Shown in pieces: positions 1 to 64,000 of a stretch of DNA of 64,000 bases (its first letter is position 1; every line of letters starts with the position of its first letter). The notes below the pieces were generated by a model. That model saw nothing but the letters and a program-made list of their open reading frames with translations, was not told where the DNA came from and searched no databases. Source of the stretch: an uncultured Paenibacillaceae bacterium. GTDB taxonomy: Bacteria; Bacillota; Bacilli; Paenibacillales; K13. Where the stretch lies: assembly GCA_913056365.1 (NCBI GenBank), contig CAJXLT010000009.1, positions 62,001 to 126,000 of the forward strand, in the 5' to 3' direction. The position numbers and the translations under genes were made by a program.

Positions 1-58
1 GACGCATCTCTATGAGCTTCTTACCCGGTTAGCCAGCCTCAGCCGAGCCGCAGTTCAG

Positions 59-1858
59 TCATACCTGCTTGCTAGCTTGCCCCGCATATTCTGCAATCAC
101 TTGGAGGAACGCCTGTCCATATCTCTCAAGCTTGCGATCCCCTACACCCTTCACCGTACTGAGCTCTGCTTCGCTTGCAGGCAGACGAACCGTCATCTCG
201 CGCAATGTCGCATCATGAAATATCGTAAATGGCGGCACCTTCGCCTTCTCTGCGAACGACTTGCGAAGCTGACGCAGACGGTCGAACAGCTCTTCATCTC
301 CTGCGAGCTGCGTATGCTCCGCCGCCTGTTGCACGATCGTGACGCGTTGCCACACCTTCTCCGTCCCTTCCAGCACCGCTAATGCTTGCTTAGTCAAGGA
401 CAGCACGGGGTATTGACTATCCGAAAGCCGCAAGTAGCCGTCTGCCGCGAGCACGTTAATCAATTGAACAATTTCCTTCTCCTTATTGTTGCCCATGACA
501 CCATAAGTGGGCAGGCGATTGAACCCGAACTGCCGCACCTTCGCATCATTCGATCCCCGCAACACCTTCGCTGTCATCGTAATGCCAAATCGCTGCTTCA
601 TCCGAACGATACAGGAGAAGATCTTCTGCGCATGCTCGGTAATATCGACTACTTCCCGCTCGTCTGTACAACTGCTGCAGCGTCCACAATCTACCGCATT
701 CCGCTCTCCGAAATATGTCACAACATGCTTCTGCAAGCATCCCGTCGTATGGCAATAATCAATCATATCGCGCAGGTTGGCATAATCGATCTGCTTGCGC
801 TGCTCATCGGATTCGCTCTGTTCGATCAGGAACTTCTGGGTCATCGTATCCTGCGGCGCATAGAGCAACACGCATTCTCCCGGTTCGCCGTCTCGACCCG
901 CTCTACCCGCCTCCTGATAATAGGACTCCACATTCTTCGGAACGTTGTAATGGAGGACGAAGCGTACATTCGACTTGTCGATGCCCATACCGAAGGCATT
1001 CGTAGCGACCATGACCTTCAGCTCATCATAGAGGAACTTCTCTTGACTGTCCGCCCGCTCCTGCTCACTCAATCCAGCATGATAGCGACCTGCCTCAATG
1101 CCGAGCCGGAGCAAATAATCTCGACAGCTCTCTACCTCCTTGCGCGTAGAGGCATAGATAATGCCGGATTGACCGGTCCGCTGCTGCAAGTATGCTGCCA
1201 AAAATTTGCGCTTGTCCACACCTTTCACTACCGAGAAGGTCAGATTGTCACGCGCATAGCCGGTCGTCACGCGTACTGGTCGGCTCAGCTTCAAGTGATG
1301 GACAATATCGTCCTTTACCTTATCAGTAGCGGTCGCGGTAAAAGCTGATACAACCGGTCTCGGGTCAATCTGACGCAAAAGCTTCGTTATGTGCATATAG
1401 CTCGGCCGGAAGTCGTGCCCCCATTGGGAGACACAGTGCGCTTCATCTACGGCAACAAGCGGGATTGGCAAAGTCGAGACGAGCCGCATGAATCGCTCCG
1501 AATCTAGTCGCTCCGGTGCTATATATACCATCTTATACTTGCCCGCTTCGATTTCGCGCATCGTGCGGTTCAACTCATCCGCTCGCAATGTGCTGTTAAT
1601 AAAGGCAGTCGGAATCCCCATCTCATTGAGCGCATCCACTTGATCCTTCATCAGAGAGATAAGCGGCGACACGACTAGCGTCGTACCCGGCAGCATGAGT
1701 GCCGGCAGCTGATAACAGATCGACTTGCCCGCGCCTGTCGGCATGACGGCAAGCGCATCTTTGCCATCGAGCAAGGCTTCGACCAATTGTTCTTGTCCTT
1801 TGCGAAATGTATCGTAACCAAACCATTGCTTGAGCGCCTGTCTGGCTTGTTCGATCAT
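59..1858 (-). CDS. recQ: ATP-dependent DNA helicase RecQ
   Basis: RecQ 3'-5' DNA helicase for recombination and replication-fork repair. The 599-residue product has Walker A PTGAGKS near residue 40, the DEAH box in AVDEAHCVSQWGHDFRPSY, the helicase C motif GRAGRDG, the four-Cys zinc site (CHTTGC and CGRCSSC), and a C-terminal HRDC domain. I start it at the ATG at 1858, where AAAGGAG lies 8 bases upstream. The open frame continues 55 codons further, but that part only translates a tandem 66-bp repeat and has no family resemblance. Length and domain order are normal for RecQ. Confidence 0.95.
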   Translation of the reverse strand: MIEQARQALKQWFGYDTFRKGQEQLVEALLDGKDALAVMPTGAGKSICYQLPALMLPGTTLVVSPLISLMKDQVDALNEMGIPTAFINSTLRADELNRTMREIEAGKYKMVYIAPERLDSERFMRLVSTLPIPLVAVDEAHCVSQWGHDFRPSYMHITKLLRQIDPRPVVSAFTATATDKVKDDIVHHLKLSRPVRVTTGYARDNLTFSVVKGVDKRKFLAAYLQQRTGQSGIIYASTRKEVESCRDYLLRLGIEAGRYHAGLSEQERADSQEKFLYDELKVMVATNAFGMGIDKSNVRFVLHYNVPKNVESYYQEAGRAGRDGEPGECVLLYAPQDTMTQKFLIEQSESDEQRKQIDYANLRDMIDYCHTTGCLQKHVVTYFGERNAVDCGRCSSCTDEREVVDITEHAQKIFSCIVRMKQRFGITMTAKVLRGSNDAKVRQFGFNRLPTYGVMGNNKEKEIVQLINVLAADGYLRLSDSQYPVLSLTKQALAVLEGTEKVWQRVTIVQQAAEHTQLAGDEELFDRLRQLRKSFAEKAKVPPFTIFHDATLREMTVRLPASEAELSTVKGVGDRKLERYGQAFLQVIAEYAGQASKQV

Positions 1859-1870
1859 ACCTAACACTCC

Positions 1871-2002
1871 TTTAAACCCACAAAAGTGAAGGGATGCTTC
1901 GATGCTTATTTCTATTACTTTTGCGGGGCCCGATATTTTAAACCCACGAAAGTGAAGGAATGCTTCGATGCTTATTCCTATTCCTTTCACGGGGTCCGAT
2001 AT
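1871..2002. repeat. two tandem copies of a 66-bp unit upstream of recQ
   Basis: Copies at 1871-1936 and 1937-2002 abut without a gap and differ at a few bases. Each begins TTTAAACCCAC and ends GGGGYCCGATAT. The unit lies in the recQ leader, so it would be transcribed or would carry the promoter. Pieces resembling its middle (GAAGCTTATTCCT and ATTACTTTCGCGGGGCCC) recur at 59300-59435 upstream of lutA, which suggests a dispersed family. Confidence 0.8.
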
Positions 2003-2050
2003 AAATTGTTCGAAAATCTCCATATCTCTCTTGGAAACGGTTCGTTATAA

Positions 2051-2068
2051 TAGATTCATATGAATCTA
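2051..2068. promoter_or_regulatory. perfect 18-bp palindrome after a -10-like box
   Basis: TAGATTCATATGAATCTA reads the same on both strands. It directly follows a TATAAT at 2046-2051 and precedes the ribosome binding site of the DUF3817 gene, the usual place for a repressor operator. The half-site GAATCTA occurs again at 2086-2092, overlapping the start codon. The cognate regulator is unknown. Confidence 0.5.
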
Positions 2069-2091
2069 AGTATACCAAAGGAAGTGAATCT

Positions 2092-2388
2092 ATGTTCCGT
2101 ACAGCGATCGGCCGCTTAAGAATGATTGGACTTCTCGAAGGACTGTCCTACTTGCTGCTGCTCGGCATTGCCATGCCGCTCAAGTATGCGCTGGACATGC
2201 CCGCGATGGTGTCTGTCGTTGGCATGGCGCACGGCATTCTGTTCGTACTCTTCTGCTTTGCCGCTCTACATGTCATGATCCTCCACCGCAAATCAATGCT
2301 GTGGGGCATCGGCGCCTTCATCGCCTCTCTCTTGCCCTTCGGCACATTCGTGTTGGACCGCAGGCTTCGTGACGAACCCGCACGTTAA
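2092..2388 (+). CDS. DUF3817 family small membrane protein
   Basis: 98-residue integral membrane protein with three predicted hydrophobic segments (about 12-30, 38-62 and 70-90). The start motif (RLRMIGLLEGLSYLLLL) and GMAHGILFVLF are typical of DUF3817 proteins, whose function is unknown. Start ATG has AAAGGAAG about 9 bases upstream. It is transcribed divergently from recQ behind a perfect palindrome that probably controls it. The gene is monocistronic, as the next gene is convergent. Confidence 0.85.
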   Translation: MFRTAIGRLRMIGLLEGLSYLLLLGIAMPLKYALDMPAMVSVVGMAHGILFVLFCFAALHVMILHRKSMLWGIGAFIASLLPFGTFVLDRRLRDEPAR

Positions 2389-2420
2389 TCCTTACATCTC
2401 GGCTTCCTTCCTGCATCACA

Positions 2421-3476
2421 TTAACGCTCAGAGGTCTTGGCATGCTCGATCAGACGTTCAAGCCGATGCAAGTGGAAGCCATAATCGAAGATCGCGGAAC
2501 CAACAAGCAATAACCGCACATTGTCTTCATCTGTTTGGTACATCGCCATCACATGATGCATGAACAGCCCGTTGTCCCGGATCATCTCCCGGCTTCGGGT
2601 TTCGTTCACTTTGACCATCCCCTCATACTTCAGCAACACATATTCATGATACGTAATAAGATGCTCGATATGCTTGTCGAAGATTTCGCCAGCTTCCACA
2701 TGATGCGTACTCTGGAAAAAATGCTTCGTCACAATATCCAGCCCCTCCGCACCCTTATGCAGTGTGAGCAACATCTTCTTGAACACAACGAACTTGCGCG
2801 CATGAATCGCATGCACCGGCTTCACCCGCTTCAGCTTGCGCCGCTCCTCGTCGAACATACTGAACAATTCATCCAGCTTCTCCAGCTTCGCTCGCAGCTC
2901 CTCCCGCTGCTTGCGGAATGCCTTCTCTGTCATCTCATTAGATATCGCTGTACGCAGCAACAGCGACATCTGATCGAACGCCGCTCGACCAAGCTCTACG
3001 AACAGCTTCTCATGCCGCGGCGGCCACAGCGCAATATTGACGACGAACGCCGACGCCATGCCGATCATAATGATCGCAAATCGGTTGACCGCGAACGTCC
3101 AATCATCTCCTGGCGCATCCATAATGACTAGCACCGTAACGAGAGTCAGGGCAATCGTCTTCTCCGCTTTCAGCTTCAAGCTTATCATGATGACAAGAAC
3201 CGACACAATGCCAATCACGAGCGGACTATTGCCCAAGCTGATTACGGCAAGTATAGCAATCGCCGCCCCAAGCACATTCGCTTGTACCTGCTCAAACATT
3301 TGTCGCCACGTTCGGTATATCGACGGCTGTATCGTGAAGATCGCCGCAACTGCTGCGAATATAGCCGGTGTCAGTCCTAGCCAACTGCTTATGTATAATG
3401 CCAGCACAATCGCCAGTCCTGTCTTGATGACTCGCGGTCCCATGGTCATGACAGCTGCAAGCCTCCTTTGTTTCAT
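2421..3476 (-). CDS. aromatic acid exporter / FUSC-like membrane protein
   Basis: 351-residue protein of the aromatic acid exporter (ArAE, YqjA/DUF939-like) group. The N-terminal half has about five to six membrane segments (GLAIVLALYISSWLGLTPAIFAAVAAIF and following). The C-terminal half is a cytoplasmic, charged, helical region rich in Lys and Glu. Such proteins are thought to export amphipathic or aromatic compounds, but substrate is not deducible here. The gene stands alone, convergent with the DUF3817 gene. Confidence 0.8.
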   Translation of the reverse strand: MKQRRLAAVMTMGPRVIKTGLAIVLALYISSWLGLTPAIFAAVAAIFTIQPSIYRTWRQMFEQVQANVLGAAIAILAVISLGNSPLVIGIVSVLVIMISLKLKAEKTIALTLVTVLVIMDAPGDDWTFAVNRFAIIMIGMASAFVVNIALWPPRHEKLFVELGRAAFDQMSLLLRTAISNEMTEKAFRKQREELRAKLEKLDELFSMFDEERRKLKRVKPVHAIHARKFVVFKKMLLTLHKGAEGLDIVTKHFFQSTHHVEAGEIFDKHIEHLITYHEYVLLKYEGMVKVNETRSREMIRDNGLFMHHVMAMYQTDEDNVRLLLVGSAIFDYGFHLHRLERLIEHAKTSER

Positions 3477-3637
3477 CTATCCTTATTTTACCTGTATTCC
3501 GTCTGTTATTGCAAAGTGCTGTAAGAACAGAGCTTATTATCACTGCCAGCCTAATTACCAACATTTGCGTAATGCAATTCTACCTCTCAACTGGTTACTA
3601 TGGTAATAGATTAACGAACAGGAGGAATCTAACACAT

Positions 3638-4531
3638 ATGAAAATGAAAAAAAGAATAGCTGCATCCGTTATTGCGTTGAGCTTACTCGCACCTTCGACC
3701 GCCTTAGGCGCATACCAAGCTGAAGTGACCCACGGTGTGAACTTCCGATGGGCGCCAAGCACAACAGAAGGCGGCATCCACCGTATGTTGAACAAAGGCG
3801 AGCCTGTTACTATCCTCGAGGAGATTAACAATTACTGGTTCAAGGTCAAGACACAGGAAGGAATGGTTGGATACATATCGTCTAATGACAAATATACGAA
3901 ATATGTGTCAGACATCACATCAACATCCAACAGCGGTACGATTACTAGAGGCGTAAATTTCCGTTGGACGCCGCAGGTAGCCAATAATAAGATCGGATTC
4001 ATCAGCAGAGGATCAGTCGTAGAAGTGCTGGAAATCACGAACAGTTACTGGGTGAAGGTCAAACACAACGGTTATATTGGATACATATCTTCCAACTATA
4101 TATCGCATTCCGCGTCTCCAAGCCAGCCAAGCACGGGATGGGGCAATTCGTCCAAGGCTGATGCTATCATCTCTACGGCACAGAGCCTCATGGGCAAAGT
4201 CTCTTATGAATATGGCGAGCGCATCCCAAGCAGATTCATCTTCGACTGCTCCTCTTTTACAGAGTATGTATTCGAGAAGCACGGTGTATCATTGAAATGG
4301 GGTACCCGCTATCAGAAGAGCGCCGGTTCCTATGTTAGCAAGAGTAGTTTGCAGCGCGGCGATCTCGTCTTCTTCGACACGAATGACAACGGCTCGATCA
4401 ACCATGTCGGCATCTACATGGGCGGCGGCCAGTTCATCCATAACAAGCCGTCTGCTGACGGTGTAGCGATCGATTCGCTGAATTCCGGCTACTGGGACAG
4501 AAAGTACGAGACAGCAAGACGTGTGCTGTAA
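3638..4531 (+). CDS. secreted NlpC/P60 endopeptidase with two SH3-like domains
   Basis: 297-residue cell-wall hydrolase. A signal peptide (residues 1-24, cut near ALGA) is followed by two related SH3-like repeats, each beginning GVNFRW (about 33-90 and 105-155). A short Ser/Pro linker leads to an NlpC/P60 domain. The catalytic triad is visible as Cys204 (FDCSSF), His256 (NHVGIY) and His268 (FIHN). Such enzymes cut the gamma-D-Glu to diamino-acid bond in peptidoglycan stem peptides. The start is the ATG at 3638 with AGGAGG upstream. A longer open frame begins at 3509 but lacks a signal. A terminator follows. Confidence 0.92.
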   Translation: MKMKKRIAASVIALSLLAPSTALGAYQAEVTHGVNFRWAPSTTEGGIHRMLNKGEPVTILEEINNYWFKVKTQEGMVGYISSNDKYTKYVSDITSTSNSGTITRGVNFRWTPQVANNKIGFISRGSVVEVLEITNSYWVKVKHNGYIGYISSNYISHSASPSQPSTGWGNSSKADAIISTAQSLMGKVSYEYGERIPSRFIFDCSSFTEYVFEKHGVSLKWGTRYQKSAGSYVSKSSLQRGDLVFFDTNDNGSINHVGIYMGGGQFIHNKPSADGVAIDSLNSGYWDRKYETARRVL

Positions 4532-4548
4532 GTAGGACAAGCCACTAG

Positions 4549-4597
4549 CCAAGACCAGCCCTCTGTTCCGATCAGAGCAGGGGGTTGGTTTTTTTAC
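4549..4597 (+). terminator. intrinsic terminator after the NlpC/P60 gene
   Basis: ACCAGCCCTCTG pairs imperfectly with CAGAGCAGGGGGTTGGT across a short loop and is followed by a run of seven T. Confidence 0.75.
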
Positions 4598-4599
4598 TG

Positions 4600-4862
4600 T
4601 GTGGCAGATGAATCATCAAGTAAATTTCCTGCAAGTGTGCATCTTTCGACACCAACAATTAGGCGTATTCTCGTATTCCCTGCAAATCTGCATCTTTCTA
4701 TTCCCGAAACCGCCGTTTGTGCTCAATTGAGCTTTTCAAGCATGTATATTCGCAGCTATTTCCCCATTTCGATCCTTAGCTAGATAACATTCCTGCACAT
4801 TCGCATCTTTTCATCTCAGCAGCCCGCTTGCGGAGAAGCTTCCCGCTACACTACATTAATGT
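4600..4862. repeat. gene-free stretch with three CCTGCA-N-GCATCTTT repeats
   Basis: No convincing gene. Three short similar elements occur at about 4626-4646, 4676-4697 and 4791-4811, of the form TCCTGCAnnTnTGCATCTTT. The same element recurs at 32764-32783 and about 32880-32898. The overlapping open frames are repeat translations. Confidence 0.6.
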
Positions 4863-4890
4863 AAAAAAATCCTCCGCCCGCGAGCGAAGG
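4863..4890 (-). terminator. terminator after the Nif3-like gene
   Basis: On the minus strand, CCTTCGC and GCGGAGG form a stem at 4871-4890, followed by T's (4863-4870). Confidence 0.65.
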
Positions 4891-4966
4891 TAACGAATCC
4901 CATGATGCCGCATCCCATAAATACTGCGAATCGATCAGCGGACCGTCGATTCCAATCTCATCATCT

Positions 4967-5764
4967 TCACACAATCTCAAACACCGGCGGATTCGCTGCA
5001 TAATGGATCGGCATGGATGGGAATCGTGTGTGCAGCCGTTCCGCAAGCAGCTTCATACCTGCCGTCTCGCTCTCAGCATGCCCCAGCACAATCAACGCCT
5101 TACTACGCCCTTGATGAACTGCGTCTCGAACATACTCTGGGGTTTCCCATTCCGGACCTTCGCCATATATAATGAGATCCAATCGTTCTTGCTCGAACAA
5201 CGGAATAGCCGTTGGTCCTCCTCCTCTATATCCAGCCAACAAACCTACACGCTGGCAAGGCTGATTCAAATCACCGGTCACGCGCACGTAGGACAAGCCG
5301 AGCTGGCGCTTCACATATGCGGCAATATCTCGAACGATCACCGGAGGCAGCTGCACGAATGAAGCGACAGGTTCATGTCGAATGACTCGTTCGCGCCAAC
5401 CGAGCGCATCGAGCAACCCTTGCATAATACCGTCCGGCTCATAGCGATGCCAGTAATCGTGAAACCGGAAGAGGGCCAGCCCCGAATCACGGATCAGCTT
5501 CTCCTTGGCTTGAAAGACCGGATCCCGCTCCAACGCTTGCGCAAAGCTGCTATGATGGCTGAAACAAGGTTCTTCATGTGCGATAATCAAGTTGGTACCT
5601 AGCTTTATCGCCTCTTCCAGTACTGCCTGCGTCGGCATAAATGTCGTGACGATACCAGACACCTCAGCCTGCGGATCGCCATATTTCAACGTATCTACCG
5701 TTGGCTCCAGTTCACCTACTGGTTCGATCAGGGTCTGCAACACTTGCTCAACCTTTATTTTCAT
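4967..5764 (-). CDS. Nif3-like dinuclear metal centre protein
   Basis: 265-residue member of the Nif3/NGG1-interacting-factor-3 family. Family members fold into hexameric rings with a two-metal site; the exact reaction is unsettled. The segment around His63 (LIIAHEEPCFSHH) replaces the common HHPLIF metal motif, and GEGPEWETPEYVRDA plus LGHAESE near the C terminus match the second metal segment. It is somewhat short and belongs to the subgroup without an inserted domain. It lies 75 bases downstream of gerKB on the same strand, so could be cotranscribed. Confidence 0.8.
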   Translation of the reverse strand: MKIKVEQVLQTLIEPVGELEPTVDTLKYGDPQAEVSGIVTTFMPTQAVLEEAIKLGTNLIIAHEEPCFSHHSSFAQALERDPVFQAKEKLIRDSGLALFRFHDYWHRYEPDGIMQGLLDALGWRERVIRHEPVASFVQLPPVIVRDIAAYVKRQLGLSYVRVTGDLNQPCQRVGLLAGYRGGGPTAIPLFEQERLDLIIYGEGPEWETPEYVRDAVHQGRSKALIVLGHAESETAGMKLLAERLHTRFPSMPIHYAANPPVFEIV

Positions 5765-5838
5765 GATTGTACCTCCCTTTGTATCCTCCTCTTAAGCTTA
5801 CTTTCCCCTTTCTTACCATACGCTGGCACGCATGTCCA

Positions 5839-6933
5839 CTATTTCTTACCGTGGTTGCCCCTGAAGCTACCTATTAACCAAATCACCATCGGAAACAGCA
5901 CACCAAATAGCACTGTATAGTAAGGCCATGCTCTGATGCTCTGCATTTGAACTGACGTGTTGGGCCACGTCAATGGCGCAATGAAAAATCCAAGCGTGCA
6001 AAGTGGAATCAGGAGCGAGCGCCAATCCTTCAAGCGAAAAATACCCGCCAAGGCATAGGAGGAAACATAGAGCAGCAAAGACAGACGAAAAAAAATGGTG
6101 ATGTACCACAAAACAGCTACAATGACTTCGAATCGCTCAAAAAATCCGCCAATGCTGATCGTGCGCACAACAAAAAAACTGGGATAGGCAACATCCGCTA
6201 CAACCCCCTGGCTAATAACACCAATCACAACGAACACCACAAGAAAGAACATGCCGCCACTCAGCAATGCACTCCGTACCACGACTGTTTTCCACTGTTG
6301 AATATACTGCATATGAGATGCCAGGAATAGAAACAGCACACTCTCGAAATAAGGAAAGGCAAACAGAGATATGGAGGCAAGAAAAATTGGTTTCGGCCCA
6401 TTTTCGAATAGAGGCAGGATATAATCCATATTCATGCTGGGAATCAAAGAGACAGTCAGGAGCACAAACAAAAACAGGAACGCGAAAAACAAGAGCTCTA
6501 CAGTGCGCCCAATCGTCCGCACACCTCCATGCACTACATACCATACAGCAGCAAGCATTAATAAATAGATTGCCTCCGAAGGTGTTTCCGGCATCATTAC
6601 ACCGGTGAGAAAGTCACCCAGATCTCGAATCACCAGTGTAAAGGTGAGGAACGGATATGCCATGACAAACACGACTAAGCATAGACCGCCTCCCCATTTC
6701 CCCAAAATGGAGACCACATGCTCATGAAAGGTTTGCCCATTCAGGCGATTGGCAATGCGAAAATAAAGAAGCAATAGCAGCAGATGAGCAGCCAGTGCGA
6801 CAGGGACGGCAAGCCAGGCGTCCTGCTTCGCAATGAACACAAGCGTCGAAGGAATCACCAGCAGAGCGCTTCCAAGCTGATGCAGTGTAAACCAAAAAGT
6901 CGCTTGGCGAGTCGTAAGGATCATCTTGCGCAT
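5839..6933 (-). CDS. gerKB: spore germination receptor subunit B (GerAB/GerKB family)
   Basis: 364-residue integral membrane protein of the GerAB/ArcD amino-acid permease-like family, the B subunit of nutrient germinant receptors in the spore inner membrane. About ten hydrophobic segments are visible, beginning FWFTLHQLGSALLVIPSTLV. I start at the ATG at 6933, with GGAGGT 5 bases upstream; the open frame extends ten more codons without a site. It is the last gene of the gerK operon, 17 bases after the small membrane ORF. Confidence 0.9.
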   Translation of the reverse strand: MRKMILTTRQATFWFTLHQLGSALLVIPSTLVFIAKQDAWLAVPVALAAHLLLLLLYFRIANRLNGQTFHEHVVSILGKWGGGLCLVVFVMAYPFLTFTLVIRDLGDFLTGVMMPETPSEAIYLLMLAAVWYVVHGGVRTIGRTVELLFFAFLFLFVLLTVSLIPSMNMDYILPLFENGPKPIFLASISLFAFPYFESVLFLFLASHMQYIQQWKTVVVRSALLSGGMFFLVVFVVIGVISQGVVADVAYPSFFVVRTISIGGFFERFEVIVAVLWYITIFFRLSLLLYVSSYALAGIFRLKDWRSLLIPLCTLGFFIAPLTWPNTSVQMQSIRAWPYYTVLFGVLFPMVIWLIGSFRGNHGKK

Positions 6934-6950
6934 GGTGCACCTCCATCGGG

Positions 6951-7178
6951 TTAAGAGAACCAAGATTCGACCATCTTGCTGAATGGCTCGAATGCTGTTG
7001 TAATACCACCCATCAAACTGGGAAGCTTCACTTTCAACATTTGCAAAATGCCGAGCAGCAGACCGCTTGCCAATAAGCAGACGCTCATGATGATATCCCG
7101 GTAGCTTTTATTCTGGACAAGCCGACGATATTCAAGCAATGCACCGCTGAGCGCAACTATCATCGCCACAATCGTCAC
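6951..7178 (-). CDS. small membrane protein in the gerK operon
   Basis: 75-residue protein with two hydrophobic segments (residues 1-14 and about 29-48) and an amphipathic C terminus. It sits between gerKC (6-base gap) and gerKB (17-base gap), in the same direction, so is almost certainly cotranslated. The position is like that of small accessory D-type subunits reported for some germinant receptors, which are also two-helix membrane peptides. That assignment is inference from position and topology. Confidence 0.75.
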   Translation of the reverse strand: MTIVAMIVALSGALLEYRRLVQNKSYRDIIMSVCLLASGLLLGILQMLKVKLPSLMGGITTAFEPFSKMVESWFS

Positions 7179-7184
7179 GATTTC

Positions 7185-8390
7185 TCACTCCCCACTCTCT
7201 TTTTGCAATGGACCAATAATCTTACCGAGCTTACGCAAGTTGTAATCGAAACGCATCTCTACTTTCAAGTCGTTTTGGAACATGTCATCCCAACTCTTCT
7301 TCCATTCCTTCCACTGCTTCGGATACTTTCGGTGGAACGCCTCACCGATCCCGTACACATCGGTACCATACTCTTTCTGTACCTTATGAACTCCGGCTTC
7401 CAGTATGATCGCAAGACTGTCTTGTGCGGCCTGCTGCATCGCATTGAAGACCTGCGCATCTCTCAGATCGACCTTACAATGCACCTCCCCAATATTTGCC
7501 TCCACGAACACATTCAACACTACGTGCGGCTGGCCGTTCTTGATCATTGGATTCATCTTCGTATTTGCCTGCGTGACTTCAACCACGAAGTCCCCTTCCT
7601 TGCCCGGGCACTTTACTCTGCCTACCGTACTGAACACTCTGTTCATGATATAGTTGTACGCTTTGCTTTCCTCTTCACCTAACCAGCCAATGAGTCGATC
7701 TTCCCGGAATACACCAATCCCGACAAACTGATATTCCGCGAAAGAGAGTGGCTGCTTCGCATTCTCCAATTGCTTGCCGACCTCCATATCCCCTTTGATG
7801 GTCAAGCCTGACAATACCGGATTGACTCCGTCCAGCGTCATTGTTTGAAACAACTCCCTTACATTAACAGCCGCAGTCGGCGCCCATGACTTCTCCGAGA
7901 CTTCCAATGATTTGTACAGATCCATAGCAGGCAATGCCTCCGTCGGCGTCACCAGCTCTAACATATCTTTCGCCCTCCTCCCCTTTGCAACCGCGATGTA
8001 AAAATCCGGTCGAACCTCGTGGTCGCGGAACCAGAATCCGAGAGGCTCCTGAATGCCCCTTCGGGCTGTTGCCTCGTCCATAATTAGCATGCGCAGATGA
8101 GAAAGATACATTTTGCGCGAGGACTTGGTCGTCATTTTTCGCAGCGCCTCAAAAATGGTCGGCGCTCTCTCGGAAAATACAAGCACAGGTGAACGGTCCC
8201 CGATCCGTTGTTTGGACATGGCTGACGGATCAACCACTTGCACGGATACCTCATATTGATTGCCTACGGTATCAATGCCAGCTGCAAGCACGACTCCCAA
8301 TTCATTCAATTCTTTTCGGTTCCAGCAGCCGGGCAGTATAAGCGTCATGACCAAGACAAGGATAACGAACGAATGGCGATACAACTTCAT
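7185..8390 (-). CDS. gerKC: Ger(x)C family germination lipoprotein (GerKC)
   Basis: 401-residue lipoprotein subunit of the germinant receptor. The lipobox ILPGC puts the lipidated Cys at residue 22, followed by WNRKELNELGVVLAAGID, the hallmark start of Ger(x)C proteins. The start is the ATG at 8390, which overlaps the gerKA stop as ATGA and implies translational coupling. The longer frame to 8609 only reads gerKA in another frame. Confidence 0.93.
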   Translation of the reverse strand: MKLYRHSFVILVLVMTLILPGCWNRKELNELGVVLAAGIDTVGNQYEVSVQVVDPSAMSKQRIGDRSPVLVFSERAPTIFEALRKMTTKSSRKMYLSHLRMLIMDEATARRGIQEPLGFWFRDHEVRPDFYIAVAKGRRAKDMLELVTPTEALPAMDLYKSLEVSEKSWAPTAAVNVRELFQTMTLDGVNPVLSGLTIKGDMEVGKQLENAKQPLSFAEYQFVGIGVFREDRLIGWLGEEESKAYNYIMNRVFSTVGRVKCPGKEGDFVVEVTQANTKMNPMIKNGQPHVVLNVFVEANIGEVHCKVDLRDAQVFNAMQQAAQDSLAIILEAGVHKVQKEYGTDVYGIGEAFHRKYPKQWKEWKKSWDDMFQNDLKVEMRFDYNLRKLGKIIGPLQKESGE

Positions 8391-9829
8391 TTGGCACCGC
8401 TCCGTTTGCGCAGCGCACTGCGATATGGGAATCGAAGCACAGCATCCTTCCGCTCCTTCTTGCGGTAGGGCGAAACCGGACTCATGTAGGGAACGCCGAA
8501 GGAGTCCAACCTGCACAAATGCGTGATCAACACCAATATCCCGATCGTAATGCCGTATACGCCCATCGTGGCCGCAAGCCCCATAAAGATATAACGAAGA
8601 ATTCGACAAGGGATAGCCATAGCATAAGAGGGGACTGCAAAGCTGGAAATCGCCGTGATCGACACGACAATGACCATAACTGCCGACACAACGTTTGCTT
8701 CCACGGCAGCTTGACCTACGACGATCGTCCCTACAATAGACACTGCCTGCCCAATCGTGCGCGGCATGCGCAAGCCTGCTTCCCGCAAGATTTCAAAGGT
8801 GGTCTCCATTAGCAGCGCTTCCACAAATGCGGGGAAGGGCACCCCTTCCCTCTGAGCGGTCAGACTTAACAATAACTGCGTAGGAATCATGTCTTGATGA
8901 TACGTCGTCAAAGCAATGTATAAGGATGGGGCCAGCATACAAATAGCGAAAGCCGCATAGCGCAACAGCCTTATCAAGCTGCTAAACACATATGGCTGAT
9001 AGTAATCCTCTGCAGATTGGATAAAGTCCACGAACATCGTAGGAGCTAAGAGCACGAATGGCGTACCGTCTGTCAATATGGCGACACGACCTTCCATTAT
9101 GCCCGCTGCAATCGTGTCAGGGCGATCTGTATTGTAGAGAAGTGGAAATATGGTCAGCCTCTTCTTCTCCTGCAAGATTTCCTCCAAATACTCGCCTTCC
9201 AGCACTTGATTCACCCTGGCCTTCTCCAACCGTTGTTTCAGATCACGCACAAGATCTTCCTTGGCTACACCCTCCAAGTACATGAAAGCTACATCGGTTT
9301 TCGACTCGCTCCCTATCGTGATCGTGCATACGCGCAATCTGACATCCTTGACTCTGCGCCGCACCAATGTCGTATTCGTGCGCAATGTCTCAATGAACGA
9401 ATCACCGGGTCCCCTTACGACAGGCTGTGTTTTCGACTCTACGATGCTGCGGTCTTCCCAGCCCGGCAATGCAACGATCAAGCCATGCGCATGCCCTTCC
9501 ATCAAGAGCAGGAGGCTGCCGGACAAGACCTTGTCCAACGCCTGATCCATGCTCTGAACAGACTGGACATCGCTCGCATCGAGCATACTCATGCGAATCA
9601 CGTCCAGAGACACAGTCGGGTCATCCACACGATCCAGCAATGGAGCAATTACACTCTCCTGAATCGTTTGCCGGTCTGCCATCCCATCCAAATAGAACAA
9701 ACCTATATTGCAAGTGTGAGCTAAGGTCATTTCTCTGATGACCAAATCAGTGCTATCGCCCATCGCCTTCTTGATTGCAACAATATTGTCTTGCAAATGA
9801 TTCGCGAAAGCATTTCCATAATTGGTCAC
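8387..9829 (-). CDS. gerKA: spore germination receptor subunit A (GerA family)
   Basis: 480-residue GerA-family A subunit. A soluble N-terminal part of about 280 residues is followed by four or five membrane segments and a short basic tail. Diagnostic runs include VLEGEYLEEIL, GRVAILTDGTPFVLLAPTMFVDFIQSAEDYY and EALLMETTFEILREAGLRMPRTIGQAVSIVGTIVVGQAAVEA. The start is GTG at 9829 with GGAGGA 9 bases upstream. The A-C-B gene order matches B. subtilis gerK. Germinant specificity cannot be inferred. Confidence 0.93.
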   Translation of the reverse strand: MTNYGNAFANHLQDNIVAIKKAMGDSTDLVIREMTLAHTCNIGLFYLDGMADRQTIQESVIAPLLDRVDDPTVSLDVIRMSMLDASDVQSVQSMDQALDKVLSGSLLLLMEGHAHGLIVALPGWEDRSIVESKTQPVVRGPGDSFIETLRTNTTLVRRRVKDVRLRVCTITIGSESKTDVAFMYLEGVAKEDLVRDLKQRLEKARVNQVLEGEYLEEILQEKKRLTIFPLLYNTDRPDTIAAGIMEGRVAILTDGTPFVLLAPTMFVDFIQSAEDYYQPYVFSSLIRLLRYAAFAICMLAPSLYIALTTYHQDMIPTQLLLSLTAQREGVPFPAFVEALLMETTFEILREAGLRMPRTIGQAVSIVGTIVVGQAAVEANVVSAVMVIVVSITAISSFAVPSYAMAIPCRILRYIFMGLAATMGVYGITIGILVLITHLCRLDSFGVPYMSPVSPYRKKERKDAVLRFPYRSALRKRSGAK

Positions 9830-9897
9830 AACGCACCATCCTCCTTACGCTGTGAGTATTCCCCGCATAAGGGAAAATCATGAACTTGTGAATGCGC

Positions 9898-9943
9898 AAA
9901 AAAAAAGAGGACAACAACTGCATCTTGCAGCGCTGCTGTCCTC
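9898..9943 (-). terminator. terminator after the SMP-30 gene
   Basis: On the minus strand a long imperfect stem (GAGGACAGCAGC against CAGTTGTTGTCCTC) is followed by nine T. It separates the SMP-30 gene from gerKA. Confidence 0.85.
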
Positions 9944-9959
9944 TCTTCTCATCTATAAA

Positions 9960-10844
9960 TTAGCCCTGGTAACGCGCAACCGGTCTGCCCTGCACACCCG
10001 TCTTCACTTTGAACAAGCCGCCGGCTTGCGGCTGCTCCCGTAATGCTTGCTCATTGTTGCCGATTCGAGCGGTGGTAATGTAGAGCTCGTCCAGTTGCTC
10101 TCCGCCGAATGCGCAGGAAGTGACGTTAGCTGCAGGCACTTCGACCTTGGCGAGCTTCTTACCTGTATGGGGGTTCCAGCGCGACACTTGCCAGCCGCCC
10201 CAGTGACACACCCACAGCATCCCTTCCGCATCGATCGACATGCCGTCCGGTCCGCCGACTTCATCAGCCAGAGAGAAGATCACACGGCGATTGCCGATCT
10301 CACCGCTACCAGCATCATAATCGAACGCATTCACAACCTGCTCCCCTGAGTCGATGTAGTACATCATCTTCTCGTCGCCACTCCAGGCGAGACCGTTCGA
10401 GATGGTCACATCGGCTAAGCGCTTTGTCACTCGTCCTCCTGCCTCCAGCGTATACAGCGCACCGATCGGCTCGGAGCAATCGAAGTGCATCGTCCCTGCA
10501 TAGAAGCGGCCACGTTCATCGCACTTGCCATCGTTCAAGCGTGTCTGTCCTTGCGGCTCTTCATTCACATGTGCCACAAGCGTTACGTTCCCACTTTCCA
10601 GATTCAAGCGATAGAAGCCGTCCTCAAGTGCCACGATCCATGATCCATCCTCTGCCGGAACAGCCGCACCGATCCTCTGCTCCAGCTCGTATTCGTGCGT
10701 CTGCTTGTTGGCAGGCTTGTAACGATGAAGCTTCTTCCCTTCGATATCGACCCAGAACAGCTCTTGCAGCTGATCATCCCATACCGGTCCTTCCCCTAAT
10801 AAAGCTTGTTGATCGAGCACACATTGTGCCTGTAAAGTAAGCAT
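9960..10844 (-). CDS. SMP-30/gluconolactonase-like lactonase
   Basis: 294-residue six-bladed beta-propeller of the SMP-30/gluconolactonase/LRE family; members hydrolyse sugar lactones using one divalent metal. Candidate metal ligands are Glu in LGEGPVWD near the N terminus, Asn in TRLNDGKCDERGRFYAGTMH, Asn in ISNGLAWS and Asp in GGPDGMSIDAEG. I start at ATG 10844, with GGAGG upstream; two earlier in-frame codons have none. Substrate is unknown. No sugar dehydrogenase adjoins it, although a PQQ-type one lies at 17 kb. Confidence 0.9.
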   Translation of the reverse strand: MLTLQAQCVLDQQALLGEGPVWDDQLQELFWVDIEGKKLHRYKPANKQTHEYELEQRIGAAVPAEDGSWIVALEDGFYRLNLESGNVTLVAHVNEEPQGQTRLNDGKCDERGRFYAGTMHFDCSEPIGALYTLEAGGRVTKRLADVTISNGLAWSGDEKMMYYIDSGEQVVNAFDYDAGSGEIGNRRVIFSLADEVGGPDGMSIDAEGMLWVCHWGGWQVSRWNPHTGKKLAKVEVPAANVTSCAFGGEQLDELYITTARIGNNEQALREQPQAGGLFKVKTGVQGRPVARYQG

Positions 10845-10911
10845 GCGATAGCTCCTCCTCATATATAATGAATGATTATGTACTGCTGCCGATTGAGCCG
10901 ATTGGTAACTT

Positions 10912-11094
10912 CAACGGACACCGATGACCGTTACAGAGCGTATGGAGCGTGTGTGACAATGTAACGGACACGGATGACCGTAAGCGCTGAAAATACCGGT
11001 CAAAACGGCGGTTTGTTGCCGCTAATGGACATCGGCGACCGTTAGAAATTAAAAATACGTACTGTGCCGCTCTAACGGACACGAGTGACCGCTG
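10912..11094. repeat. four dispersed TAACGG-N10-CCGTTA inverted-repeat elements
   Basis: In the gene-free gap 10845-11284 four 22-bp elements occur at about 10912-10934, 10961-10983, 11022-11045 and 11073-11094. All resemble TAACGGACACnGATGACCGTTA, an imperfect palindrome. Spacing is about 49-61 bases. No terminator or gene is seen among them. Half-elements recur at 55840-56030. Function is unknown. Confidence 0.7.
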
Positions 11095-11284
11095 CAGCTT
11101 CAATAGACTGTCGTACAATCAGGCTTTCCGCCCACCACCGCTACTCTATCAGCATAGTATACTGTGCACTTCATGGCTAGTGTAATACAACAAGAGCTAT
11201 CGCTATGTCGGCATGTTCTTCTCGCGCCTGCAACGAATCCCTGCTTCTTTCGTACATATACATAATCGATCACAAGGAGGATTG

Positions 11285-11998
11285 ATGACTATCTCCCACT
11301 CCAACTCCATTCGTCCCTTTCGGCACCCTGCTTGGCGCATAAGTCTGCTAATCCTTGCTGTTGTCGGAATCACCATATGGGCTTATCCCTATTTCAACGA
11401 ATCTGTCTTCCACGTCCATGGATACAAATATAAGCTTGCAGCAACCGATGGCGCTACAAGCCTGTATCACTCCAATTCAGGTCCACCGATCCATGTACAG
11501 CACCGAACCGACTCCATTGTCAAAGTTGTGATCGATCAGGCTGCCTATACAATAACGCAACAACAGTCATTTCCCCATACTAGTTATACGGTTACAGATC
11601 CAGAGGGACGTACGGCTGTCGTGGAGGAGCGCAACGGACATTTCACAACCTATGAGAATGGTGATCTCCTGCTGTCCTTCACGGTATATGTCGGGGATGA
11701 AAGAATAATAGAAGAAGGGGATTGGCTCAACCACCCGAAATCGATTGTACGCGCAGCCGTCCCCCGCTATCATGAGAAGCAAGGAAGCTTCCCGCTCTTC
11801 CTTATCTCCATAGCTGTCCTCCTATATGGATGGTGCGGGTTTCGCTATAAGCGCGTGCAAGACTTGCTCTTCTATCTCACGCCATCTACTTGGTATGCAA
11901 AGGACCCGGAGCCGTCGGAGTTCTACTATTTCATGTGCAAGGTTGGCGGGATTCTCACTATGCTAGTAGCCGCAGGAATCTTGAGTCAATCGCTGTAA
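11285..11998 (+). CDS. membrane protein of unknown function
   Basis: 237-residue protein not confidently recognised. A basic N terminus leads into one membrane segment (about residues 18-35), then an extracytoplasmic beta-rich domain of about 130 residues, then two C-terminal membrane segments. The C-terminal part (YLTPSTWYAKDPEPSEFYYFMCKVGGILTMLVAAGIL) resembles short DUF6199-type modules. I start at ATG 11285 with AAGGAGG just upstream; the open frame starts 24 codons earlier. It is convergent with the sugar ABC operon. Confidence 0.7.
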   Translation: MTISHSNSIRPFRHPAWRISLLILAVVGITIWAYPYFNESVFHVHGYKYKLAATDGATSLYHSNSGPPIHVQHRTDSIVKVVIDQAAYTITQQQSFPHTSYTVTDPEGRTAVVEERNGHFTTYENGDLLLSFTVYVGDERIIEEGDWLNHPKSIVRAAVPRYHEKQGSFPLFLISIAVLLYGWCGFRYKRVQDLLFYLTPSTWYAKDPEPSEFYYFMCKVGGILTMLVAAGILSQSL

Positions 11999-12027
11999 TG
12001 CGGATGCAACGGACAGCGATCCTGCCG

Positions 12028-13119
12028 CTATCCCTTCACAGCGCCGCCCATCAAGCCTCTGACAAAGTACCGCTGAAGCGTGAAGAATACAGCGAGCGGC
12101 ATCAGCATGGAGATGAAGGCGGCAGCTGTCAGCAGGTGCCAGTCATTGCCCCGCGACCCGACCAGACTTGCGATCTTCATCGACATAACCTGTACGTCCG
12201 GCTGATTGCCTAGGAAGATCAGGGACACCAAGTAGTCGTTCCATACCCATAAGAACTGGAAAATACTAATCGAAGCCAAAGCTGGCACCGACAGCGGCAG
12301 CACCAGACGGCTGAACATAGTGAAGTTGGACGCTCCGTCCATGAATGCAGATTCGAATAGATCCTTCGGCAGCTGACTGATGAAGTTGTACATGAAGTAG
12401 GTAACGAGCGGCAGCCCGAATGCTGCATGCGCAAGCCAGATGCCCAAGTATGTACCGTTCAACCCCAAGCTCGTATAATCCCGCAGCACTGGAATCAAGG
12501 CTACCTGTATCGGCACAACGAGCAGCGCTACGATGACGACGAACATCGTGCGTCTCCCCGGAAATCGCATCCAAGCGAATGCGTATGCGGCGAAGCTTGC
12601 GATAAATACGGGTATGACCGTTGCCGGGAACGACACAGCTACAGTATTCCAGAACGACTGAGACATGCCTGTTCCCTTCTGCGTCTGGACATCGCCGCCG
12701 GGCATGACAATTTCGTACTGCTTACCGCCAAGCACCGCTTCGTAATTTTGTGTTGTGAATTGCAACGAAGCTCCCCATTCACGTTCTTGCACTTGCAAGG
12801 TCCTCGCGCGACGATTGGCCCAGATCAGCCGTTCACCATCTACGACAACCCCAGCACGAAGCTCGTCATCTGTGTAGGACCGTCCATTCACTTCAATCGG
12901 CTCGCGAAGGTCTGTATGCTCAGGAAGCGTAATCTCACTCGTCGCCGTCCACGTCCGATGCGGGAATACGTTCCACCAGCCCTCACTGAGAATATCTGCT
13001 GCAGGGCGGAATGATGATACGAACAAGCCAAGCGTTGGGATCAGCCAGATGAAGCAGATGAATCCAAGCACACCGTTGACGAGCCATTTGGATTGGCGCA
13101 GCTTCTTCTTCCGGCGCAT
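12028..13119 (-). CDS. carbohydrate ABC transporter permease (MalG/AglG type)
   Basis: 363-residue inner-membrane permease. It has six membrane segments and the cytoplasmic EAA loop that docks the ATPase (ESAFMDGASNFTMFSRLVLPLSVPAL). Between segment 1 (FVSSFRPAADIL) and segment 2 (SFWNTVAVSFPATVIPVFIASFAAYAFAWM) lies about 100 extra external residues absent from ordinary MalG. Such an insert is characteristic of the alpha-glucoside AglG subgroup as I know it. The start codon immediately follows the stop of the upstream permease gene. No ATPase gene adjoins, so a shared MsmX-type ATPase is likely. Confidence 0.9.
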   Translation of the reverse strand: MRRKKKLRQSKWLVNGVLGFICFIWLIPTLGLFVSSFRPAADILSEGWWNVFPHRTWTATSEITLPEHTDLREPIEVNGRSYTDDELRAGVVVDGERLIWANRRARTLQVQEREWGASLQFTTQNYEAVLGGKQYEIVMPGGDVQTQKGTGMSQSFWNTVAVSFPATVIPVFIASFAAYAFAWMRFPGRRTMFVVIVALLVVPIQVALIPVLRDYTSLGLNGTYLGIWLAHAAFGLPLVTYFMYNFISQLPKDLFESAFMDGASNFTMFSRLVLPLSVPALASISIFQFLWVWNDYLVSLIFLGNQPDVQVMSMKIASLVGSRGNDWHLLTAAAFISMLMPLAVFFTLQRYFVRGLMGGAVKG

Positions 13120-14202
13120 CTAATATTCCCCCTGCTTCTTGAATTGTCTCAAGTTAATAATGATGATCGGAATGACCGCAAGCAGCAGCACAATCGCTAA
13201 GGTGGAGCCATAGCCCGTATTCTGGAACATGAACAGCTGCCGGTAAAATTGCGTAGCAACAACCTCCGTATCGTACTGTCCGCCAGTCATAATCATGACC
13301 ACATCGAAGATCTTCAGTGTAAAGACAATGATCGTAGTCGTTACAGCAAGCAGCGTTCCGGCGATACACGGGAGCATGATGCGGAAGAAGATACGAACTT
13401 CACCTGCTCCGTCTATGCGTCCCGCCTCCAGGATGTCCTCCGGGATGCCCTTAATTGCAGCAGACAAAATCACCATTGCGAAGCCGGTCTGCATCCATAT
13501 GAGAATCGCGATTAAGAACAGGTTATTCCAGGGCTGCAACAACGTCGTCCACGCCTGTGGCTCTCCGCCTAAGGAAGTGACGATTGCGTTCAGCAAGCCG
13601 ATCTGCGTATCGTCAGGCTGATAGTAGTAGATGAACTTCCAGATAACACCGGCCGCTACGAACGAGATCGCCATCGGCATGAAGACGATCGCCTTCGCCG
13701 TCTTCTCGAAGCTGCTTCTGTCAGCAAGTACAGCGACCAGAAGACCCAGTGCTACACACGCGGTTGTACCCAAGAATACCCACAACAAGTTATTGCGCAA
13801 TGCTGTCGCCAGCAGTCGATCGGTAAAAATAGCAGCATAGTTGGCCAACCCGACAAAATCGACCGAATTCGGTCCAAAGAAACTGAGGTACAATGTGCGG
13901 ACTGTAGGAAGGAAGAGCAGCCAGCCGAGCAACAGTACAGCCGGACCTACAAAGACATAAGGCAATATTCTCCGCTTCCATCGATCCGGATATTGCTCCA
14001 CTACCCAATTGAAGGAATAATAGATAGCATAAATACCGAGCGCCCCCCAAGCAATAGCCACAATCGCATTCGCTATTGGCGGCAACGCTGTGTCGCGCAA
14101 TAAGAAGAAAATCATGCCGTGCACACACACGTTCGCGATCAGAACGAGTACGGATACCCCTAGCAGGCGCTGCAATTGACGTTGCTTCGTCTGTGCTTGC
14201 AT
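13120..14202 (-). CDS. carbohydrate ABC transporter permease (MalF/AglF type)
   Basis: 360-residue permease that pairs with the next gene product. There are eight hydrophobic segments, two before the conserved core (RILPYVFVGPAVLLLGWLLFLPTVRTLYLSF). The EAA loop is EDILEAGRIDGAGEVRIFFRIMLPCI. The start is ATG at 14202 with GAGGAGG upstream. It is the second gene of a three-gene importer operon with the binding protein and the AglG-like permease. Confidence 0.9.
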   Translation of the reverse strand: MQAQTKQRQLQRLLGVSVLVLIANVCVHGMIFFLLRDTALPPIANAIVAIAWGALGIYAIYYSFNWVVEQYPDRWKRRILPYVFVGPAVLLLGWLLFLPTVRTLYLSFFGPNSVDFVGLANYAAIFTDRLLATALRNNLLWVFLGTTACVALGLLVAVLADRSSFEKTAKAIVFMPMAISFVAAGVIWKFIYYYQPDDTQIGLLNAIVTSLGGEPQAWTTLLQPWNNLFLIAILIWMQTGFAMVILSAAIKGIPEDILEAGRIDGAGEVRIFFRIMLPCIAGTLLAVTTTIIVFTLKIFDVVMIMTGGQYDTEVVATQFYRQLFMFQNTGYGSTLAIVLLLAVIPIIIINLRQFKKQGEY

Positions 14203-14293
14203 CCTCCATCCTCCTCGCCATTTCATACCAAGCAGGAAGACAAGGCGCAGAGCCCTTATCTCACCCTTGGTATGGACTAAGACATAAACTTGA

Positions 14294-15715
14294 TTATTGC
14301 TGCCAGCCCTTCTGCATTTCCTCCAATGCCGTATCCAAATCGATCGTACCGCTTACATAATCGGCAACGCCCTTCCAGAACGTGCCTGCCCCGACCGATC
14401 CCGGCATTAAGTCAGAGCCGTCGAAGCGCACAGTCTTGGCATTCTGCACAAGCTCCGCCATCCGGCGCTCTGTTTCGGTCGGGTACCAATCCAGCTCGGC
14501 ATCGTTCATCGGTGCGATGACGCCGCCGGATTGCACCCACGTCTTGATCGATTCACCAGTCATGAAGAACTCCATGACAGCGCGAACCTCCGGGCGGTCA
14601 TGGAACATCGCATACAAGTCACCAGATATCAACGCTGGTGTTCCGAATTGCTCATCAATCGGCGGTAACGGGAACCAATCGTAATCTTCACTAGTTACAT
14701 CCGACGGGAAGAACGTCGTAATGAAGCTTGCCTGACGATGCAGCCATGCCTCAGGCGGATTATCGAACAACGGCTGCGGCGCATCGCCGAAATACGTCGT
14801 CACGATGGACTTCGTGCCGCCGTATACATAATCCGGATTCAGCCATATCTCAGCCATCTTCTCGAAGGCATTCTTCACAATCGGATCGGTAAACGGCAGC
14901 TCGCCGGTTACCCACTTGTCGTAGTTTTCCGGTGTTGTCGTGCGCAACATGATATCCTCGACCCAGTCTGTCGCGGGCCAGCCAGTTGCGGCCCCGGACT
15001 CTATGCCAATCGCCCATGCCGGATCTCCGTCTGCTGCAATCTGATCGGTCAGCTCGATTAGTTCGTCCCAAGTATCGGGAACCTCGTAGCCAGCCGATTC
15101 AAACTGCTTTTTGTTGTACCACACTAAGCTCTTCACACCGCTTCTCGCCCAGATACCTGCCATGATCTCACCATCAGGCCCTTTCATCGAAGCCATATCG
15201 AGCCAGCTTTGGCCATACTGCTGATTCAGCCACTCATCTGACATGAAGCTACGCACGTCTAGCACGTGACCGTCCGCAACGAAGCTATTCAGCAACCCCG
15301 GTTGCGGGAAGTCCGCAATATCCGGCGCACTGCCGCCATTGACGCGCACCGATATCGTAGCCTCGAATTCCTTCGAGCCTTCATAGGCAATATCAATTCC
15401 GGATTGTTCTTCGAAGGCTTCGATCGCATTCAGAAACTTAATCTCATCCTCGTCCGTGAACGGACCGAACATGGTCACAGTCGTGCCCGTGAATTCCCCC
15501 GCATAGGCGCGCTCCAGATAGGACTGTCCCCCTGCTTCGGCATTGCCGTCTTCACTGTCTTCCTCTCCGCTCGTTTCATTCTCAATCGGGACTGTATTAC
15601 CACCGCTCTCTGGTGCGTTGCCATTGTCGTTCCCCCCACAAGCGCCAAGCACTAGCGTGAACAACATGATGAGTGCTAGAAGCAGCATATGTTTGGGCTT
15701 AGCCCATACTTGCAT
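14294..15715 (-). CDS. extracellular sugar-binding lipoprotein (AglE-like)
   Basis: 473-residue solute-binding lipoprotein, first gene of the importer operon. The signal ends in LVLGAC with lipid Cys at residue 26, then a Gly/Asn/Glu-rich tether to about residue 65. The mature region fits the alpha-glucoside AglE subgroup: LVWYNKKQFESAGYEVPDTWDEL, GWPATDWVEDIMLRT and FDNPPEAWLHRQASFITTFFP. I start at ATG 15715, where AAGGGG is 9 bases upstream; earlier ATGs are badly spaced. A disaccharide such as maltose, sucrose or trehalose is a plausible ligand, by family inference only. Confidence 0.9.
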   Translation of the reverse strand: MQVWAKPKHMLLLALIMLFTLVLGACGGNDNGNAPESGGNTVPIENETSGEEDSEDGNAEAGGQSYLERAYAGEFTGTTVTMFGPFTDEDEIKFLNAIEAFEEQSGIDIAYEGSKEFEATISVRVNGGSAPDIADFPQPGLLNSFVADGHVLDVRSFMSDEWLNQQYGQSWLDMASMKGPDGEIMAGIWARSGVKSLVWYNKKQFESAGYEVPDTWDELIELTDQIAADGDPAWAIGIESGAATGWPATDWVEDIMLRTTTPENYDKWVTGELPFTDPIVKNAFEKMAEIWLNPDYVYGGTKSIVTTYFGDAPQPLFDNPPEAWLHRQASFITTFFPSDVTSEDYDWFPLPPIDEQFGTPALISGDLYAMFHDRPEVRAVMEFFMTGESIKTWVQSGGVIAPMNDAELDWYPTETERRMAELVQNAKTVRFDGSDLMPGSVGAGTFWKGVADYVSGTIDLDTALEEMQKGWQQ

Positions 15716-15803
15716 ACGTATCATCCCCTTATCTACATATTTAGCGTTCTTCATCACTATATTGAACAGTTGCTCCGATCATGAGTGACAAATTGTCGCA
15801 GAC

Positions 15804-15845
15804 AAAAAAACAAACCGATCACACGATACGTGTGCAATCGGTTTG
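15804..15845 (-). terminator. strong terminator before the sugar ABC operon
   Basis: On the minus strand, ACAAACCGAT-TG-CACAC pairs with GTGTG-ATCGGTTTGT around a small loop (15811-15845), followed by seven T. It ends the 15894-16211 gene. Confidence 0.88.
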
Positions 15846-15893
15846 TTGTTCATAAGGTATGTAGTTGTATTGTGCATGCAAGAGTCCAGAGAT

Positions 15894-16211
15894 TTAGCAG
15901 CTTGCCTCATTCGAAACTTCCGCTTCATGCTTCCATCGATAGACCAATTCGTCGAACCACTTCTTGTCCTTCGTCTGCAAGGCCAAGCCAATGACGTACT
16001 CCAGGCTTTCCCTGTAAGGCAAAACACTAAAACCGCTGTCGCTATCCAGAATAATGCGCCTCTGCTCTGCGTTGCGGAAGATGAAGTAGGGCTTCTGCAT
16101 ATAATATTCGATCCGCTCGTACTGCACAATTTGACCTTCGAACTTACTCGTAGGAGACGTAATCTTACACATCGCTCCTTCATGCAAGTTCAAATATTGG
16201 AACAAGTACAT
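15894..16211 (-). CDS. conserved small protein, IDEAL-like C terminus
   Basis: 105-residue cytoplasmic protein, not firmly recognised. The first 55 residues are beta-rich (CKITSPTSKFEGQIVQYERIEYYMQKPYFIFR). The C-terminal stretch ESLEYVIGLALQTKDKKWFDELVYRW has the pattern of the short helical IDEAL motif found in several Bacillus proteins. It is followed by its own terminator. The competing frame 15779-16183 reads through that terminator and looks random. Confidence 0.6.
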   Translation of the reverse strand: MYLFQYLNLHEGAMCKITSPTSKFEGQIVQYERIEYYMQKPYFIFRNAEQRRIILDSDSGFSVLPYRESLEYVIGLALQTKDKKWFDELVYRWKHEAEVSNEASC

Positions 16212-16320
16212 AGTCCTTCACCCTCTCATTCAATTGTATGCGCTTACTATTCCTTATTCGCTCCGTTTTACCAATTCCCTGCATGACTTATGGTCCAAAA
16301 ATCAATCCAGTACGAAAGAA

Positions 16321-17196
16321 TCATCGTTCGAGCTGTACAAGCACGGCCGTTTTATCATCGGAGGTCTTGAAGCGGGGCATGCGCAGACATTCCAGATCAC
16401 TCTCTTCAAGGGAGATAAGCCAATCCACATACCGTTCCAACCCCATATCCCGCACAAATTCAGCGACTTCCAATGCGCCATCAACTCTAGGGGCGTCGAT
16501 CGGCTTCGGCATGTAGAGCCCGTCGCTAATCAGGAGCAGCGATTGCACGGCAGAGCGGCTCAATCGGCCATATTCCGCAAAGTTGACAAAGGCGGGATCA
16601 CCGTTCAATACGGCATAGCCGCCGGGTCGGTTGGCCAACTTGCGCCCTTCTATAATTTGCGGTTTAACATATTCCCGCAGCGATTCCCGGCTCGACAGCC
16701 CTGCCTCCATTCCCTCCACCCACATCTGCATGCTGTGATCATCAACTGGAGCTAGCTGGTCATGGGTTACGACCCGGATGGTGCCGTCCCGATACGTGAC
16801 GATCAGCATGCAATCACCAGCATGAGCATAATCAATGAAGCGCTCACCAATACGTATGGTTACGGCACACGCTGTCCACAGCTGCTCCTTGTCAGCGGTT
16901 CGGATGCCGCAATGTTCCATCTCTCGGGCTAGTCGGTGATTCGCTTCACGCAGCAGCTCCAGCAGCGCTTCCGGACCGTTAGACATTCGATCTGCAGGAA
17001 GCATAGCTTGCTTATTCAGAAATTCAGCGATGAGTGAGGCAGCGAGCTTGCCTCCGGTATCGCCGTTCTGACTACGATACGGAACGAGTGAGGTAGCGCC
17101 ATCTATAACACCATATATGTGCAAGGCATCATTCCGAATGATCGCGTCTTCGTTACAGTTGCTGCTGCCTTGGATGGAAACAGTAGTGATATTCAT
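16321..17196 (-). CDS. PP2C-family serine/threonine phosphatase-like protein
   Basis: 291-residue soluble protein with the metal-binding motifs of PP2C phosphatases in order: VIDGATS near residue 30, FIDYAHAGDCMLIV near 122, LLLISDGLYM near 230, and SDDKTAVLVQL at the C terminus. The acidic residues that bind the two metals are present, so it is probably active. There is no membrane or sensor domain and no kinase neighbour. The target is unknown. It stands alone between the IDEAL-like gene and the sugar dehydrogenase gene. Confidence 0.87.
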   Translation of the reverse strand: MNITTVSIQGSSNCNEDAIIRNDALHIYGVIDGATSLVPYRSQNGDTGGKLAASLIAEFLNKQAMLPADRMSNGPEALLELLREANHRLAREMEHCGIRTADKEQLWTACAVTIRIGERFIDYAHAGDCMLIVTYRDGTIRVVTHDQLAPVDDHSMQMWVEGMEAGLSSRESLREYVKPQIIEGRKLANRPGGYAVLNGDPAFVNFAEYGRLSRSAVQSLLLISDGLYMPKPIDAPRVDGALEVAEFVRDMGLERYVDWLISLEESDLECLRMPRFKTSDDKTAVLVQLER

Positions 17197-17256
17197 AGCT
17201 ATGTCCTCACCTTCCTCTCATTCGCTGCAATCTGCTAATGTCGCACTTCTTCACCA

Positions 17257-18345
17257 CTATTTCATTATGCTCAACTTCAACATCCGGTCATCGCCGGCAC
17301 CTGGTCGCCCGCGTCCGTCGGTATTATTCGTAATGATATATAGATCGCTCTCCTGTACCCACACATCGCGAATACGTCCTTCGCCTTGCAGAACGGGTTC
17401 AAGCTCTGCGGATTCAAGGTCATATCGCAGCAGAACCTCCCCCCTGAGCGCCGCTACATACAGGTACGTATCCGCTGCCGCAATACCGGAAGGCGCAATA
17501 GCCGTCTGTCCTGTATGATATAACGGTGGTTGCAGACCCGATTGGATATCATCGCCAATGACCAGGGGCCATCCGTAATTTGCACCTTGCTCGATTCGAT
17601 TAATCTCGTCATGTCCTCCAGGCGAACCGGACGGTCCGTGCTCTGCGCTATACAGCTGACCGTTGCTGTCCCATGTCAAGCCTTGCGGATTCCGGTGGCC
17701 GTATGAATATATATAGGAGCCTGGTATCGGATTGTCTGACGGCACTTCGCCAGCCAGAGTCATACGCAATATTTTCCCACCTAGACTGTCCAGTTCCTGT
17801 GCTTGTTCCTCTTCATTGAAATCCCCTGTCGTTGCATACAGGTGCCCATCCGGCCCTATCGCCAGCCTTCCGCCATTGTGAATATAGGAGCCTGGAATTC
17901 CTTCTAGCAAGACATGCGATTCATCCCATCTGCCGTCTTCCTCTCTAATCATCACAATCCGATTGAATACACCGCCTTCGGCTTCATAGGTATGATACAC
18001 ATAGGCTTCCTTGCTGTCCGCAAAGTCCGGTGCAAGCACAAGACCGAGCAAGCCGCCTTCTCCTTGGGCCGCCACCGGCCTCGCAAGCTGCACCTGCTGC
18101 CGCACCTGTGAATCTTGCGTAATCTGTACGATGGTGCCAGGCCGTTCAGTTACGTAGTACGTCTCGCCTGCGGACGCAATCGCCCATGGGATACGAAGCT
18201 CATTCGCCCATACTTCATATACAGTCTGCTCATCTTCCCGAGACGGAGGCTTATCGCCGCCCGGTTGTTCTTGCCCCGTACAACCAACTGCAATCAAGAT
18301 CAACGCGAGAACGATCATTTGCATGCTCACCTGCTCCCTCCTCAT
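17257..18345 (-). CDS. PQQ-dependent sugar dehydrogenase lipoprotein
   Basis: 362-residue lipoprotein of the soluble glucose/sorbosone dehydrogenase (GSDH) family. The signal has lipid Cys at residue 22 (LIAVGC). The propeller motifs are LGLVLAPDF, SYIHNGGRLAIGPDGHLYATTGD, YSYGHRNPQGLTWDSNGQLYSAEHGP and GANYGWPLV. The catalytic His is probably the one in SYIHNGG or YGHRNPQG. Start ATG 18345 has AGGAGG 6 bases upstream; a second earlier ATG lies within 18 bases. PQQ use in Bacillota is uncertain, as the cofactor is often not made. Confidence 0.88.
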   Translation of the reverse strand: MRREQVSMQMIVLALILIAVGCTGQEQPGGDKPPSREDEQTVYEVWANELRIPWAIASAGETYYVTERPGTIVQITQDSQVRQQVQLARPVAAQGEGGLLGLVLAPDFADSKEAYVYHTYEAEGGVFNRIVMIREEDGRWDESHVLLEGIPGSYIHNGGRLAIGPDGHLYATTGDFNEEEQAQELDSLGGKILRMTLAGEVPSDNPIPGSYIYSYGHRNPQGLTWDSNGQLYSAEHGPSGSPGGHDEINRIEQGANYGWPLVIGDDIQSGLQPPLYHTGQTAIAPSGIAAADTYLYVAALRGEVLLRYDLESAELEPVLQGEGRIRDVWVQESDLYIITNNTDGRGRPGAGDDRMLKLSIMK

Positions 18346-18628
18346 AACAATCCTCCTGTTCATTCCCAGCCTATTACTCCCAGTATATCAAGTCTGCCCT
18401 CTGTCAGAAAGTCAGGCGCTATTCGCACCTTTACTATCACGATGTGTTCGAGGTGTGGCAACCTTTTGCACCTTAGCTGCGTATTAGAACATAGACAGAG
18501 TATTTCATAATGAAGTGCTCATGTGCTGCAACAGCATGAGAGTCAGAACCTTGCTCCTTGCCAGAGGAGCAAAATGTTAACCGTCCGTTGAATGAAGGGT
18601 CTTATTTATGTTGGAGGTGTAAGAACGT

Positions 18629-19240
18629 ATGATAAAGTGGAAGCTACCATGGATTGCTGTAATCGCTGCGTTACTGCTGCTGTCAGCCTGCAGTGGGAAC
18701 GACCAAGCAGGGCAGAACGATCCTGCCAATGAAGCAGCTCCGCAGCAGGAAGCTGGCGACAATGAAGGGAACCATACAGATGAGAATGAGGGAACCTTGG
18801 CTGAGCCTCCTGTTGCTGAACCGTTGCCGGACGATGCAGAGGGTGAAGGAAGTGACCCTAACGCAGATGCGTCCACAGAACCAGCAGCCCTGCCCTTCAC
18901 GGTCGCAGAGCTAGAGGCCGGCATGTCCATCGGCATGACACAAGAAGAAGTGATCGAGCTGATCGGTGAGAACTATGCTGAAGTGACGATTGCGATGGAT
19001 AACACAGAAGGCTGGCGCTACGATATTGGTGCCGCAGAAGATTACAGCTTAGAGGAAACGATGGACTTCGTCGATATAGAAGGGATCAAGCGCGGGGATG
19101 TTCCGTTGCAAATCTTCGTCTCCTTCGACAGTGCGAGCACAGTATATGGCTACAGTGCCTATCAGCTGGAGGACGATGGCAGCATCACGGTATACCAATG
19201 GTTCGAGAATGGCGAATCGAAGACCGACACGATTCAGTAA
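18629..19240 (+). CDS. lipoprotein with acidic linker and BamE-like domain
   Basis: 203-residue lipoprotein. The lipobox LLSAC puts the lipid Cys at residue 21. A very acidic, Gln/Asn/Pro-rich tether runs to about residue 90. The C-terminal domain starts VAELEAGMSIGMTQEEVIELIGENY, the helix-turn opening common to SmpA/BamE-like small domains, and ends in beta strands. Function is unknown. Start ATG has GGAGGTG upstream. It is convergent with the repeat-protein gene and shares a terminator with it. Confidence 0.75.
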   Translation: MIKWKLPWIAVIAALLLLSACSGNDQAGQNDPANEAAPQQEAGDNEGNHTDENEGTLAEPPVAEPLPDDAEGEGSDPNADASTEPAALPFTVAELEAGMSIGMTQEEVIELIGENYAEVTIAMDNTEGWRYDIGAAEDYSLEETMDFVDIEGIKRGDVPLQIFVSFDSASTVYGYSAYQLEDDGSITVYQWFENGESKTDTIQ

Positions 19241-19286
19241 CAGGAAGATGTCCGCCTGTACTGTCAAGACAGAAACAAGCATTCAT

Positions 19287-19326
19287 AGAAGCTGCCCCAA
19301 GCCGATCGAACTTGCGGGCAGCTTCT
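19287..19326. terminator. bidirectional terminator
   Basis: AGAAGCTGCCC...GGGCAGCTTCT forms a long stem between the convergent lipoprotein gene (ends 19240) and the repeat-protein gene (ends 19332). Confidence 0.75.
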
Positions 19327-19331
19327 TCTAT

Positions 19332-22300
19332 TCAACTCATCGCCATCCAGTTCACGATACCCGACTGCTCGCCGAACGGCTTAGACTTAGCGATAGCGAG
19401 GATAGCATATCCCTGCTGCTTCTCCATCACAGACGCATAACATATCGTATTGTTCGTCATCGCGACAATGACATAATCTGAATGGGTGAATGGCTCGTCG
19501 AAGACGACCTTCACTTCGGCTGACAAGTTCATCTTGTCAATCTGGAAGGGTGTCAGCCCTATCTGCTGCTTCGGACTGACAACAGCTGGAGTTTCATCCG
19601 CTTCTAGTGCAGAAGCGATTATCTGCTCGTTTGCCTCGCCGGAAGCTGTGCTATCCGCATCTTGTGCTGCATCGTCTTCGTTCGAATTAATCTCCGTATT
19701 TGCACGCTCCACGTCTTCTTCCGTGTTGGCACTTTCATCCGTTCCTGTTACTTCAACTTCTGATTCAACTGTAACTTCGGGTTCGGCTTCCGATTCATTA
19801 GAATCGTGCGACTGTGCGTCAGCGTCCGTAAGGATCGTCATTGCAGATTCATCGCTCACAGCGGACGACACAGCCGATTCGTTCGCCGCGTTGCTATACA
19901 ACGCAGCCAACACCTCTTCGGATAGGTGACGCAGCCCAATGGCCCCTTCCACTATCGTGCGATCATGAACGCTTGCGTCCTGAAGATGGCGCGCTTCGAC
20001 TTCTCCCTCACCGAGATGCTCGCCCAATACAGCAGACTTCGCTAGATGTAACGGCTGTACCGAGCGGTGCTTGAGGTGCTCTGGTCCTACAGACAGCACC
20101 TGCAAAGCTTCATCGTCTACACTGCCCGCGGCCAAATGCTGAGTTTGCACGGCGCCTGCCTGCAAGTGATCCTCGCTTACACTTTCCTTCTGCAAATGTG
20201 CGTGCCCAATCGATTCCGCTGCCAGCTTGCTCCCATCCACGCTCTCTGCTGCGAGATGAGCTGTCTGAATGGCTCCCTCCTGCAGATGCTCACCGTTCAC
20301 ACTGTCTGCTTGCAGGTGCTTCTCCCCTACCGATTCCGGCGCCAGCTTGCTGGCATCCACGCTCTCTGCTGCGAGATGTACCGTCTGAATGGCTTCCTCC
20401 TGCAGATGCTCACTGTTCACACTATCTGCCTGCAGGTGCTTCTCCCCTACCGACTCCGGCGCCAGCTTGCTCGCGTCTACACTCTCTGCCGCCAGTTTAT
20501 CGGTGGTCACAGCGAATTGTGCAAGATGTCCGTTCTCTACAGCTTCCTCTGCCAGATGCATATTTTGAACCGCACCGTCATCTATATGCTTAGCTTGCAC
20601 AGAGGCATCTGCTAGCTTATCGGCTGTAACTGCTGCACCAGACAATTGACTGTTCCCGACTGATTCCCCCTGCAGATGATCGCTGCCCACACTTTGCTGT
20701 TCCAAGTGCCTGCTAGTAATTGCCCGTTCCGCTAAATGAATTCCTTGTATACCGCCAGTCGCCAATTTGGTTGAAGTAATAGCGCCGTCCCGCACATGCT
20801 CAGTCGAAATCGCCTCGATTCTGAGATGCTTCCCATCGATCGATGCATCTGCCACATGCTCACTATGCACGGCATCTTCCATCAAGTGTCTGCTTGTGAC
20901 CGCATCATCCGCCAGTTCGTCTTCGCCGACTGAACCGCTCTGAATGTGACGGCTAACGATCGCACCGTCGACAAGATGCTCTTCGTGAATCTGCTTGTGA
21001 TCAACATGGAAGGCTTGAATCGCATTCTCCCGCACATGAACACGGTCTATTGAACCTTTGGCTAATTGTTCAGCTCCAATCTCCTCAGCAGCAATATGCG
21101 TTGCACGAATCGATTCCTTCTCCAACTTATCACCTGTAACCGATTGATTCATCAGATGAATGGTTGAGATACATTGCGTCTTCAGCTTCCTGCCGTTGAT
21201 AGAACTGTCCGCCAGCTTCTCCTCCGTTACTGCTCCGTCCTGAAGGTGTGTCGTTCGAACGCTCTCCTCTTGCAAGTGATTCCCTTGGATCGCCTTAGTT
21301 GCGATGTGTTGACCTTGAACGGCCCTGTCTGCCAGTTTGTTCGCTGTGATCGAGGATGCGGCAAGCTGCTCACTGCCTATAGAACCCTCAGCTATATGCT
21401 CAGTCGCTACAGCGTTATCAGACAGGTGAATTCCTTGGACCGCTTGACTTGCGATATGCGCGCTATGCACAATGCCATCATTCAGGTGTCGTTCTTCAAT
21501 GCTCTGCACAGCCAGCTTCGCACCCGTAACCGATTGGTCTCGCAGCACACTCGTATCTACTGCATTATGCTGCAGCTTATTCCCGTCAATACTGCCGTCT
21601 GCCAGCTTGCTGCTTGCAAGCGAACCATCTGCAAAATGATGGGTCTGAAGCGCCCCGCTGCGAATGTGCTGTCCTTCAATAATATCTGGCGACAGATGGT
21701 CTGCTTGAATCGATTGTGCGGTAAGCTGCTTGCCGTTCAGCGATTGCGGCGCAATATGGCGATCCGTAATGGCATGATCGTGAATATGCTCAGAAGTAAT
21801 GGAGCGTTCCCGTAGATGGCTTCCCTCCAGCGTATTGGGTTGAATATGCTTTCCTTGCACCGATCGTTCGCCATACTTGTCAGTCTGTATACTGGCATTC
21901 GCCAGATGCTCTGCTGTAACTGCCCCCCGCATAAGCTTACTGGAAGATACGCTGTCATCGGCAAGCTTCGCTTGTGTGACGGCATAATCAGCAATTTTGT
22001 TCGAGGAGACGCATTCCGGCGCAAGCTTGGAAGTCGTAATCGTATGATCGGCCAGATGATGGGTCTGCAATGTCTCTGACCCTAGATGCATGGAACTGAC
22101 AGAATCCGGCGCAAGCTTCTCTGCTGTTACACTGTGCGGCTGCAGAGCATCACTCGTTATGCTGTGCTTGTTCAAGTGCTCACTTCGGACAGCGCCTAGA
22201 CGTATCTGTTCAGCGTCCACAGCTTGGTTGGAAATTTGCTCATTGGTGACACAATCCGCGGCCAGATGCTGTTGCTTGACTGCACCGGGAGATAACGTCT

Positions 22301-23495
22301 CGGCTTTGACACTTTGCTCTGCGAGCTTCTCTGTTGTAATGGCGCGATCGGATATATTCCCGCTTCCGACAACACCTTGGGATATATGCTCTGATCGAAT
22401 CGATCCCGCTTGCAACTGTCTGGAACCGATCGATTCCGGCTTGACATGCTCCGCTTGAATGCTGCCCGGTGCAAGATGCATAGCTTGCACCGTATGCGGG
22501 GCGAGGTGCTTAGCGTTCACAGCTTCTGCTTGCAAATGTTCCGCTCGAATCGAATCAGGCTGCAGCTTATCTCCCGTCACGGCATGACTCTTAATTTTGC
22601 TGCTGATTATACTCTCATCTGCCAGCTTTGCTGCGGTGATCGCGCCATTAGCCAAATTATTCGTCTGGATCGCACCGCTCTTGATTTTCTCTGAGGTAAC
22701 CGATTGATCTTGCAGGTTATCCTCGTTCACGCTCTCCTTCTGCAGATGGCGATTGTCGATGGAGTCTTCTGCAATCTTCACACCGTCGATCACTTTGTCC
22801 GCCAATTTCTCTGACGTTATCGCATGATCGGCAAGCTTCCCTCCTGAAATCGACCTGTCTCTTAATTTGCTTCCGCTAATCGCACCGTCGGCCACATGCT
22901 GCTCATCAATTGCGCCTGGGGCAACTTTAGGAGATGTTACGCTTTCACTTGCCAACTTCGGTCCTGTCACGACATAATCCGCCATCAACTCAGAAGTGAT
23001 CGTACCAATCTGAAGCTTGGAGCTGTCGACAGAACGATTGGCCAGCTTCTCCTTCGTCACAGCCCCATTCTGCAGATCATCCGTGTAAATCACTGCTCCC
23101 TTAGCCTCGGTCAATCGTTCGTGCTTCAGCGTATGGGCGGTCATATCGGCCGATGAAGGCGATACGGGCGGAGCAGACGGTTGCGATGGATGCACTTCTG
23201 CCGATTGCTGAACGTCTGCTGCTTCTGTTCGCTGTTCAGATTCGGACGATGTGTCCGAGTCTTCATACTGCTCCTCTGTCTCGGGTTCTTCGTACAGCTC
23301 CTCCGAGCTGCGGCTAGAGGAACGATTGATGCTGCGCTTCGACTGGTTGAGACGTGATCGGCTTGAGGACTTCCCAGCGCGCTTGCCTCCTTCTGAAGCG
23401 GACGCAAGGCGGCGTTCATCGATAAGGGCGAGTTCGTCAAAGTTTGCAGGCAACGCAACTCCGCGAGTGGTCCGCTGCCGTGTTCTTTTCTTCAT
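19332..23495 (-). CDS. giant decapeptide-repeat protein, probable spore-surface fibre
   Basis: 1387 residues. Residues 1-66 are basic and Ser/Arg-rich without a signal peptide; 67-115 are acidic/Ser/Pro-rich. Residues 141-1190 are about 105 consecutive 10-residue units in one unbroken register. The consensus is [L/I/V]-x-x-[G/E/D]-[S/A]-[V/I]-x-x-x-[K/H], for example LADGSIDGNK. An acidic linker (about 1200-1307) precedes an 80-residue C-terminal domain (VVFDEPFTHSDYVIVAMT) ending in GIVNWMAMS. This matches my memory of WIAG-tail proteins in Paenibacillus, with W-M-A-M-S replacing WIAG. The repeats resemble those of tail-fibre-like proteins, so an extended fibre or solenoid is likely. Start ATG has GAGGAG upstream. 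Role as a spore coat protein is inference. Confidence 0.85.
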   Translation of the reverse strand: MKKRTRQRTTRGVALPANFDELALIDERRLASASEGGKRAGKSSSRSRLNQSKRSINRSSSRSSEELYEEPETEEQYEDSDTSSESEQRTEAADVQQSAEVHPSQPSAPPVSPSSADMTAHTLKHERLTEAKGAVIYTDDLQNGAVTKEKLANRSVDSSKLQIGTITSELMADYVVTGPKLASESVTSPKVAPGAIDEQHVADGAISGSKLRDRSISGGKLADHAITSEKLADKVIDGVKIAEDSIDNRHLQKESVNEDNLQDQSVTSEKIKSGAIQTNNLANGAITAAKLADESIISSKIKSHAVTGDKLQPDSIRAEHLQAEAVNAKHLAPHTVQAMHLAPGSIQAEHVKPESIGSRQLQAGSIRSEHISQGVVGSGNISDRAITTEKLAEQSVKAETLSPGAVKQQHLAADCVTNEQISNQAVDAEQIRLGAVRSEHLNKHSITSDALQPHSVTAEKLAPDSVSSMHLGSETLQTHHLADHTITTSKLAPECVSSNKIADYAVTQAKLADDSVSSSKLMRGAVTAEHLANASIQTDKYGERSVQGKHIQPNTLEGSHLRERSITSEHIHDHAITDRHIAPQSLNGKQLTAQSIQADHLSPDIIEGQHIRSGALQTHHFADGSLASSKLADGSIDGNKLQHNAVDTSVLRDQSVTGAKLAVQSIEERHLNDGIVHSAHIASQAVQGIHLSDNAVATEHIAEGSIGSEQLAASSITANKLADRAVQGQHIATKAIQGNHLQEESVRTTHLQDGAVTEEKLADSSINGRKLKTQCISTIHLMNQSVTGDKLEKESIRATHIAAEEIGAEQLAKGSIDRVHVRENAIQAFHVDHKQIHEEHLVDGAIVSRHIQSGSVGEDELADDAVTSRHLMEDAVHSEHVADASIDGKHLRIEAISTEHVRDGAITSTKLATGGIQGIHLAERAITSRHLEQQSVGSDHLQGESVGNSQLSGAAVTADKLADASVQAKHIDDGAVQNMHLAEEAVENGHLAQFAVTTDKLAAESVDASKLAPESVGEKHLQADSVNSEHLQEEAIQTVHLAAESVDASKLAPESVGEKHLQADSVNGEHLQEGAIQTAHLAAESVDGSKLAAESIGHAHLQKESVSEDHLQAGAVQTQHLAAGSVDDEALQVLSVGPEHLKHRSVQPLHLAKSAVLGEHLGEGEVEARHLQDASVHDRTIVEGAIGLRHLSEEVLAALYSNAANESAVSSAVSDESAMTILTDADAQSHDSNESEAEPEVTVESEVEVTGTDESANTEEDVERANTEINSNEDDAAQDADSTASGEANEQIIASALEADETPAVVSPKQQIGLTPFQIDKMNLSAEVKVVFDEPFTHSDYVIVAMTNNTICYASVMEKQQGYAILAIAKSKPFGEQSGIVNWMAMS
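20136..20495. repeat. 120-bp higher-order tandem duplication in the repeat gene
   Basis: Four decapeptide units (40 residues, 120 bp) are repeated nearly identically at 20376-20495 (residues 1001-1040) and 20256-20375 (1041-1080). A third diverged copy lies at 20136-20255. This marks recent expansion by whole multiples of 30 bp. Confidence 0.85.
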
Positions 23496-23528
23496 GCCTT
23501 CTCCTCACTTTTTCCATATAGTCCTTTT

Positions 23529-23556
23529 CACTATATGCATCTACCCATCTACCAGT
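23529..23556 (-). promoter_or_regulatory. sigma-K-like promoter of the repeat-protein gene
   Basis: On the minus strand AC, 17 bases, then CATATAGTG, close to the mother-cell sigma-K form AC-N16/17-CATAnnnTA with one mismatch. The -10 ends 33 bases before the start codon. The rest of the 23496-23985 gap has no further gene; it also holds the gdhA leader. Confidence 0.4.
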
Positions 23557-23961
23557 TCTACACACTCGCCTATTGACAGACATACATTCACCCAACGCAG
23601 TGAACGATGCTGCTTTCAGATCAACGCCTTTTTTTGTAAACATTTATTTTCTCACTTTTTACTGTATAATTACCCATTCGTCCAACTGCTCCCGCTCGCT
23701 CATTCCCACCCTAATTACGACTAATCTCAGCTTGCAAAAAGGTACCTAACACTCAGCTGTATACGGCATTCTCCAGCATTCACACAATTGTCGCAACTTC
23801 CTTCCGAGCCTGTTGAAATCGGGGTGTTTAACCGTTGCTTATCAGGGGCATAATGTATTTTTATTAGATGGAATAGACATTTTTATTTGCAATACACTGA
23901 CAGGGTGTGTAAACTTTGATTGTCATGAAGAACGGTTATAGCCGAATCTTTTATTACGTGA

Positions 23962-25332
<1,371 letters not shown>

Positions 25333-25358
25333 GCAACATTCAGTGTTCATCTATTAAG

Positions 25359-25399
25359 AAAGCTTGGGCGGAGCACATTGCTCCTGCCCAAGCTTTTTT
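25359..25399 (+). terminator. strong terminator after gdhA
   Basis: AAGCTTGGGCGGAGCA pairs with TGCTCCTGCCCAAGCTT around CAT, then a run of T. Confidence 0.92.
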
Positions 25400-25440
25400 C
25401 GGTTCTTGTCACGGATGAGGATGAGACGATTTACGCCAAT

Positions 25441-26742
25441 TCAGCGCATACCGCTCACGTTGACTGAACGCTTCTTGTCGCGCTTTCGTACAGCTAATTG
25501 TTCCGCTGTCATGAGCAAGGCTGCGGTTGCAAGCGTGAGTGTAGCTAACGGCAGCAATGACCAGATACTCGCATACTCGATCAACACAAAGCCGAACAGC
25601 GGCCCCATCGCAGCGCCTAAATCAGATGCGATCAAATAAGACGCAATCACAGTTTGTCGCTTATGGAATGTGTTCATTCGATGCGCCGCCATAGTAGCTG
25701 CAGCATCCATGCATGTAGTCGCTGTCACTGCCGTGAACGTAATGCCTGCCACGATAATTAGCCAGAGTACGGATGGCAAGGAAAGCGGCAGCAGCCAGAA
25801 GAGAAGTGCGGCGGCAAGCAAGGACGCAACGAGCAGCTTACTCCTCATGCTTGGCAAGTCTCCAGCCCTTCCCGTCCAAGGTGCCACAATCGGTTCCAAT
25901 CCCCATCGCAGCGCGTGCAGCAGAGCGGTCCACATAGCAGCACTTAGACCGCCAAGCAACAGCAAGTGAGTGAAATCCTGCTGCACAACCCAATGGCCTA
26001 ATGTCGATTTCCACAGCCCCTGATAGAGCATGGCGATGAGCATGCCAGGCAATAACGTGTACAGCAGCAATTGCTTCCAGCCCCCGCGAAAGCTTACCGC
26101 ACTAGATGAAGGAAGCTCGTCATCCGCTTGTCGATCAACATCTTCAGCAGGCTGATCCCGCATGCCATACTGGACGAGTACAACACCCGGCAGCGCCGCA
26201 CAAGCAAATCCCACACACATCCAGAACGGTCCGAGGGTCGTCGTTAATACTGCGCCAAGCACCATGCCAACCAGACTGCCGATTCGAGAAATGCCGTTGA
26301 ATTGACCAATCAAGCTGCCTGCTCCTTGTCGCTCCTCCCCCCGCATAGCCTGCAGCACTGCAAGCTGCCCGCCTTGGCGGAGCAAGCTCCACGCCACTCC
26401 CCATAATGCTCTTGCCACTACAAGCAACCAGAAGTGCTTGAGCAGTCCGCAAGCTAATATGGAAATCACCGTTAGCATGATCGCAATTTGGTAACCGCGT
26501 ACTACAGAACCATTCCTGTACATGCGCTTCACTAACGGATGAACCGGAATGCGCACGAACCGATTCACAGCAAGCAGCACGCCTACTTCCCAGAGCGAGG
26601 TCAGCCCGAACGCCTCATAGTAGAGAGGCAGCACTACATACAAGGCAGAATCACCGAGCAAGCATAACGCCGTGACCGTAGCCGCCCCTTTCACTTGGGC
26701 TTCCGCATGAGGCACAGACGTCAGCTTGTCGGAACGCCGCAC
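25441..26742 (-). CDS. MFS transporter cotranscribed with the flavoprotein
   Basis: 433-residue major-facilitator protein with about 12 membrane segments, a central hydrophilic loop (QPAEDVDRQADDELPSSS) and the motif-A-like VKRMYRNGSVVRGYQIAIM. Probably an exporter, substrate unknown. The start is a GTG at 26742 that overlaps the flavoprotein stop by 22 bases, so the two are coupled. Their promoter region carries the same SigZ-type element as sigZ, so I infer a shared stress role, perhaps efflux of an oxidised metalloid or thiol-reactive compound. Confidence 0.85.
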   Translation of the reverse strand: MRRSDKLTSVPHAEAQVKGAATVTALCLLGDSALYVVLPLYYEAFGLTSLWEVGVLLAVNRFVRIPVHPLVKRMYRNGSVVRGYQIAIMLTVISILACGLLKHFWLLVVARALWGVAWSLLRQGGQLAVLQAMRGEERQGAGSLIGQFNGISRIGSLVGMVLGAVLTTTLGPFWMCVGFACAALPGVVLVQYGMRDQPAEDVDRQADDELPSSSAVSFRGGWKQLLLYTLLPGMLIAMLYQGLWKSTLGHWVVQQDFTHLLLLGGLSAAMWTALLHALRWGLEPIVAPWTGRAGDLPSMRSKLLVASLLAAALLFWLLPLSLPSVLWLIIVAGITFTAVTATTCMDAAATMAAHRMNTFHKRQTVIASYLIASDLGAAMGPLFGFVLIEYASIWSLLPLATLTLATAALLMTAEQLAVRKRDKKRSVNVSGMR

Positions 26743-27980
26743 ACGCCTGTCTCGGGCAAGTGAAGCTCCACCTTGCGGGCTGCTTCTTCATCACCCGCCA
26801 ATGCTGCAGCTATGCTGCGGACCTGTTCATAGCCTGTCGCCATCAGGAAGGTCGGCGCACGACCGTAGCTCTTCGCCCCGACAACATAGAACTGCGGCTC
26901 AGGCTGGCGGAGCTCTGCCTCTCCATGCGGACGAACCGTACCGCAGCTGTGTACGTTCGGATCAATCAGCTCGGCCAAGGCCGGCACGCTCTCCAAGGCC
27001 GGATCGGCTGCGACCCTCACTTCTCTTAGGAAAGAAAAGTCCGGTCTCGCCCCAGTATTGACGACAAGCTCATCCACATCACCTATCACCGCAGTACGGT
27101 GACCGGATAGACCGATAAGCCGGATGCGCTCTCCTGACTTCTCCACCGTATGCAGTCGGAACGGGGCTTCTACTTGCACTCGCCCCGATTGAATGAGCCG
27201 ACGTACTTGCGTACCTAGAGCTCCTCTTGCCGGCAGAGCATCCTCTTCACCGCCGCCAAATGTAGAATCAGCAGTTGGCCGGCGCAGCACCCAGACGATT
27301 GCAGTATCCGGTTCTGCCTGCTTGAGCCGATCCAGTTCCAGAATCGAATTAATCGCAGAATGACCGCTTCCGATGACTGCAACGCGCTTCCCCGCATATC
27401 GCTGACGATCGCGGCTTCTTACTTCCGGTACCCCATATGCAATACGATCTGCTAATGCTAATTCGCCCGTTGCAGGATTCCCGCCAGCACCGGCCGGATT
27501 AGGCGAATGCCAAGTTCCAGTCGCATCGATAATCGCAGAAGCATACAGCCGATGCAGCTCCCCAGCTCGCTCATAGCCGATCTCGAAAGGGAAGGTTGCC
27601 CTGCCTGCCGTCTTCATCTTGTCCATGCCGTATCGCTGCACGAACACGACCCGACTGTCTGTCACAATGTTCGGCCCCAACAATGGATGCTCGGCCAGCG
27701 GCTGCAAATACTGTTCGACCATCTCCGCGCCGGTCGGCAGCTCAGTACGGTCAGGCGATGTCCAACCAACGTCGACTAGCAGTGCTTCTGCCGCTCGATC
27801 TATATTGTATTCCCACGGTGAGAACATGCGGACATGTGCCCACTGACGTAAAGACTCTCCTACCGTCCGGCCTTTCTCCAACAAGCGGAACGGGAGCTTG
27901 CGCTGTGCCAGCTGCGCTGCAGCCGCAAGTCCTACTGGCCCGCCGCCGATAATTACGATCGGAAACTGTTGTAGATTCAT
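26721..27980 (-). CDS. FAD/NAD(P)-dependent oxidoreductase, monooxygenase-like
   Basis: 419-residue two-dinucleotide flavoprotein. The FAD-binding turn is IIGGGPVGLAAAAQLA (about residues 10-25) and the NAD(P)-binding turn AVIGSGHSAINSILEL (about 200). The central GTWHSPNP and C-terminal FYVVGAKSYGRAPTFLMATGYEQVRS fit flavin monooxygenase-like proteins; ArsO-type flavoproteins of arsenic operons look similar. Start ATG has AGGAGG upstream. It is divergent from sigZ and overlaps the downstream MFS gene. Function is unproven; its neighbours point to metalloid or thiol stress. Confidence 0.83.
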   Translation of the reverse strand: MNLQQFPIVIIGGGPVGLAAAAQLAQRKLPFRLLEKGRTVGESLRQWAHVRMFSPWEYNIDRAAEALLVDVGWTSPDRTELPTGAEMVEQYLQPLAEHPLLGPNIVTDSRVVFVQRYGMDKMKTAGRATFPFEIGYERAGELHRLYASAIIDATGTWHSPNPAGAGGNPATGELALADRIAYGVPEVRSRDRQRYAGKRVAVIGSGHSAINSILELDRLKQAEPDTAIVWVLRRPTADSTFGGGEEDALPARGALGTQVRRLIQSGRVQVEAPFRLHTVEKSGERIRLIGLSGHRTAVIGDVDELVVNTGARPDFSFLREVRVAADPALESVPALAELIDPNVHSCGTVRPHGEAELRQPEPQFYVVGAKSYGRAPTFLMATGYEQVRSIAAALAGDEEAARKVELHLPETGVCGVPTS

Positions 27981-28020
27981 ATACCTTCCTCCTGCCTAAT
28001 GAAATATCCTTGCCTCCTAG

Positions 28021-28048
28021 CAGACGGTGGTATACTAAGAAGGACGCA
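28021..28048 (-). promoter_or_regulatory. SigZ-type promoter of flavoprotein-MFS operon
   Basis: Minus strand TGCGTCC (28048-28042), 15 bases, CGTCTG (28026-28021), 40 bases before the flavoprotein ATG. Same motif and spacing as at 28074 and 28718. Confidence 0.7.
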
Positions 28049-28073
28049 TATATTTTTATTAACCCTCGAATTT

Positions 28074-28101
28074 TGCATCCAATCGGCGAAAACTGCGTCT
28101 A
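28074..28101 (+). promoter_or_regulatory. SigZ-type autoregulatory promoter
   Basis: TGCATCC, 15 bases, CGTCTA, 35 bases before the sigZ ATG. The CGTC -10 is typical of ECF sigma factors. Confidence 0.7.
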
Positions 28102-28136
28102 CGTTGTAGAGATTACATGCGTTGGAGGAGATTTAC

Positions 28137-28703
28137 ATGAACACCGAACAACTGTGGCAACAATTTCACGATCCGTTGGTGCGATTCGTTAATGGGCGCG
28201 TGCCCGACCCGGCTATAGCAGAGGATATTGTGCAGGATGTCTTCATGAAAATCTGGAAGCATCTGAACACCTTGAAGGATCAAGAAAAGGTGCATGCCTG
28301 GATTTACAATATTACGCGGAACGCCATTCACGATTACTATAGAAGAAGACGTCCGGCAGAGGAGCTGCCCTTGCATCTGGAAGCTGAGGAAGCGATAGAG
28401 GAACCGGATCTATCCAAGGAGCTGGCCGCTTGCCTGCGTCCGATGATTGATCAACTGCCGGATAAATACAGGGAGGCGATTCATCTCACAGAGTGGCACG
28501 GTCTCTCGCAGAAGGAACTGAGTGAGAAGCTCGGACTTTCCTATTCCGGAGCGAAGTCACGCGTACAGCGCGGACGGGAGAAGTTGAAGGAACTGCTCGA
28601 CGCCTGCTGCCATATAGAGGCAGACCGATACGGCAACATTATCGATTACAAGCAATCCGAGACAGCCGGGCAACCGTCCTGTGGGAAGAGTTGTCCATCC
28701 TAA
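28137..28703 (+). CDS. sigZ: SigZ-family ECF RNA polymerase sigma factor
   Basis: 188-residue ECF sigma factor. Region 2 is AIAEDIVQDVFMKIWKHLNTL with HAWIYNITRNAIHDYYR (residues 27-69); region 4 is LPDKYREAIHLTEWHGLSQKELSEKLGLSYSGAKSRVQRGREKLKELL (107-154). The tail ACCHIEADRYGNIIDYKQ and a terminal CGKSC place Cys at 157, 158, 182 and 186, a possible metal- or thiol-sensing patch. No anti-sigma gene adjoins it. Start ATG 28137 has GGAGGAG 6 bases upstream; an ATG 15 bases earlier has none. The promoter resembles those of two neighbours, so SigZ probably autoregulates. Confidence 0.9.
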   Translation: MNTEQLWQQFHDPLVRFVNGRVPDPAIAEDIVQDVFMKIWKHLNTLKDQEKVHAWIYNITRNAIHDYYRRRRPAEELPLHLEAEEAIEEPDLSKELAACLRPMIDQLPDKYREAIHLTEWHGLSQKELSEKLGLSYSGAKSRVQRGREKLKELLDACCHIEADRYGNIIDYKQSETAGQPSCGKSCPS

Positions 28704-28717
28704 TCAGGTTTCCGGTT

Positions 28718-28745
28718 TGCGTCCATTCGACGCATTGCGCGTCTT
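28718..28745 (+). promoter_or_regulatory. SigZ-type promoter of Cys-rich peptide gene
   Basis: TGCGTCC, 15 bases, CGTCTT, 44 bases before the peptide start. Third copy of the motif in 0.7 kb. Confidence 0.7.
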
Positions 28746-28789
28746 ATCCTGTGTAACACAAATTCGAATGGCTAACGGGAGGCGTTCAC

Positions 28790-28978
28790 ATGAACAAAGA
28801 AGCGAATCTAGTGCAGGCTGAGGAAAAGGTAGAAGGATGTTGCGGCGGACCAGCGCCAGCCGATACAGAAGCTTGCTGTGTAGCCGATGCGGATGCTAAG
28901 GCTGCCGGGGATGACGGATGCGGATGTGGAACAGAACAGGAAAGCGCGAAGGAGACGCAAGCGAGCTCCTGCTGCTAA
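28790..28978 (+). CDS. 62-residue Cys-rich acidic peptide
   Basis: Small, acidic and Ala-rich, with eight Cys in four pairs: GCCGG (17,18), ACC (29,30), GCGCG (44,46) and a C-terminal SSCC (61,62). No signal peptide. Such pairs could bind a soft metal or As(III)/Sb(III) as in metallothionein-like chaperones, by analogy only. GGGAGG is well placed before the ATG. It has its own SigZ-type promoter and a strong hairpin terminator directly downstream, which supports a real gene despite the size. Confidence 0.75.
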   Translation: MNKEANLVQAEEKVEGCCGGPAPADTEACCVADADAKAAGDDGCGCGTEQESAKETQASSCC

Positions 28979-28982
28979 TCGA

Positions 28983-29014
28983 ACAAAGGGGCTGTCATTG
29001 GACAGCCCCTTTGT
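28983..29014. terminator. bidirectional hairpin between two sigma loci
   Basis: ACAAAGGGGCTGTC and GACAGCCCCTTTGT form a perfect stem around ATTG, between the converging peptide gene and the ECF41 gene. Confidence 0.85.
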
Positions 29015-29051
29015 GCTATGTGTAATCGGCAGCGCTTTACCGCTATGCCTA

Positions 29052-29969
29052 TCAAATGTCCGTCTTGTTCCCCGCGGCTGTGTGCAATTGGGGTACGTGT
29101 ACAAGCTTCTTCGGATTACGGGTCATATAGATGTGCCTGATCTTGTCGCCCTGCCATTCGATGACCGCAATCGTAGTAAGCACGCTATCCTCTATAATGC
29201 CCACGCCCAACTCGCCGTTGACAAGCAGCGGTCTAAGCTCCAAGGTGCGACCTTGATATTTGGCTGCAAGCCCGTTCAGGAAAGCAGCCACGCGGTCAGA
29301 ACCAACGAGCGGCTTCACAGCAGCAGATACCTCGCCTCCGCCATCGGTCATGCAGACGGCATCCTCCTGCAGCCAAGCAAGCAGATCCTCCGCCTTGCCC
29401 GTCTGCGTAGCCTGCAGAAAACCAGCTGCCAGCTGCTGACGATGGATCGGATCGGCTTCCGGTTCGGGCAGCTCCTGCGCCAGCTTCTTGCGCACGCGGC
29501 TCATCGCCTTACGGCAAGCAGTCTCTGTCTTATCCAACGCAGCTGCCGTTTCGCCATAGCTGTATCCATGTACTTCCTGCAGCAAGAAGACGGCGCGTTC
29601 TCCAGGCGTCAACCGCTCCATCACCACGAGCAGCGCATAGCTGACCGTCTCTTCTAGAATAAGTCCAGTACTCGCTTCGTCCTCTAGCAAGCGAACCTCC
29701 GGCTCAGGCAGCCAAGGACCGACATAAGTTTCCCGCTTCCTGCGCGCCGACTTGAGCACATCCAACGACCGGCGTACCGTCATTGTCGTCAAATAGGACT
29801 TCGCATCCCGAATATCCGGCTCCCTTATTCCGTGAAGCCTGACGAAAACATCCTGCACAACATCCTCAGCCTCGGCAAAAGAACCTAACATTCGATAGGC
29901 AACAGCGAGCATATAACGTCGATACTCGTCATACCACTGTGGGAGCTTCGTATGTGTGTCCATCTCCAT
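29052..29969 (-). CDS. ECF41-type RNA polymerase sigma factor
   Basis: 305-residue ECF sigma factor with a C-terminal SnoaL-like domain. Region 2 is AEAEDVVQDVFVRLHGI; region 4 is LTPGERAVFLLQEVHGYSYGETAAALDKTETACRKAMSRVRKK. Two ECF41 marks are present: the linker YVGPWLPEP (82-90) and DGGGE (209-213) in the C-terminal domain, which in this group regulates the sigma factor in place of an anti-sigma protein. It lies 13 bases after the FAD oxidoreductase gene, whose promoter carries the ECF41 element. Confidence 0.93.
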   Translation of the reverse strand: MEMDTHTKLPQWYDEYRRYMLAVAYRMLGSFAEAEDVVQDVFVRLHGIREPDIRDAKSYLTTMTVRRSLDVLKSARRKRETYVGPWLPEPEVRLLEDEASTGLILEETVSYALLVVMERLTPGERAVFLLQEVHGYSYGETAAALDKTETACRKAMSRVRKKLAQELPEPEADPIHRQQLAAGFLQATQTGKAEDLLAWLQEDAVCMTDGGGEVSAAVKPLVGSDRVAAFLNGLAAKYQGRTLELRPLLVNGELGVGIIEDSVLTTIAVIEWQGDKIRHIYMTRNPKKLVHVPQLHTAAGNKTDI

Positions 29970-29981
29970 ACAGCATCCTTC

Positions 29982-31289
29982 CTAGTTAGTGTGATGCTTC
30001 AAGACGAGCTGTGCAGCTTCTTCACCACTCGCAAGTGCCGCATCCAATAAGTGCCCTTCGTTTCCTGCCCAATCCCCTGCCGCATATACGCCTGGCACAC
30101 CAGTCAACACGGATGGCCGGTTCAACACACCTCGCAGCTCAGTCGTTGGACTCGCATGGCTAACTACTAGTCTTGGCAAATAACGCTGGCGCACCACTTC
30201 CTTCCGCCATCCCGGCTGCATGCGATCCAGCAGCTTCTCTAGCAGCAGCCTGTCTTCTTCTTGGTCCGCAGCTTCCCCTGTATGATAGCGCATCGTATGC
30301 ACGACCGCATGCCCCTGTTGCTGCGTCAAGTTCGCCCAGCGTGAATGAACAGACAGGTAGAGCGGTTGTTGTGCTCCCAATGTGAACAAGCCTGTCGAAT
30401 GGGGCAGCCTGCGCAAGTGCACGTCCAGACATGCGGCTGTCATTGGCGTTAAGGCTGAGAGCGAACGCGCATAGCTTGCGGGCAAGTGCGGCCCGAACCA
30501 ATCGTTCAGCTTCGCGGGACTCACAGCGGCTATGATCTGGCGCGCATGTACGACTCCCCCGTTGTGTGTAAGGGTCCAGCTGTCTTCCAGACGAGTTACA
30601 TCAGTCACAGCACTCTTCGTTAGCAATTGGGCGCCTGCAGCTTGTGCGCGCTCAACCATCGCATCGATCATCGATTGCCAACCGCCATCCGGATACATCA
30701 CCGCCTTCTGCAGCTGCATGATTGCGGCGCCGGCATCTAACTTGTCTGCATCTCCGGCATACGTCCCCAATCGGCCCATTCCCTCCATAATATCTCTTGC
30801 TCGTCCTGCTACCCCGAGCTCGATCAGCTGTTGACGCCAGCTCTTACCTGCCGCCGCCTCCGGCTGCATCCGGCGAATACGAACGAGGCAACCAATAAGC
30901 TGGCGCTTCTCCATCCACCCCAGCTTACCGCCTAATAGCAAACCCATCGTACTTACGGCGGTATCCTGATCAATCAGCCAAGATATATTCATCGTAGGCG
31001 CTTTGCCATGCGGTCTGACACCTAAGCGCTCCAGCACACGCTCAGCGGCTCCTTTGCGGTACAGAGCGTGCGCTCCCAAGTTGAACACAGCTCCGTCGGC
31101 TTCCGTCGAAGCAGAACGACCTCCATAATGCTTCGTTCCCTCCAAAAGCACGACCGAACAGCCGCCTTGAGCTGCAAGTGCAGCTGCCGCCAAACCGGCA
31201 GGACCGCCACCAATCACAGCTACATCCCACTTCTTCGTTGCTGCGTGTTTCATTTCCTGCTGACCTGTTTCACTTACATTTGATTTCAT
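29982..31289 (-). CDS. FAD-dependent amine oxidase/desaturase-like oxidoreductase
   Basis: 435-residue flavoprotein of the amine-oxidase/phytoene-desaturase fold. The FAD-binding turn is VAVIGGGPAGLAAAALAA near residue 20, with GGRSAS and a C-terminal GVYAAGDWAGNEGHLLDAALASG. Start ATG 31289 has GGAGGT 7 bases upstream; the longer frame to 31424 runs into the promoter region. It is followed at 13 bases by the ECF41 sigma gene and preceded by an exact TGTCACA-N16-CGTC element, so the pair forms an autoregulated operon. Substrate is unknown; a role in redox or membrane stress is plausible. Confidence 0.87.
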   Translation of the reverse strand: MKSNVSETGQQEMKHAATKKWDVAVIGGGPAGLAAAALAAQGGCSVVLLEGTKHYGGRSASTEADGAVFNLGAHALYRKGAAERVLERLGVRPHGKAPTMNISWLIDQDTAVSTMGLLLGGKLGWMEKRQLIGCLVRIRRMQPEAAAGKSWRQQLIELGVAGRARDIMEGMGRLGTYAGDADKLDAGAAIMQLQKAVMYPDGGWQSMIDAMVERAQAAGAQLLTKSAVTDVTRLEDSWTLTHNGGVVHARQIIAAVSPAKLNDWFGPHLPASYARSLSALTPMTAACLDVHLRRLPHSTGLFTLGAQQPLYLSVHSRWANLTQQQGHAVVHTMRYHTGEAADQEEDRLLLEKLLDRMQPGWRKEVVRQRYLPRLVVSHASPTTELRGVLNRPSVLTGVPGVYAAGDWAGNEGHLLDAALASGEEAAQLVLKHHTN

Positions 31290-31334
31290 GGCCTCCACCT
31301 CCATAGCGCCGATTGAATCGGCTGTTGCTAAGAA

Positions 31335-31361
31335 GACGAGGCACCGTAGCTTTTTGTGACA
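31335..31361 (-). promoter_or_regulatory. ECF41-type promoter of FAD-oxidoreductase/ECF41 operon
   Basis: Minus strand TGTCACA (31361-31355), exactly 16 bases, CGTC (31338-31335), 45 bases before the FAD oxidoreductase ATG. It is the form I recall as the ECF41 consensus. Confidence 0.8.
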
Positions 31362-31369
31362 GTCCTTAT

Positions 31370-31813
31370 TTATATGAATGGCGAAGCAAGTATGACAGCC
31401 GTAATAAACACGATCTGCAGACATGTACGAACCGGCAAGCTTGGCACCTTACTGCCGCCAATCGTCAACCGTTCACGTGCCGCCTTCACATTAGCTGGAA
31501 ACATGGCAAGTAGCATCGTGATCAAGCCAATGGCAGCAGCTGTCGACAATGCTGGAATCATGAGCGCGACAGCTCCCACAATTTCCAAATATCCTGTCAA
31601 ACTCACAACGAAGCTAGGCCTCGGTATAGCAGCTGGAACCATACGAATTAAGTCTGGTCGACGCTTCCCCCAGTGCGCCGAAGCGGTCAACAGGAACATA
31701 ACCGCAACCGCTGCCCGCAAGCTCATCTGCCAATCATCGAAATAAGTAACTCCGATCCATCCTGTCGTCCGAAACAATAATAAAGCGCCAATAAGCGCAA
31801 TTAGCGGAGCCAT
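31370..31813 (-). CDS. DoxX-like membrane protein
   Basis: About 147-residue membrane protein with four hydrophobic segments, of the DoxX type: ALIGALLLFRTTGWIGV, SLRAAVAVMFLLTASAHW, GYLEIVGAVALMIPALSTAAAIGLI and LQIVFITAVILASPFI. DoxX proteins often sit beside ECF41 genes. Start could also be ATG 31834 or 31819; AGAGGGG precedes 31813 by 9 bases. It lies 42 bases after the TetR gene and is probably cotranscribed with it. Confidence 0.75.
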   Translation of the reverse strand: MAPLIALIGALLLFRTTGWIGVTYFDDWQMSLRAAVAVMFLLTASAHWGKRRPDLIRMVPAAIPRPSFVVSLTGYLEIVGAVALMIPALSTAAAIGLITMLLAMFPANVKAARERLTIGGSKVPSLPVRTCLQIVFITAVILASPFI

Positions 31814-31855
31814 ATGATGCATCCCCTCTCTCATCTGTTTACCTAATCAAGTCCT

Positions 31856-32458
31856 CTAGCGATCCGACTGCAACACCTCAGTCATGAATGCGGCCAAATC
31901 CTTCGCTGTATACGAATCGCTTCCTGTCGGGAGAACACGCCTAATGCGAAGTCCTAGTGTGAGCAGTACGAACATCTCAGATATCTTCCCCTTATCCAGA
32001 TGCGTCCCGATTACACCGTGCTTCTGTCCTGATGCAATCCACTGTTCGGAGAGCTGCAGCGATCGATCATAAAATCTCCCCAAAACTTCCTTCACCTTCG
32101 GATCTTCCTCCTTGCCAAGCAAGTACACAAACACCTTGTTCGCAACATGATCTGCATCTTCCAGATCTCGCATGCCTTCGGCAATTTCCCGCATCGGTCC
32201 TTCGAAGCTCGGATCGGATGTCTGTGCATCGACCGCTTGATGGAATCGGTCATTCGTATGCTCCAGATGCTCCTGCAACACCCAGACGAACAACTCATCC
32301 TTGCTGTTCACATAATGGAAGATCGAGCCCTTGGATAAACCCGACTCTTCCATAATGTCCTTCATCGTAATCGCGTGGCACCCCTTCTTGCGTATGAGCG
32401 CCTTCGTCGCTTCAAGCAGCTGCCGCGTTGTCCGCTGCCTGCGTTCCTCCTGCCTCAT
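31856..32458 (-). CDS. TetR/AcrR family transcriptional regulator
   Basis: 200-residue regulator. The DNA-binding domain is RTTRQLLEATKALIRKKGCHAITMKDIMEESGLSKGSIFHYVNSKDELFVWVL. The remaining helical part is a ligand or dimer domain. The long upstream region holds ACAGACCATCGGTTTGT (32601-32617), a probable self-operator; a close copy precedes the DUF2269 gene at 46.9 kb, so that gene may also be controlled. Ligand unknown. Confidence 0.9.
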   Translation of the reverse strand: MRQEERRQRTTRQLLEATKALIRKKGCHAITMKDIMEESGLSKGSIFHYVNSKDELFVWVLQEHLEHTNDRFHQAVDAQTSDPSFEGPMREIAEGMRDLEDADHVANKVFVYLLGKEEDPKVKEVLGRFYDRSLQLSEQWIASGQKHGVIGTHLDKGKISEMFVLLTLGLRIRRVLPTGSDSYTAKDLAAFMTEVLQSDR

Positions 32459-32600
32459 GTATCTTCGCCTCCATCGTCCATGTTCGGATGTGTCTACTGC
32501 CTATAGGCAACCTGTGCGGCAACATTTTTTTAACTAGAGAGTGATTCTTCCGTATCTATACAACAGCTTCTGCGAGATTGTCATTCTCTTCATTATATAT

Positions 32601-32617
32601 ACAGACCATCGGTTTGT
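32601..32617. promoter_or_regulatory. candidate TetR-family operator
   Basis: ACAGACCATCGGTTTGT, about 145 bases before the TetR start. Its reverse complement matches 14 of 17 bases of the site at 46962-46978, including the core ACCGATGGT. Confidence 0.5.
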
Positions 32618-32963
32618 AAATAGGAGATGCATAGCTAAAATTCCTGCGGAAATACAGGCATCGACACCGTCAGAGTCACTATGCAACTGGGCATGACGAA
32701 ATGCAGCGAAATTGCTGCGATTGTGCAGCTTTCACCCCCCTCTGATGAGGAGAAAATGCAAAATTCCTGCGAATCTGCATCTTTGCCTGCTTGAAGTAGC
32801 TGATTTGGCGCACTTACGCTGAAAAAGCCTGCATCATCGCAGGCTTTTTCCTTTTTAGCTGACATTCAAATGAAATACCTGCACATTCGCATCATTTTTC
32901 AAGTGTACGGGCAGTTCTGCGCAGGCTGTTCTGTGCGAAATCTTCTCGCCAGCTCATCCAAGA
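32618..32963. repeat. gene-free stretch with CCTGCA/GCATC repeats and a hairpin
   Basis: No gene supported. Elements of the TCCTGCnnAnTnGCATCTTT family lie at about 32639-32660, 32764-32783 and 32880-32898, like those at 4.6 kb. A terminator-like hairpin AAAAAGCCTGC...GCAGGCTTTTT lies at 32822-32850. Confidence 0.55.
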
Positions 32964-33944
32964 TTAGTTCAATCCGCCCATAACCGGATGCGGGACATAC
33001 GGCTCCTCTAAGCTTCGGATCTCTTCCTCTGTTAACCGAACGGACAAGGCCGCGACGGCATCCTCCAGATGATGCGGCTTCGACGCGCCAATGATCGGGG
33101 CGGTTATCGGCTCCTTCTGCAGCACCCACGCAAGCGCTACTTGCGCTCTAGGAATGCCGCGCTGATTCGCGACCTCGGCTACCCGCTCAACGACTTGCCG
33201 ATCTGCCTCTACCATACCGTACAGCTTCTTGCCGAATTCGTCCGTCTCCGAACGAACAGTCTGCTCATCCCAATCGCGTGTCAGACGGCCGCGAGCCAAC
33301 GGGCTCCACGGAATAACACCGACGCCTTGCTCCTTGCACAAGGGCAGCATTTCACGTTCTTCCTCACGGTACAGCAAGTTCACATAATTCTGCATCGAGA
33401 CGAATTTCGTCCAGCCGTTCTTCTCCGCAGTATGCTGCGCCTTCATAAACTGCCATGCATACATCGAAGAAGCGCCAATGTAACGCGCTTTACCGGCCTT
33501 GACCACATCATGCAGCGCTTCCATCGTTTCTTCGATCGGCGTATGGTTGTCCCATCTATGGATTTGGTACAAGTCCACATAATCCGTCCCCAGCCGCTTC
33601 AAGCTGTGATCGATTTCGCTCAGGATCGCCTTGCGAGACAGGCCGGCACCATTCGCACCCGGACGCATGCGACCGTGCACCTTAGTCGCAATGACGACCT
33701 CATCGCGGCTGACGTACTCCTTCATCGCTCGTCCAACAATCTCCTCACTGGTCCCGTCGGAATACACATTCGCCGTATCGAAGAAATTGATACCTAGCTC
33801 TAGTGCCCGCTTCAGAAACGGTCGACTCAGCGCTTCGTTCAATGTCCAAGGATGCGATCCGCGCTCGGGTATCCCATAAGTCATACAGCCAAGGCACAAT
33901 CTCGATACTTCCAATCCCGTACGACCCAGCTTGACATATTCCAT
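32964..33944 (-). CDS. aldo/keto reductase
   Basis: 326-residue NADPH-dependent reductase of the YajO/Tas-like AKR group. The tetrad is visible: Asp and Tyr in NFFDTANVYSDGTSEE, Lys in VIATKVHG, and His in DLYQIHRWDNHTPIEETMEALHDVVKAGKARYIG. The NADP end is GASKPHHLEDAVAALSVRL. I start at ATG 33944 with AAGGAG upstream; the longer frame lacks a site. Probable substrates are aldehydes or ketones. Confidence 0.92.
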   Translation of the reverse strand: MEYVKLGRTGLEVSRLCLGCMTYGIPERGSHPWTLNEALSRPFLKRALELGINFFDTANVYSDGTSEEIVGRAMKEYVSRDEVVIATKVHGRMRPGANGAGLSRKAILSEIDHSLKRLGTDYVDLYQIHRWDNHTPIEETMEALHDVVKAGKARYIGASSMYAWQFMKAQHTAEKNGWTKFVSMQNYVNLLYREEEREMLPLCKEQGVGVIPWSPLARGRLTRDWDEQTVRSETDEFGKKLYGMVEADRQVVERVAEVANQRGIPRAQVALAWVLQKEPITAPIIGASKPHHLEDAVAALSVRLTEEEIRSLEEPYVPHPVMGGLN

Positions 33945-34138
33945 GTACAACCTCTCCTTCGCTCCGCAAAATTGTGGATAGGGCAACGCAGAAGCATAGA
34001 TAGATGGCTGCCCCTCTGTCCACTGTCAGTTTCATTGTAGCATACGTACGGAAGCGGACAGGTGCGGATGATTTATACAAGTAGACCTACGCTCGGAGAT
34101 GCTGCAGTTAGTCTACATCCATTCGTCGCACACCGCTA

Positions 34139-34528
34139 TTACAGCGTCATCTGCCAAGACACGCCGAACTTATCCGATATCCAAGCAAATTTGGAGCTGA
34201 AACCGTAGTTGTCCAGCGGCATCATCGCCTGTCCTCCTTCGGACAACTGGCTATAGAGCCGGTCAATTTCCGCTTCTGTGTCGCAGGTCACATAGATGGA
34301 GAACGAGGGGGTAAAGGTGAAGTCATGCTTCACATTGCTGTCGATGCACATAAACTGCTGCCCTTTCAGTGTGAATGTCGCATGCTTGACGCTGCCTTCC
34401 GCACCTAGCTCATTCGGACCATACCGTACGATACTCGTAATCGCCGAATCCTCGATCCAGGACGTATACGCCTGTATCGCCTCCTCCGCATCGCCTTGAA
34501 ACATTAAGAACGGTGTAACCTTGTTCAT
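34139..34528 (-). CDS. VOC/PhnB-like glyoxalase-fold protein
   Basis: 129-residue PhnB-like VOC protein (MNKVTPFLMFQGDAEEAIQAY ... GKFG-type WISDKFGVSWQMTL). The family fold is beta-alpha-beta-beta-beta; catalytic metal ligands are often lost, and activity is uncertain. The start is ATG 34528, with AGGAG 9 bases upstream. It is the third gene of an apparent ArsR-SRPBCC-VOC operon. Confidence 0.87.
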   Translation of the reverse strand: MNKVTPFLMFQGDAEEAIQAYTSWIEDSAITSIVRYGPNELGAEGSVKHATFTLKGQQFMCIDSNVKHDFTFTPSFSIYVTCDTEAEIDRLYSQLSEGGQAMMPLDNYGFSSKFAWISDKFGVSWQMTL

Positions 34529-34546
34529 CACCATTCGCTCCTCTCT

Positions 34547-35014
34547 TCATTCATACGTCGATGAAGCCGCAACCAAAGAAGCCAATCCGTGAAACATTAC
34601 ATCCCAACCATGCTCTGATTCACTGCGATATTCACCGATCGCTTTCTCGATATCTTCTGCACTCCAATTTTCCTCATGCGGCACAACGATTTGCTGGGTG
34701 AAGATCATCATGCAGCCGGATTCCTGTTCTGCCAGTTCGACGGTAATAACATCCTCCGTCTCGCTGAATTGCGGCATCTTAAATGTGAACACAAGCCGAT
34801 GGGGTCGGTCGATCTCGATATACTGTCCGATCGCCCGGTAATCCATGCCGTCACGATGGTCGATAATCTCCCAGGTGCCACCCACATACGGCTCATTGCG
34901 CACAAGCTTATTCGTCCCTTCGGACGTGAACAGCCATTGGCGCATCGTGTCAGGTTTCAACCATGCATCAAACACTCTCGTCGCCGGCGCGTCCAAATAC
35001 CGGGTCATCGTCAA
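34547..35014 (-). CDS. SRPBCC/AHSA1-family protein
   Basis: 155-residue AHSA1/START-fold protein: MTRYLDAPATRVFDAWLKPD, GTWEIIDHRDGMDYRAIGQYIEIDRPHRLVFTF, and C-terminal EHGWDVMFHGLASLVA. The start is odd: a TTG at 35014 overlaps the ArsR stop as TTGA, while family members usually begin about six residues earlier (SETTLTMTRYL). That reading is in frame but has no ATG; a GGAGGAG site sits before ATC/ATT codons instead. Pairs of ArsR plus SRPBCC genes are common in Bacillota. Confidence 0.85.
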   Translation of the reverse strand: MTMTRYLDAPATRVFDAWLKPDTMRQWLFTSEGTNKLVRNEPYVGGTWEIIDHRDGMDYRAIGQYIEIDRPHRLVFTFKMPQFSETEDVITVELAEQESGCMMIFTQQIVVPHEENWSAEDIEKAIGEYRSESEHGWDVMFHGLASLVAASSTYE

Positions 35015-35415
35015 TGTTGTTTCCGAGGTTTGTCTGTAAATGATGCTTGCTCCTCCTTCACTTCTTGTTTCAACACTTGTTCCAATGCGTCAAACTGCCT
35101 GCTCCACAATCGTTCATACATGCGCAACCATTGATGCGCCTTGGACAATTGCTCGCCGCTTAGGCTGCAATAGTGGATGCGTCCTTCCTTCCTTCGCGCT
35201 AGCAAGCCTGAACGCTCCAGCACCTTCAGATGCTTGGAGACTGCCGCCAAGGACATAGCGAAGGGAGCCGCCAGCTCCGTGACGGTGCGTTCCTGTCCTG
35301 CCATGAGTCGAATCATCTCTCTGCGCGTCGGATCGGCCAAAGCTTGAAAGATATCATTTAGCTGATTTTCATTTTGCTCAACCATATGGTTAACTATATA
35401 CGACCTATTCGCCAT
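35011..35415 (-). CDS. ArsR-family repressor linked to SRPBCC protein
   Basis: About 134-residue winged-helix regulator: DIFQALADPTRREMIRLMAGQERTVTELAAPFAMSLAAVSKHLKVLERSGLLARRKEGRIHYCSL. No metal-binding ELCVCDL motif is present, so it is not an arsenic sensor. Start is either ATG 35415 with AAAGG 6 bases upstream or ATG 35385 (MVEQ) without a site. Two AACC-N4-GGTT palindromes overlap the start region, indicating autorepression. Confidence 0.88.
   Translation of the reverse strand: MANRSYIVNHMVEQNENQLNDIFQALADPTRREMIRLMAGQERTVTELAAPFAMSLAAVSKHLKVLERSGLLARRKEGRIHYCSLSGEQLSKAHQWLRMYERLWSRQFDALEQVLKQEVKEEQASFTDKPRKQH
35380..35391. promoter_or_regulatory. operator-like palindrome 1 (AACCATATGGTT)
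   Basis: Perfect 12-bp palindrome inside the ArsR start region, 40 bases from the second copy. Confidence 0.55.
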
Positions 35416-35419
35416 AGTC

Positions 35420-35431
35420 AACCTTTTGGTT
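35420..35431. promoter_or_regulatory. operator-like palindrome 2 (AACCTTTTGGTT)
   Basis: Same AACC-N4-GGTT form, centred 40 bases (about four helical turns) from the first. Confidence 0.55.
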
Positions 35432-35942
35432 AAGTAAAATCATTATAACTTCCTATCAACGTACATCGATCCAAGTTCAGTTGAAGCATAATAAGCACAC
35501 TAGCTAATACAGTACATCGACCGAACAATATTGCCGTATTCTAGCTAGTTCGAACACCTCGGCTATAGGCACTTCCGCATTCTAGCTGGCATTAACGGGA
35601 ATAATCGGTCCTATTTGCGACTGGGTGATCTCCACACTATAGATAGAGGAGTGAAGTGGTCTTACTCACTATGAATTCAAGAAGCGGCAGGCTAATTGGA
35701 CTAAATACATCCACTTTTTCCCGTTAATCTGAACCGTCTGGCCCTGTAACGGCGTATAAGTCCGTAAATTCCCGCTATCCCAACACAAGTGGGGCACCGA
35801 CTGCGTCCATCCAACTGCACCGAGCGACCGCAGCAACCAACTAGGGCACCGATTGCGCCCATCTAGCTGCGTCAACAGTTATCACACTATTGACTTTTCC
35901 GACCAGGACTTCACAACCGAATATGTCTACCCCGAATAACAG
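35432..35942. other. gene-free stretch with short direct repeats
   Basis: No gene supported. Two direct repeats of about 28 bases, GGGGCACCGACTGCGTCCAT and GGGCACCGATTGCGCCCAT, begin at 35791 and 35844. A TATTCTAGCTAG-like segment recurs near 35535 and 35578. Confidence 0.5.
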
Positions 35943-35971
35943 TTGACAGTGACCCGATGCTTTGCTACGAT
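35943..35971 (+). promoter_or_regulatory. sigma-A promoter of the MATE gene
   Basis: TTGACA (35943-35948), 17 bases, TACGAT (35966-35971), about 51 bases before the ATG. Confidence 0.7.
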
Positions 35972-36022
35972 ATTCCGATCTTTGACTCGTCAAACAAGGT
36001 CTGCAAGCAAGGGGGAATTCAC

Positions 36023-37402
36023 ATGATTCACGCTCATACATTCAAGGACAAAATCCGCTTATTCCTAACGATCTTGTGGCCGATTCTCATTACACAAATC
36101 AGCTTGGCAGCTATGAATGTTGTCGATACGATGATGTCCGGCCGTGTTGGAACAGATGACCTAGCCGGTGTGGCGATTGGGTCCAGCTTGTGGATGCCGA
36201 TCTTCACGGGGATGAACGGTGTGATGCTGGCGATCACGCCTATTATTGCGCACTTCTTAGGTGCGAACGAGAAGCGGCACATTCATGGCACCGTTACCCA
36301 AGGCCTGTATTTGTCCATTATTCTCGGTATTATCATTATTGTCATAGGGGCATTCGTTCTTACCCCCATCTTGAATCTGATGGCATTGGATGAGGATGTC
36401 CAGCACATTTCCTTCCATTATTTAGTAGGGCTCTCTTTCGGCATCATTCCGTTGTTCCTATCTAACGTCATTCGTAATTTCTTCGACGGACATGGCTATA
36501 CGCGCATTACGATGTGGATTACGGTGCTTGCTCTGCCCTTTAATGTTCTGTTCAATTACAGCTTCATATTCGGTCACTTCGGCATGCCCAAGTTAGGTGG
36601 GATTGGAGCAGGGTATGCTACGGGGATTACGTTCTGGATTATATTCATCGTGAGCGTCATCATGACATTCAAGGTCGATTCGGTGAAAACCTATCGGATC
36701 TTCGTGCATTGGGTGAAGCCGTCCTTCCAAGCGTGGCGAGAGCAGCTCGCAATTGGAATACCGATCGGGTTGTCTATTTTTTTTGAAGCGAGTATATTCT
36801 CTGTTGTGACATTATTCATTGGAAAAATGTTCACGACTACGATCATTGCTGCCAACCAAATTGTGATGAGCTTCTCCTCCATGTTGTTCATGGTGCCACT
36901 AAGCATCTCGATGGCAATCACGATTGTCGTTGGCTATTCTGTTGGCGGCGCACGATTCTCTGCAGCCAAACAATACTCCTTGTTAGGGGTTGTTAGTGCG
37001 ATTGGGTTCGTCATTCTGGGAGCTATAGGGATGTTCTTGTTCAAAGAACCGATCGCTTCCCTCTACAGCTCCGATCCGATGGTTATTCAAGTAGCTGCCC
37101 ATCTGTTTCTATTCGCCATCATCTTTCAGATATCTGACGCTTCGCAGGCAAGTCTCCAAGGCGTGCTTCGAGGGTACAAAGATGTTAAGGTGTCCTTCTA
37201 TATTACCCTTGTCGCTTATTGGTTGATCGGGATTCCGTCCGGCTATGTGCTGGCAGCCTATACTTCGCTTGGTCCAGCCGGATTCTGGGTTGGTGTCACG
37301 ATTGGCTTGACTGGAGCGGCGCTTGGCTTCTTGATCCGCTTGCGAATCATATACCGCAACAATAACACCCATGCGAACGGTGCAAAGCACGAAGGAACGT
37401 AA
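36023..37402 (+). CDS. MATE family multidrug efflux transporter
   Basis: 459-residue NorM-type MATE exporter with twelve membrane segments in two halves: ILWPILITQISLAAMNVVDTMMSGRVG opens half one and GIPIGLSIFFEASIFSVVTLFIG half two. It probably exports cationic drugs using Na+ or H+. The start is ATG 36023 with AAGGGGG upstream. The next gene begins 44 bases later and may be cotranscribed. Confidence 0.92.
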   Translation: MIHAHTFKDKIRLFLTILWPILITQISLAAMNVVDTMMSGRVGTDDLAGVAIGSSLWMPIFTGMNGVMLAITPIIAHFLGANEKRHIHGTVTQGLYLSIILGIIIIVIGAFVLTPILNLMALDEDVQHISFHYLVGLSFGIIPLFLSNVIRNFFDGHGYTRITMWITVLALPFNVLFNYSFIFGHFGMPKLGGIGAGYATGITFWIIFIVSVIMTFKVDSVKTYRIFVHWVKPSFQAWREQLAIGIPIGLSIFFEASIFSVVTLFIGKMFTTTIIAANQIVMSFSSMLFMVPLSISMAITIVVGYSVGGARFSAAKQYSLLGVVSAIGFVILGAIGMFLFKEPIASLYSSDPMVIQVAAHLFLFAIIFQISDASQASLQGVLRGYKDVKVSFYITLVAYWLIGIPSGYVLAAYTSLGPAGFWVGVTIGLTGAALGFLIRLRIIYRNNNTHANGAKHEGT

Positions 37403-37446
37403 TACATGCAGATTGTACGCAATTGACACAGAAGGAGCGAACTTCC

Positions 37447-38193
37447 TTGCGCATCTTATACCAGAACCTTACCGATTATCATGACGTTACGATCTATGAT
37501 ACGACAGATTTCGATGGGGAGAAGGGGCGTTTTCGCGTTATGCAATTTTCAGAGGCGGCTGTGCAGGGTGTGTATGATCGGAATGATCCTGCCCACATCT
37601 TGTTCGAATACCCGCGTGCGATGATTCATTTGATGTGTGAGAATAATGCAAGCTTCACCCATGTCTATATGATCGGTTATGGCATCGGCGCACTTCCCCG
37701 ACACTTCTCCAACAAGCAGTTCAAGGTCGCTGAGCTAGACGGCAAGCTGGTGGAAATCAGCAGACGGTATTTCGCCACCGATTCGGCTGACGTGCATATC
37801 GGGGACGGGCGGAGACTGTTAGAGGAAGAGCCATCCGGCAAGTACAGCTACATTGTCGTCGATGCCTTTACAGCAGAAGGCACACCGCCGCACTTGTCGA
37901 CCTTGCAGTTTTACCGACTTACCCGAGATAAGCTAGCTGAGGAAGGCATGCTGTTGATCAATCTGATCGCAGAGAAGGCGCAAGACAAGCGGGTGTGTGC
38001 AGCGTATGCCACGTTGCGCGAAGTGTATCCAGAGACGCAGAGCTTCGCCCTGCCAGTGAAAGGCGCTGCCGGATTGCTGAACATCTTGCTCGTCGGCGGC
38101 GCCAAGCACATCCAATATCAACAACTCAAGATGGCAGGCTTCCGGGAAATCACCCTAGTCCAAGGAGAGTTACTTGTCGATAATGTTGATTAA
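37447..38193 (+). CDS. spermidine synthase-like methyltransferase-fold protein
   Basis: 248-residue protein of the SpeE-like group. Conserved parts are YMIGYGIGALPRHF (dinucleotide-like glycine loop, here GYGIGAL for GGGxG), KVAELDGKLVEISRRYF, HIGDGRRLLEE and YIVVDAFTAEGTPPHLSTLQFYRL. The usual putrescine Asp contacts look partly replaced, so it may not make spermidine. The start is probably TTG 37447 with AAGGAG 9 bases upstream; the frame opens at TTG 37423. The MATE neighbour may hint at polyamine export. Confidence 0.8.
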   Translation: MRILYQNLTDYHDVTIYDTTDFDGEKGRFRVMQFSEAAVQGVYDRNDPAHILFEYPRAMIHLMCENNASFTHVYMIGYGIGALPRHFSNKQFKVAELDGKLVEISRRYFATDSADVHIGDGRRLLEEEPSGKYSYIVVDAFTAEGTPPHLSTLQFYRLTRDKLAEEGMLLINLIAEKAQDKRVCAAYATLREVYPETQSFALPVKGAAGLLNILLVGGAKHIQYQQLKMAGFREITLVQGELLVDNVD

Positions 38194-38209
38194 GTTGTGT
38201 GGGAGCATA

Positions 38210-39211
38210 CTATGTTTTAACCAGGTGATCCCGATCAACAGCTTCCGGCGGTTGTTCCATCCATCCTTGCTCAATCATAATATTGGCCCCATCCTCCACA
38301 TATAAAGAAACATCCAATATGCAGCGTGCATACAAAGCGCCGATATCTCTTCTGCCATTGACGGATGCGCCTCCGGCGTACTCCCTTACTTTCATGGAGA
38401 ACATGTCGATTTTATGAAACACCATCAATTTATCTGAGAATGGAGGTATGATGGACGGTGTCACCAAATGATCGATCAGTGTAGGAGAAGGCAAGTATTC
38501 TTCAGTCAACTTCTTTGTCATTCTGTCGATATGCTTCGTATTTAATTGTTTCCCACGTTCCAAATACTTCCTTGCCTTATCGCCCTGCGCAGTTTGTTCG
38601 AACCCGATAATCAGCGCTTTGCTCGTTATATCGTTGTTCAGATTGCCGAAGAGATGGGCAATTTCCAATCCATGAAGTGGTCTAATATCGCCCACAAAAC
38701 CATGCAAGAAATTTTGTTTCGTTACGAAATCTACTTGATTGGGGTTCGGTATAGCTGGTGAGTTCATTAAGATGCCTTTTGCCTGCAAGACGTCATTAAC
38801 ATCTGCCATTAACTTGACAGTGCCTCGGAGAGCTTTGACATAAAAATTCCTTATATCTCTTCTGGTCACCAACGGAATAGCAACACTGTACAGACTCATC
38901 CCTGCTTTCCCCAAGTATTGCAAGTAATACAGATAGAAATCATCATCATATAATCTGGGTGCCTCTACGTTCACATCGTTATCGGTAAATCCAATAGGGA
39001 TTGGAAAGTTCTCTCGGACAAAAATTGTTTTAATATCTTGGATGTATTCTTCACACAAACCTAACGCATAAGTTAAAATGCTTTTAACATTTTTATCCTC
39101 TACATGGTTCAGGTAGTACCGGAGCACACATTCACCCATCGTATTCCCCACATAAGTTGCCCATAGCTTGCCCATTTCAGTTGATGTTAACTTTGAGTGA
39201 GTCGTATCCAT
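38210..39211 (-). CDS. DUF3231 family protein
   Basis: 333-residue protein with two DUF3231 modules (about 10-165 and 185-325), each a four-helix-like repeat (TSTEMGKLWATYVGNTMGECVLRYYL and GFVGDIRPLHGLEIAHLFGNLNND). The fold is thought to be ferritin-like; function is unknown. The start ATG follows GGGGGA. It lies alone, convergent with the spermidine-synthase-like gene. Confidence 0.85.
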   Translation of the reverse strand: MDTTHSKLTSTEMGKLWATYVGNTMGECVLRYYLNHVEDKNVKSILTYALGLCEEYIQDIKTIFVRENFPIPIGFTDNDVNVEAPRLYDDDFYLYYLQYLGKAGMSLYSVAIPLVTRRDIRNFYVKALRGTVKLMADVNDVLQAKGILMNSPAIPNPNQVDFVTKQNFLHGFVGDIRPLHGLEIAHLFGNLNNDITSKALIIGFEQTAQGDKARKYLERGKQLNTKHIDRMTKKLTEEYLPSPTLIDHLVTPSIIPPFSDKLMVFHKIDMFSMKVREYAGGASVNGRRDIGALYARCILDVSLYVEDGANIMIEQGWMEQPPEAVDRDHLVKT

Positions 39212-39343
39212 TGACTAGTCCCCCCTATGATGTAGGCATGCCAGATATCTGAACGAATGTCCTTGAAATAGAATGTCCCCTTCCATTGAAAAAATATACA
39301 TCACCATAAGGATGACATGTGTAGAGTCGACCGTGTCTGCCTG

Positions 39344-39766
39344 TTACTTCCCTTCCTTCACAAACTGTTCCATTCGGTTCCGGATCGCATCGCGCACCTC
39401 GCGGAACTTGACCATGATTTCTTCCTCTGTACCGGTTGCCTTAGCTGGATCGTCGAACCCCCAATGCCAACGCTCAGCCTTATCGTTGCGCACAACGGGA
39501 CAGTTGTCATTCGCATGACCGCATAAGGTGATGATATAATCCGCATTGGCCAATATATCGGGATCAATCACATCCGACGTATGCGCCGAAATATCGACGC
39601 CTGCTTCCTGCATCACTTGCACTGCCCGCGGGTTCAGCCCGTGTGCTTCCAGCCCTGCACTCCTCACCTCGTACTTATCGCCGCCAAGCTCTTTCAGGAA
39701 GCCGTCTGCGATCTGACTGCGGCAGGAATTCCCTGTACATAGAAAATATACGATTGGTTTGCTCAT
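39344..39766 (-). CDS. arsC: thioredoxin-coupled arsenate reductase ArsC
   Basis: 140-residue arsenate reductase of the LMW-phosphatase fold. The P-loop CTGNSCRS starts at the nucleophile Cys10, and Cys82 and Cys89 (LCGHANDNC) complete the redox relay of Bacillus ArsC. It reduces As(V) to As(III) for export by ArsB. AAGGAG lies 9 bases before the ATG. It is the last gene of the ars operon, 56 bases after arsB. Confidence 0.96.
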
Positions 39767-39822
39767 GGATATTGTCTCCTTTTTCTAATCTCAAATTGTA
39801 TTGCCTATGCATAACTCTGCGA

Positions 39823-41115
39823 TCAAGTAATAACTAACAGCCATACATACAAGCCTACTAACGTGATGAACAAGGTCGGTACCGTAAGCACAACGCCAAC
39901 CTTGAAGTAGTAGCCCCACGTAATCGTCACACCCTTACGCGACAGGACATGCAGCCATAATAGTGTCGCCAATGAGCCGATCGGTGTAATCTTAGGACCA
40001 AGATCAGACCCGATCACATTCGCATAAATCAGCGCTTCACGGATAGCTCCGCTTGTCTGCGTTCCTTCTATAGCCAGAGCATCGATCATGACCGTCGGCA
40101 TGTTGTTCATAATCGAGGACAGAATCGCTGCCAAGAAGCCCATTCCGACTGTCGCAGCGAACAAGCCCTCATCTGCAAACCGCTGTATGAGCTCGCCGAG
40201 CATATCGGTTAACCCTACATTCTTCAACCCATATACTACGACATACATGCCGATTGAGAAAACAACGACCGACCAAGGCGCTTCCTTCATAATCCGCTTC
40301 GTCTGTATCGCTTCGCTACGGCGAGCCAACAGGACGAAGACTAGCGCAACCGCTCCAGCAATGAGCGAAACGGGAATATGAACGAATCCGCTGACAAGAT
40401 AAGCGATCAACAGGATGCCAAGCATCAGCCAAGACAGCTTGAACAAGCGCTGATCCTTGATCGCTTCAGACGGTTGCTTCAGATGGCTAACCTCATACTG
40501 TGTCGGAATGTTCCTTCTGAAGTACAAGTACAGCACCAATAGACTCGCTCCGAGTGAAAACAAGGTCGGCACAATCATACGGCTCGCGTATTCTACGAAA
40601 TGAATACCGAAGTAATCCGCAGAGACAATGTTGACCAAATTGCTCACAACGAGCGGAAGCGAAGTCGTATCTGCGATGAAACCGCTCGCCATAATGAACG
40701 GCAAGATCATCGTATCCGGGAACTTCAACGCCCGCACCATCGCTAGTACAATCGGAGTCAGAATCAACGCGGCGCCATCGTTGGCGAAGAGAGCCGCCAC
40801 AGCAGCACCCAGCAACACAACATACACGAACATTAGTCTGCCATTGCCGTTCGCGAAGCGTGCCATATGCAAGGCTGACCATTCGAAGAAGCCGATTTCA
40901 TCCAAGATGAGCGAGATCAATATAATCGCCACGAATGCAAGCGTCGCATTCCAGACGATGCCGGTTACGGTCCATACGTCCTGTATGCTGACGACCTGAA
41001 ACAGCAGCGCAAGCAAGGCTCCGGCAGTAGCGGACCATCCGATATTCAAGCCCTTCGGCTGCCAGATGACAAACACTAACGTAAGTACAAATATTGCAGA
41101 TGCAAGTAAGATCAT
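39823..41115 (-). CDS. arsB: arsenite/antimonite efflux pump ArsB
   Basis: 430-residue ArsB-type exporter with about 12 membrane segments and characteristic runs [58 protein letters not shown] and [22 protein letters not shown]. No ArsA ATPase gene is nearby, so export is driven by the proton motive force. GGAGGCT precedes the ATG. It follows arsR by 10 bases. Confidence 0.95.
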
Positions 41116-41125
41116 AGAGCCTCCA

Positions 41126-41440
41126 TTACGAACATGAAATTGGGGTTAATTGCAGCAGCTTCTCCTGCTGGGATGGCAACTCATTCAAGACTGCTTGAAG
41201 ATAAGGTTTATCATCCGTGTTGAGTGAATAATAAATCCATTGTCCCTTACGCGATTCTTTCACAAGTCCAGCGTCCTTCAGCTTGCGTATATGCTGGCTA
41301 ATGTTCGGCTGGCTCGTATCGAGCAGCTCCACTAGCTCACATACACACATTTCCCTTTCCTTCAGGGAAGCGACGATAGTCAGCCGATTTTTGTCACCTA
41401 GTAGCTTGAAAATATCAGCAAGCTTCTCTAACTCCGCCAT
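41126..41440 (-). CDS. arsR: arsenic-responsive repressor ArsR
   Basis: 104-residue ArsR/SmtB regulator. The metal site is [13 protein letters not shown] (ELCVCDL-like, two Cys), followed by the DNA-binding helix [19 protein letters not shown]. As(III) binding would release the operon. AAAGGAG precedes the ATG. It lies between the two arsC genes in one operon; the probable operator is the 41911-41936 palindrome. Confidence 0.95.
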
Positions 41441-41457
41441 AGCTCCAACTCCTTTCG

Positions 41458-41880
41458 CTAGGTATCAAGCACATCCAGACTGTGCAGCAACCCCTTCACC
41501 TTCTCTTCAATCTGATCCCGCACAATCCTCACCTGTTCGATATTCTCAGTCGCCAGTGGATCGGGGAGATTCCATTCGAAGTTCTGAATGCCGAACGGGA
41601 CAACTGGACAGCGTTCATTCAATTGTTCACACAACTTGACAACTACATCAGCATTCATGAATGTCTTCATATCCAGCCGTTTCGAGGTATGACCAGAAAG
41701 ATCAATTCCGACCTCCTCCATCGCGGATATAGTCATCGGGTGTACGGATGACGCCTCAAGTCCAGCGCTTTCTACTATTACATGTTCGCCGCCATACCGC
41801 CGGGCGAACGCTTCGGCGATTTGACTTCTACAGCGATTTTGCATACATAGGAAGTAAATGCGCACCTGTTTCTTCACCAT
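41458..41880 (-). CDS. arsC: second arsenate reductase-like protein, ArsC family
   Basis: 140-residue LMW-phosphatase-fold protein heading the ars operon. The P-loop is CMQNRCRS (Cys12, Arg18), with Cys84 and Cys91 (LCEQLNERC) at ArsC-equivalent positions, so it is likely a second active arsenate reductase. It differs from the arsC at 39344 in the P-loop (MQNR for TGNS). Start is ATG 41880 with GAGGAGG upstream; the open frame extends seven codons more. Confidence 0.88.
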   Translation of the reverse strand: MVKKQVRIYFLCMQNRCRSQIAEAFARRYGGEHVIVESAGLEASSVHPMTISAMEEVGIDLSGHTSKRLDMKTFMNADVVVKLCEQLNERCPVVPFGIQNFEWNLPDPLATENIEQVRIVRDQIEEKVKGLLHSLDVLDT

Positions 41881-41910
41881 TGTCTCAATCCTCCTCTGCA
41901 TTTGTCAATG

Positions 41911-41936
41911 ATTATATAATTATTTACTTATATAAT
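41911..41936. promoter_or_regulatory. candidate ArsR operator
   Basis: ATTATATAA-N8-TTATATAAT palindrome in the promoter region between the ars operon and chrA. Confidence 0.5.
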
Positions 41937-42055
41937 AAAGTTAAGATATTATGAAGCTGCGAATTGTTGTTGTCACCCCTGCCCGAAGCTGTTACATTGA
42001 GAACGATACTTACAAGATACAGTGATGATCGTGTGGACAATTGGAGGAATACGCC

Positions 42056-43258
42056 ATGTCAAATAGCAACAGTCAAACATTCGGCAAGATCAAATCTCTG
42101 TTAGAAGTCTTATTCGTGTCAACGAGATTGGGTCTGACTTCCTTCGGCGGACCGATCGCCCATCTGGGCTATTTCCATAATGAATATATCAAGCGCAGAC
42201 AGTGGATGGACGACCGGAGCTATGCCGACTTGGTAGCGCTGTGTCAATTTCTTCCCGGTCCGGCAAGCAGTCAGGTAGGGATCGGTATTGGCATGATGCG
42301 CGCAGGCTTGATGGGCGGATTGGCTGCTTGGATCGGCTTCACGCTTCCTTCAGTCCTTGCACTTATACTATTCGCATTGGTTCTGCAAGGCTTCGACATT
42401 AGCAGTGCAGGCTGGATTCACGGCTTGAAGCTCGTTGCCGTCGCGATCGTCGCACATGCGATCCTTGGCATGGGTCAGAAGCTAACTCCAGATCGCAACA
42501 GGGTGACGATCGCTATCGTTGCTGCAGCGGTTGCCTTGCTATGGCAAACGGCATTCACACAAGTCGCCATTATCCTTGCCGCAGGCTTACTAGGACTGTT
42601 GTTGTATAGAAATCAGTCCGCAGACACAGTCCCTGCCATGCGGATTCCGATCAGGCGCAGCATCGCGATTGTATGCTTGATTGCCTTCTTCGGCCTGCTC
42701 ATCCTGCTTCCCTTACTTAGAGAGTTCACTTCCTTGCATTGGCTTGCGATGTTCGACAGCTTCTATCGTGCCGGCTCGCTCGTGTTCGGCGGCGGTCATG
42801 TCGTCCTGCCGCTGCTGGAACGGGAGGTTGTTCCGACGGGATGGCTGAGCGAGCAAGATTTCCTAGCCGGTTATGGCGCTGCCCAAGCAGTACCGGGTCC
42901 ATTGTTCACCTTCGCTGCATATTTGGGCGCGATGATGAACGGGTGGCAAGGCGCGGTCATCGCGACAGCCGCCATTTTCCTGCCGGCATTCCTGCTCGTC
43001 ATCGGCACGCTGCCGTTCTGGGATACGCTGCGCACAATCCCGAAGATCCGCGGAGCGTTGACCGCCATCAACGCAGCTGTCGTCGGCATTCTGCTGGCTG
43101 CCTTCTACAACCCGATCTGGTCTTCTACTATAGGGGAACCGATTGACTTCATACTAGCGTCGCTGCTGTTCGTCATGCTCGTCTTTTGGAAAGCTCCTCC
43201 ATGGCTCGTCGTATTAGCTGGAGCCTTCGGCGGGACTGTGATCGCACTTATTTCGTAA
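42056..43258 (+). CDS. chrA: chromate transporter ChrA
   Basis: 400-residue long-chain CHR-family transporter with two homologous halves. Half one has FGGPIAHLGYFHNEYIKRRQWMDDRSYADLVALCQFLPGPASSQVGIGIGMMRAG; half two has VFGGGHVVLPLLEREVVPTGWLSEQDFLAGYGAAQAVPGPLFTFAAYLG. Members export chromate. Start is ATG 42056 with GGAGGA upstream. It is divergent from the ars operon, making a small metal-oxyanion resistance cluster. Confidence 0.93.
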   Translation: MSNSNSQTFGKIKSLLEVLFVSTRLGLTSFGGPIAHLGYFHNEYIKRRQWMDDRSYADLVALCQFLPGPASSQVGIGIGMMRAGLMGGLAAWIGFTLPSVLALILFALVLQGFDISSAGWIHGLKLVAVAIVAHAILGMGQKLTPDRNRVTIAIVAAAVALLWQTAFTQVAIILAAGLLGLLLYRNQSADTVPAMRIPIRRSIAIVCLIAFFGLLILLPLLREFTSLHWLAMFDSFYRAGSLVFGGGHVVLPLLEREVVPTGWLSEQDFLAGYGAAQAVPGPLFTFAAYLGAMMNGWQGAVIATAAIFLPAFLLVIGTLPFWDTLRTIPKIRGALTAINAAVVGILLAAFYNPIWSSTIGEPIDFILASLLFVMLVFWKAPPWLVVLAGAFGGTVIALIS

Positions 43259-43265
43259 TAAGAGG

Positions 43266-43312
43266 CCGGCCTTGATCTACCACACGATTACGTGTGGCGG
43301 ATGAAGAGCCAG
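43266..43312. terminator. hairpin between chrA and the convergent gene
   Basis: CCACACG-ATTA-CGTGTGG (43280-43297) inside a weaker outer stem (GGCCGGC/GCCAGCC). Few T's, so moderate confidence. Confidence 0.5.
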
Positions 43313-43319
43313 CCTTCCT

Positions 43320-43898
43320 TCACTGGATTACAGATTTCCGCTTGGCAGAACGGTAGATCGCAATCGCTGCAATCCAGATAACAAACACAATAGTACTCAA
43401 ATACATGTGTGACTTCGAGAAATCCACATTCGATGGAAGCTCTCTCTTCGTGTGGGTAGCTAAAAAATTGTTATAATAGACTTTCCGCTCATCATGTAGT
43501 ACTACCTGCCCATCGCGCATGGATATCATGCCGTTCTGCAATAATACAGGTACCCAGTAATCTTCCCCATCGGACTTCTCCAAGAAGAGCAGTAACTTCC
43601 CTCCATCCTTCTGCCATTCATCGACCCACTTCATATCGTACATATCGATGCCGACAACCAGAGGTTCTGTAATGTAACCTCGATACACCCCTTCCACGTC
43701 AAACCGGAAGCCGATAACAACATGATTGCTCGCCGCTACCTTGGTGCTAAAGTCATAACGTCCTAGAACTACGACGCCCGCTCGATCATCTACTTCTTCG
43801 GGGTCCAGCATCGGATAACTTGTCGCTAATACACTGTTGCTCTGCAACATGATGACGCAGGAAAGCAATATCACGAGAACGAATCGAATTTTCAACAC
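43320..43898 (-). CDS. secreted membrane-anchored protein of unknown function
   Basis: 192 residues: signal peptide (1-25), an extracytoplasmic beta-rich domain (GVVVLGRYDFSTK, FDVEGVYRGYITEPLVVGID, LLLFLEKSDGEDYW), then a C-terminal membrane segment and basic tail (YLSTIVFVIWIAAIAIYRSAKRK). The layout resembles the 55.0-kb protein, with a TIMP/NTR-like central domain, but without Cys. Function is unknown. It follows the HAAS-domain gene on the same strand. Confidence 0.72.
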   Translation of the reverse strand: MLKIRFVLVILLSCVIMLQSNSVLATSYPMLDPEEVDDRAGVVVLGRYDFSTKVAASNHVVIGFRFDVEGVYRGYITEPLVVGIDMYDMKWVDEWQKDGGKLLLFLEKSDGEDYWVPVLLQNGMISMRDGQVVLHDERKVYYNNFLATHTKRELPSNVDFSKSHMYLSTIVFVIWIAAIAIYRSAKRKSVIQ

Positions 43899-43949
43899 TA
43901 ATCCCCCCTTTCAATCTATGCATCACTAAGGAAGCAAGAACGCCCTTAG

Positions 43950-44951
43950 TTAACGCGCATATGCTTTGCGGAAGCCGTCGATACAGCCCCAAGCAGCAGT
44001 GATCAAGTAGATACTGACAGCTCCCCATGTTAGCCGGCTTACAAACTGATCAGGAGTAATCTCGAACAAATTCGCCATATATGTGATGAATGCCGGTTCC
44101 AGTAAGTCAGGTTGACTGACAATTAGCAAGAATACGACTGCCGCCACAAGCTCACTCGCTAGATTGAGGAATGCCAGCCTCTTCGACCAATGGCGCTCAA
44201 CTAATTTCGCAAGCACTACGATCAAGCCAACACCAATAGCTACAACTACGAGCGGCCAATAAGCATGAAGCACATCCTGATTGAAGGCGCGTATGTGCAG
44301 AACAAGACCGTTCTCCCCCTTTCTGTGCACTCCCGCCAATTGATCTGCATAGAAGTAGAGCGGCGCCCATATCCCCAGCCAAAGCATGCCAAGGAACACT
44401 TCCATTCGCGTAATCGCAGCTTTCTTCGGAGTATAGGGTATGCTCTTCAAATCCTTAGGAGACCACGGCTTGCGGCTAAATCCCGTTATGTCCGTCCCGT
44501 CACCCCAGCCGAACCTCTCTGCGATCGCGAAGGTCAATGTCACCCAGAAGAACACTTGAATAGCTACGGAGCAGATCCCCCATATCCCTTCCCCGAGCAG
44601 GACAAAAACCATCTGCACGACGGCTGTATCCGTATGTTGCGTGCCTAGTGCACGGTCCGCTACTAGTGAAATTAGTGCTATCACAGCTGCTATTGGAAAT
44701 ACCATCTTCAATACGGATACATACGTATCGTATAATCGCGGGCCGATCAAGTGCATAGGTTGCTCCCGATAGGCGCCAGCCAACAGTACCGGATCACCTA
44801 GCTTCTCCAATACCGCTTCTACATCCCGCTCCTCATAAGCTTCCGGCAGCATATCCTCAATCGACGACCGCAGCTCCAACGCGATGTCTTCCCGATTCTT
44901 CTCCGGCAGACGCCGGGTCACTTCTTCGATATAAATATCAATGAGTTTCAC
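43950..44951 (-). CDS. HAAS-domain membrane protein
   Basis: 333 residues. The N-terminal HAAS-like (DUF1700) helical domain, LIDIYIEEVTRRLPEKNREDIALELRSSIEDMLPEAYEERDVEAVLEKLGDPVLLAGAYRE, is followed by about seven membrane segments. Its start overlaps the PadR stop by 4 bases, as is usual for PadR-HAAS pairs, in which the membrane protein is controlled by the regulator. Function is unknown. Confidence 0.85.
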   Translation of the reverse strand: MKLIDIYIEEVTRRLPEKNREDIALELRSSIEDMLPEAYEERDVEAVLEKLGDPVLLAGAYREQPMHLIGPRLYDTYVSVLKMVFPIAAVIALISLVADRALGTQHTDTAVVQMVFVLLGEGIWGICSVAIQVFFWVTLTFAIAERFGWGDGTDITGFSRKPWSPKDLKSIPYTPKKAAITRMEVFLGMLWLGIWAPLYFYADQLAGVHRKGENGLVLHIRAFNQDVLHAYWPLVVVAIGVGLIVVLAKLVERHWSKRLAFLNLASELVAAVVFLLIVSQPDLLEPAFITYMANLFEITPDQFVSRLTWGAVSIYLITAAWGCIDGFRKAYAR

Positions 44952-45286
44952 TTGTCATCCTCTCCCTGCAATAAGTGTTGGAGCTCCTGCGAGCTCTTCA
45001 GCCACTCCGCCTTCAACTGCTGGAACGTCTCTTGTCCGAACGCACTCAGCTCATAATACTTGCGCGGCCGTGCTTCGGATGTATCCCAGCTGCTCGTTAC
45101 AAGCTCCTGCTTCTCCAGTCTGCGCAACAGCGGATACAACGTGCTCTGTTCAATCACAACTCCGGATGCCTCCAGTGACTGGACCAACGAATAGCCATAT
45201 TGCGGCTGGCGCAACTGACTTAGCACCGCCAGCGTTAACGTACCTCTTCTCAGCTCAGTAATTAGGGATTGCAGCAGACTGCTCAT
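44948..45286 (-). CDS. PadR family transcriptional regulator
   Basis: 112-residue PadR regulator: LRRGTLTLAVLSQLRQPQYGYSLVQSL, then wing EQSTLYPLLRRLEKQELVTSSWDTSEARPRKYYELSAFGQE. It is coupled to the HAAS gene. A dyad TGTA...TACA (45323-45349) upstream of the start may be its operator. Confidence 0.92.
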   Translation of the reverse strand: MSSLLQSLITELRRGTLTLAVLSQLRQPQYGYSLVQSLEASGVVIEQSTLYPLLRRLEKQELVTSSWDTSEARPRKYYELSAFGQETFQQLKAEWLKSSQELQHLLQGEDDK

Positions 45287-45322
45287 AGATTCACCTCACC
45301 AACATTACACAATTATTAATAA

Positions 45323-45349
45323 TGTATGTTATATACTATGTATCGTACA
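45323..45349. promoter_or_regulatory. possible PadR operator
   Basis: Imperfect AT-rich dyad TGTATGTTATATACTATGTA...TACA, about 37-63 bases before the PadR start. The rest of the gap 45287-45573 shows no clear gene. Confidence 0.3.
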
Positions 45350-45573
45350 GTATAAAAGTATGACTGTCAATCGTTCCTCTTTACCTTTACCGATGGGCCT
45401 ATGTTTTGTTCCGCTTCTTGCTCGACCATCTTGTTATGCCTGAACCTAGTAAACATTGACGGCTGTACCGTTAAGCGATACGATGTGTTCATATTTGTTC
45501 CTACGATACGCCGCCACGAAGCATATTGCTTCCCGCTATAGCTGCGGCAATACGAAGGCAAGGAGTGTCTATA

Positions 45574-46443
45574 GTGTCAGATCTACCACCGCGTGGCAGC
45601 GGACAATATACTGTCCTTGACGACCTGCGGGCTGATTGTGAGCAGTGCTTCGGCTTATGCTGTGTAGCTTTGCCTTTTACCGCTTCCATCGATTTCGCCA
45701 TTAACAAGCATGCTGGTGAGCCGTGCTCTAATCTGCAGCATAATTTCCGCTGCGGTATCCACAGTCAACTTAGGCAGAAGGGCTTCCGCGGATGTACGGT
45801 ATACGATTGCTTCGGTGCAGGTCAGAAGGTGTCACAGGTCACATTCGAAGGTCAAGATTGGCGACAAGCACCCGATACGGCTTCCACCATGTACGAGACG
45901 CTGCCAATCATGCGCCAGCTTCATGAGCTTCTCTGGTACTTGCATGAAACGCTGACATACGAATCAGCGCAATCCCTGCATCACTCTATACGAGCCGTCC
46001 TTCATGAGACAGACCAGCTGACGCAGCTGCCTCCTGCACAACTCTTGCATGTGGATGTACCCGCTCAACGTGAGAAAGCGAACAAGCTGCTGCTGCAAAC
46101 AAGCGAGCTTGTTCGGTCTGATGCTGTCCGCGCACAGCACATTCCCGTGAACAATCACAAGCGTTACGAGCGCGGAGCTAATCTCATGGGTGCCAAGCTG
46201 AGAGGAGCGGACCTGAGAGCGGCCAACCTGCGCGGAGCCTTTCTGATCGCTGCCGATCTCCGCGGTGCGGATTTGCGAGCAGCGGATCTGATCGGTGCAG
46301 ACTTCCGCGATGCGGATATCCGGGACGCGGACTTGACCAGCAGCCTGTTCCTCACCCAAGCCCAGCTTCATGCAGCAAGAGGTAATCATCGTACGAAGCT
46401 GCCGGCTTCGCTAGACCAGCCGCAGCATTGGGATCACCAATGA
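45574..46443 (+). CDS. Cys-rich plus pentapeptide-repeat protein
   Basis: 289 residues. The N-terminal part has CEQCFGLCC (22-30) and [20 protein letters not shown], like YkgJ-type zinc/iron-chelating domains. After a helical middle, a C-terminal pentapeptide-repeat block ([20 protein letters not shown] and onward, about residues 205-265) forms a quadrilateral beta-helix. The start is a GTG at 45574 with AAGGAG about 9 bases upstream; the open frame to 45526 lacks a site. Pentapeptide proteins often mimic DNA or bind gyrase; a role here is unknown. Confidence 0.82.
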
Positions 46444-46458
46444 TCTGCACTGAATCGT

Positions 46459-46920
46459 TTAGAACGGCTTCACCGTCATCAAGTATAAGATATATAGCGG
46501 AATCAAGGTAGCCAAGCTGCCGAAGATCATCCACAATTTGCTGGCAGCTCGGTATGCCTCTGTCACCGCCCCCTGTTCCAGCGATTGCTTACTAGTTCGA
46601 ATCATCTTCACTTGAAGCGGAATTAAGATGGCCAGCCAGATCACACCCGTGATGGCAAACAATCCGTTCGAGACAGATACCCAGTTGATCTCATTCATTG
46701 GATACCCGTACCTGTGCGCCATCGCATTGCCGGTACTAATTAACAGCAGTAAGCCCGGAATCGTAAATATATAATCCGCCGCCAGCACCTTTCGAGCACC
46801 GATGTGGATCATCTCCAAGTTTCGGCTAGCATCCGCCACTACCTTCCAGAAAGCTGTTACAAGAATATTTCCGAAGAACAAAATCGCACCAAGCACATGC
46901 AAGAACAGCAACCATACCAT
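46459..46920 (-). CDS. DUF2269 family membrane protein
   Basis: 153-residue protein with four hydrophobic segments: FLHVLGAILFFGNILVTAFW, DYIFTIPGLLLLISTG, GLFAITGVIWLAILIPLQ and MIFGSLATLIPLYILYLM. It fits DUF2269. Upstream is ACCGACCGATGGTTTGT, like the site at the TetR gene (32.6 kb), so the same TetR protein may control it. Confidence 0.85.
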   Translation of the reverse strand: MVWLLFLHVLGAILFFGNILVTAFWKVVADASRNLEMIHIGARKVLAADYIFTIPGLLLLISTGNAMAHRYGYPMNEINWVSVSNGLFAITGVIWLAILIPLQVKMIRTSKQSLEQGAVTEAYRAASKLWMIFGSLATLIPLYILYLMTVKPF

Positions 46921-46961
46921 GTTGATCCCTTCCTTTAACTGTAATACTATCTTTATAACAT

Positions 46962-46978
46962 ACCGACCGATGGTTTGT
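46962..46978. promoter_or_regulatory. candidate TetR-family operator before DUF2269 gene
   Basis: ACCGACCGATGGTTTGT, 42-58 bases before the ATG. It matches the 32601-32617 site at 14 of 17 bases. Confidence 0.5.
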
Positions 46979-46985
46979 ATATAGG

Positions 46986-47015
46986 TAAAAACCTGACCAG
47001 CCTAGCAGGCTAGTC
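46986..47015 (-). terminator. terminator after yitT-like gene
   Basis: Minus strand GACTAGCCTGCTAGGCTGGTC stem followed by AGGTTTTTA. Confidence 0.65.
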
Positions 47016-47035
47016 TACATTCATATAACTCGTAA

Positions 47036-47902
47036 TCAATGAATCGCTTTTTTGTCAAAACCTCCGCCATATACATCTGCAACGTCTTCTATTGTCATAA
47101 ATGCTGCCGGGTCTATATCCTGCACGATCGACTTCAGCTTAGACAATTCCAGTCTCGTGACGACACAGAACAGCATCTGAGTTTCCTGACGGTTGTAGCC
47201 TCCCTGCGCTTGAATGAACGTACAAGTTCGTCCCAACCTTTGCATAATGGCCTGCGCAATTTCCTCATAATCCTGGGAGATAATTGTCACCGATCTGGAT
47301 TCATTCAAACCTTCCACGACGATATCAATTGCCTTGAACGCAATGAAATAGGCGAATACCGAATACATGGCGGAATTCCAATTGAACACGAATCCTGCTG
47401 CAATAAATATAAATACGTTGATGAACATCACAATTTGACCGACGGGAATACGCAGCTTATTGGCCAACAGTATCGCGATGATTTCCGTGCCGTCCAACGC
47501 GCCTCCGAACCGAATAGCCAACCCTACACCAACCCCTAGAATAAGTCCCCCGAACAAGACGGCAAGCAGCTGATCAGTCGTGAATGGTTGCGTATGGTGC
47601 AGGAGCGCCGTCGTAATGGACATAATCGTGATGCCATACAAGGTCAAGATGACGAAAGACTTGCCGAGCTGCTTGTACCCAAGCAATAAGAAGGGGAGAT
47701 TAAGCACAAATAAAAACACCCCTAACGGAACTTCGGAGAGGTGCGAAGAAATAATCGACACTCCGGCAATGCCCCCATCGATAACCGCATTCGGGACAAG
47801 GAACAATTCCAAGGCAATGCCCATCAGGACGGCACCAGTTGCTATGAAGAAGAGCTTGATGATCCATCTAAATTTCGATGTTTTCTTATGTTCACGGTTC
47901 AA
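47036..47902 (-). CDS. YitT family membrane protein (DUF2179)
   Basis: 288-residue membrane protein. Six or so hydrophobic segments (FFIATGAVLMGIALELFLVPNAVIDGGIAGVSII) are followed by a cytoplasmic DUF2179 domain (CTFIQAQGGYNRQETQMLFCVVTRLELSKLKSIVQDIDPAAFMTI). Function is unknown. The probable start is TTG 47902, with GGGAGG 7 bases upstream; the frame opens at 47929. Divergent from the NCS2 permease gene. Confidence 0.87.
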   Translation of the reverse strand: MNREHKKTSKFRWIIKLFFIATGAVLMGIALELFLVPNAVIDGGIAGVSIISSHLSEVPLGVFLFVLNLPFLLLGYKQLGKSFVILTLYGITIMSITTALLHHTQPFTTDQLLAVLFGGLILGVGVGLAIRFGGALDGTEIIAILLANKLRIPVGQIVMFINVFIFIAAGFVFNWNSAMYSVFAYFIAFKAIDIVVEGLNESRSVTIISQDYEEIAQAIMQRLGRTCTFIQAQGGYNRQETQMLFCVVTRLELSKLKSIVQDIDPAAFMTIEDVADVYGGGFDKKAIH

Positions 47903-48053
47903 TAGAGTTCCTCCCATTCGTTTGAACAATTATGAATATATCATGCAAATCATTACGAATCGTACTTGTCTTGTTGCTTTTCCTAACAGAACCTCTTACA
48001 CTCCTATTAGAGTGCGACCCACGCAAAATGATCAGAAAAAGAGGGATACATGC

Positions 48054-49322
48054 ATGCATTCTTCCAAATGGACAACGCCGTTCGCATCCATGCAATGGTT
48101 GTTCTTCCTATTCGCTAACACGGTCGTCGTGCCGCTTTCAGTCGGAGCTGCCTTCGAATTGCCAGCACAAGAGATCGCCGGGATCGTCCGAAGCTCCTTG
48201 CTGTTCACTGGAATCGCTTGCGTACTGCAGGGCTTGTTCGGTCATCGATTGCCGCTGATGGAAGGGCACTCTGGTGTGATGTGGGGGCTTGTTCTGACTA
48301 TGAGTCTGTCTTCCTCTGCCTTAGGCATGAGCCTACCCGCTATCGGCGGCGGCATCGCAACCGGTATGATGCTTGCCGGGGCAGCTATTGTACTGCTCGC
48401 GCTATGCAATGGACTGACGTTCATGCAGAAAGTGTTCTCGCCGATGGTGCTTGGTGTGTTTTTGCTACTACTTACGTTCCAATTGATCCTCATCTTCTTC
48501 GATGGCATGCTGCTCATCAAGGACGACGGTACACTGGACATTCCCGTAACTGCCTTCGCCTTCGCCACCATGCTCTTCGTCATAGCGCTGAAGGTGTTCG
48601 GCAATCAGACGATTGCCAGCTTCTCCATTCTGATCGGCATGGTCGTCGGTTGGGCCGGTTATGTATGGCTGTTCCCTGCTGACGCTGCGTTCCAGGCTCC
48701 TGCGTTGCTCGCCTTTCCGATCTTCCCGTTCGGAACGCCTAATCTCAATCTAGGTATCGTATTCGTCTCATTCCTAGCGACTTTTCTCAACTTGAGCAAT
48801 ACGGTAGCAGCAGTGCAGACAGCATCCAAGCTATTGAAGCAACAGGTTAGCCAGAAGCAATTCAACCGCTCTTATATGTTGACGGGCAGTTACTCAATCG
48901 GTGCCGCAGTGCTCGGACTTGTCTCATACGCACCCTTCGCCTCGTCAATCGGATTTCTTGAAAGCACCCGCATCTTCGACCGTAAGCCGTTCCTCATCGG
49001 AGGCGGATTGATGACGCTGCTCGGTATATTCCCAGCTCTCGGCGGATTGCTCGCTACACTGCCGATCACGGTAGGCAACGCCGTCTTGTTCGCCGCCTAC
49101 CTACAACTGTTCGGCACTGCTCTGCAATCTGTGAAAGGGTTCGAACTCGATTCGGTAACCATTCACCGCTTAGCCTTGCCTGTATTAATAGGCATTGGAC
49201 TCATGTTCACCGATCCTAACCTATTCAGCGGATTGCCTGTTCTTCTGCAGCCACTCGTAACGAACGGCTTCGTTGTAGGCGTACTCTTATCGATATTCCT
49301 TGAACTGAAGCGATGGGAGTAG
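48054..49322 (+). CDS. NCS2-family xanthine/uracil permease
   Basis: 422-residue nucleobase transporter with about 12-14 membrane segments. Core marks are LFFLFANTVVVPLSVGAAF, MEGHSGVMWGL, LALCNGLTFMQKVFSPMVLGVFLLLL and NLSNTVAAVQTA. Start ATG 48054 has GAGGG upstream; the longer frame (47580) is a chance extension over the divergent promoter. Substrate is not determined. Confidence 0.88.
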   Translation: MHSSKWTTPFASMQWLFFLFANTVVVPLSVGAAFELPAQEIAGIVRSSLLFTGIACVLQGLFGHRLPLMEGHSGVMWGLVLTMSLSSSALGMSLPAIGGGIATGMMLAGAAIVLLALCNGLTFMQKVFSPMVLGVFLLLLTFQLILIFFDGMLLIKDDGTLDIPVTAFAFATMLFVIALKVFGNQTIASFSILIGMVVGWAGYVWLFPADAAFQAPALLAFPIFPFGTPNLNLGIVFVSFLATFLNLSNTVAAVQTASKLLKQQVSQKQFNRSYMLTGSYSIGAAVLGLVSYAPFASSIGFLESTRIFDRKPFLIGGGLMTLLGIFPALGGLLATLPITVGNAVLFAAYLQLFGTALQSVKGFELDSVTIHRLALPVLIGIGLMFTDPNLFSGLPVLLQPLVTNGFVVGVLLSIFLELKRWE

Positions 49323-49331
49323 CTGCTGCGC

Positions 49332-50165
49332 CTACAGCTCGCGAATCCGGATATTGCGCCACCTGCATGCCGCTTCCGGCGCCCAGCGCGCTTCGCCCAT
49401 GCCCGGATCGTTGTCGTGAATTTCGAACGCAATATGACCTTTGCGACCGAGCAACTCGCATATCTCTCCAGCATTATAGTGCGGATGCTCCAATGTGGCC
49501 GTGTCTATTTCGGACACCTTCAAGCCATTGATATGAACCGTAATACGCGGCGATGCCCCTTCCACCCGGATGCGAAACTCATTCCAGTCGTCCCACTTCC
49601 AGACCGAGAGGAACTGCTCGCCTGTTGCCGTTTCTTGCAACAAAGCCGGCTTATCTGGCGTAAGCGGCTCGATACTAGTTGCTGGATCCTCCAGCTTCAA
49701 CCCTGTCGGTTGACCTTGGTCATCATAGACCGCATCCAACGTGTAGTTAATGCCATGGAAGCCGCCGATGCCATTCCCATAAATGCCGCCAATATTCCCC
49801 GATTGGCGATGATCGAGCAAAATTTGGAAACCTTGGGAGCCGAGTGCAGATGCCCTGACGAGTATACCGGTATCAGCCGGCCAATCTGGACGCGCTTCCA
49901 ATACTAACTCGAAATCCCCGTACACATCATCACTTAGCAAATAGCCGCCGTACCCGCAGCCGGGAGGATCCTGGCGACCTGCGATGGCGCCTTCCTCCAC
50001 CGTCCAAGCGCCAGATGTTTGTGTTGCCCGCTGATACGCTTCTGTTGTCTTGTCCGGTCCTTGCAGCCCTGGTGCGCGAGGAACCGGTAAGCGCGGCACA
50101 GCATGCCAGCCTGTCAATGTCTGTCCGTCGAAGATGGGAGTGAGTGTGCTCTTATTGTTATTCAT
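49332..50165 (-). CDS. DUF1080 / 3-keto-disaccharide hydrolase-like protein
   Basis: 277-residue single-domain protein of the 3-keto-disaccharide hydrolase (DUF1080) family: PIFDGQTLTGWHAVPRL, GAWTVEEGAIAGRQDPPGCGYGGYLLSD, YGDFELVLEARPD, GHIAFEIHDNDPGMGEARWA and WRNIRIREL. It has no signal peptide, so is cytoplasmic here. Probable substrate is a 3-keto-glycoside. It is convergent with the NCS2 gene. Confidence 0.87.
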   Translation of the reverse strand: MNNNKSTLTPIFDGQTLTGWHAVPRLPVPRAPGLQGPDKTTEAYQRATQTSGAWTVEEGAIAGRQDPPGCGYGGYLLSDDVYGDFELVLEARPDWPADTGILVRASALGSQGFQILLDHRQSGNIGGIYGNGIGGFHGINYTLDAVYDDQGQPTGLKLEDPATSIEPLTPDKPALLQETATGEQFLSVWKWDDWNEFRIRVEGASPRITVHINGLKVSEIDTATLEHPHYNAGEICELLGRKGHIAFEIHDNDPGMGEARWAPEAACRWRNIRIREL

Positions 50166-50312
50166 GCTGCCTCCTGATCACTAGCGTTAGTATACTCGTA
50201 TGATAACATAAACAGCTGGAATTACGATATTGCTTGAATACATAGATTTGCTATGCATAGATGAACAAGGTATACTACCCGTACATGAATGCATACAAAG
50301 GCGGTGCCAAGA

Positions 50313-50639
50313 TTGAAAATTAGCAAGAAATTGCTCAACGGAAGTACCGGCACATTAATATTGAACACATTAGCTCGACATGATGTATACGGGTATCAGT
50401 TAATCAAGGAACTCGAGCAGCAATCGGACGGGACGTTCCTGCTGAAGGAAGGTACCTTGTACCCTATTCTTCATAGCATGGAAACGGGGAAGTGGGTGGA
50501 ATCCTACTGGGAGGCAGCGGATGGGCGCAAGCGCAAGTATTATCGCATTACAGACTGCGGAAGAAAGCAGCTGGAGGAGAAGAAGCGAGAATGGCGCCTC
50601 TTTCGCAGCGCCGTGGACCGTCTGCTGGGGGAGGAATAA
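50313..50639 (+). CDS. PadR family transcriptional regulator
   Basis: 108-residue PadR-type regulator: GSTGTLILNTLARHDVYGYQLIKELEQQSDGTFLLKEGTLYPILHSMETGKWVESYWEAADGRKRKYYRITDCGR. A TTG at 50313 is the likely start, with AAAGGCGGTG just upstream; the frame opens at 50289. Its usual HAAS or transporter partner is absent and remnants follow. Confidence 0.88.
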   Translation: MKISKKLLNGSTGTLILNTLARHDVYGYQLIKELEQQSDGTFLLKEGTLYPILHSMETGKWVESYWEAADGRKRKYYRITDCGRKQLEEKKREWRLFRSAVDRLLGEE

Positions 50640-50719
50640 GAGCAGCCAACTTTGTTCGTCAGCTGCTCTTCATGGACAAGCATGAGGAACGTCACTTCTT
50701 CTCCATCACGGCGAAGTAA

Positions 50720-50959
50720 TTGTCTTCATTATCTGCGAAGTTGAACAAGCAAGAGTTGGGCCTGGTCCCGCCGGAATTGGATCCTAGCCTCATTACGTTA
50801 ATGTTATCCAGCCTCACGATCTACCCTCTGCTCTATGGGAACGTGACCCAGATGATTACTGGAATGAAGCCGGATGATCCGAATTTCCAGGACCAATGGG
50901 GGCACTTCCTGCGTCTCATTAGCGAGCGCATTTTCCGTATGGATAGTACAGCTGAATAA
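50720..50959 (+). pseudogene. truncated TetR-family regulator remnant
   Basis: 79-residue frame resembling only the C-terminal ligand-binding part of a TetR protein (LDPSLITLMLSSLTIYPLLYGNVTQMITGMKPDDPNFQDQWGHFLRLISERIF). The DNA-binding part is missing and the 80 bases upstream cannot hold it. It opens at a TTG, so it is probably a decayed fragment. The stretch 50960-51088 has no gene. Confidence 0.5.
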
Positions 50960-51088
50960 GCAAATTAACAAATTGGAGGATGCTCCGCACACCGATTCAC
51001 CCGGACCATATTACCAAGGAAACTCAAGCCTAATTGATCGAATTGAGATAATGAAACATAATCTGATCTCCAGTGGAGGTGAATTGCG

Positions 51089-52042
51089 TTGAAATTGGAA
51101 AGACTTCTGTCCATCGTCATTCTGCTGCTGAACCGACGATTGATGCAGGCTAAGGAACTTGCGGAGCGGTTTGAGGTTTCCGTACGGACAATTTATAGGG
51201 ATATCGAAACTATCAATGGGGCTGGCATCCCGATCGTCACCTATCAAGGAAGCAATGGTGGCATTGGACTGGCAGAAGGTTACCGCTTGAATAACAACAT
51301 GCTGACGAACGACGAGCTTGCTGCGATTGTTACCGCGCTTCGAAGCATTTCCGCCTCTTACGGCAACGAGAAGCATCAACAACTTATGGAGAAAATCCAT
51401 AGCGTTGTCCGGCCCGCTGACTCCGAAGCATTCCAGCACAAATCAAGTCGAGTATTGATCGATTACTCACCTTGGGACGGTAACGAATATCTTCGCCCCA
51501 AGCTGCAACAGTTAGAAAAAGCGGTTGATCACTGCCTCATAGTGAAATTCGTCTATTGCAATGCCGATGGTGAAATGTCACATAGGATCGTAGAGCCGCA
51601 CAGGCTCATCCTGAAAGGCAAGCAATGGTACTTGCAAGCCTACTGCTTAGAGAAAGAACAATTTCGTCTTTTCAAGCTAAAACGAATGAAAGATTTAGAA
51701 ATCATTCAGGGGAAGACGTTTATTCGTCACGAACTACCGACACAAACACGAATTCCCGACCGGAATCTGCCTGAATCGTCTCGGGTGACAAAATTCGTTT
51801 TACGCTTCCAAGTTGAAGCTCGTCATTTGGCGGAGGAATGCTTTGGTATTGAGGCGCTTTGTCCAATGGATGACGGCAGTTGGTTAGTGAGGAAGGAATA
51901 TCCGGAAAATGAATGGTTGTATCGCTTTATTCTCGGCTTGGGTCACCATGTGGAAGTACTCGAGCCTCCACATTTGCGGGAGATCATCGCTGATCTCGCT
52001 GATCAAGTTGCGAAAAAATATAAAAAAGATCAACCAACCTGA
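51089..52042 (+). CDS. WYL-domain helix-turn-helix regulator
   Basis: 317-residue YafY-like regulator: N-terminal winged helix MQAKELAERFEVSVRTIYRDIETINGAGIPIVTYQG, a WYL domain (HRLILKGKQWYLQAYCLEKEQFRLFKLKRM), and a C-terminal WCX-type part. These bind small ligands or nucleotides. Start TTG 51089 has GGAGGTG about 8 bases upstream. A strong terminator follows. It may control the neighbouring GyrI-like gene. Confidence 0.9.
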   Translation: MKLERLLSIVILLLNRRLMQAKELAERFEVSVRTIYRDIETINGAGIPIVTYQGSNGGIGLAEGYRLNNNMLTNDELAAIVTALRSISASYGNEKHQQLMEKIHSVVRPADSEAFQHKSSRVLIDYSPWDGNEYLRPKLQQLEKAVDHCLIVKFVYCNADGEMSHRIVEPHRLILKGKQWYLQAYCLEKEQFRLFKLKRMKDLEIIQGKTFIRHELPTQTRIPDRNLPESSRVTKFVLRFQVEARHLAEECFGIEALCPMDDGSWLVRKEYPENEWLYRFILGLGHHVEVLEPPHLREIIADLADQVAKKYKKDQPT

Positions 52043-52068
52043 CAGATAGTTGTCAGGTTGGTTGTTTT
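52031..52068 (+). terminator. terminator after WYL regulator gene
   Basis: CAACCAACCTGACA pairs with TGTCAGGTTGGTTG, followed by TTTT. Confidence 0.85.
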
Positions 52069-52102
52069 ATACTAAAGTCATTCTAAATTATAGGAGTGAT
52101 TC

Positions 52103-52636
52103 ATGATGAGACAAGACGAGCACACAAGAAAAGAACAGAACGAACGAAATGAGCCCACTCGTGTCGTAGAACTTCCCACTTTCACGTTGGCTGGCATCAG
52201 TGCAGTCACGACAAATGCTGACGAATTAAACGGTAATGGGAAAATTGGTAAACTTTTTGAGCAATTCCATTCAAACAACATTGTGAGTCAATTGAAGCAA
52301 TATCAGCAACAACCCGGCCATTTTAGCTGTTATTACAACTATGAAGACAATGATGCCGGACAGTATGAAATCATGGTCGGATTGCACGTTAAGGAAACGC
52401 CACAAGATCAATTTCCAGAATATATAAACACCTTTACTATACCCTCTGCAAAATACGCGGTTTTCGTTACAGAGCAGGGACCGATTATTGAGGTGGTACA
52501 ACGAGCATGGTCGTATATTTGGGAATGGTCGAAGCAATCCGGCTATGAGAGGGCATTTTCGGGAGATTTTGAATATTATGATCAGCATATCAACCCGAAC
52601 GATGGACAAGCTGAAATTTATATCGCCATACGCTAG
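52103..52636 (+). CDS. GyrI-like small-molecule-binding protein
   Basis: 177-residue GyrI-like/AraC effector-binding-domain protein: RVVELPTFTLAGISAVTTNADE, GHFSCYYNYEDNDAGQYEIMVGLHV, SAKYAVFVTEQGPIIEVVQRAWSYIWEW and the closing AEIYIAIR. It lacks any DNA-binding domain. The first 20 residues are charged and probably disordered. AGGAG precedes the ATG. It follows the WYL gene by about 60 bases but after a terminator. Confidence 0.85.
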   Translation: MMRQDEHTRKEQNERNEPTRVVELPTFTLAGISAVTTNADELNGNGKIGKLFEQFHSNNIVSQLKQYQQQPGHFSCYYNYEDNDAGQYEIMVGLHVKETPQDQFPEYINTFTIPSAKYAVFVTEQGPIIEVVQRAWSYIWEWSKQSGYERAFSGDFEYYDQHINPNDGQAEIYIAIR

Positions 52637-52712
52637 CAATCTGCAATTTGCCGGTCATTTAGTGCAAGTTTTTTTGTCGCGATGACTAAAGATAAAGTAA
52701 GGAATGATATGT

Positions 52713-53132
52713 ATGTGTGAGATTGAAAATACTAAGGTAGCCGCTGTATTTGAACAATATCCGATAAATATTCGTAAGAAGCTGTTTTGTCTCCGTCAAC
52801 TTATTTTGGCTATTGCGTCAGAGACAGATGGAGTTGATTCCGTGGAAGAGACATTAAAATGGGGTGAACCCAGTTATGTCACGAAAACAGGGAGCACCAT
52901 TAGAATGGGTTGGAAAAAGTCGAATCCAAGTCAGTATGCCTTGTATTTTAACTGTAACACGAAACTGGTTGAGACTTTCAGGGAGATCTACAGTGATACA
53001 TTCATTTTTGAAGGAAATCGAGCGATTGTGTTCAATGAAGACGATGACATATTCGTAGATGAATTAAGGCAATGCATTTCATCATCGCTCACTTACCATA
53101 CCCGTAAGCATCTCCCTATGTTAGGGTTATAA
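52713..53132 (+). CDS. DUF1801 domain-containing protein
   Basis: About 139-residue YdhG/DUF1801-like protein: EETLKWGEPSYVTKTGSTIRMGWKKSNPSQYALYFNCNTKLVETFREIY and VFNEDDDIFVDELRQCISSSLTYH. Function is unknown. ATG 52713 is best spaced from TAAGGA, but the frame opens at 52704. Confidence 0.85.
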   Translation: MCEIENTKVAAVFEQYPINIRKKLFCLRQLILAIASETDGVDSVEETLKWGEPSYVTKTGSTIRMGWKKSNPSQYALYFNCNTKLVETFREIYSDTFIFEGNRAIVFNEDDDIFVDELRQCISSSLTYHTRKHLPMLGL

Positions 53133-53199
53133 TTTCTGACCATACCATGACGAATATAAAATAGAACGATCTCCTAGTATGTCTCTATGCGAAAAATAC

Positions 53200-53224
53200 A
53201 AGCTGGACGACATTCGTCCAGCTT
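53200..53224. terminator. bidirectional terminator
   Basis: AAGCTGGACGA and TCGTCCAGCTT form a perfect stem around CAT, between the DUF1801 gene and the convergent FusB-like gene. Confidence 0.8.
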
Positions 53225-53248
53225 TAACGTATTGCATATGAGCCCGTC

Positions 53249-53914
53249 TTATCTTCGAGGTGTTCCGGCCACTTCGCGAAAGAACCATTCGAGCTTGTCG
53301 GTATCTGTCAAATTGTGATTACAAGCCATGCTATCTACACACATGTAGTTCCCGATTGCCTTATAATAATCGGGCGAAGCATGTTTAGGAGGCTTGCGGC
53401 GCTGAATTGCCGAGAATAGCGCAACATGCTCTTGTCTATAGCATAGGAAGCACGTCCCCTTGTTACTCGGTGTATACCTTCCGGCTATGCCAACCAACTG
53501 TCCATCCAGCGGATAGACGAGGAACAGACGGTTCGCAGCGGTATCGTCCCACCCTAAGTAAGTCACGGCACGAAGATCCAACTTTGATAAGTCAGGCACT
53601 TGCAACTTCTTAACCTTGGGAAACAACTGCTGCAGCTGCTTCCTCGCAAGAGACGGAAACGCCTCGCGATAGGGCTCCAGTGACTGTACATAGTGTTGGC
53701 ACTGTTCAGCGTGCTGCAGCTCTGCGATCGGCTCCAATATGTTTCTCTGCTCAGGATTAGCATCCTCGAATGCTTCCATTACTTTCATGTAAACATCTGT
53801 CCTGACCGATTCTACGATATGCTGATCCACAGCCGTTCGAATCGTGCTTTGAAGCCAATTGACTTGCTTGCGAATCAAATTATATTGATGGTTTCTAATG
53901 AAAGGCATGATCAT
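53249..53914 (-). CDS. FusB/FusC-type EF-G-binding protein
   Basis: 221-residue FusB-family protein. Helical N-terminal domain (FIRNHQYNLIRKQVNWLQSTI) and C-terminal zinc-binding domain with Cys155, Cys158, Cys192 and Cys198 (CFLCYR and CVDSMACNHNL). These bind EF-G and rescue it from fusidic acid. Start ATG 53914 has AAGGAG 9 bases upstream; the longer frame to 53962 lacks a site. Whether it gives resistance here is unknown. Confidence 0.9.
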   Translation of the reverse strand: MIMPFIRNHQYNLIRKQVNWLQSTIRTAVDQHIVESVRTDVYMKVMEAFEDANPEQRNILEPIAELQHAEQCQHYVQSLEPYREAFPSLARKQLQQLFPKVKKLQVPDLSKLDLRAVTYLGWDDTAANRLFLVYPLDGQLVGIAGRYTPSNKGTCFLCYRQEHVALFSAIQRRKPPKHASPDYYKAIGNYMCVDSMACNHNLTDTDKLEWFFREVAGTPRR

Positions 53915-54158
53915 GGGTTTCAGCTCCTTGTTTGTTGGGAAATCCAAGACAATAAGCAGCAAAGCCCACTATTAGAAAACCACACTATGCTATCATATTA
54001 GGCGACAAGTCTGATAGCCGCCCATGCAAAGTATCGCCCCTAATCTTAGGCTTTGCATGAGCTGCTCCTTATCCTGGCAAACTGCTTTGCCATCCTTATC
54101 CCCCCCTTTATGGAATCACATTATACTGAATAAAACGACAGGGAGCAATCCAATGCAA

Positions 54159-54890
54159 TTAGTGGAAAACAGGAGGCGCTACAGGCTGGCTATTCTTGTT
54201 CGTTATGTGGAGTTCAAGCTTGTCGTTGACCGTGGCGAAGAAAACATCCGATAACTGAAGCTGCATGCTGTGCAGCTGCTGGGCAAGCCAATCCTCAGAC
54301 ATATTGAGCTTATTCAAAGTTTTCTTCTGCATACGTCCTTCCAGGATGACTGGATAAGCGATGCCCGATGTTGGCGCAATGACGCCCATATCACTCCTGG
54401 TGACTGGGGATTTTTCCGCCTTTTTGTATGCAGTCAGCTTGCCATTCGCCTCCAGCACAGCTATATCCACTTCGGCTATGTCGAATATGCCGTCTTCCCG
54501 AAGCATCTGCAAAATGTTATCGATCGGATAACGCACCTTCTTAATACCGTTGATCATGAACATCCCATCCTTAATAACTACAATCGGCTCGAACGACACG
54601 AGCTTGCCGAACCGTCTGAACTTTACTAGTGCGATGGCGTACAGCTTCTGCATCAGCGCGATGACAATGATCGCAATTGCCGTATGAAGATGCTCGATCT
54701 TCGGATCTGCAATGTCCGCTCCCACAACAGAACCTAGTGACAATATAATTAGGAAATCATAAATCGGGAGCTCACCTATAGATCTCCTTCCCATGAAGAG
54801 CGTCATAAACAGCAGAAGAGGATAAATCGTAAAAATCCGACCGACGACAAGAAGTCCATCCTTCCCTGTTTCCATCCAATTGATATCCAT
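54159..54890 (-). CDS. DUF421 (YetF-like) membrane protein
   Basis: 243-residue YetF-type protein: three N-terminal membrane segments (FTIYPLLLFMTLFMGRRSIGELPIYDFLIILSLGSVVGADIADPKIEH), then the DUF421 cytoplasmic domain (VVIKDGMFMINGIKKVRYPIDNILQMLREDGIFDIAEVDIAVLEANGKLTAYKK). The N-terminal start ATG 54890 has GGAGGT upstream; the frame opens at 54905. Function is unclear. Confidence 0.88.
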   Translation of the reverse strand: MDINWMETGKDGLLVVGRIFTIYPLLLFMTLFMGRRSIGELPIYDFLIILSLGSVVGADIADPKIEHLHTAIAIIVIALMQKLYAIALVKFRRFGKLVSFEPIVVIKDGMFMINGIKKVRYPIDNILQMLREDGIFDIAEVDIAVLEANGKLTAYKKAEKSPVTRSDMGVIAPTSGIAYPVILEGRMQKKTLNKLNMSEDWLAQQLHSMQLQLSDVFFATVNDKLELHITNKNSQPVAPPVFH

Positions 54891-55025
54891 CTGAGAAACC
54901 TCCAATGCCCGGTGACTGTCTAGTTGTAATGTGCACCGATTGGAAGGCTCCCATTCATTAACAGTCCGATCAACAACGACGCTTGCACAGATTCAGACTC
55001 ACTCAGCACATGACCACTGTATACA

Positions 55026-55631
55026 TTACTTCGATCGTGGAATCGCTGCATACAAAATCATTCCAAGCGACGCAAGAAGAACTATGACGAGTACAATCTC
55101 CTGTGTAGAGGCTGACTCCCCTTCGTCATCTGCTGCTTCAACGAGTACATCCTCGTCTGATGCCACCTTCTCTTGTTCACTCTCAGATTGCGATCCAGCT
55201 GGAACTGGTTCAGTTGTAATTGGAAGTTCCTTGTCTTGCACATAGGCCAATTCTTCCCCTGCTGCATCCACCTTCATCGAAGGAGAACAAAGCGGATTCT
55301 CCCACTGATCCGAATCTGTAAGCCGCAAGAAGAACAGATACTCCTCACCAACCTCGCTTGGTCCATTCAAGTTGCCCCAGGTCGGATTTTCCAGCATCGT
55401 TACTTGATCGGCTTCGACCCCTTTGAAACTTCTCTGTACCGTGACCTTGACCTCATTGTACTCGTCATTCTTGCCGGATACTTCATCCACCAGACCTACA
55501 ATCAACCCATCATACTGCTCATACGCTTCTTCAATCGGCGGAAACTCTGCACACGACAATGCCATAGCAGGCGCCGACTGCAAGTGACCGATCAGAAGAA
55601 CAACTAGCGCAGACCATACAATCTTTTTCAT
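55026..55631 (-). CDS. secreted membrane-anchored TIMP/NTR-like protein
   Basis: 201 residues: signal peptide (about 1-22, ...APAMA), a Cys-led beta domain (LSCAEFPPIEEAYEQYDGLIVGLVDEV, VKVTVQRSFKGVEADQVTMLE, VGEEYLFFLRL), an acidic Ser/Glu-rich stalk, then a C-terminal membrane segment (IVLVIVLLASLGMILYAAIP). The domain resembles bacterial TIMP/NTR-like modules. Start ATG 55631; the longer frame has no signal. Layout resembles the 43.3-kb protein. Function is unknown. Confidence 0.78.
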   Translation of the reverse strand: MKKIVWSALVVLLIGHLQSAPAMALSCAEFPPIEEAYEQYDGLIVGLVDEVSGKNDEYNEVKVTVQRSFKGVEADQVTMLENPTWGNLNGPSEVGEEYLFFLRLTDSDQWENPLCSPSMKVDAAGEELAYVQDKELPITTEPVPAGSQSESEQEKVASDEDVLVEAADDEGESASTQEIVLVIVLLASLGMILYAAIPRSK

Positions 55632-55750
55632 GCGTTCACCATCCCTTTTCACCCTATGACGAGAGTAGACGGTGAATTTGTTGCACGAATATTTATCATT
55701 CCGGCGCCACAGAAGCTGCAGTACATTGACATTCACTTGTGCTTAGCTAT

Positions 55751-55840
55751 CCACTTATAGTTTGCTGACCACTTATAGTTTGCTGACCACTTATGGTCTG
55801 CTGTCCACTTGTGATCAGCTACCCACCTATGGTCTGCTGT
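55751..55840. repeat. five tandem 18-bp repeats
   Basis: Five units of exactly 18 bases abut at 55751, 55769, 55787, 55805 and 55823. Copies 1 and 2 are identical (CCACTTATAGTTTGCTGA); the others drift. No gene lies in 55737-56178. TAACGG half-elements follow. Confidence 0.85.
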
Positions 55841-56178
55841 AACGGAGGACAGTACCTTATTCGCCGAAAATCAGGCTATTTCAAAATCTAACGGAAACAG
55901 CGCACCCTTAATCATGGTAAAGCATCGGTTTCTCGGCCGATTGGGGTGTAATAGTGCCGCCTGACTTCCGTTAGAATACAGAAACGTCGAAATCCGCTTG
56001 CTAAGCGTCTCTGATTTCCGTTAGCAAGTCGCAGGATCATCACTGGGTCGGTCGCACACGTCTGTCGGTGCATTAGCTCCCTCGGGCTATGCTTATAGAC
56101 TGTTTCATGCACATTCCATGTTCCATCGCTGAGCTCCGTTAGCCGAGCAGACCGCATGCAGCTCACTTGCTAGCCGCT
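55841..56178. repeat. gene-free stretch with TAACGG half-elements
   Basis: TAACGGA at 55841, TAACGGAAAC near 55889, and CCGTTAG near 55970 and 56022 resemble parts of the 10.9-kb elements. No gene is supported. Confidence 0.4.
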
Positions 56179-56910
56179 TTAACCGACCAATATTGCAAGT
56201 ACCTGGCCCGGTCCGTGCACGCCGATCGTCAGGTCGTTCTCAATATCGGCTGAGCGGCTGGGACCGGAGATGAAGTGAATGCCAGACGGCAGTTGCTCTC
56301 TGGGAGTCTGAGTCTGATCGAATTGACCTAGAATCTCGCCCAATCGTGTCTTCAACCGATAAAGCGGGATCAGCACAACCAGCATCGTCGGCAGCAGGCT
56401 GACAGAGCGACCCTTATTCGGCGCAGACAGCACGGTCACGGAACCGGTATACGCCGCAGCATAATCGGCCATTACCACGCCCATATCAGCTTCAGCCGCG
56501 CGTGCCTTCCACTGCTCTTGCGCATTCGAATTCCAAGCGTAGATGCTCGCGTCCGGCAGAGCCTTTTCTAGACCAAGCTCGGCCAATGCCGATTCATCTT
56601 GGCGGATGATATGCTTGGCCTCAAGTTCATGTGCCTGTTCTGCAATCAGAATACTGGCTTCTTGCATGTCAGCCGCTCGAATCACATGTCCGCCCGCATT
56701 CTGGAAGTTGGCTGTGAAGTGTTCAATCCGTTCTTCCTCACTCCACGTAAAGGCATGCCAGAAATCAGGAGCGCCGCGGAAGGGATGTTCCGGTTTCTCT
56801 AACACTCTTGGACGTTTGAGGCGGGTGGCAATATGATTCATGAATCGCTCCTGTTTAACTCGCGAACGGTCTTCGAGCTGCTTCAGAAACTCACTATAGC
56901 TGTCACCCAT
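56179..56910 (-). CDS. lutC: lactate utilisation protein LutC
   Basis: 243-residue LutC/YkgG-family subunit (DUF162 fold): DESALAELGLEKALPDASIYAWN, ADMGVVMADYAAAYTGSVTVLSAPNKGRSVSLLPTMLVVLIP and SGPSRSADIENDLTIGVHGPGQVLAILV. With LutA and LutB it oxidises L-lactate to pyruvate. Its start overlaps the lutB stop by 8 bases. Confidence 0.95.
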   Translation of the reverse strand: MGDSYSEFLKQLEDRSRVKQERFMNHIATRLKRPRVLEKPEHPFRGAPDFWHAFTWSEEERIEHFTANFQNAGGHVIRAADMQEASILIAEQAHELEAKHIIRQDESALAELGLEKALPDASIYAWNSNAQEQWKARAAEADMGVVMADYAAAYTGSVTVLSAPNKGRSVSLLPTMLVVLIPLYRLKTRLGEILGQFDQTQTPREQLPSGIHFISGPSRSADIENDLTIGVHGPGQVLAILVG

Positions 56911-58552
56911 GATTGCCGCCTCCTTTGCCCTTATTCACGCCAGATTCTTCTCTGTCGACACGGTCGCTATTGCGCTTGCCTGAATACGCAGTGGGTGCAT
57001 CGCTACGGATACTCTCACCTTCACTGCTATCGCGCTTGCCCTGATTCTCGTTGCCTTCGCTCCGACTGCGGACAAGCTGCTGCATACGTTCCTTCATGCC
57101 CGCATCCATCTCTTGCAAGCTCCCGCGAATGTCCGGCTCCAACGTCTCCCATCGCTCCCTGAATGATTGCTCAGGCAAGCCGGGAGTATGGCGATAGCGG
57201 TTCCAGCCCTCTAACGGGCCGATCCTTGCTTTGATTACGCCATCCCGCACGACCAGCTTCTGCCCAAGCTTCCCGAGCTTCAACGTGCGCTGCAGCTTAA
57301 CCGAGCTGGACATCACTGCAGCATAGCCCTTCATCGCCCAGCGTTCCAACGTTGGGCTGTAGCCCTGCTCCACCTTGCGCCGACGAAGGTAGACGAGCAT
57401 ATCGTGCAGCGGAATCTTCACCGGACAAGCTTCATAGCAGGCACCGCACAAGCTCGACGCATTCGCGATGTCGTCCCACTCGGCGACATTCCCTTGAAGC
57501 GCAGGGGTCAGCACCGCGCCAATCGGTCCGCTGTACGTTCCGCCATACGCGTGCCCGCCGATGTGTCGATAGACCGGGCAGGCATTCAGGCATGCGCCGC
57601 AGCGGATGCAGTTCAGCAGCTCCTGAAATTCCGGATCGCCCAGCTGAAGCGAACGTCCGTTGTCAATGATGATGATGTGCATTTCCTCTGGTCCATCGCC
57701 ATCCTCCTGGCGCTTCGGTCCCGTAATGCCGGACATATACACCGTCAGCTTCTGCCCCGTCGCAGAGCGCGGCAACAAGGTAGCCATCACCTCCAGGTCA
57801 GACCAGCTTGGAATAATGCGTTCCATGCCCATGAAGGTAATCTGCGTCTCGGGCACCGTCGTGACCATTCTCGCATTGCCTTCATTCTCGAAGAGCACCA
57901 TGGAACCGCTCTCGGCAATTGCAAAGTTGCAGCCGGTTATGCCAAGATCCGCTTCGAGGAATTTCTCCCTCAGCTTCTTGCGCACGAATCCCGCCAGCAC
58001 TGTCGTGTCTGGCGGAAGCGTCTCCCCCGCATCCTTGGACAGCAGCTCGGCAATTTGCTGCCGATTCTTATGAATAGCTGGAATGATAATATGGGAAGGG
58101 GCTTCCCCTGCCAGCTGTATAATATATTCGCCGAGATCCGTTTCGATGGCCTCAACACCAATACCCTCCAACGCCTGATTGAGATGAAGCTCCTCTGTAA
58201 CCATCGATTTCGATTTCACAGCAGAGCGGGCCCGCTTCTGCTCAGCTATCGCCAGAGCAATCTCAACCGCCTCTGCACCTGTGTCGGCAACATGCACATG
58301 CACCCCATTCGCTCTTGCATTCTCTGCAAATTCCTGCAAGTAGTAGTCCAGATGGGCAATTGTATGCAGCCGAATTTGCCGACCTCGTTCACGCCATGCT
58401 TCCCAGTTGCCGTGTTCTTCAGCAGCCTGCTGCTTGCCGCCCCGCAGCTTCTCAGTCGTGTACTTCACAGCTTTGCGCAAAAATGCATTGTTCAACGCCA
58501 GTTCCGCCCGCTCCTTGACGGTGTCGCGCGGTTTGGATTGTGCTGCGCTCAT
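56903..58552 (-). CDS. lutB: lactate utilisation iron-sulfur protein LutB
   Basis: 549 residues, iron-sulfur subunit. It has a DUF162-like core (GITGCNFAIAESGSMVLFENEGNARMVTTVPETQITFMGMERIIPSWSDL) and two [4Fe-4S] motifs, CIRCGACLNACPVYRHIGGH and CGACYEACPVKIPLHD. The C-terminal about 85 residues (after SFRERW) are a charged, Ser/Gly-rich low-complexity tail, which ordinary LutB proteins of about 475 residues lack. The ATG overlaps the lutA stop (ATGA). Confidence 0.95.
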   Translation of the reverse strand: MSAAQSKPRDTVKERAELALNNAFLRKAVKYTTEKLRGGKQQAAEEHGNWEAWRERGRQIRLHTIAHLDYYLQEFAENARANGVHVHVADTGAEAVEIALAIAEQKRARSAVKSKSMVTEELHLNQALEGIGVEAIETDLGEYIIQLAGEAPSHIIIPAIHKNRQQIAELLSKDAGETLPPDTTVLAGFVRKKLREKFLEADLGITGCNFAIAESGSMVLFENEGNARMVTTVPETQITFMGMERIIPSWSDLEVMATLLPRSATGQKLTVYMSGITGPKRQEDGDGPEEMHIIIIDNGRSLQLGDPEFQELLNCIRCGACLNACPVYRHIGGHAYGGTYSGPIGAVLTPALQGNVAEWDDIANASSLCGACYEACPVKIPLHDMLVYLRRRKVEQGYSPTLERWAMKGYAAVMSSSVKLQRTLKLGKLGQKLVVRDGVIKARIGPLEGWNRYRHTPGLPEQSFRERWETLEPDIRGSLQEMDAGMKERMQQLVRSRSEGNENQGKRDSSEGESIRSDAPTAYSGKRNSDRVDREESGVNKGKGGGNHG

Positions 58553-59277
58553 GTCTGTTTCACCCCTTCATACAGCAATTCAGCGAGATGCATCACCCGG
58601 ACCGGCTCATTCCGGTACTGCAAATGCCCGGAAATATTCATCAGACAAGCCATGTCCAGACCAACCAAGACCTCAGCTTCCGACTCCAATACGTGATCGG
58701 CTTTCTCCGTCACCATCGCTCCCGATATATCGGACATCTTCACCGCGAACGTCCCGCCAAAGCCGCAGCAGTCCTCAGCGAAAGGAAGCGGAACCAACTC
58801 CAGCCCCTTCACCCGCTCCATCAAGACGAGCGGCTCCTCCTTCACACCCAGAATACGACTGCCATGGCAAGACGGATGATAAGTCACTTTATGCGGATAC
58901 ACCGCACCCAAATCTGTCACACCGAGAACATGTACTAGAAATTGCGTAAATTCATAAGACTTTTGTTCAAGCACTCTTGCTTTCTCCAAATATACTGGGT
59001 CGTCCTCAAAAAGCTTGTCATAATGGTGAATCATCCCGGTGCATGAACCCGAAGGCGATACTACAAAATCACTGTCGGCAAAAGCATCCAAAATCGTCTT
59101 CGCCGCTTCCCGCGCTTCTTGCCAGTAACCACTGTTGTACGCCGGCTGTCCACAGCAAGTTTGCACAGGGGGAAGGTCCACTGCTACGCCGTAACGGGCC
59201 AGCAGCCTTGCGATCGCCTCTGCTACACGGGGATAGACGGCGTCGCTTATGCAAGTGACAAATAATGAAACCTTCAT
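58549..59277 (-). CDS. lutA: lactate utilisation Fe-S protein LutA
   Basis: 242-residue LutA/GlpC-like heterodisulfide-reductase-type subunit with two CCG motifs (VQTCCGQPAYNSGYW and EDCCGFGGTFAVKMSDIS). First gene of lutABC. Start ATG 59277 has AAAGGGGG upstream; the frame opens 21 codons earlier without a site. Convergent with nothing; the 59278-59503 leader holds pieces of the recQ-type repeat. Confidence 0.95.
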   Translation of the reverse strand: MKVSLFVTCISDAVYPRVAEAIARLLARYGVAVDLPPVQTCCGQPAYNSGYWQEAREAAKTILDAFADSDFVVSPSGSCTGMIHHYDKLFEDDPVYLEKARVLEQKSYEFTQFLVHVLGVTDLGAVYPHKVTYHPSCHGSRILGVKEEPLVLMERVKGLELVPLPFAEDCCGFGGTFAVKMSDISGAMVTEKADHVLESEAEVLVGLDMACLMNISGHLQYRNEPVRVMHLAELLYEGVKQT

Positions 59278-59503
59278 CGTTCTCCCCCTTTCCGTTACCC
59301 TCGCAAGTGATGCGAATCTCTGAAGCTTATTCCTAACCACCGTAAGGTGCCATCGGAATCATCCTTATAACGTGGTCGCTCCTCGTGAATGTTTATCAAT
59401 CAGATTTCGATATTACTTTCGCGGGGCCCCGGATCATTATAATAGAAAGGTGCCCCGCTCAGCCCGACGGCTGATGAAGCACCTGATCGTTATGCCGATA
59501 CAC

Positions 59504-60262
59504 CTACACCTTCATCACCTGAATGCCCTGCTCCTGCAGGGAACCCAGCATATCTCCAGGAGCCTTACGGTCCGTGATGATCGTATCTATTGTATGCAAA
59601 CCGGATACATGGATAAAAGCCTGCACACCAAATTTGCTGGAATCCGCTAGCAAATATACCTTATTGCTAATATCAATCATCTTCTGCTTCACTCTCGCCT
59701 GCAGTTCATTCGACTCGCTGATGCCCCGCTCCAAGTGCACGCCCTTGCATGACAGAAATGCCTTGTCCACATGGTACACATCCAGCGAGCGTTCCGCGAG
59801 CGGGCCGACAAAAGACAAGGAACGCGGTGCCAAAATACCGCCGCTCGAAATAACTTCAATCTTCTCCTTGCTGCTTAATTCCGTAGCAACCTTAATCGAA
59901 TTGGTCAGCACCGTAAGCGGAATATCCGGCAAATAGGAGGCCATATACCAGGCTGTCGAGCTGGCATCCAGCAGAATGCGGTCATGCGGCTGAATAACCT
60001 GAACGGCTTCCTCCGCAATGCGCTTCTTCTCTTCCGCATAGGTAACCTCGCGCTCGAAATACGGAATCTCCGGCTGCTCGTCCTTCACGCTGACCGCCCC
60101 GCCATGAGAACGTCGCAGACGTCCCGCTTCCTCCAGCCTGTCGAGATCACGGCGAATCGTCTCCTCTGTCACCTGACAGATCTCGCTCAGTTCGGATACC
60201 CGAATGCTCCCCCGCTCGTTCACCAAGTCTACTATTTTCTCATAACGTTCCGCTGCTAACAT
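59504..60262 (-). CDS. DeoR-family regulator of rhamnose catabolism
   Basis: 252-residue DeoR/GlpR regulator: N-terminal HTH ERYEKIVDLVNERGSIRVSELSEICQVTEETIRRDLDRLEEAGRLRRSHGGA, C-terminal sugar-phosphate-isomerase-like sensor (LLDASSTAWYMASYL, VLTNSIKVATELS, ISSGGIL). It lies 24 bases after rhaB, so is cotranscribed; in B. subtilis a DeoR protein also controls rha genes. Its effector is probably rhamnulose-1-phosphate, by analogy. Confidence 0.88.
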   Translation of the reverse strand: MLAAERYEKIVDLVNERGSIRVSELSEICQVTEETIRRDLDRLEEAGRLRRSHGGAVSVKDEQPEIPYFEREVTYAEEKKRIAEEAVQVIQPHDRILLDASSTAWYMASYLPDIPLTVLTNSIKVATELSSKEKIEVISSGGILAPRSLSFVGPLAERSLDVYHVDKAFLSCKGVHLERGISESNELQARVKQKMIDISNKVYLLADSSKFGVQAFIHVSGLHTIDTIITDRKAPGDMLGSLQEQGIQVMKV

Positions 60263-60286
60263 ACCCAGCCTCTTCTCCTTGCCTTG

Positions 60287-61756
60287 TCATGAAAGTCCTG
60301 TAATCTGACGAAAACGACCATACGCCTCTTCCCACGATGCTGTCGATGCAGGCTCATACTCAGTTACTTTCACAGATTGTCTGATCGTTTGACGCGCTTC
60401 CCCAATACTGGAGAAATCGCCGCGCGCTATCCATTGCACTGCCAAGTTGCCGATCGCGCTAGCTTCCGCGGGTCCTGCCCATACGGATTTGCCGATCGCG
60501 GCAGCCGTCCATTCACACAGTAGTGTGTTATGGATCCCGCCGCCCACCATATACAATCCTTGAAAAGCTTGATCGGACAGCTGTTCGGTCAAGTCAAACA
60601 CATACCGATATTTTAAAGCAAGACTTTCCAATACACAACGCACGATTTCCCCGATATTGTGCGGGATCGATTGGCCGGTTTGCCGGCAATATTGCTGTAC
60701 GCGCGCGGGCATATCGCCCGGCGGCATAAACAGCGGATCATCCGGATCGAGATATGCCTGATGCGCAGGTGCCTGCCGCGCCAACTCGACCAGCTCCGGG
60801 AAGGAGCGCGGGCTTCCTGTCCGATCCCACTCCCGCTTGCATTCCTGCAAGAGCCACAGCCCCATAATGTTCTTCAGCAAGCGGTACGTGCCGCCTACAC
60901 CGCCTTCATTCGTAAAGTTCAGCTTCCGGGCCTGCTCGTTCATGACAGGCTGCCTCACCTCTGTGCCCATTAGCGACCAGGTTCCACAGCTCAAGTAAGC
61001 GAAATTCGATTCCGCTGCCGGGATCGCTGCTACTGCAGAGCCTGTGTCATGCTCGGCAACGGCATTGACGGGAATGCTGCCAATCCCCAGCTCGGATTGC
61101 AGGCTTGCCCGCAGCGTTCCGGCTGGCGAACCCGGCTGCAGCACTTTCCCGAACCATGATCCCGGCACGCCAATCGCCTCCAACAATACTGAATCCCAAT
61201 CGCCTTGCACCGGGTTATACAGCTGCGTCGTCGTCGCGTTGGAGAACTCGTGCGCCCTCTCCCCTGTGAGGAAATATCTGAGCAAATCCGGAATCATCAA
61301 CAAATGGCGGGCTTCTCGGAGCAACGGAGAATCGGCTTGCTTCATGGCAAATAGCTGGTAAATCGTATTAAACGGCAGAAACTGGATGCCGGTGCGTGCA
61401 AACACTTCCCGCTGTGGAATCTGCTCGAATAGCTTCTCCATCATGCCATCGGTGTGCGAATCCCGGTAATGATAGGGGTTGGCCAACAACTCTCCCTTAC
61501 AATCCAGCAAGCCAAAATCGACTGCCCATGAATCGATCCCCAGGCTTTCCACCGCAATTCCTTGCTGCTTGGCCTTCAGCAAGCCTTGCTTCAGCTCATG
61601 GAACAGGCGCAAGATGTCCCAGTGCCAGCGCTTCCCTACCTGCACGGGATCATTCGGGAACCGATGCAGCCCCCTGTACTCCATCGTTGCGTCCGTTAAC
61701 CGCCCCACGATCGCTCTTCCGCTGCTCGCACCGAGATCGTAAGCCAGAATGCTCAC
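60287..61756 (-). CDS. rhaB: rhamnulokinase RhaB
   Basis: 489-residue FGGY-family kinase converting L-rhamnulose to its 1-phosphate. It opens with SILAYDLGASSGRAIVGRL (phosphate 1), continues with IDSWAVDFGLLD and AVAEHDTGSAVAAIP, and has the SCGTWSLMG and YMVGGGIHNTLLCEWTAAA adenosine motif. The GTG start at 61756 overlaps the rhaA stop as GTGA. The longer frame is chance. Confidence 0.94.
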   Translation of the reverse strand: MSILAYDLGASSGRAIVGRLTDATMEYRGLHRFPNDPVQVGKRWHWDILRLFHELKQGLLKAKQQGIAVESLGIDSWAVDFGLLDCKGELLANPYHYRDSHTDGMMEKLFEQIPQREVFARTGIQFLPFNTIYQLFAMKQADSPLLREARHLLMIPDLLRYFLTGERAHEFSNATTTQLYNPVQGDWDSVLLEAIGVPGSWFGKVLQPGSPAGTLRASLQSELGIGSIPVNAVAEHDTGSAVAAIPAAESNFAYLSCGTWSLMGTEVRQPVMNEQARKLNFTNEGGVGGTYRLLKNIMGLWLLQECKREWDRTGSPRSFPELVELARQAPAHQAYLDPDDPLFMPPGDMPARVQQYCRQTGQSIPHNIGEIVRCVLESLALKYRYVFDLTEQLSDQAFQGLYMVGGGIHNTLLCEWTAAAIGKSVWAGPAEASAIGNLAVQWIARGDFSSIGEARQTIRQSVKVTEYEPASTASWEEAYGRFRQITGLS

Positions 61757-62982
61757 CAGCTTGCACCGCCTCTGCCTCTGGCGAGAATGTCCTTCCCGTA
61801 AGAGCTGGACAAGTAAGCTTGCATCGGATCGAGCGGCAACCCCCGCTCTTCTCGCACCGCATGCAGCAGCGGTGTCACATCGCATTCATAAGCCGAACGC
61901 ACTGCATGCTCAGCGCCAAGCACATCTTGACGTGATTGTGCCTCCGCCACTTCTTCGTGATTGACGAGCAATGCCTTGGCATACTGGGTCTGCACATTCA
62001 TGACCGAACGAATCATGGCGGGAATCTTCTGTTCAATGTTATGCGATTGATCGATCATATAAGCGATGTTATTCACCGTACTGCGAATCGCTGCTTCATC
62101 ATCGTTCGCCGCACTCACAATTTGATAGAAAATCAGGAACAGCTCATAAGGATTCATCGAACCTACAATCAGATCATCATCTGCGTATTTGCGGCTGTTG
62201 AAATGGAAGCCACCCAGCTTCTGCTCATCAATCAAATAAGCGACAATATGCTCCACGTTCGTTCCTTGCGCATGGTGGCCGGTATCGACCAACACTTGCG
62301 CCTGCGGTCCTAGCTTGCAAGCATAGTTGTACGCCATGCCCCAGTCGGCCAGATCAGTATGATAGAACGCGGGCTCGAAAAACTTGTATTCGATCAACAT
62401 GCGCATGCTTGGCGTCATCGCCTTGTACATGGCCTGCAGCGCCTCGAACATCCATGCCTTGCGCTTGCGAATATCCCCTTGTCCCGGATAATTGGTGCCG
62501 TCTGCGAACCAGAGGCTGAGATCCCGCGAACCGATTTCCTTCGCGATGTCCACACATGCCAACAGATGGTCCGTCGCTTGGCGGCGGATCGCCGGATCTG
62601 CGTTCGTGACGCTGCCCAGCATGTATTCATCCTCTTGGAACAGGTTCGGATTGACGGCGCCGATCGCCAGGCCCAAACCTTCCGCATTGCTTTTCAGCTT
62701 GCTGTAATCGTCCACCTTATCCCAGGGAATGTGTATGGCTACGGATGGACAAAGCCCGGTTACCTGGTGCACCTGTGCCGCATCCTCGAACTTTTCGTAC
62801 GGATTGCGCGGCACGCCTTCCTTCTGGAACACCTTGAAGCGTGTGCCGGAATCCCCGTATCCCCATGATGGGGTTTCGATGGCGAGTGCTTGCAATTGCG
62901 CTCGAACTTGATTCAGATCAATACCTCTTGCTCGCTGTTGTTCCTCGAATAACGCATAAGCGCGGTCAGACACGTTCATCAT
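61753..62982 (-). CDS. rhaA: L-rhamnose isomerase
   Basis: 409-residue TIM-barrel isomerase of the RhaI type (L-rhamnose to L-rhamnulose). Metal and substrate motifs are SVAIHIPWDKVDDY, LSLWFADGTNYPGQGDI, IEYKFFEPAFYHTDLADWG, VLVDTGHHAQGTNVEHI and GGFHFNSRKYADDDLIVGSMNPYELFLIF. Starts ATG 62982 or 62979 follow GGAAAGG. It overlaps the ASRT-like gene upstream by 17 bases and rhaB downstream by 4. Confidence 0.95.
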   Translation of the reverse strand: MMNVSDRAYALFEEQQRARGIDLNQVRAQLQALAIETPSWGYGDSGTRFKVFQKEGVPRNPYEKFEDAAQVHQVTGLCPSVAIHIPWDKVDDYSKLKSNAEGLGLAIGAVNPNLFQEDEYMLGSVTNADPAIRRQATDHLLACVDIAKEIGSRDLSLWFADGTNYPGQGDIRKRKAWMFEALQAMYKAMTPSMRMLIEYKFFEPAFYHTDLADWGMAYNYACKLGPQAQVLVDTGHHAQGTNVEHIVAYLIDEQKLGGFHFNSRKYADDDLIVGSMNPYELFLIFYQIVSAANDDEAAIRSTVNNIAYMIDQSHNIEQKIPAMIRSVMNVQTQYAKALLVNHEEVAEAQSRQDVLGAEHAVRSAYECDVTPLLHAVREERGLPLDPMQAYLSSSYGKDILARGRGGASW

Positions 62983-63364
62983 CCTTTCCAGGCTTCTGTA
63001 TGGGGTAGGCCATGGTGGACATCAGCGCATTCTCCGCCTGCGTAGCATCCAGACGGCTGTACTGCACGATGATCGGCAGGTCGCTCTTAACTTCCATGGC
63101 ATAGGGAACGCCGACCGGGATCGGCTCCCCCTTCTTCTGCAGTATGGATGTTCGAATATGCTTCGTCCTTCGACCGGGAATTGCGTAGGGGATAGGACCC
63201 AATGGCTCCCGATCCTCGAAGAAGATCGTAATCTCGAGCTTAGCCTCCTCCGAACCGATGTTTAACACACAGATGGATTCATGGCTGGTCAAGCTGCCGG
63301 AGCTCTCCGGCGGAATATAGCCATCTGGAATGATCCAATGGGTTTCACCCGCGGGTTGAACCAT
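62966..63364 (-). CDS. sensory rhodopsin transducer (ASRT)-like sugar-fold protein
   Basis: 132-residue protein of the Anabaena sensory-rhodopsin-transducer (DUF1362) family: WIIPDGYIPPESSGSLTSHESICVLNIGSEEAKLEITIFFEDREPLGPIPYAIPGRRTKHIRTS, then LPIIVQYSRLDATQAENALMSTMAYP. The fold is a beta sandwich. There is no rhodopsin gene here; it sits inside the rha operon, overlapping rhaA by 17 bases, so a sugar-linked role is likely. Confidence 0.85.
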   Translation of the reverse strand: MVQPAGETHWIIPDGYIPPESSGSLTSHESICVLNIGSEEAKLEITIFFEDREPLGPIPYAIPGRRTKHIRTSILQKKGEPIPVGVPYAMEVKSDLPIIVQYSRLDATQAENALMSTMAYPIQKPGKDDERV

Positions 63365-63383
63365 GCTGGGACACCTCCTTTGA

Positions 63384-64000
63384 TTATCGCGTGAAGGCTG
63401 CCGGCACGCCGCCGTCGACCGTCAGCATGCAGCCCGTTGTCTTCTCCGCCCTGGAGGAGGCGAAGAAGGCGATGCCTTCCGCAATATCGTCCGGGTACAC
63501 GTTCACAAGCAGCGTTGTCCGCTTGCGGTAATAATCCTCCAGCTCCTCCGGTTCAATGCCGTAGGCCGCTGCGCGCTCATTGCGCCAGCTAGAGTTCCAG
63601 ATCGCCGAGCCTTGCAGGACAGCGTCCGGCAGCACCGTATTAACCCGGATGCCGTGGGCGCCGCCTTCTGCTGCAATACAGCGGGCCAGATGGGCTTCCA
63701 GCGCCTTGGCTGCGCTATAGGCTGAGGCGTTCTTCCCTGCGTAGACAGAATTCTTGGAGCCGATGAACACCATGCTGCCTCCAATGCCTTGCGCCTTCAT
63801 TAGCTTGAACGCCTCGCGCGCTGCGAGGAAGTACCCAGTGCCCAGCACGTTCATATTCAAATTCCATTCCTGCAAGGAGGTTTCATCGAATGGGCTGGAC
63901 GTTGCCAACCCTGCGTTGTTGACGAGAATATCTACGCCGCCATACGCTAGTGCGGATGCAGCCATGGCAGCCGTCACCATCTCCTCGCTCGTCACATCTA
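63384..64000 (-). CDS. rhaEW: C-terminal SDR part of rhamnulose-1-P aldolase/lactaldehyde dehydrogenase (partial)
   Basis: At least 205 residues, cut by the window edge; the frame stays open past 64000. The visible part is a classical SDR domain: VDILVNNAGL, VFIGSKNSVYAGKNASAYSAAKALEAHLARCIAAEGGAHGIRVNTVLPDAVL and GCMLTVDGGVPAAF. By its place at the head of the rha operon and its type it is the dehydrogenase half of a bifunctional aldolase/dehydrogenase like YuxG, which converts rhamnulose-1-P to DHAP and lactaldehyde, then lactate. Confidence 0.82.
   Translation of the reverse strand, partial: DVTSEEMVTAAMAASALAYGGVDILVNNAGLATSSPFDETSLQEWNLNMNVLGTGYFLAAREAFKLMKAQGIGGSMVFIGSKNSVYAGKNASAYSAAKALEAHLARCIAAEGGAHGIRVNTVLPDAVLQGSAIWNSSWRNERAAAYGIEPEELEDYYRKRTTLLVNVYPDDIAEGIAFFASSRAEKTTGCMLTVDGGVPAAFTR

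Follow-up and report, generated by a model that had tools for sequence, protein, structure and literature searches.

A conserved promoter signature at sigZ loci and a candidate metalloid-responsive SigZ module in an uncultured Paenibacillaceae bacterium

Introduction

The closest described systems are the Myxococcus xanthus sigma factors CorE and CorE2 (former ECF44; ECF238), which, like SigZ, carry a short Cys-rich extension after sigma4 and Cys in the sigma2-sigma4 linker. Their targets handle the sensed metal, a likeness to the role considered here for SigZ (PMC8999054, PMC3107203, PMC9023288). CorE senses copper and CorE2 cadmium and zinc, and both have a linker CXC; SigZ combines a single linker Cys with a CC...CX3C pattern, and its targets are tied to ars genes. 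PMC8999054 notes that the new ECF criteria leave CorE unclassified and that about 85% of ECF238 members lack CXC; PMC9239204 already files the SigZ family as ECF238. OrbS from Burkholderia cenocepacia is likewise an ECF factor that senses metal through C-terminal Cys (PMC9023288), but it is inhibited by Fe(II) and has other targets than SigZ.

The SigZ of Bacillus subtilis belongs to the same family as the protein studied here (TIGR02959 equivalog). Its B. subtilis-group branch has neither the extra tail Cys nor ars neighbours and is nested in a broader, mostly Cys-tailed family. The searched literature describes no SigZ regulon and contains no paper tying SigZ to arsenic, the joint match being a genome paper; the main text of a B. 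subtilis mercury transcriptome paper mentions neither sigZ nor yrpG. At many sigZ loci the downstream chemistry (ArsM, ArsC, ArsB/ACR3, ArsI, ArsN1) is shared with ArsR-controlled ars operons. ArsR is a repressor, whereas SigZ is proposed to be an activating sigma factor, and both occur side by side.

Locus sample

The window, a 64,000-nucleotide stretch, was compared with 84 other sigZ loci and with 63 loci of other ECF genes (locus numbers begin with L, genome numbers with G). Left out of the site, target, tail and ars counts were shorter copies of included loci (L086-L091, L116-L145, L192-L209, L213, L214), L210, and L092-L115, short-flanked loci of other ECF genes; for L211 and L212 the short version was the one counted. 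No SigZ ORF was located in L046, which matches SigZ in part, and this locus therefore enters none of the counts. Nine matches in eight genomes (G402, G414, G437, G482, G486, G537, G574 and two in G594) fell below the family cut-off and all but that of G537 were kept; L191 also lies under it. The SigZ of G537 (L210) has a site before a DUF2703-like ORF. B. subtilis itself had its family match among the control genomes only.

The sigZ locus and its promoter-like sites

The window contains the following features:

25441..26742, minus strand: MFS transporter (profile match), with a GTG start inside the 3' end of the flavoprotein gene, which it overlaps
26721..27980, minus strand: NAD(P)/FAD flavoprotein (Pyr_redox_3 profile match), with homologues located among ars genes
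28021..28048, minus strand: putative SigZ-type promoter, TGCGTCC-N15-CGTCTG, before the flavoprotein-MFS operon, back to back with the sigZ promoter
28074..28101, plus strand: putative SigZ-type promoter, TGCATCC-N15-CGTCTA, before sigZ, which would imply autoregulation
28137..28703, plus strand: sigZ, 188-aa ECF sigma factor (TIGR02959 and NF007215 matches) with linker Cys99, Cys157-Cys158 and tail Cys182-X3-Cys186
28718..28745, plus strand: putative SigZ-type promoter, TGCGTCC-N15-CGTCTT, before the Cys-rich peptide gene
28790..28978, plus strand: 62-aa peptide with 8 Cys (CCGGPAP...ACC...GCGC...CC), read from the sequence
28985..29012, plus strand: inverted repeat AAAGGGGCTGTC-N4-GACAGCCCCTTT, 3' of the peptide gene, found by direct reading
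29052..29969: SigJ-like ECF factor gene (profile match), a neighbour of sigZ
39344..41901, minus strand: arsC-arsR-arsB-arsC cluster, 11 kb from the sigZ locus

The initial annotation had proposed three sites of identical form with a 15-base spacer, 35-44 bases before the start codons. Matches to TGCRTCC-N15-CGTCT lie where it placed them, at 28074-28100 (plus), 28718-28744 (plus) and 28048-28022 (minus), with the sixth base of the second box adding one position, and the spacer is 15 in all three. Counted directly from the end of CGTCTN, the ATG codons of sigZ (28137), the peptide gene (28790) and the flavoprotein gene (27980) follow after 35, 44 and 40 bases, respectively. The two boxes, read directly, form no inverted repeat, and CGTC is a frequent ECF -10 core. 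A scan of 27960-29080 found no sigma-70-like promoter.

Only 0.02 copies of this pattern are expected in the window, and none of 100 shuffles reached three. The 4.65-Mb host genome has five exact copies, three of them at this locus, and two of the reversed-pattern control; the two remaining copies are antisense inside stop-free frames of 297 and 238 codons. With these two copies as background rate, three copies within 723 bases have a Poisson P of ~5e-12. Relaxed to TGCRTCY-N15-CGTC, the pattern gave 18 genome matches compared with 11 for the control. Neither search made the motif equally common in coding DNA of the host genome, the outcome that the initial annotation had named as counting against it. 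Of the 15 relaxed matches outside the locus, 13 fall within stop-free frames of at least 238 codons, one has no ORF of at least 70 aa starting within 500 bases on its own strand, and one precedes a 337-aa ORF with a TTG start; none makes a convincing further regulon member.

SigZ and the genes behind the sites

The SigZ protein passes both curated NCBIfam cut-offs over its full length (TIGR02959, 222.3 bits against 168.65; NF007215, 231.7 against 212). As initially annotated, no anti-sigma gene was seen adjoining sigZ in the window, where its neighbours are the peptide gene, the flavoprotein-MFS pair and the SigJ-like factor. The protein has the short post-sigma4 Cys extension of ECF238/CorE-like factors: Cys157-158 is present in all 82 SigZ sequences of an alignment made without L020, L182, L212 and L046, and Cys182 and Cys186 are found in the window SigZ. 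The linker CXC of the former ECF44 (CorE proper) is absent; the linker has the single Cys99. The structural model is of moderate quality (pLDDT 75; 64, 58 and 52 in the last three blocks), and the best 50 hits of a fold search with it were sigma factors and their partners, with nothing on the tail.

The 62-aa peptide, presumed to be a thiol metalloid binder, had no hit among Pfam or NCBIfam families at E 0.01 and therefore none to a described bacterial metallothionein profile there; the Cys-rich peptide of Marinifilum likewise had no Pfam or NCBIfam match. L150, L154, L155, L157 and L158 encode a similar peptide, again downstream of such a promoter. The inverted repeat downstream is likely the terminator of the peptide gene and is absent from the output of the scan of 27960-29080.

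The flavoprotein scored 42 bits against the ArsO flavin monooxygenase profile (NF040505), far below the cut-off of 425. The window MFS protein shares 35% identity over 370 aa with the MFS protein adjoining a flavoprotein homologue and arsN1 in Cytobacillus, and shows no detectable relation to the MFS protein beside the Nitrobacter homologue. The divergent sigZ/flavoprotein layout with back-to-back sites recurs in two genomes from a single genus (L167, L171), where all of its sites have a spacer of 16.

No SigZ-type site precedes the host ars cluster, and the genome has no ArsM at E 1e-15, so SigZ would work beside rather than over the ars operon. One ACR3 match in the genome lies below the cut-off.

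The signature at other sigZ loci

The search of relatives suggested by the initial annotation found the exact pattern at 50 and the relaxed signature (C or T at position 7, last T free) at 70 of the 84 other sigZ loci; the signature was absent from all 63 control ECF loci, which come mostly from other taxa, so part of this contrast may be taxonomic. The spacing is nearly fixed: the spacer scan gave 85 matches at 15, seven at 16 and 0 to 7 at other spacers from 8 to 23. The reversed exact form occurred at 2 of 84 loci, and the exact boxes at spacers 13 and 17 at none. These results support the earlier claim of one promoter class read by SigZ, with regulon membership suggested by sequence.

A site precedes sigZ itself at 11 loci, namely the window, L146, L150, L154, L156, L157, L158, L161, L165, L167 and L171. 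B. spizizenii and B. inaquosorum have a divergent aldo/keto reductase (AKR) gene next to sigZ, and the region separating the two genes carries a relaxed site with T at position 7. Among the site matches in other sigZ loci, 33 of 82 fall in stop-free frames of at least 200 codons, which at face value speaks against a purely intergenic motif, but the test is of little use here because the frame of the target gene is often open upstream. In the order sample, TGCRTCYWTT-N12-CGTC was present in 35 of 43 genomes with SigZ and 128 of 349 without (Fisher 3e-8; counts taken from a table by eye, and SigZ-bearing genomes may be larger).

Target types, tail cysteines and ars genes

Author-made regular expressions divided the targets into two types. 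Type 1 (45 loci) has Cys-rich peptides of three kinds, ArsM, DUF2703 proteins, flavoproteins or sigZ itself behind the site, and includes L156 and L165 by their sigZ promoter alone and five Marinifilum loci placed by hand in the Cys-peptide class (L009, L011, L014, L015, L016). The Marinifilum peptide was read in L009, L012 and L021 and clustered in L009, L010, L012, L015 and L021, so the class of L011, L014 and L016 rests on orthology. Type 2 (26 loci, including B. spizizenii and B. inaquosorum) has an AKR or ThuA-like gene as target. No classed target was found at 14 of the 85 loci; 12 of these have no N15 or N16 site, L189 and L224 have a site before unclassable ORFs, and ars genes are present at eight of the 14.

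The two types differ in the SigZ tail. At least two extra tail Cys occur at all 45 Cys-target loci, compared with 2 of the 26 AKR/ThuA loci (L182, whose sigZ is interrupted and gave no tail, was counted as lacking them). After collapse at 80% identity, a tail CxnC is present in 24 of 27 Cys-target and 0 of 19 AKR/ThuA-type proteins. Linker Cys99 is kept in 38 of 44 aligned Cys-target and 10 of 25 AKR/ThuA-type SigZ (this count and the tree exclude L020, L182 and L212). The AKR/ThuA-type proteins, without the extra pair, keep the CC, and their loci keep the promoter.

By profiles, with arsR and arsO excluded, ars genes lie near 26 of 45 Cys-target loci and 1 of 26 AKR/ThuA loci; clusters including arsR and arsO give 28 of 45 and 0 of 26, so the class-wise figure depends on the gene set. 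Any of arsM/C/acr3/I/P/B/N1/A/D was found within the flanks of 35 of 85 sigZ loci and none of the 63 controls, and arsR-profile matches at 28 of 85 and 1 of 63. One representative each of ArsM, ArsC, ACR3, ArsB, ArsA, ArsD, ArsI/CadI and ArsN1 passed its NCBIfam cut-off, and one of ArsP its Pfam cut-off. ArsM stands directly behind the site in L146, L147, L161, L163, L166 and L220. Many recurrent sigZ-neighbour clusters are ars families once the conserved Marinifilum flanks are set aside; the eight Marinifilum loci have no ars genes within their flanks. Arsenate induces the DUF2703 and arsO genes in an ars cluster of Rhodococcus (PMC6514093).

Proposed mechanism and alternatives

We read the window SigZ as a CorE/ECF238-type sigma factor with thiols that would bind arsenite or a similar metalloid and set in motion a thiol-peptide and organoarsenical detoxification module. 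It is likely, on the evidence of sequence comparison, that it is a one-component metalloid-responsive factor driving itself, the peptide gene and the flavoprotein-MFS operon through the three sites, which would be promoters read by the SigZ encoded at this locus. Working without an anti-sigma partner, SigZ would use its cysteines to capture a thiophilic metalloid, with As(III) or a trivalent organoarsenical as the most probable ligand. The cysteines concerned would be Cys99 in the linker, Cys157-Cys158 where the last sigma4 helix ends, and Cys182/Cys186, which follow a predicted beta-hairpin. Binding would make SigZ competent with RNA polymerase at TGCRTCY-N15-CGTC. The active factor would then amplify its own expression, switch on the peptide for metalloid buffering, and switch on the flavoprotein and MFS exporter, most likely for oxidation and expulsion of organoarsenicals. 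The comparison covers the signature and its context, that is, the spacing, family link, target classes, ars link and co-occurrence of tail Cys with target type; from these we infer the dependence on SigZ, the ligand, the direction of the response and what the peptide, flavoprotein and MFS protein do. The probable arsenic role, the Cys tail, the ECF238 filing and the two target types go beyond the initial annotation.

Of the alternatives, the one with most weight, though still unlikely, accepts the sites as SigZ promoters and takes the signal to be antimony, bismuth, cadmium, mercury, an electrophile or a thiol oxidant, the ars linkage reflecting the usual clustering of resistance genes. Antimony, bismuth, cadmium and electrophiles would fit the thiols equally well, the AKR/ThuA type keeps CC and promoter without the extra pair, 19 of the 45 Cys-target loci have no scored ars gene, and beyond the ars cluster the window holds a gene that we take to be chromate-transporter-like. 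CorE (copper) and CorE2 (cadmium, zinc) also sense other metals through a C-terminal Cys domain (PMC8999054, PMC3107203). The ars families among recurrent neighbours, the six loci with ArsM behind the site and the absence of scored ars genes from the control loci argue for arsenic instead. It is rather improbable that SigZ is constitutively competent and merely autoregulated, with the Cys tail as a redox or stability element and induction left to ArsR or MarR repressors at the same loci. Such repressors are frequent there (arsR-profile matches as counted above, Cys-containing MarR at 12 of 85), and the 11 sites before sigZ would fit autoregulation, but the extra Cys accompany detoxification targets, and no arsR or marR6 match lies within 6 kb either side of the window sigZ, the nearest being at 35014.

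A different reader of the motif, such as the adjoining SigJ-like factor, or a role as repressor operator is very unlikely. The SigJ-like gene, the commonness of CGTC among ECF -10 cores and the related pattern in the 128 genomes without called SigZ, much of it perhaps chance, lend this some support, but the motif stays with sigZ across several phyla although the neighbouring genes differ widely, it is absent from the control loci, and an operator would sit poorly with boxes that form no inverted repeat. Chance similarity has practically no probability: beyond the general abundance of CGTC nothing favours it, and against it stand the expectation and Poisson value given above and the recurrence of these sites in front of sigZ and adjacent genes at unrelated sigZ loci.

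If the metalloid-responsive reading holds, SigZ gains a candidate promoter code, likely signal and target set, and arsenic detoxification, usually described via ArsR repression, a possible activating layer. For the family as a whole, it seems on balance probable that most members are arsenic-sensing one-component sigma factors forming an activating branch beside ArsR and sharing a promoter code conserved in Bacillota, Bacteroidota, Acidobacteriota and Actinomycetota, and that B. subtilis SigZ is derived, its sensing Cys pair lost and its target switched to an aldo/keto reductase. That tail Cys and target type vary together would then offer a natural experiment on signal change in a sigma factor. 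The comparison also points to families of small Cys-rich peptides.

SigZ on plasmids

Seven plasmid records contained SigZ at E 1e-30. The Cys-rich peptide had no match on plasmids, and small ORFs beside plasmid flavoprotein homologues were not Cys-rich. Four of the SigZ records were examined and comprise a Priestia gene with an adjoining AKR, a Hymenobacter gene with arsC and ACR3, a Vibrio gene with a weak arsR-profile match only, and a Nonomuraea gene with arsR- and flavoprotein-profile matches. The examined flanking stretch of the Cys-tailed Vibrio and Hymenobacter relatives contains no site. In the Nonomuraea record (Actinomycetota) a site lies shortly before sigZ, with a CC-rich ORF of 34 aa following it after 37 bases.

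Proposed SigZ-type promoters at sigZ loci

The sigZ locus comprises the following genes:

28137-28703, + strand, sigZ, encoding a 188-aa ECF sigma factor over both NCBIfam SigZ cut-offs
28790-28978, downstream of sigZ, Cys-rich peptide gene (62 aa, 8 Cys)
27980-26721, divergent from sigZ, NAD(P)/FAD flavoprotein gene, overlapping the MFS gene
26742-25441, divergent from sigZ, MFS gene, overlapping the flavoprotein gene

The initial annotation proposed that sigZ, the peptide gene and the flavoprotein-MFS pair share one promoter form, TGCRTCC-N15-CGTCT, and this was borne out, with start codons 35, 44 and 40 bases on, respectively. The genome contains five exact copies, three at this locus and two antisense within reading frames. 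Other sigZ loci likewise carry the exact pattern (50/84) or its relaxed form TGCRTCY-N15-CGTC (70/84), versus none of 63 loci of other ECF genes in the same scan, these controls coming mostly from other taxa. The reversed exact form was found at two of the 84 loci, and changing the spacer to 13 or 17 while keeping both boxes exact gave no match at any of them. A scan of spacers 8 to 23 gave 85 matches at 15, seven at 16 and 0 to 7 at every other spacer.

The 85 loci counted were the window, 16 from a scan of named genomes, 46 from an order sample, 20 from a phylum sample and two short loci. SigZ is present in 43 of the 392 order-sample genomes; matches at E 1e-40 occur in 23 of the 398 phylum-sample genomes (15 over the family cut-off), and both samples include the own genome. 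TGCRTCYWTT-N12-CGTC occurs in 35/43 SigZ-positive versus 128/349 SigZ-negative genomes of the order sample, in raw per-genome counts from genomes of any size and not independently of the relatives from which WTT was derived. Two genomes without a called SigZ contain sites near-matching SigZ-type promoters of genomes G200 and G099 (G135:C190:5728-5753 and G111:C51:20503-20528), perhaps through gene loss, incomplete assembly or another factor as reader. The reversed box order CGTC-N14-TGCRTCY occurs 14 times in the 85 loci versus 0-4 times at other spacings, perhaps as orthologous coding copies.

Target genes and Cys residues of SigZ

With protein families assigned on representatives, the genes behind the sites are sigZ itself, Cys-rich peptides, ArsM, DUF2703 proteins and flavoproteins resembling that of the window (Cys-target loci, 45), or alternatively an aldo/keto reductase or ThuA-like gene (AKR/ThuA loci, 26). 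The remaining 14 loci are unassigned, and 12 of them have no N15 or N16 site. The peptides are of three kinds, namely CCGGPAP (that of the window), DCC (~40-48 aa) and Marinifilum (83-84 aa). In a Nonomuraea record (Actinomycetota), a site lies 37 bases before a candidate 34-aa CC-rich ORF directly upstream of sigZ; the start of this ORF is putative, because a longer, 244-codon frame begins 5 bases past the site.

Cys157-Cys158 is present in all 82 aligned SigZ proteins; a structure model of moderate confidence predicts that the final helix of sigma4 ends with this pair and that a beta-hairpin and then the tail come after it. At least two additional tail Cys occur at 45/45 Cys-target versus 2/26 AKR/ThuA loci, and a CxnC tail pair at 38/45 versus 0/26 (locus L182 has no readable tail) or, after collapse at 80% identity, at 24/27 versus 0/19. 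The linker Cys99 is found at 38/44 and 10/25, respectively. On a tree of 82 SigZ cores without the tail, the AKR/ThuA label requires three changes, of which well-supported branches force at least two, and the two B. subtilis-group rows stand apart from the rest. The Cys-tailed state is probably, though not certainly, ancestral, given that the tree was rooted at its midpoint and has many weakly supported deep forks.

The aldo/keto reductase of the window (32964-33986, 4.3 kb from sigZ) clusters with AKR targets of AKR/ThuA-type SigZ, and no SigZ-type site precedes its gene. At 29052-31424, a SigJ-like ECF factor gene adjoins, on a common strand, an amine-oxidase/phytoene-desaturase-like flavoprotein gene; the C-terminal portion of the SigJ-like protein gives a weak SnoaL-like match.

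Association with arsenic genes

At least one gene of a scored set (arsM, arsC, acr3, arsI, arsP, arsB, arsN1, arsA, arsD) is present at 35/85 sigZ loci versus 0/63 controls (Fisher 8.9e-11), distributed over 26/45 Cys-target, 8/14 unassigned and 1/26 AKR/ThuA loci, the last being an arsA-profile match at L178. DUF2703 genes of a Rhodococcus ars cluster are arsenate-induced, according to a passage of PMC6514093. Relatives of the window flavoprotein adjoin ars genes at sigZ loci L154, L167 and L171, and in three of four plasmid records examined (Lysinibacillus, Bacillus arachidis, Nitrobacter); in the fourth (Cytobacillus), the relative lies beside ArsN1 and an MFS protein 35% identical to that of the window. 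The Nitrobacter MFS protein has no detectable relationship to the MFS protein of the window. L167 and L171, from one genus, have the divergent sigZ/flavoprotein layout of the window with promoters on both sides, and the spacer of 16 on both sides suggests that one factor would read both.

Passages of two papers describe ECF238 as "also called SigZ" (PMC9239204) and assign the Cys-tailed CorE2 to it (PMC8999054), so this kind of sigma factor is already known. In the literature searched, neither a regulon nor a promoter nor a role in arsenic defence is described for SigZ, although the ECF238-defining paper, outside that search, may print a predicted motif. CorE and CorE2 are described in parts of PMC8999054 and PMC3107203 as activated by metal via a C-terminal Cys domain. 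By analogy, an arsenical would most likely bind the tail and linker thiols of SigZ and make it active, and active SigZ would then yield more SigZ, the thiol peptide and the flavoprotein-MFS pair for oxidation and export. Since ArsM was not found in the window's genome, this pair may act on organoarsenicals made by other organisms.

The window also has an arsC-arsR-arsB-arsC cluster 11 kb from sigZ, at which no SigZ-type site was found. It is followed by a divergent gene that we take to be chromate-transporter-like (39344-43258 together), so that the window would contain a wider metal(loid)-resistance stretch. A MarR-like regulator recurs at sigZ loci (L147:4657-5124 and 11 others), in some with adjoining ArsO-like genes, and contains NKNCC in L146, L147, L163 and L171; it is possibly a second Cys-based arsenic regulator. 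A dual-specificity-phosphatase-like protein recurs within ars gene runs by sigZ (L158:5158-5592 and six other loci).
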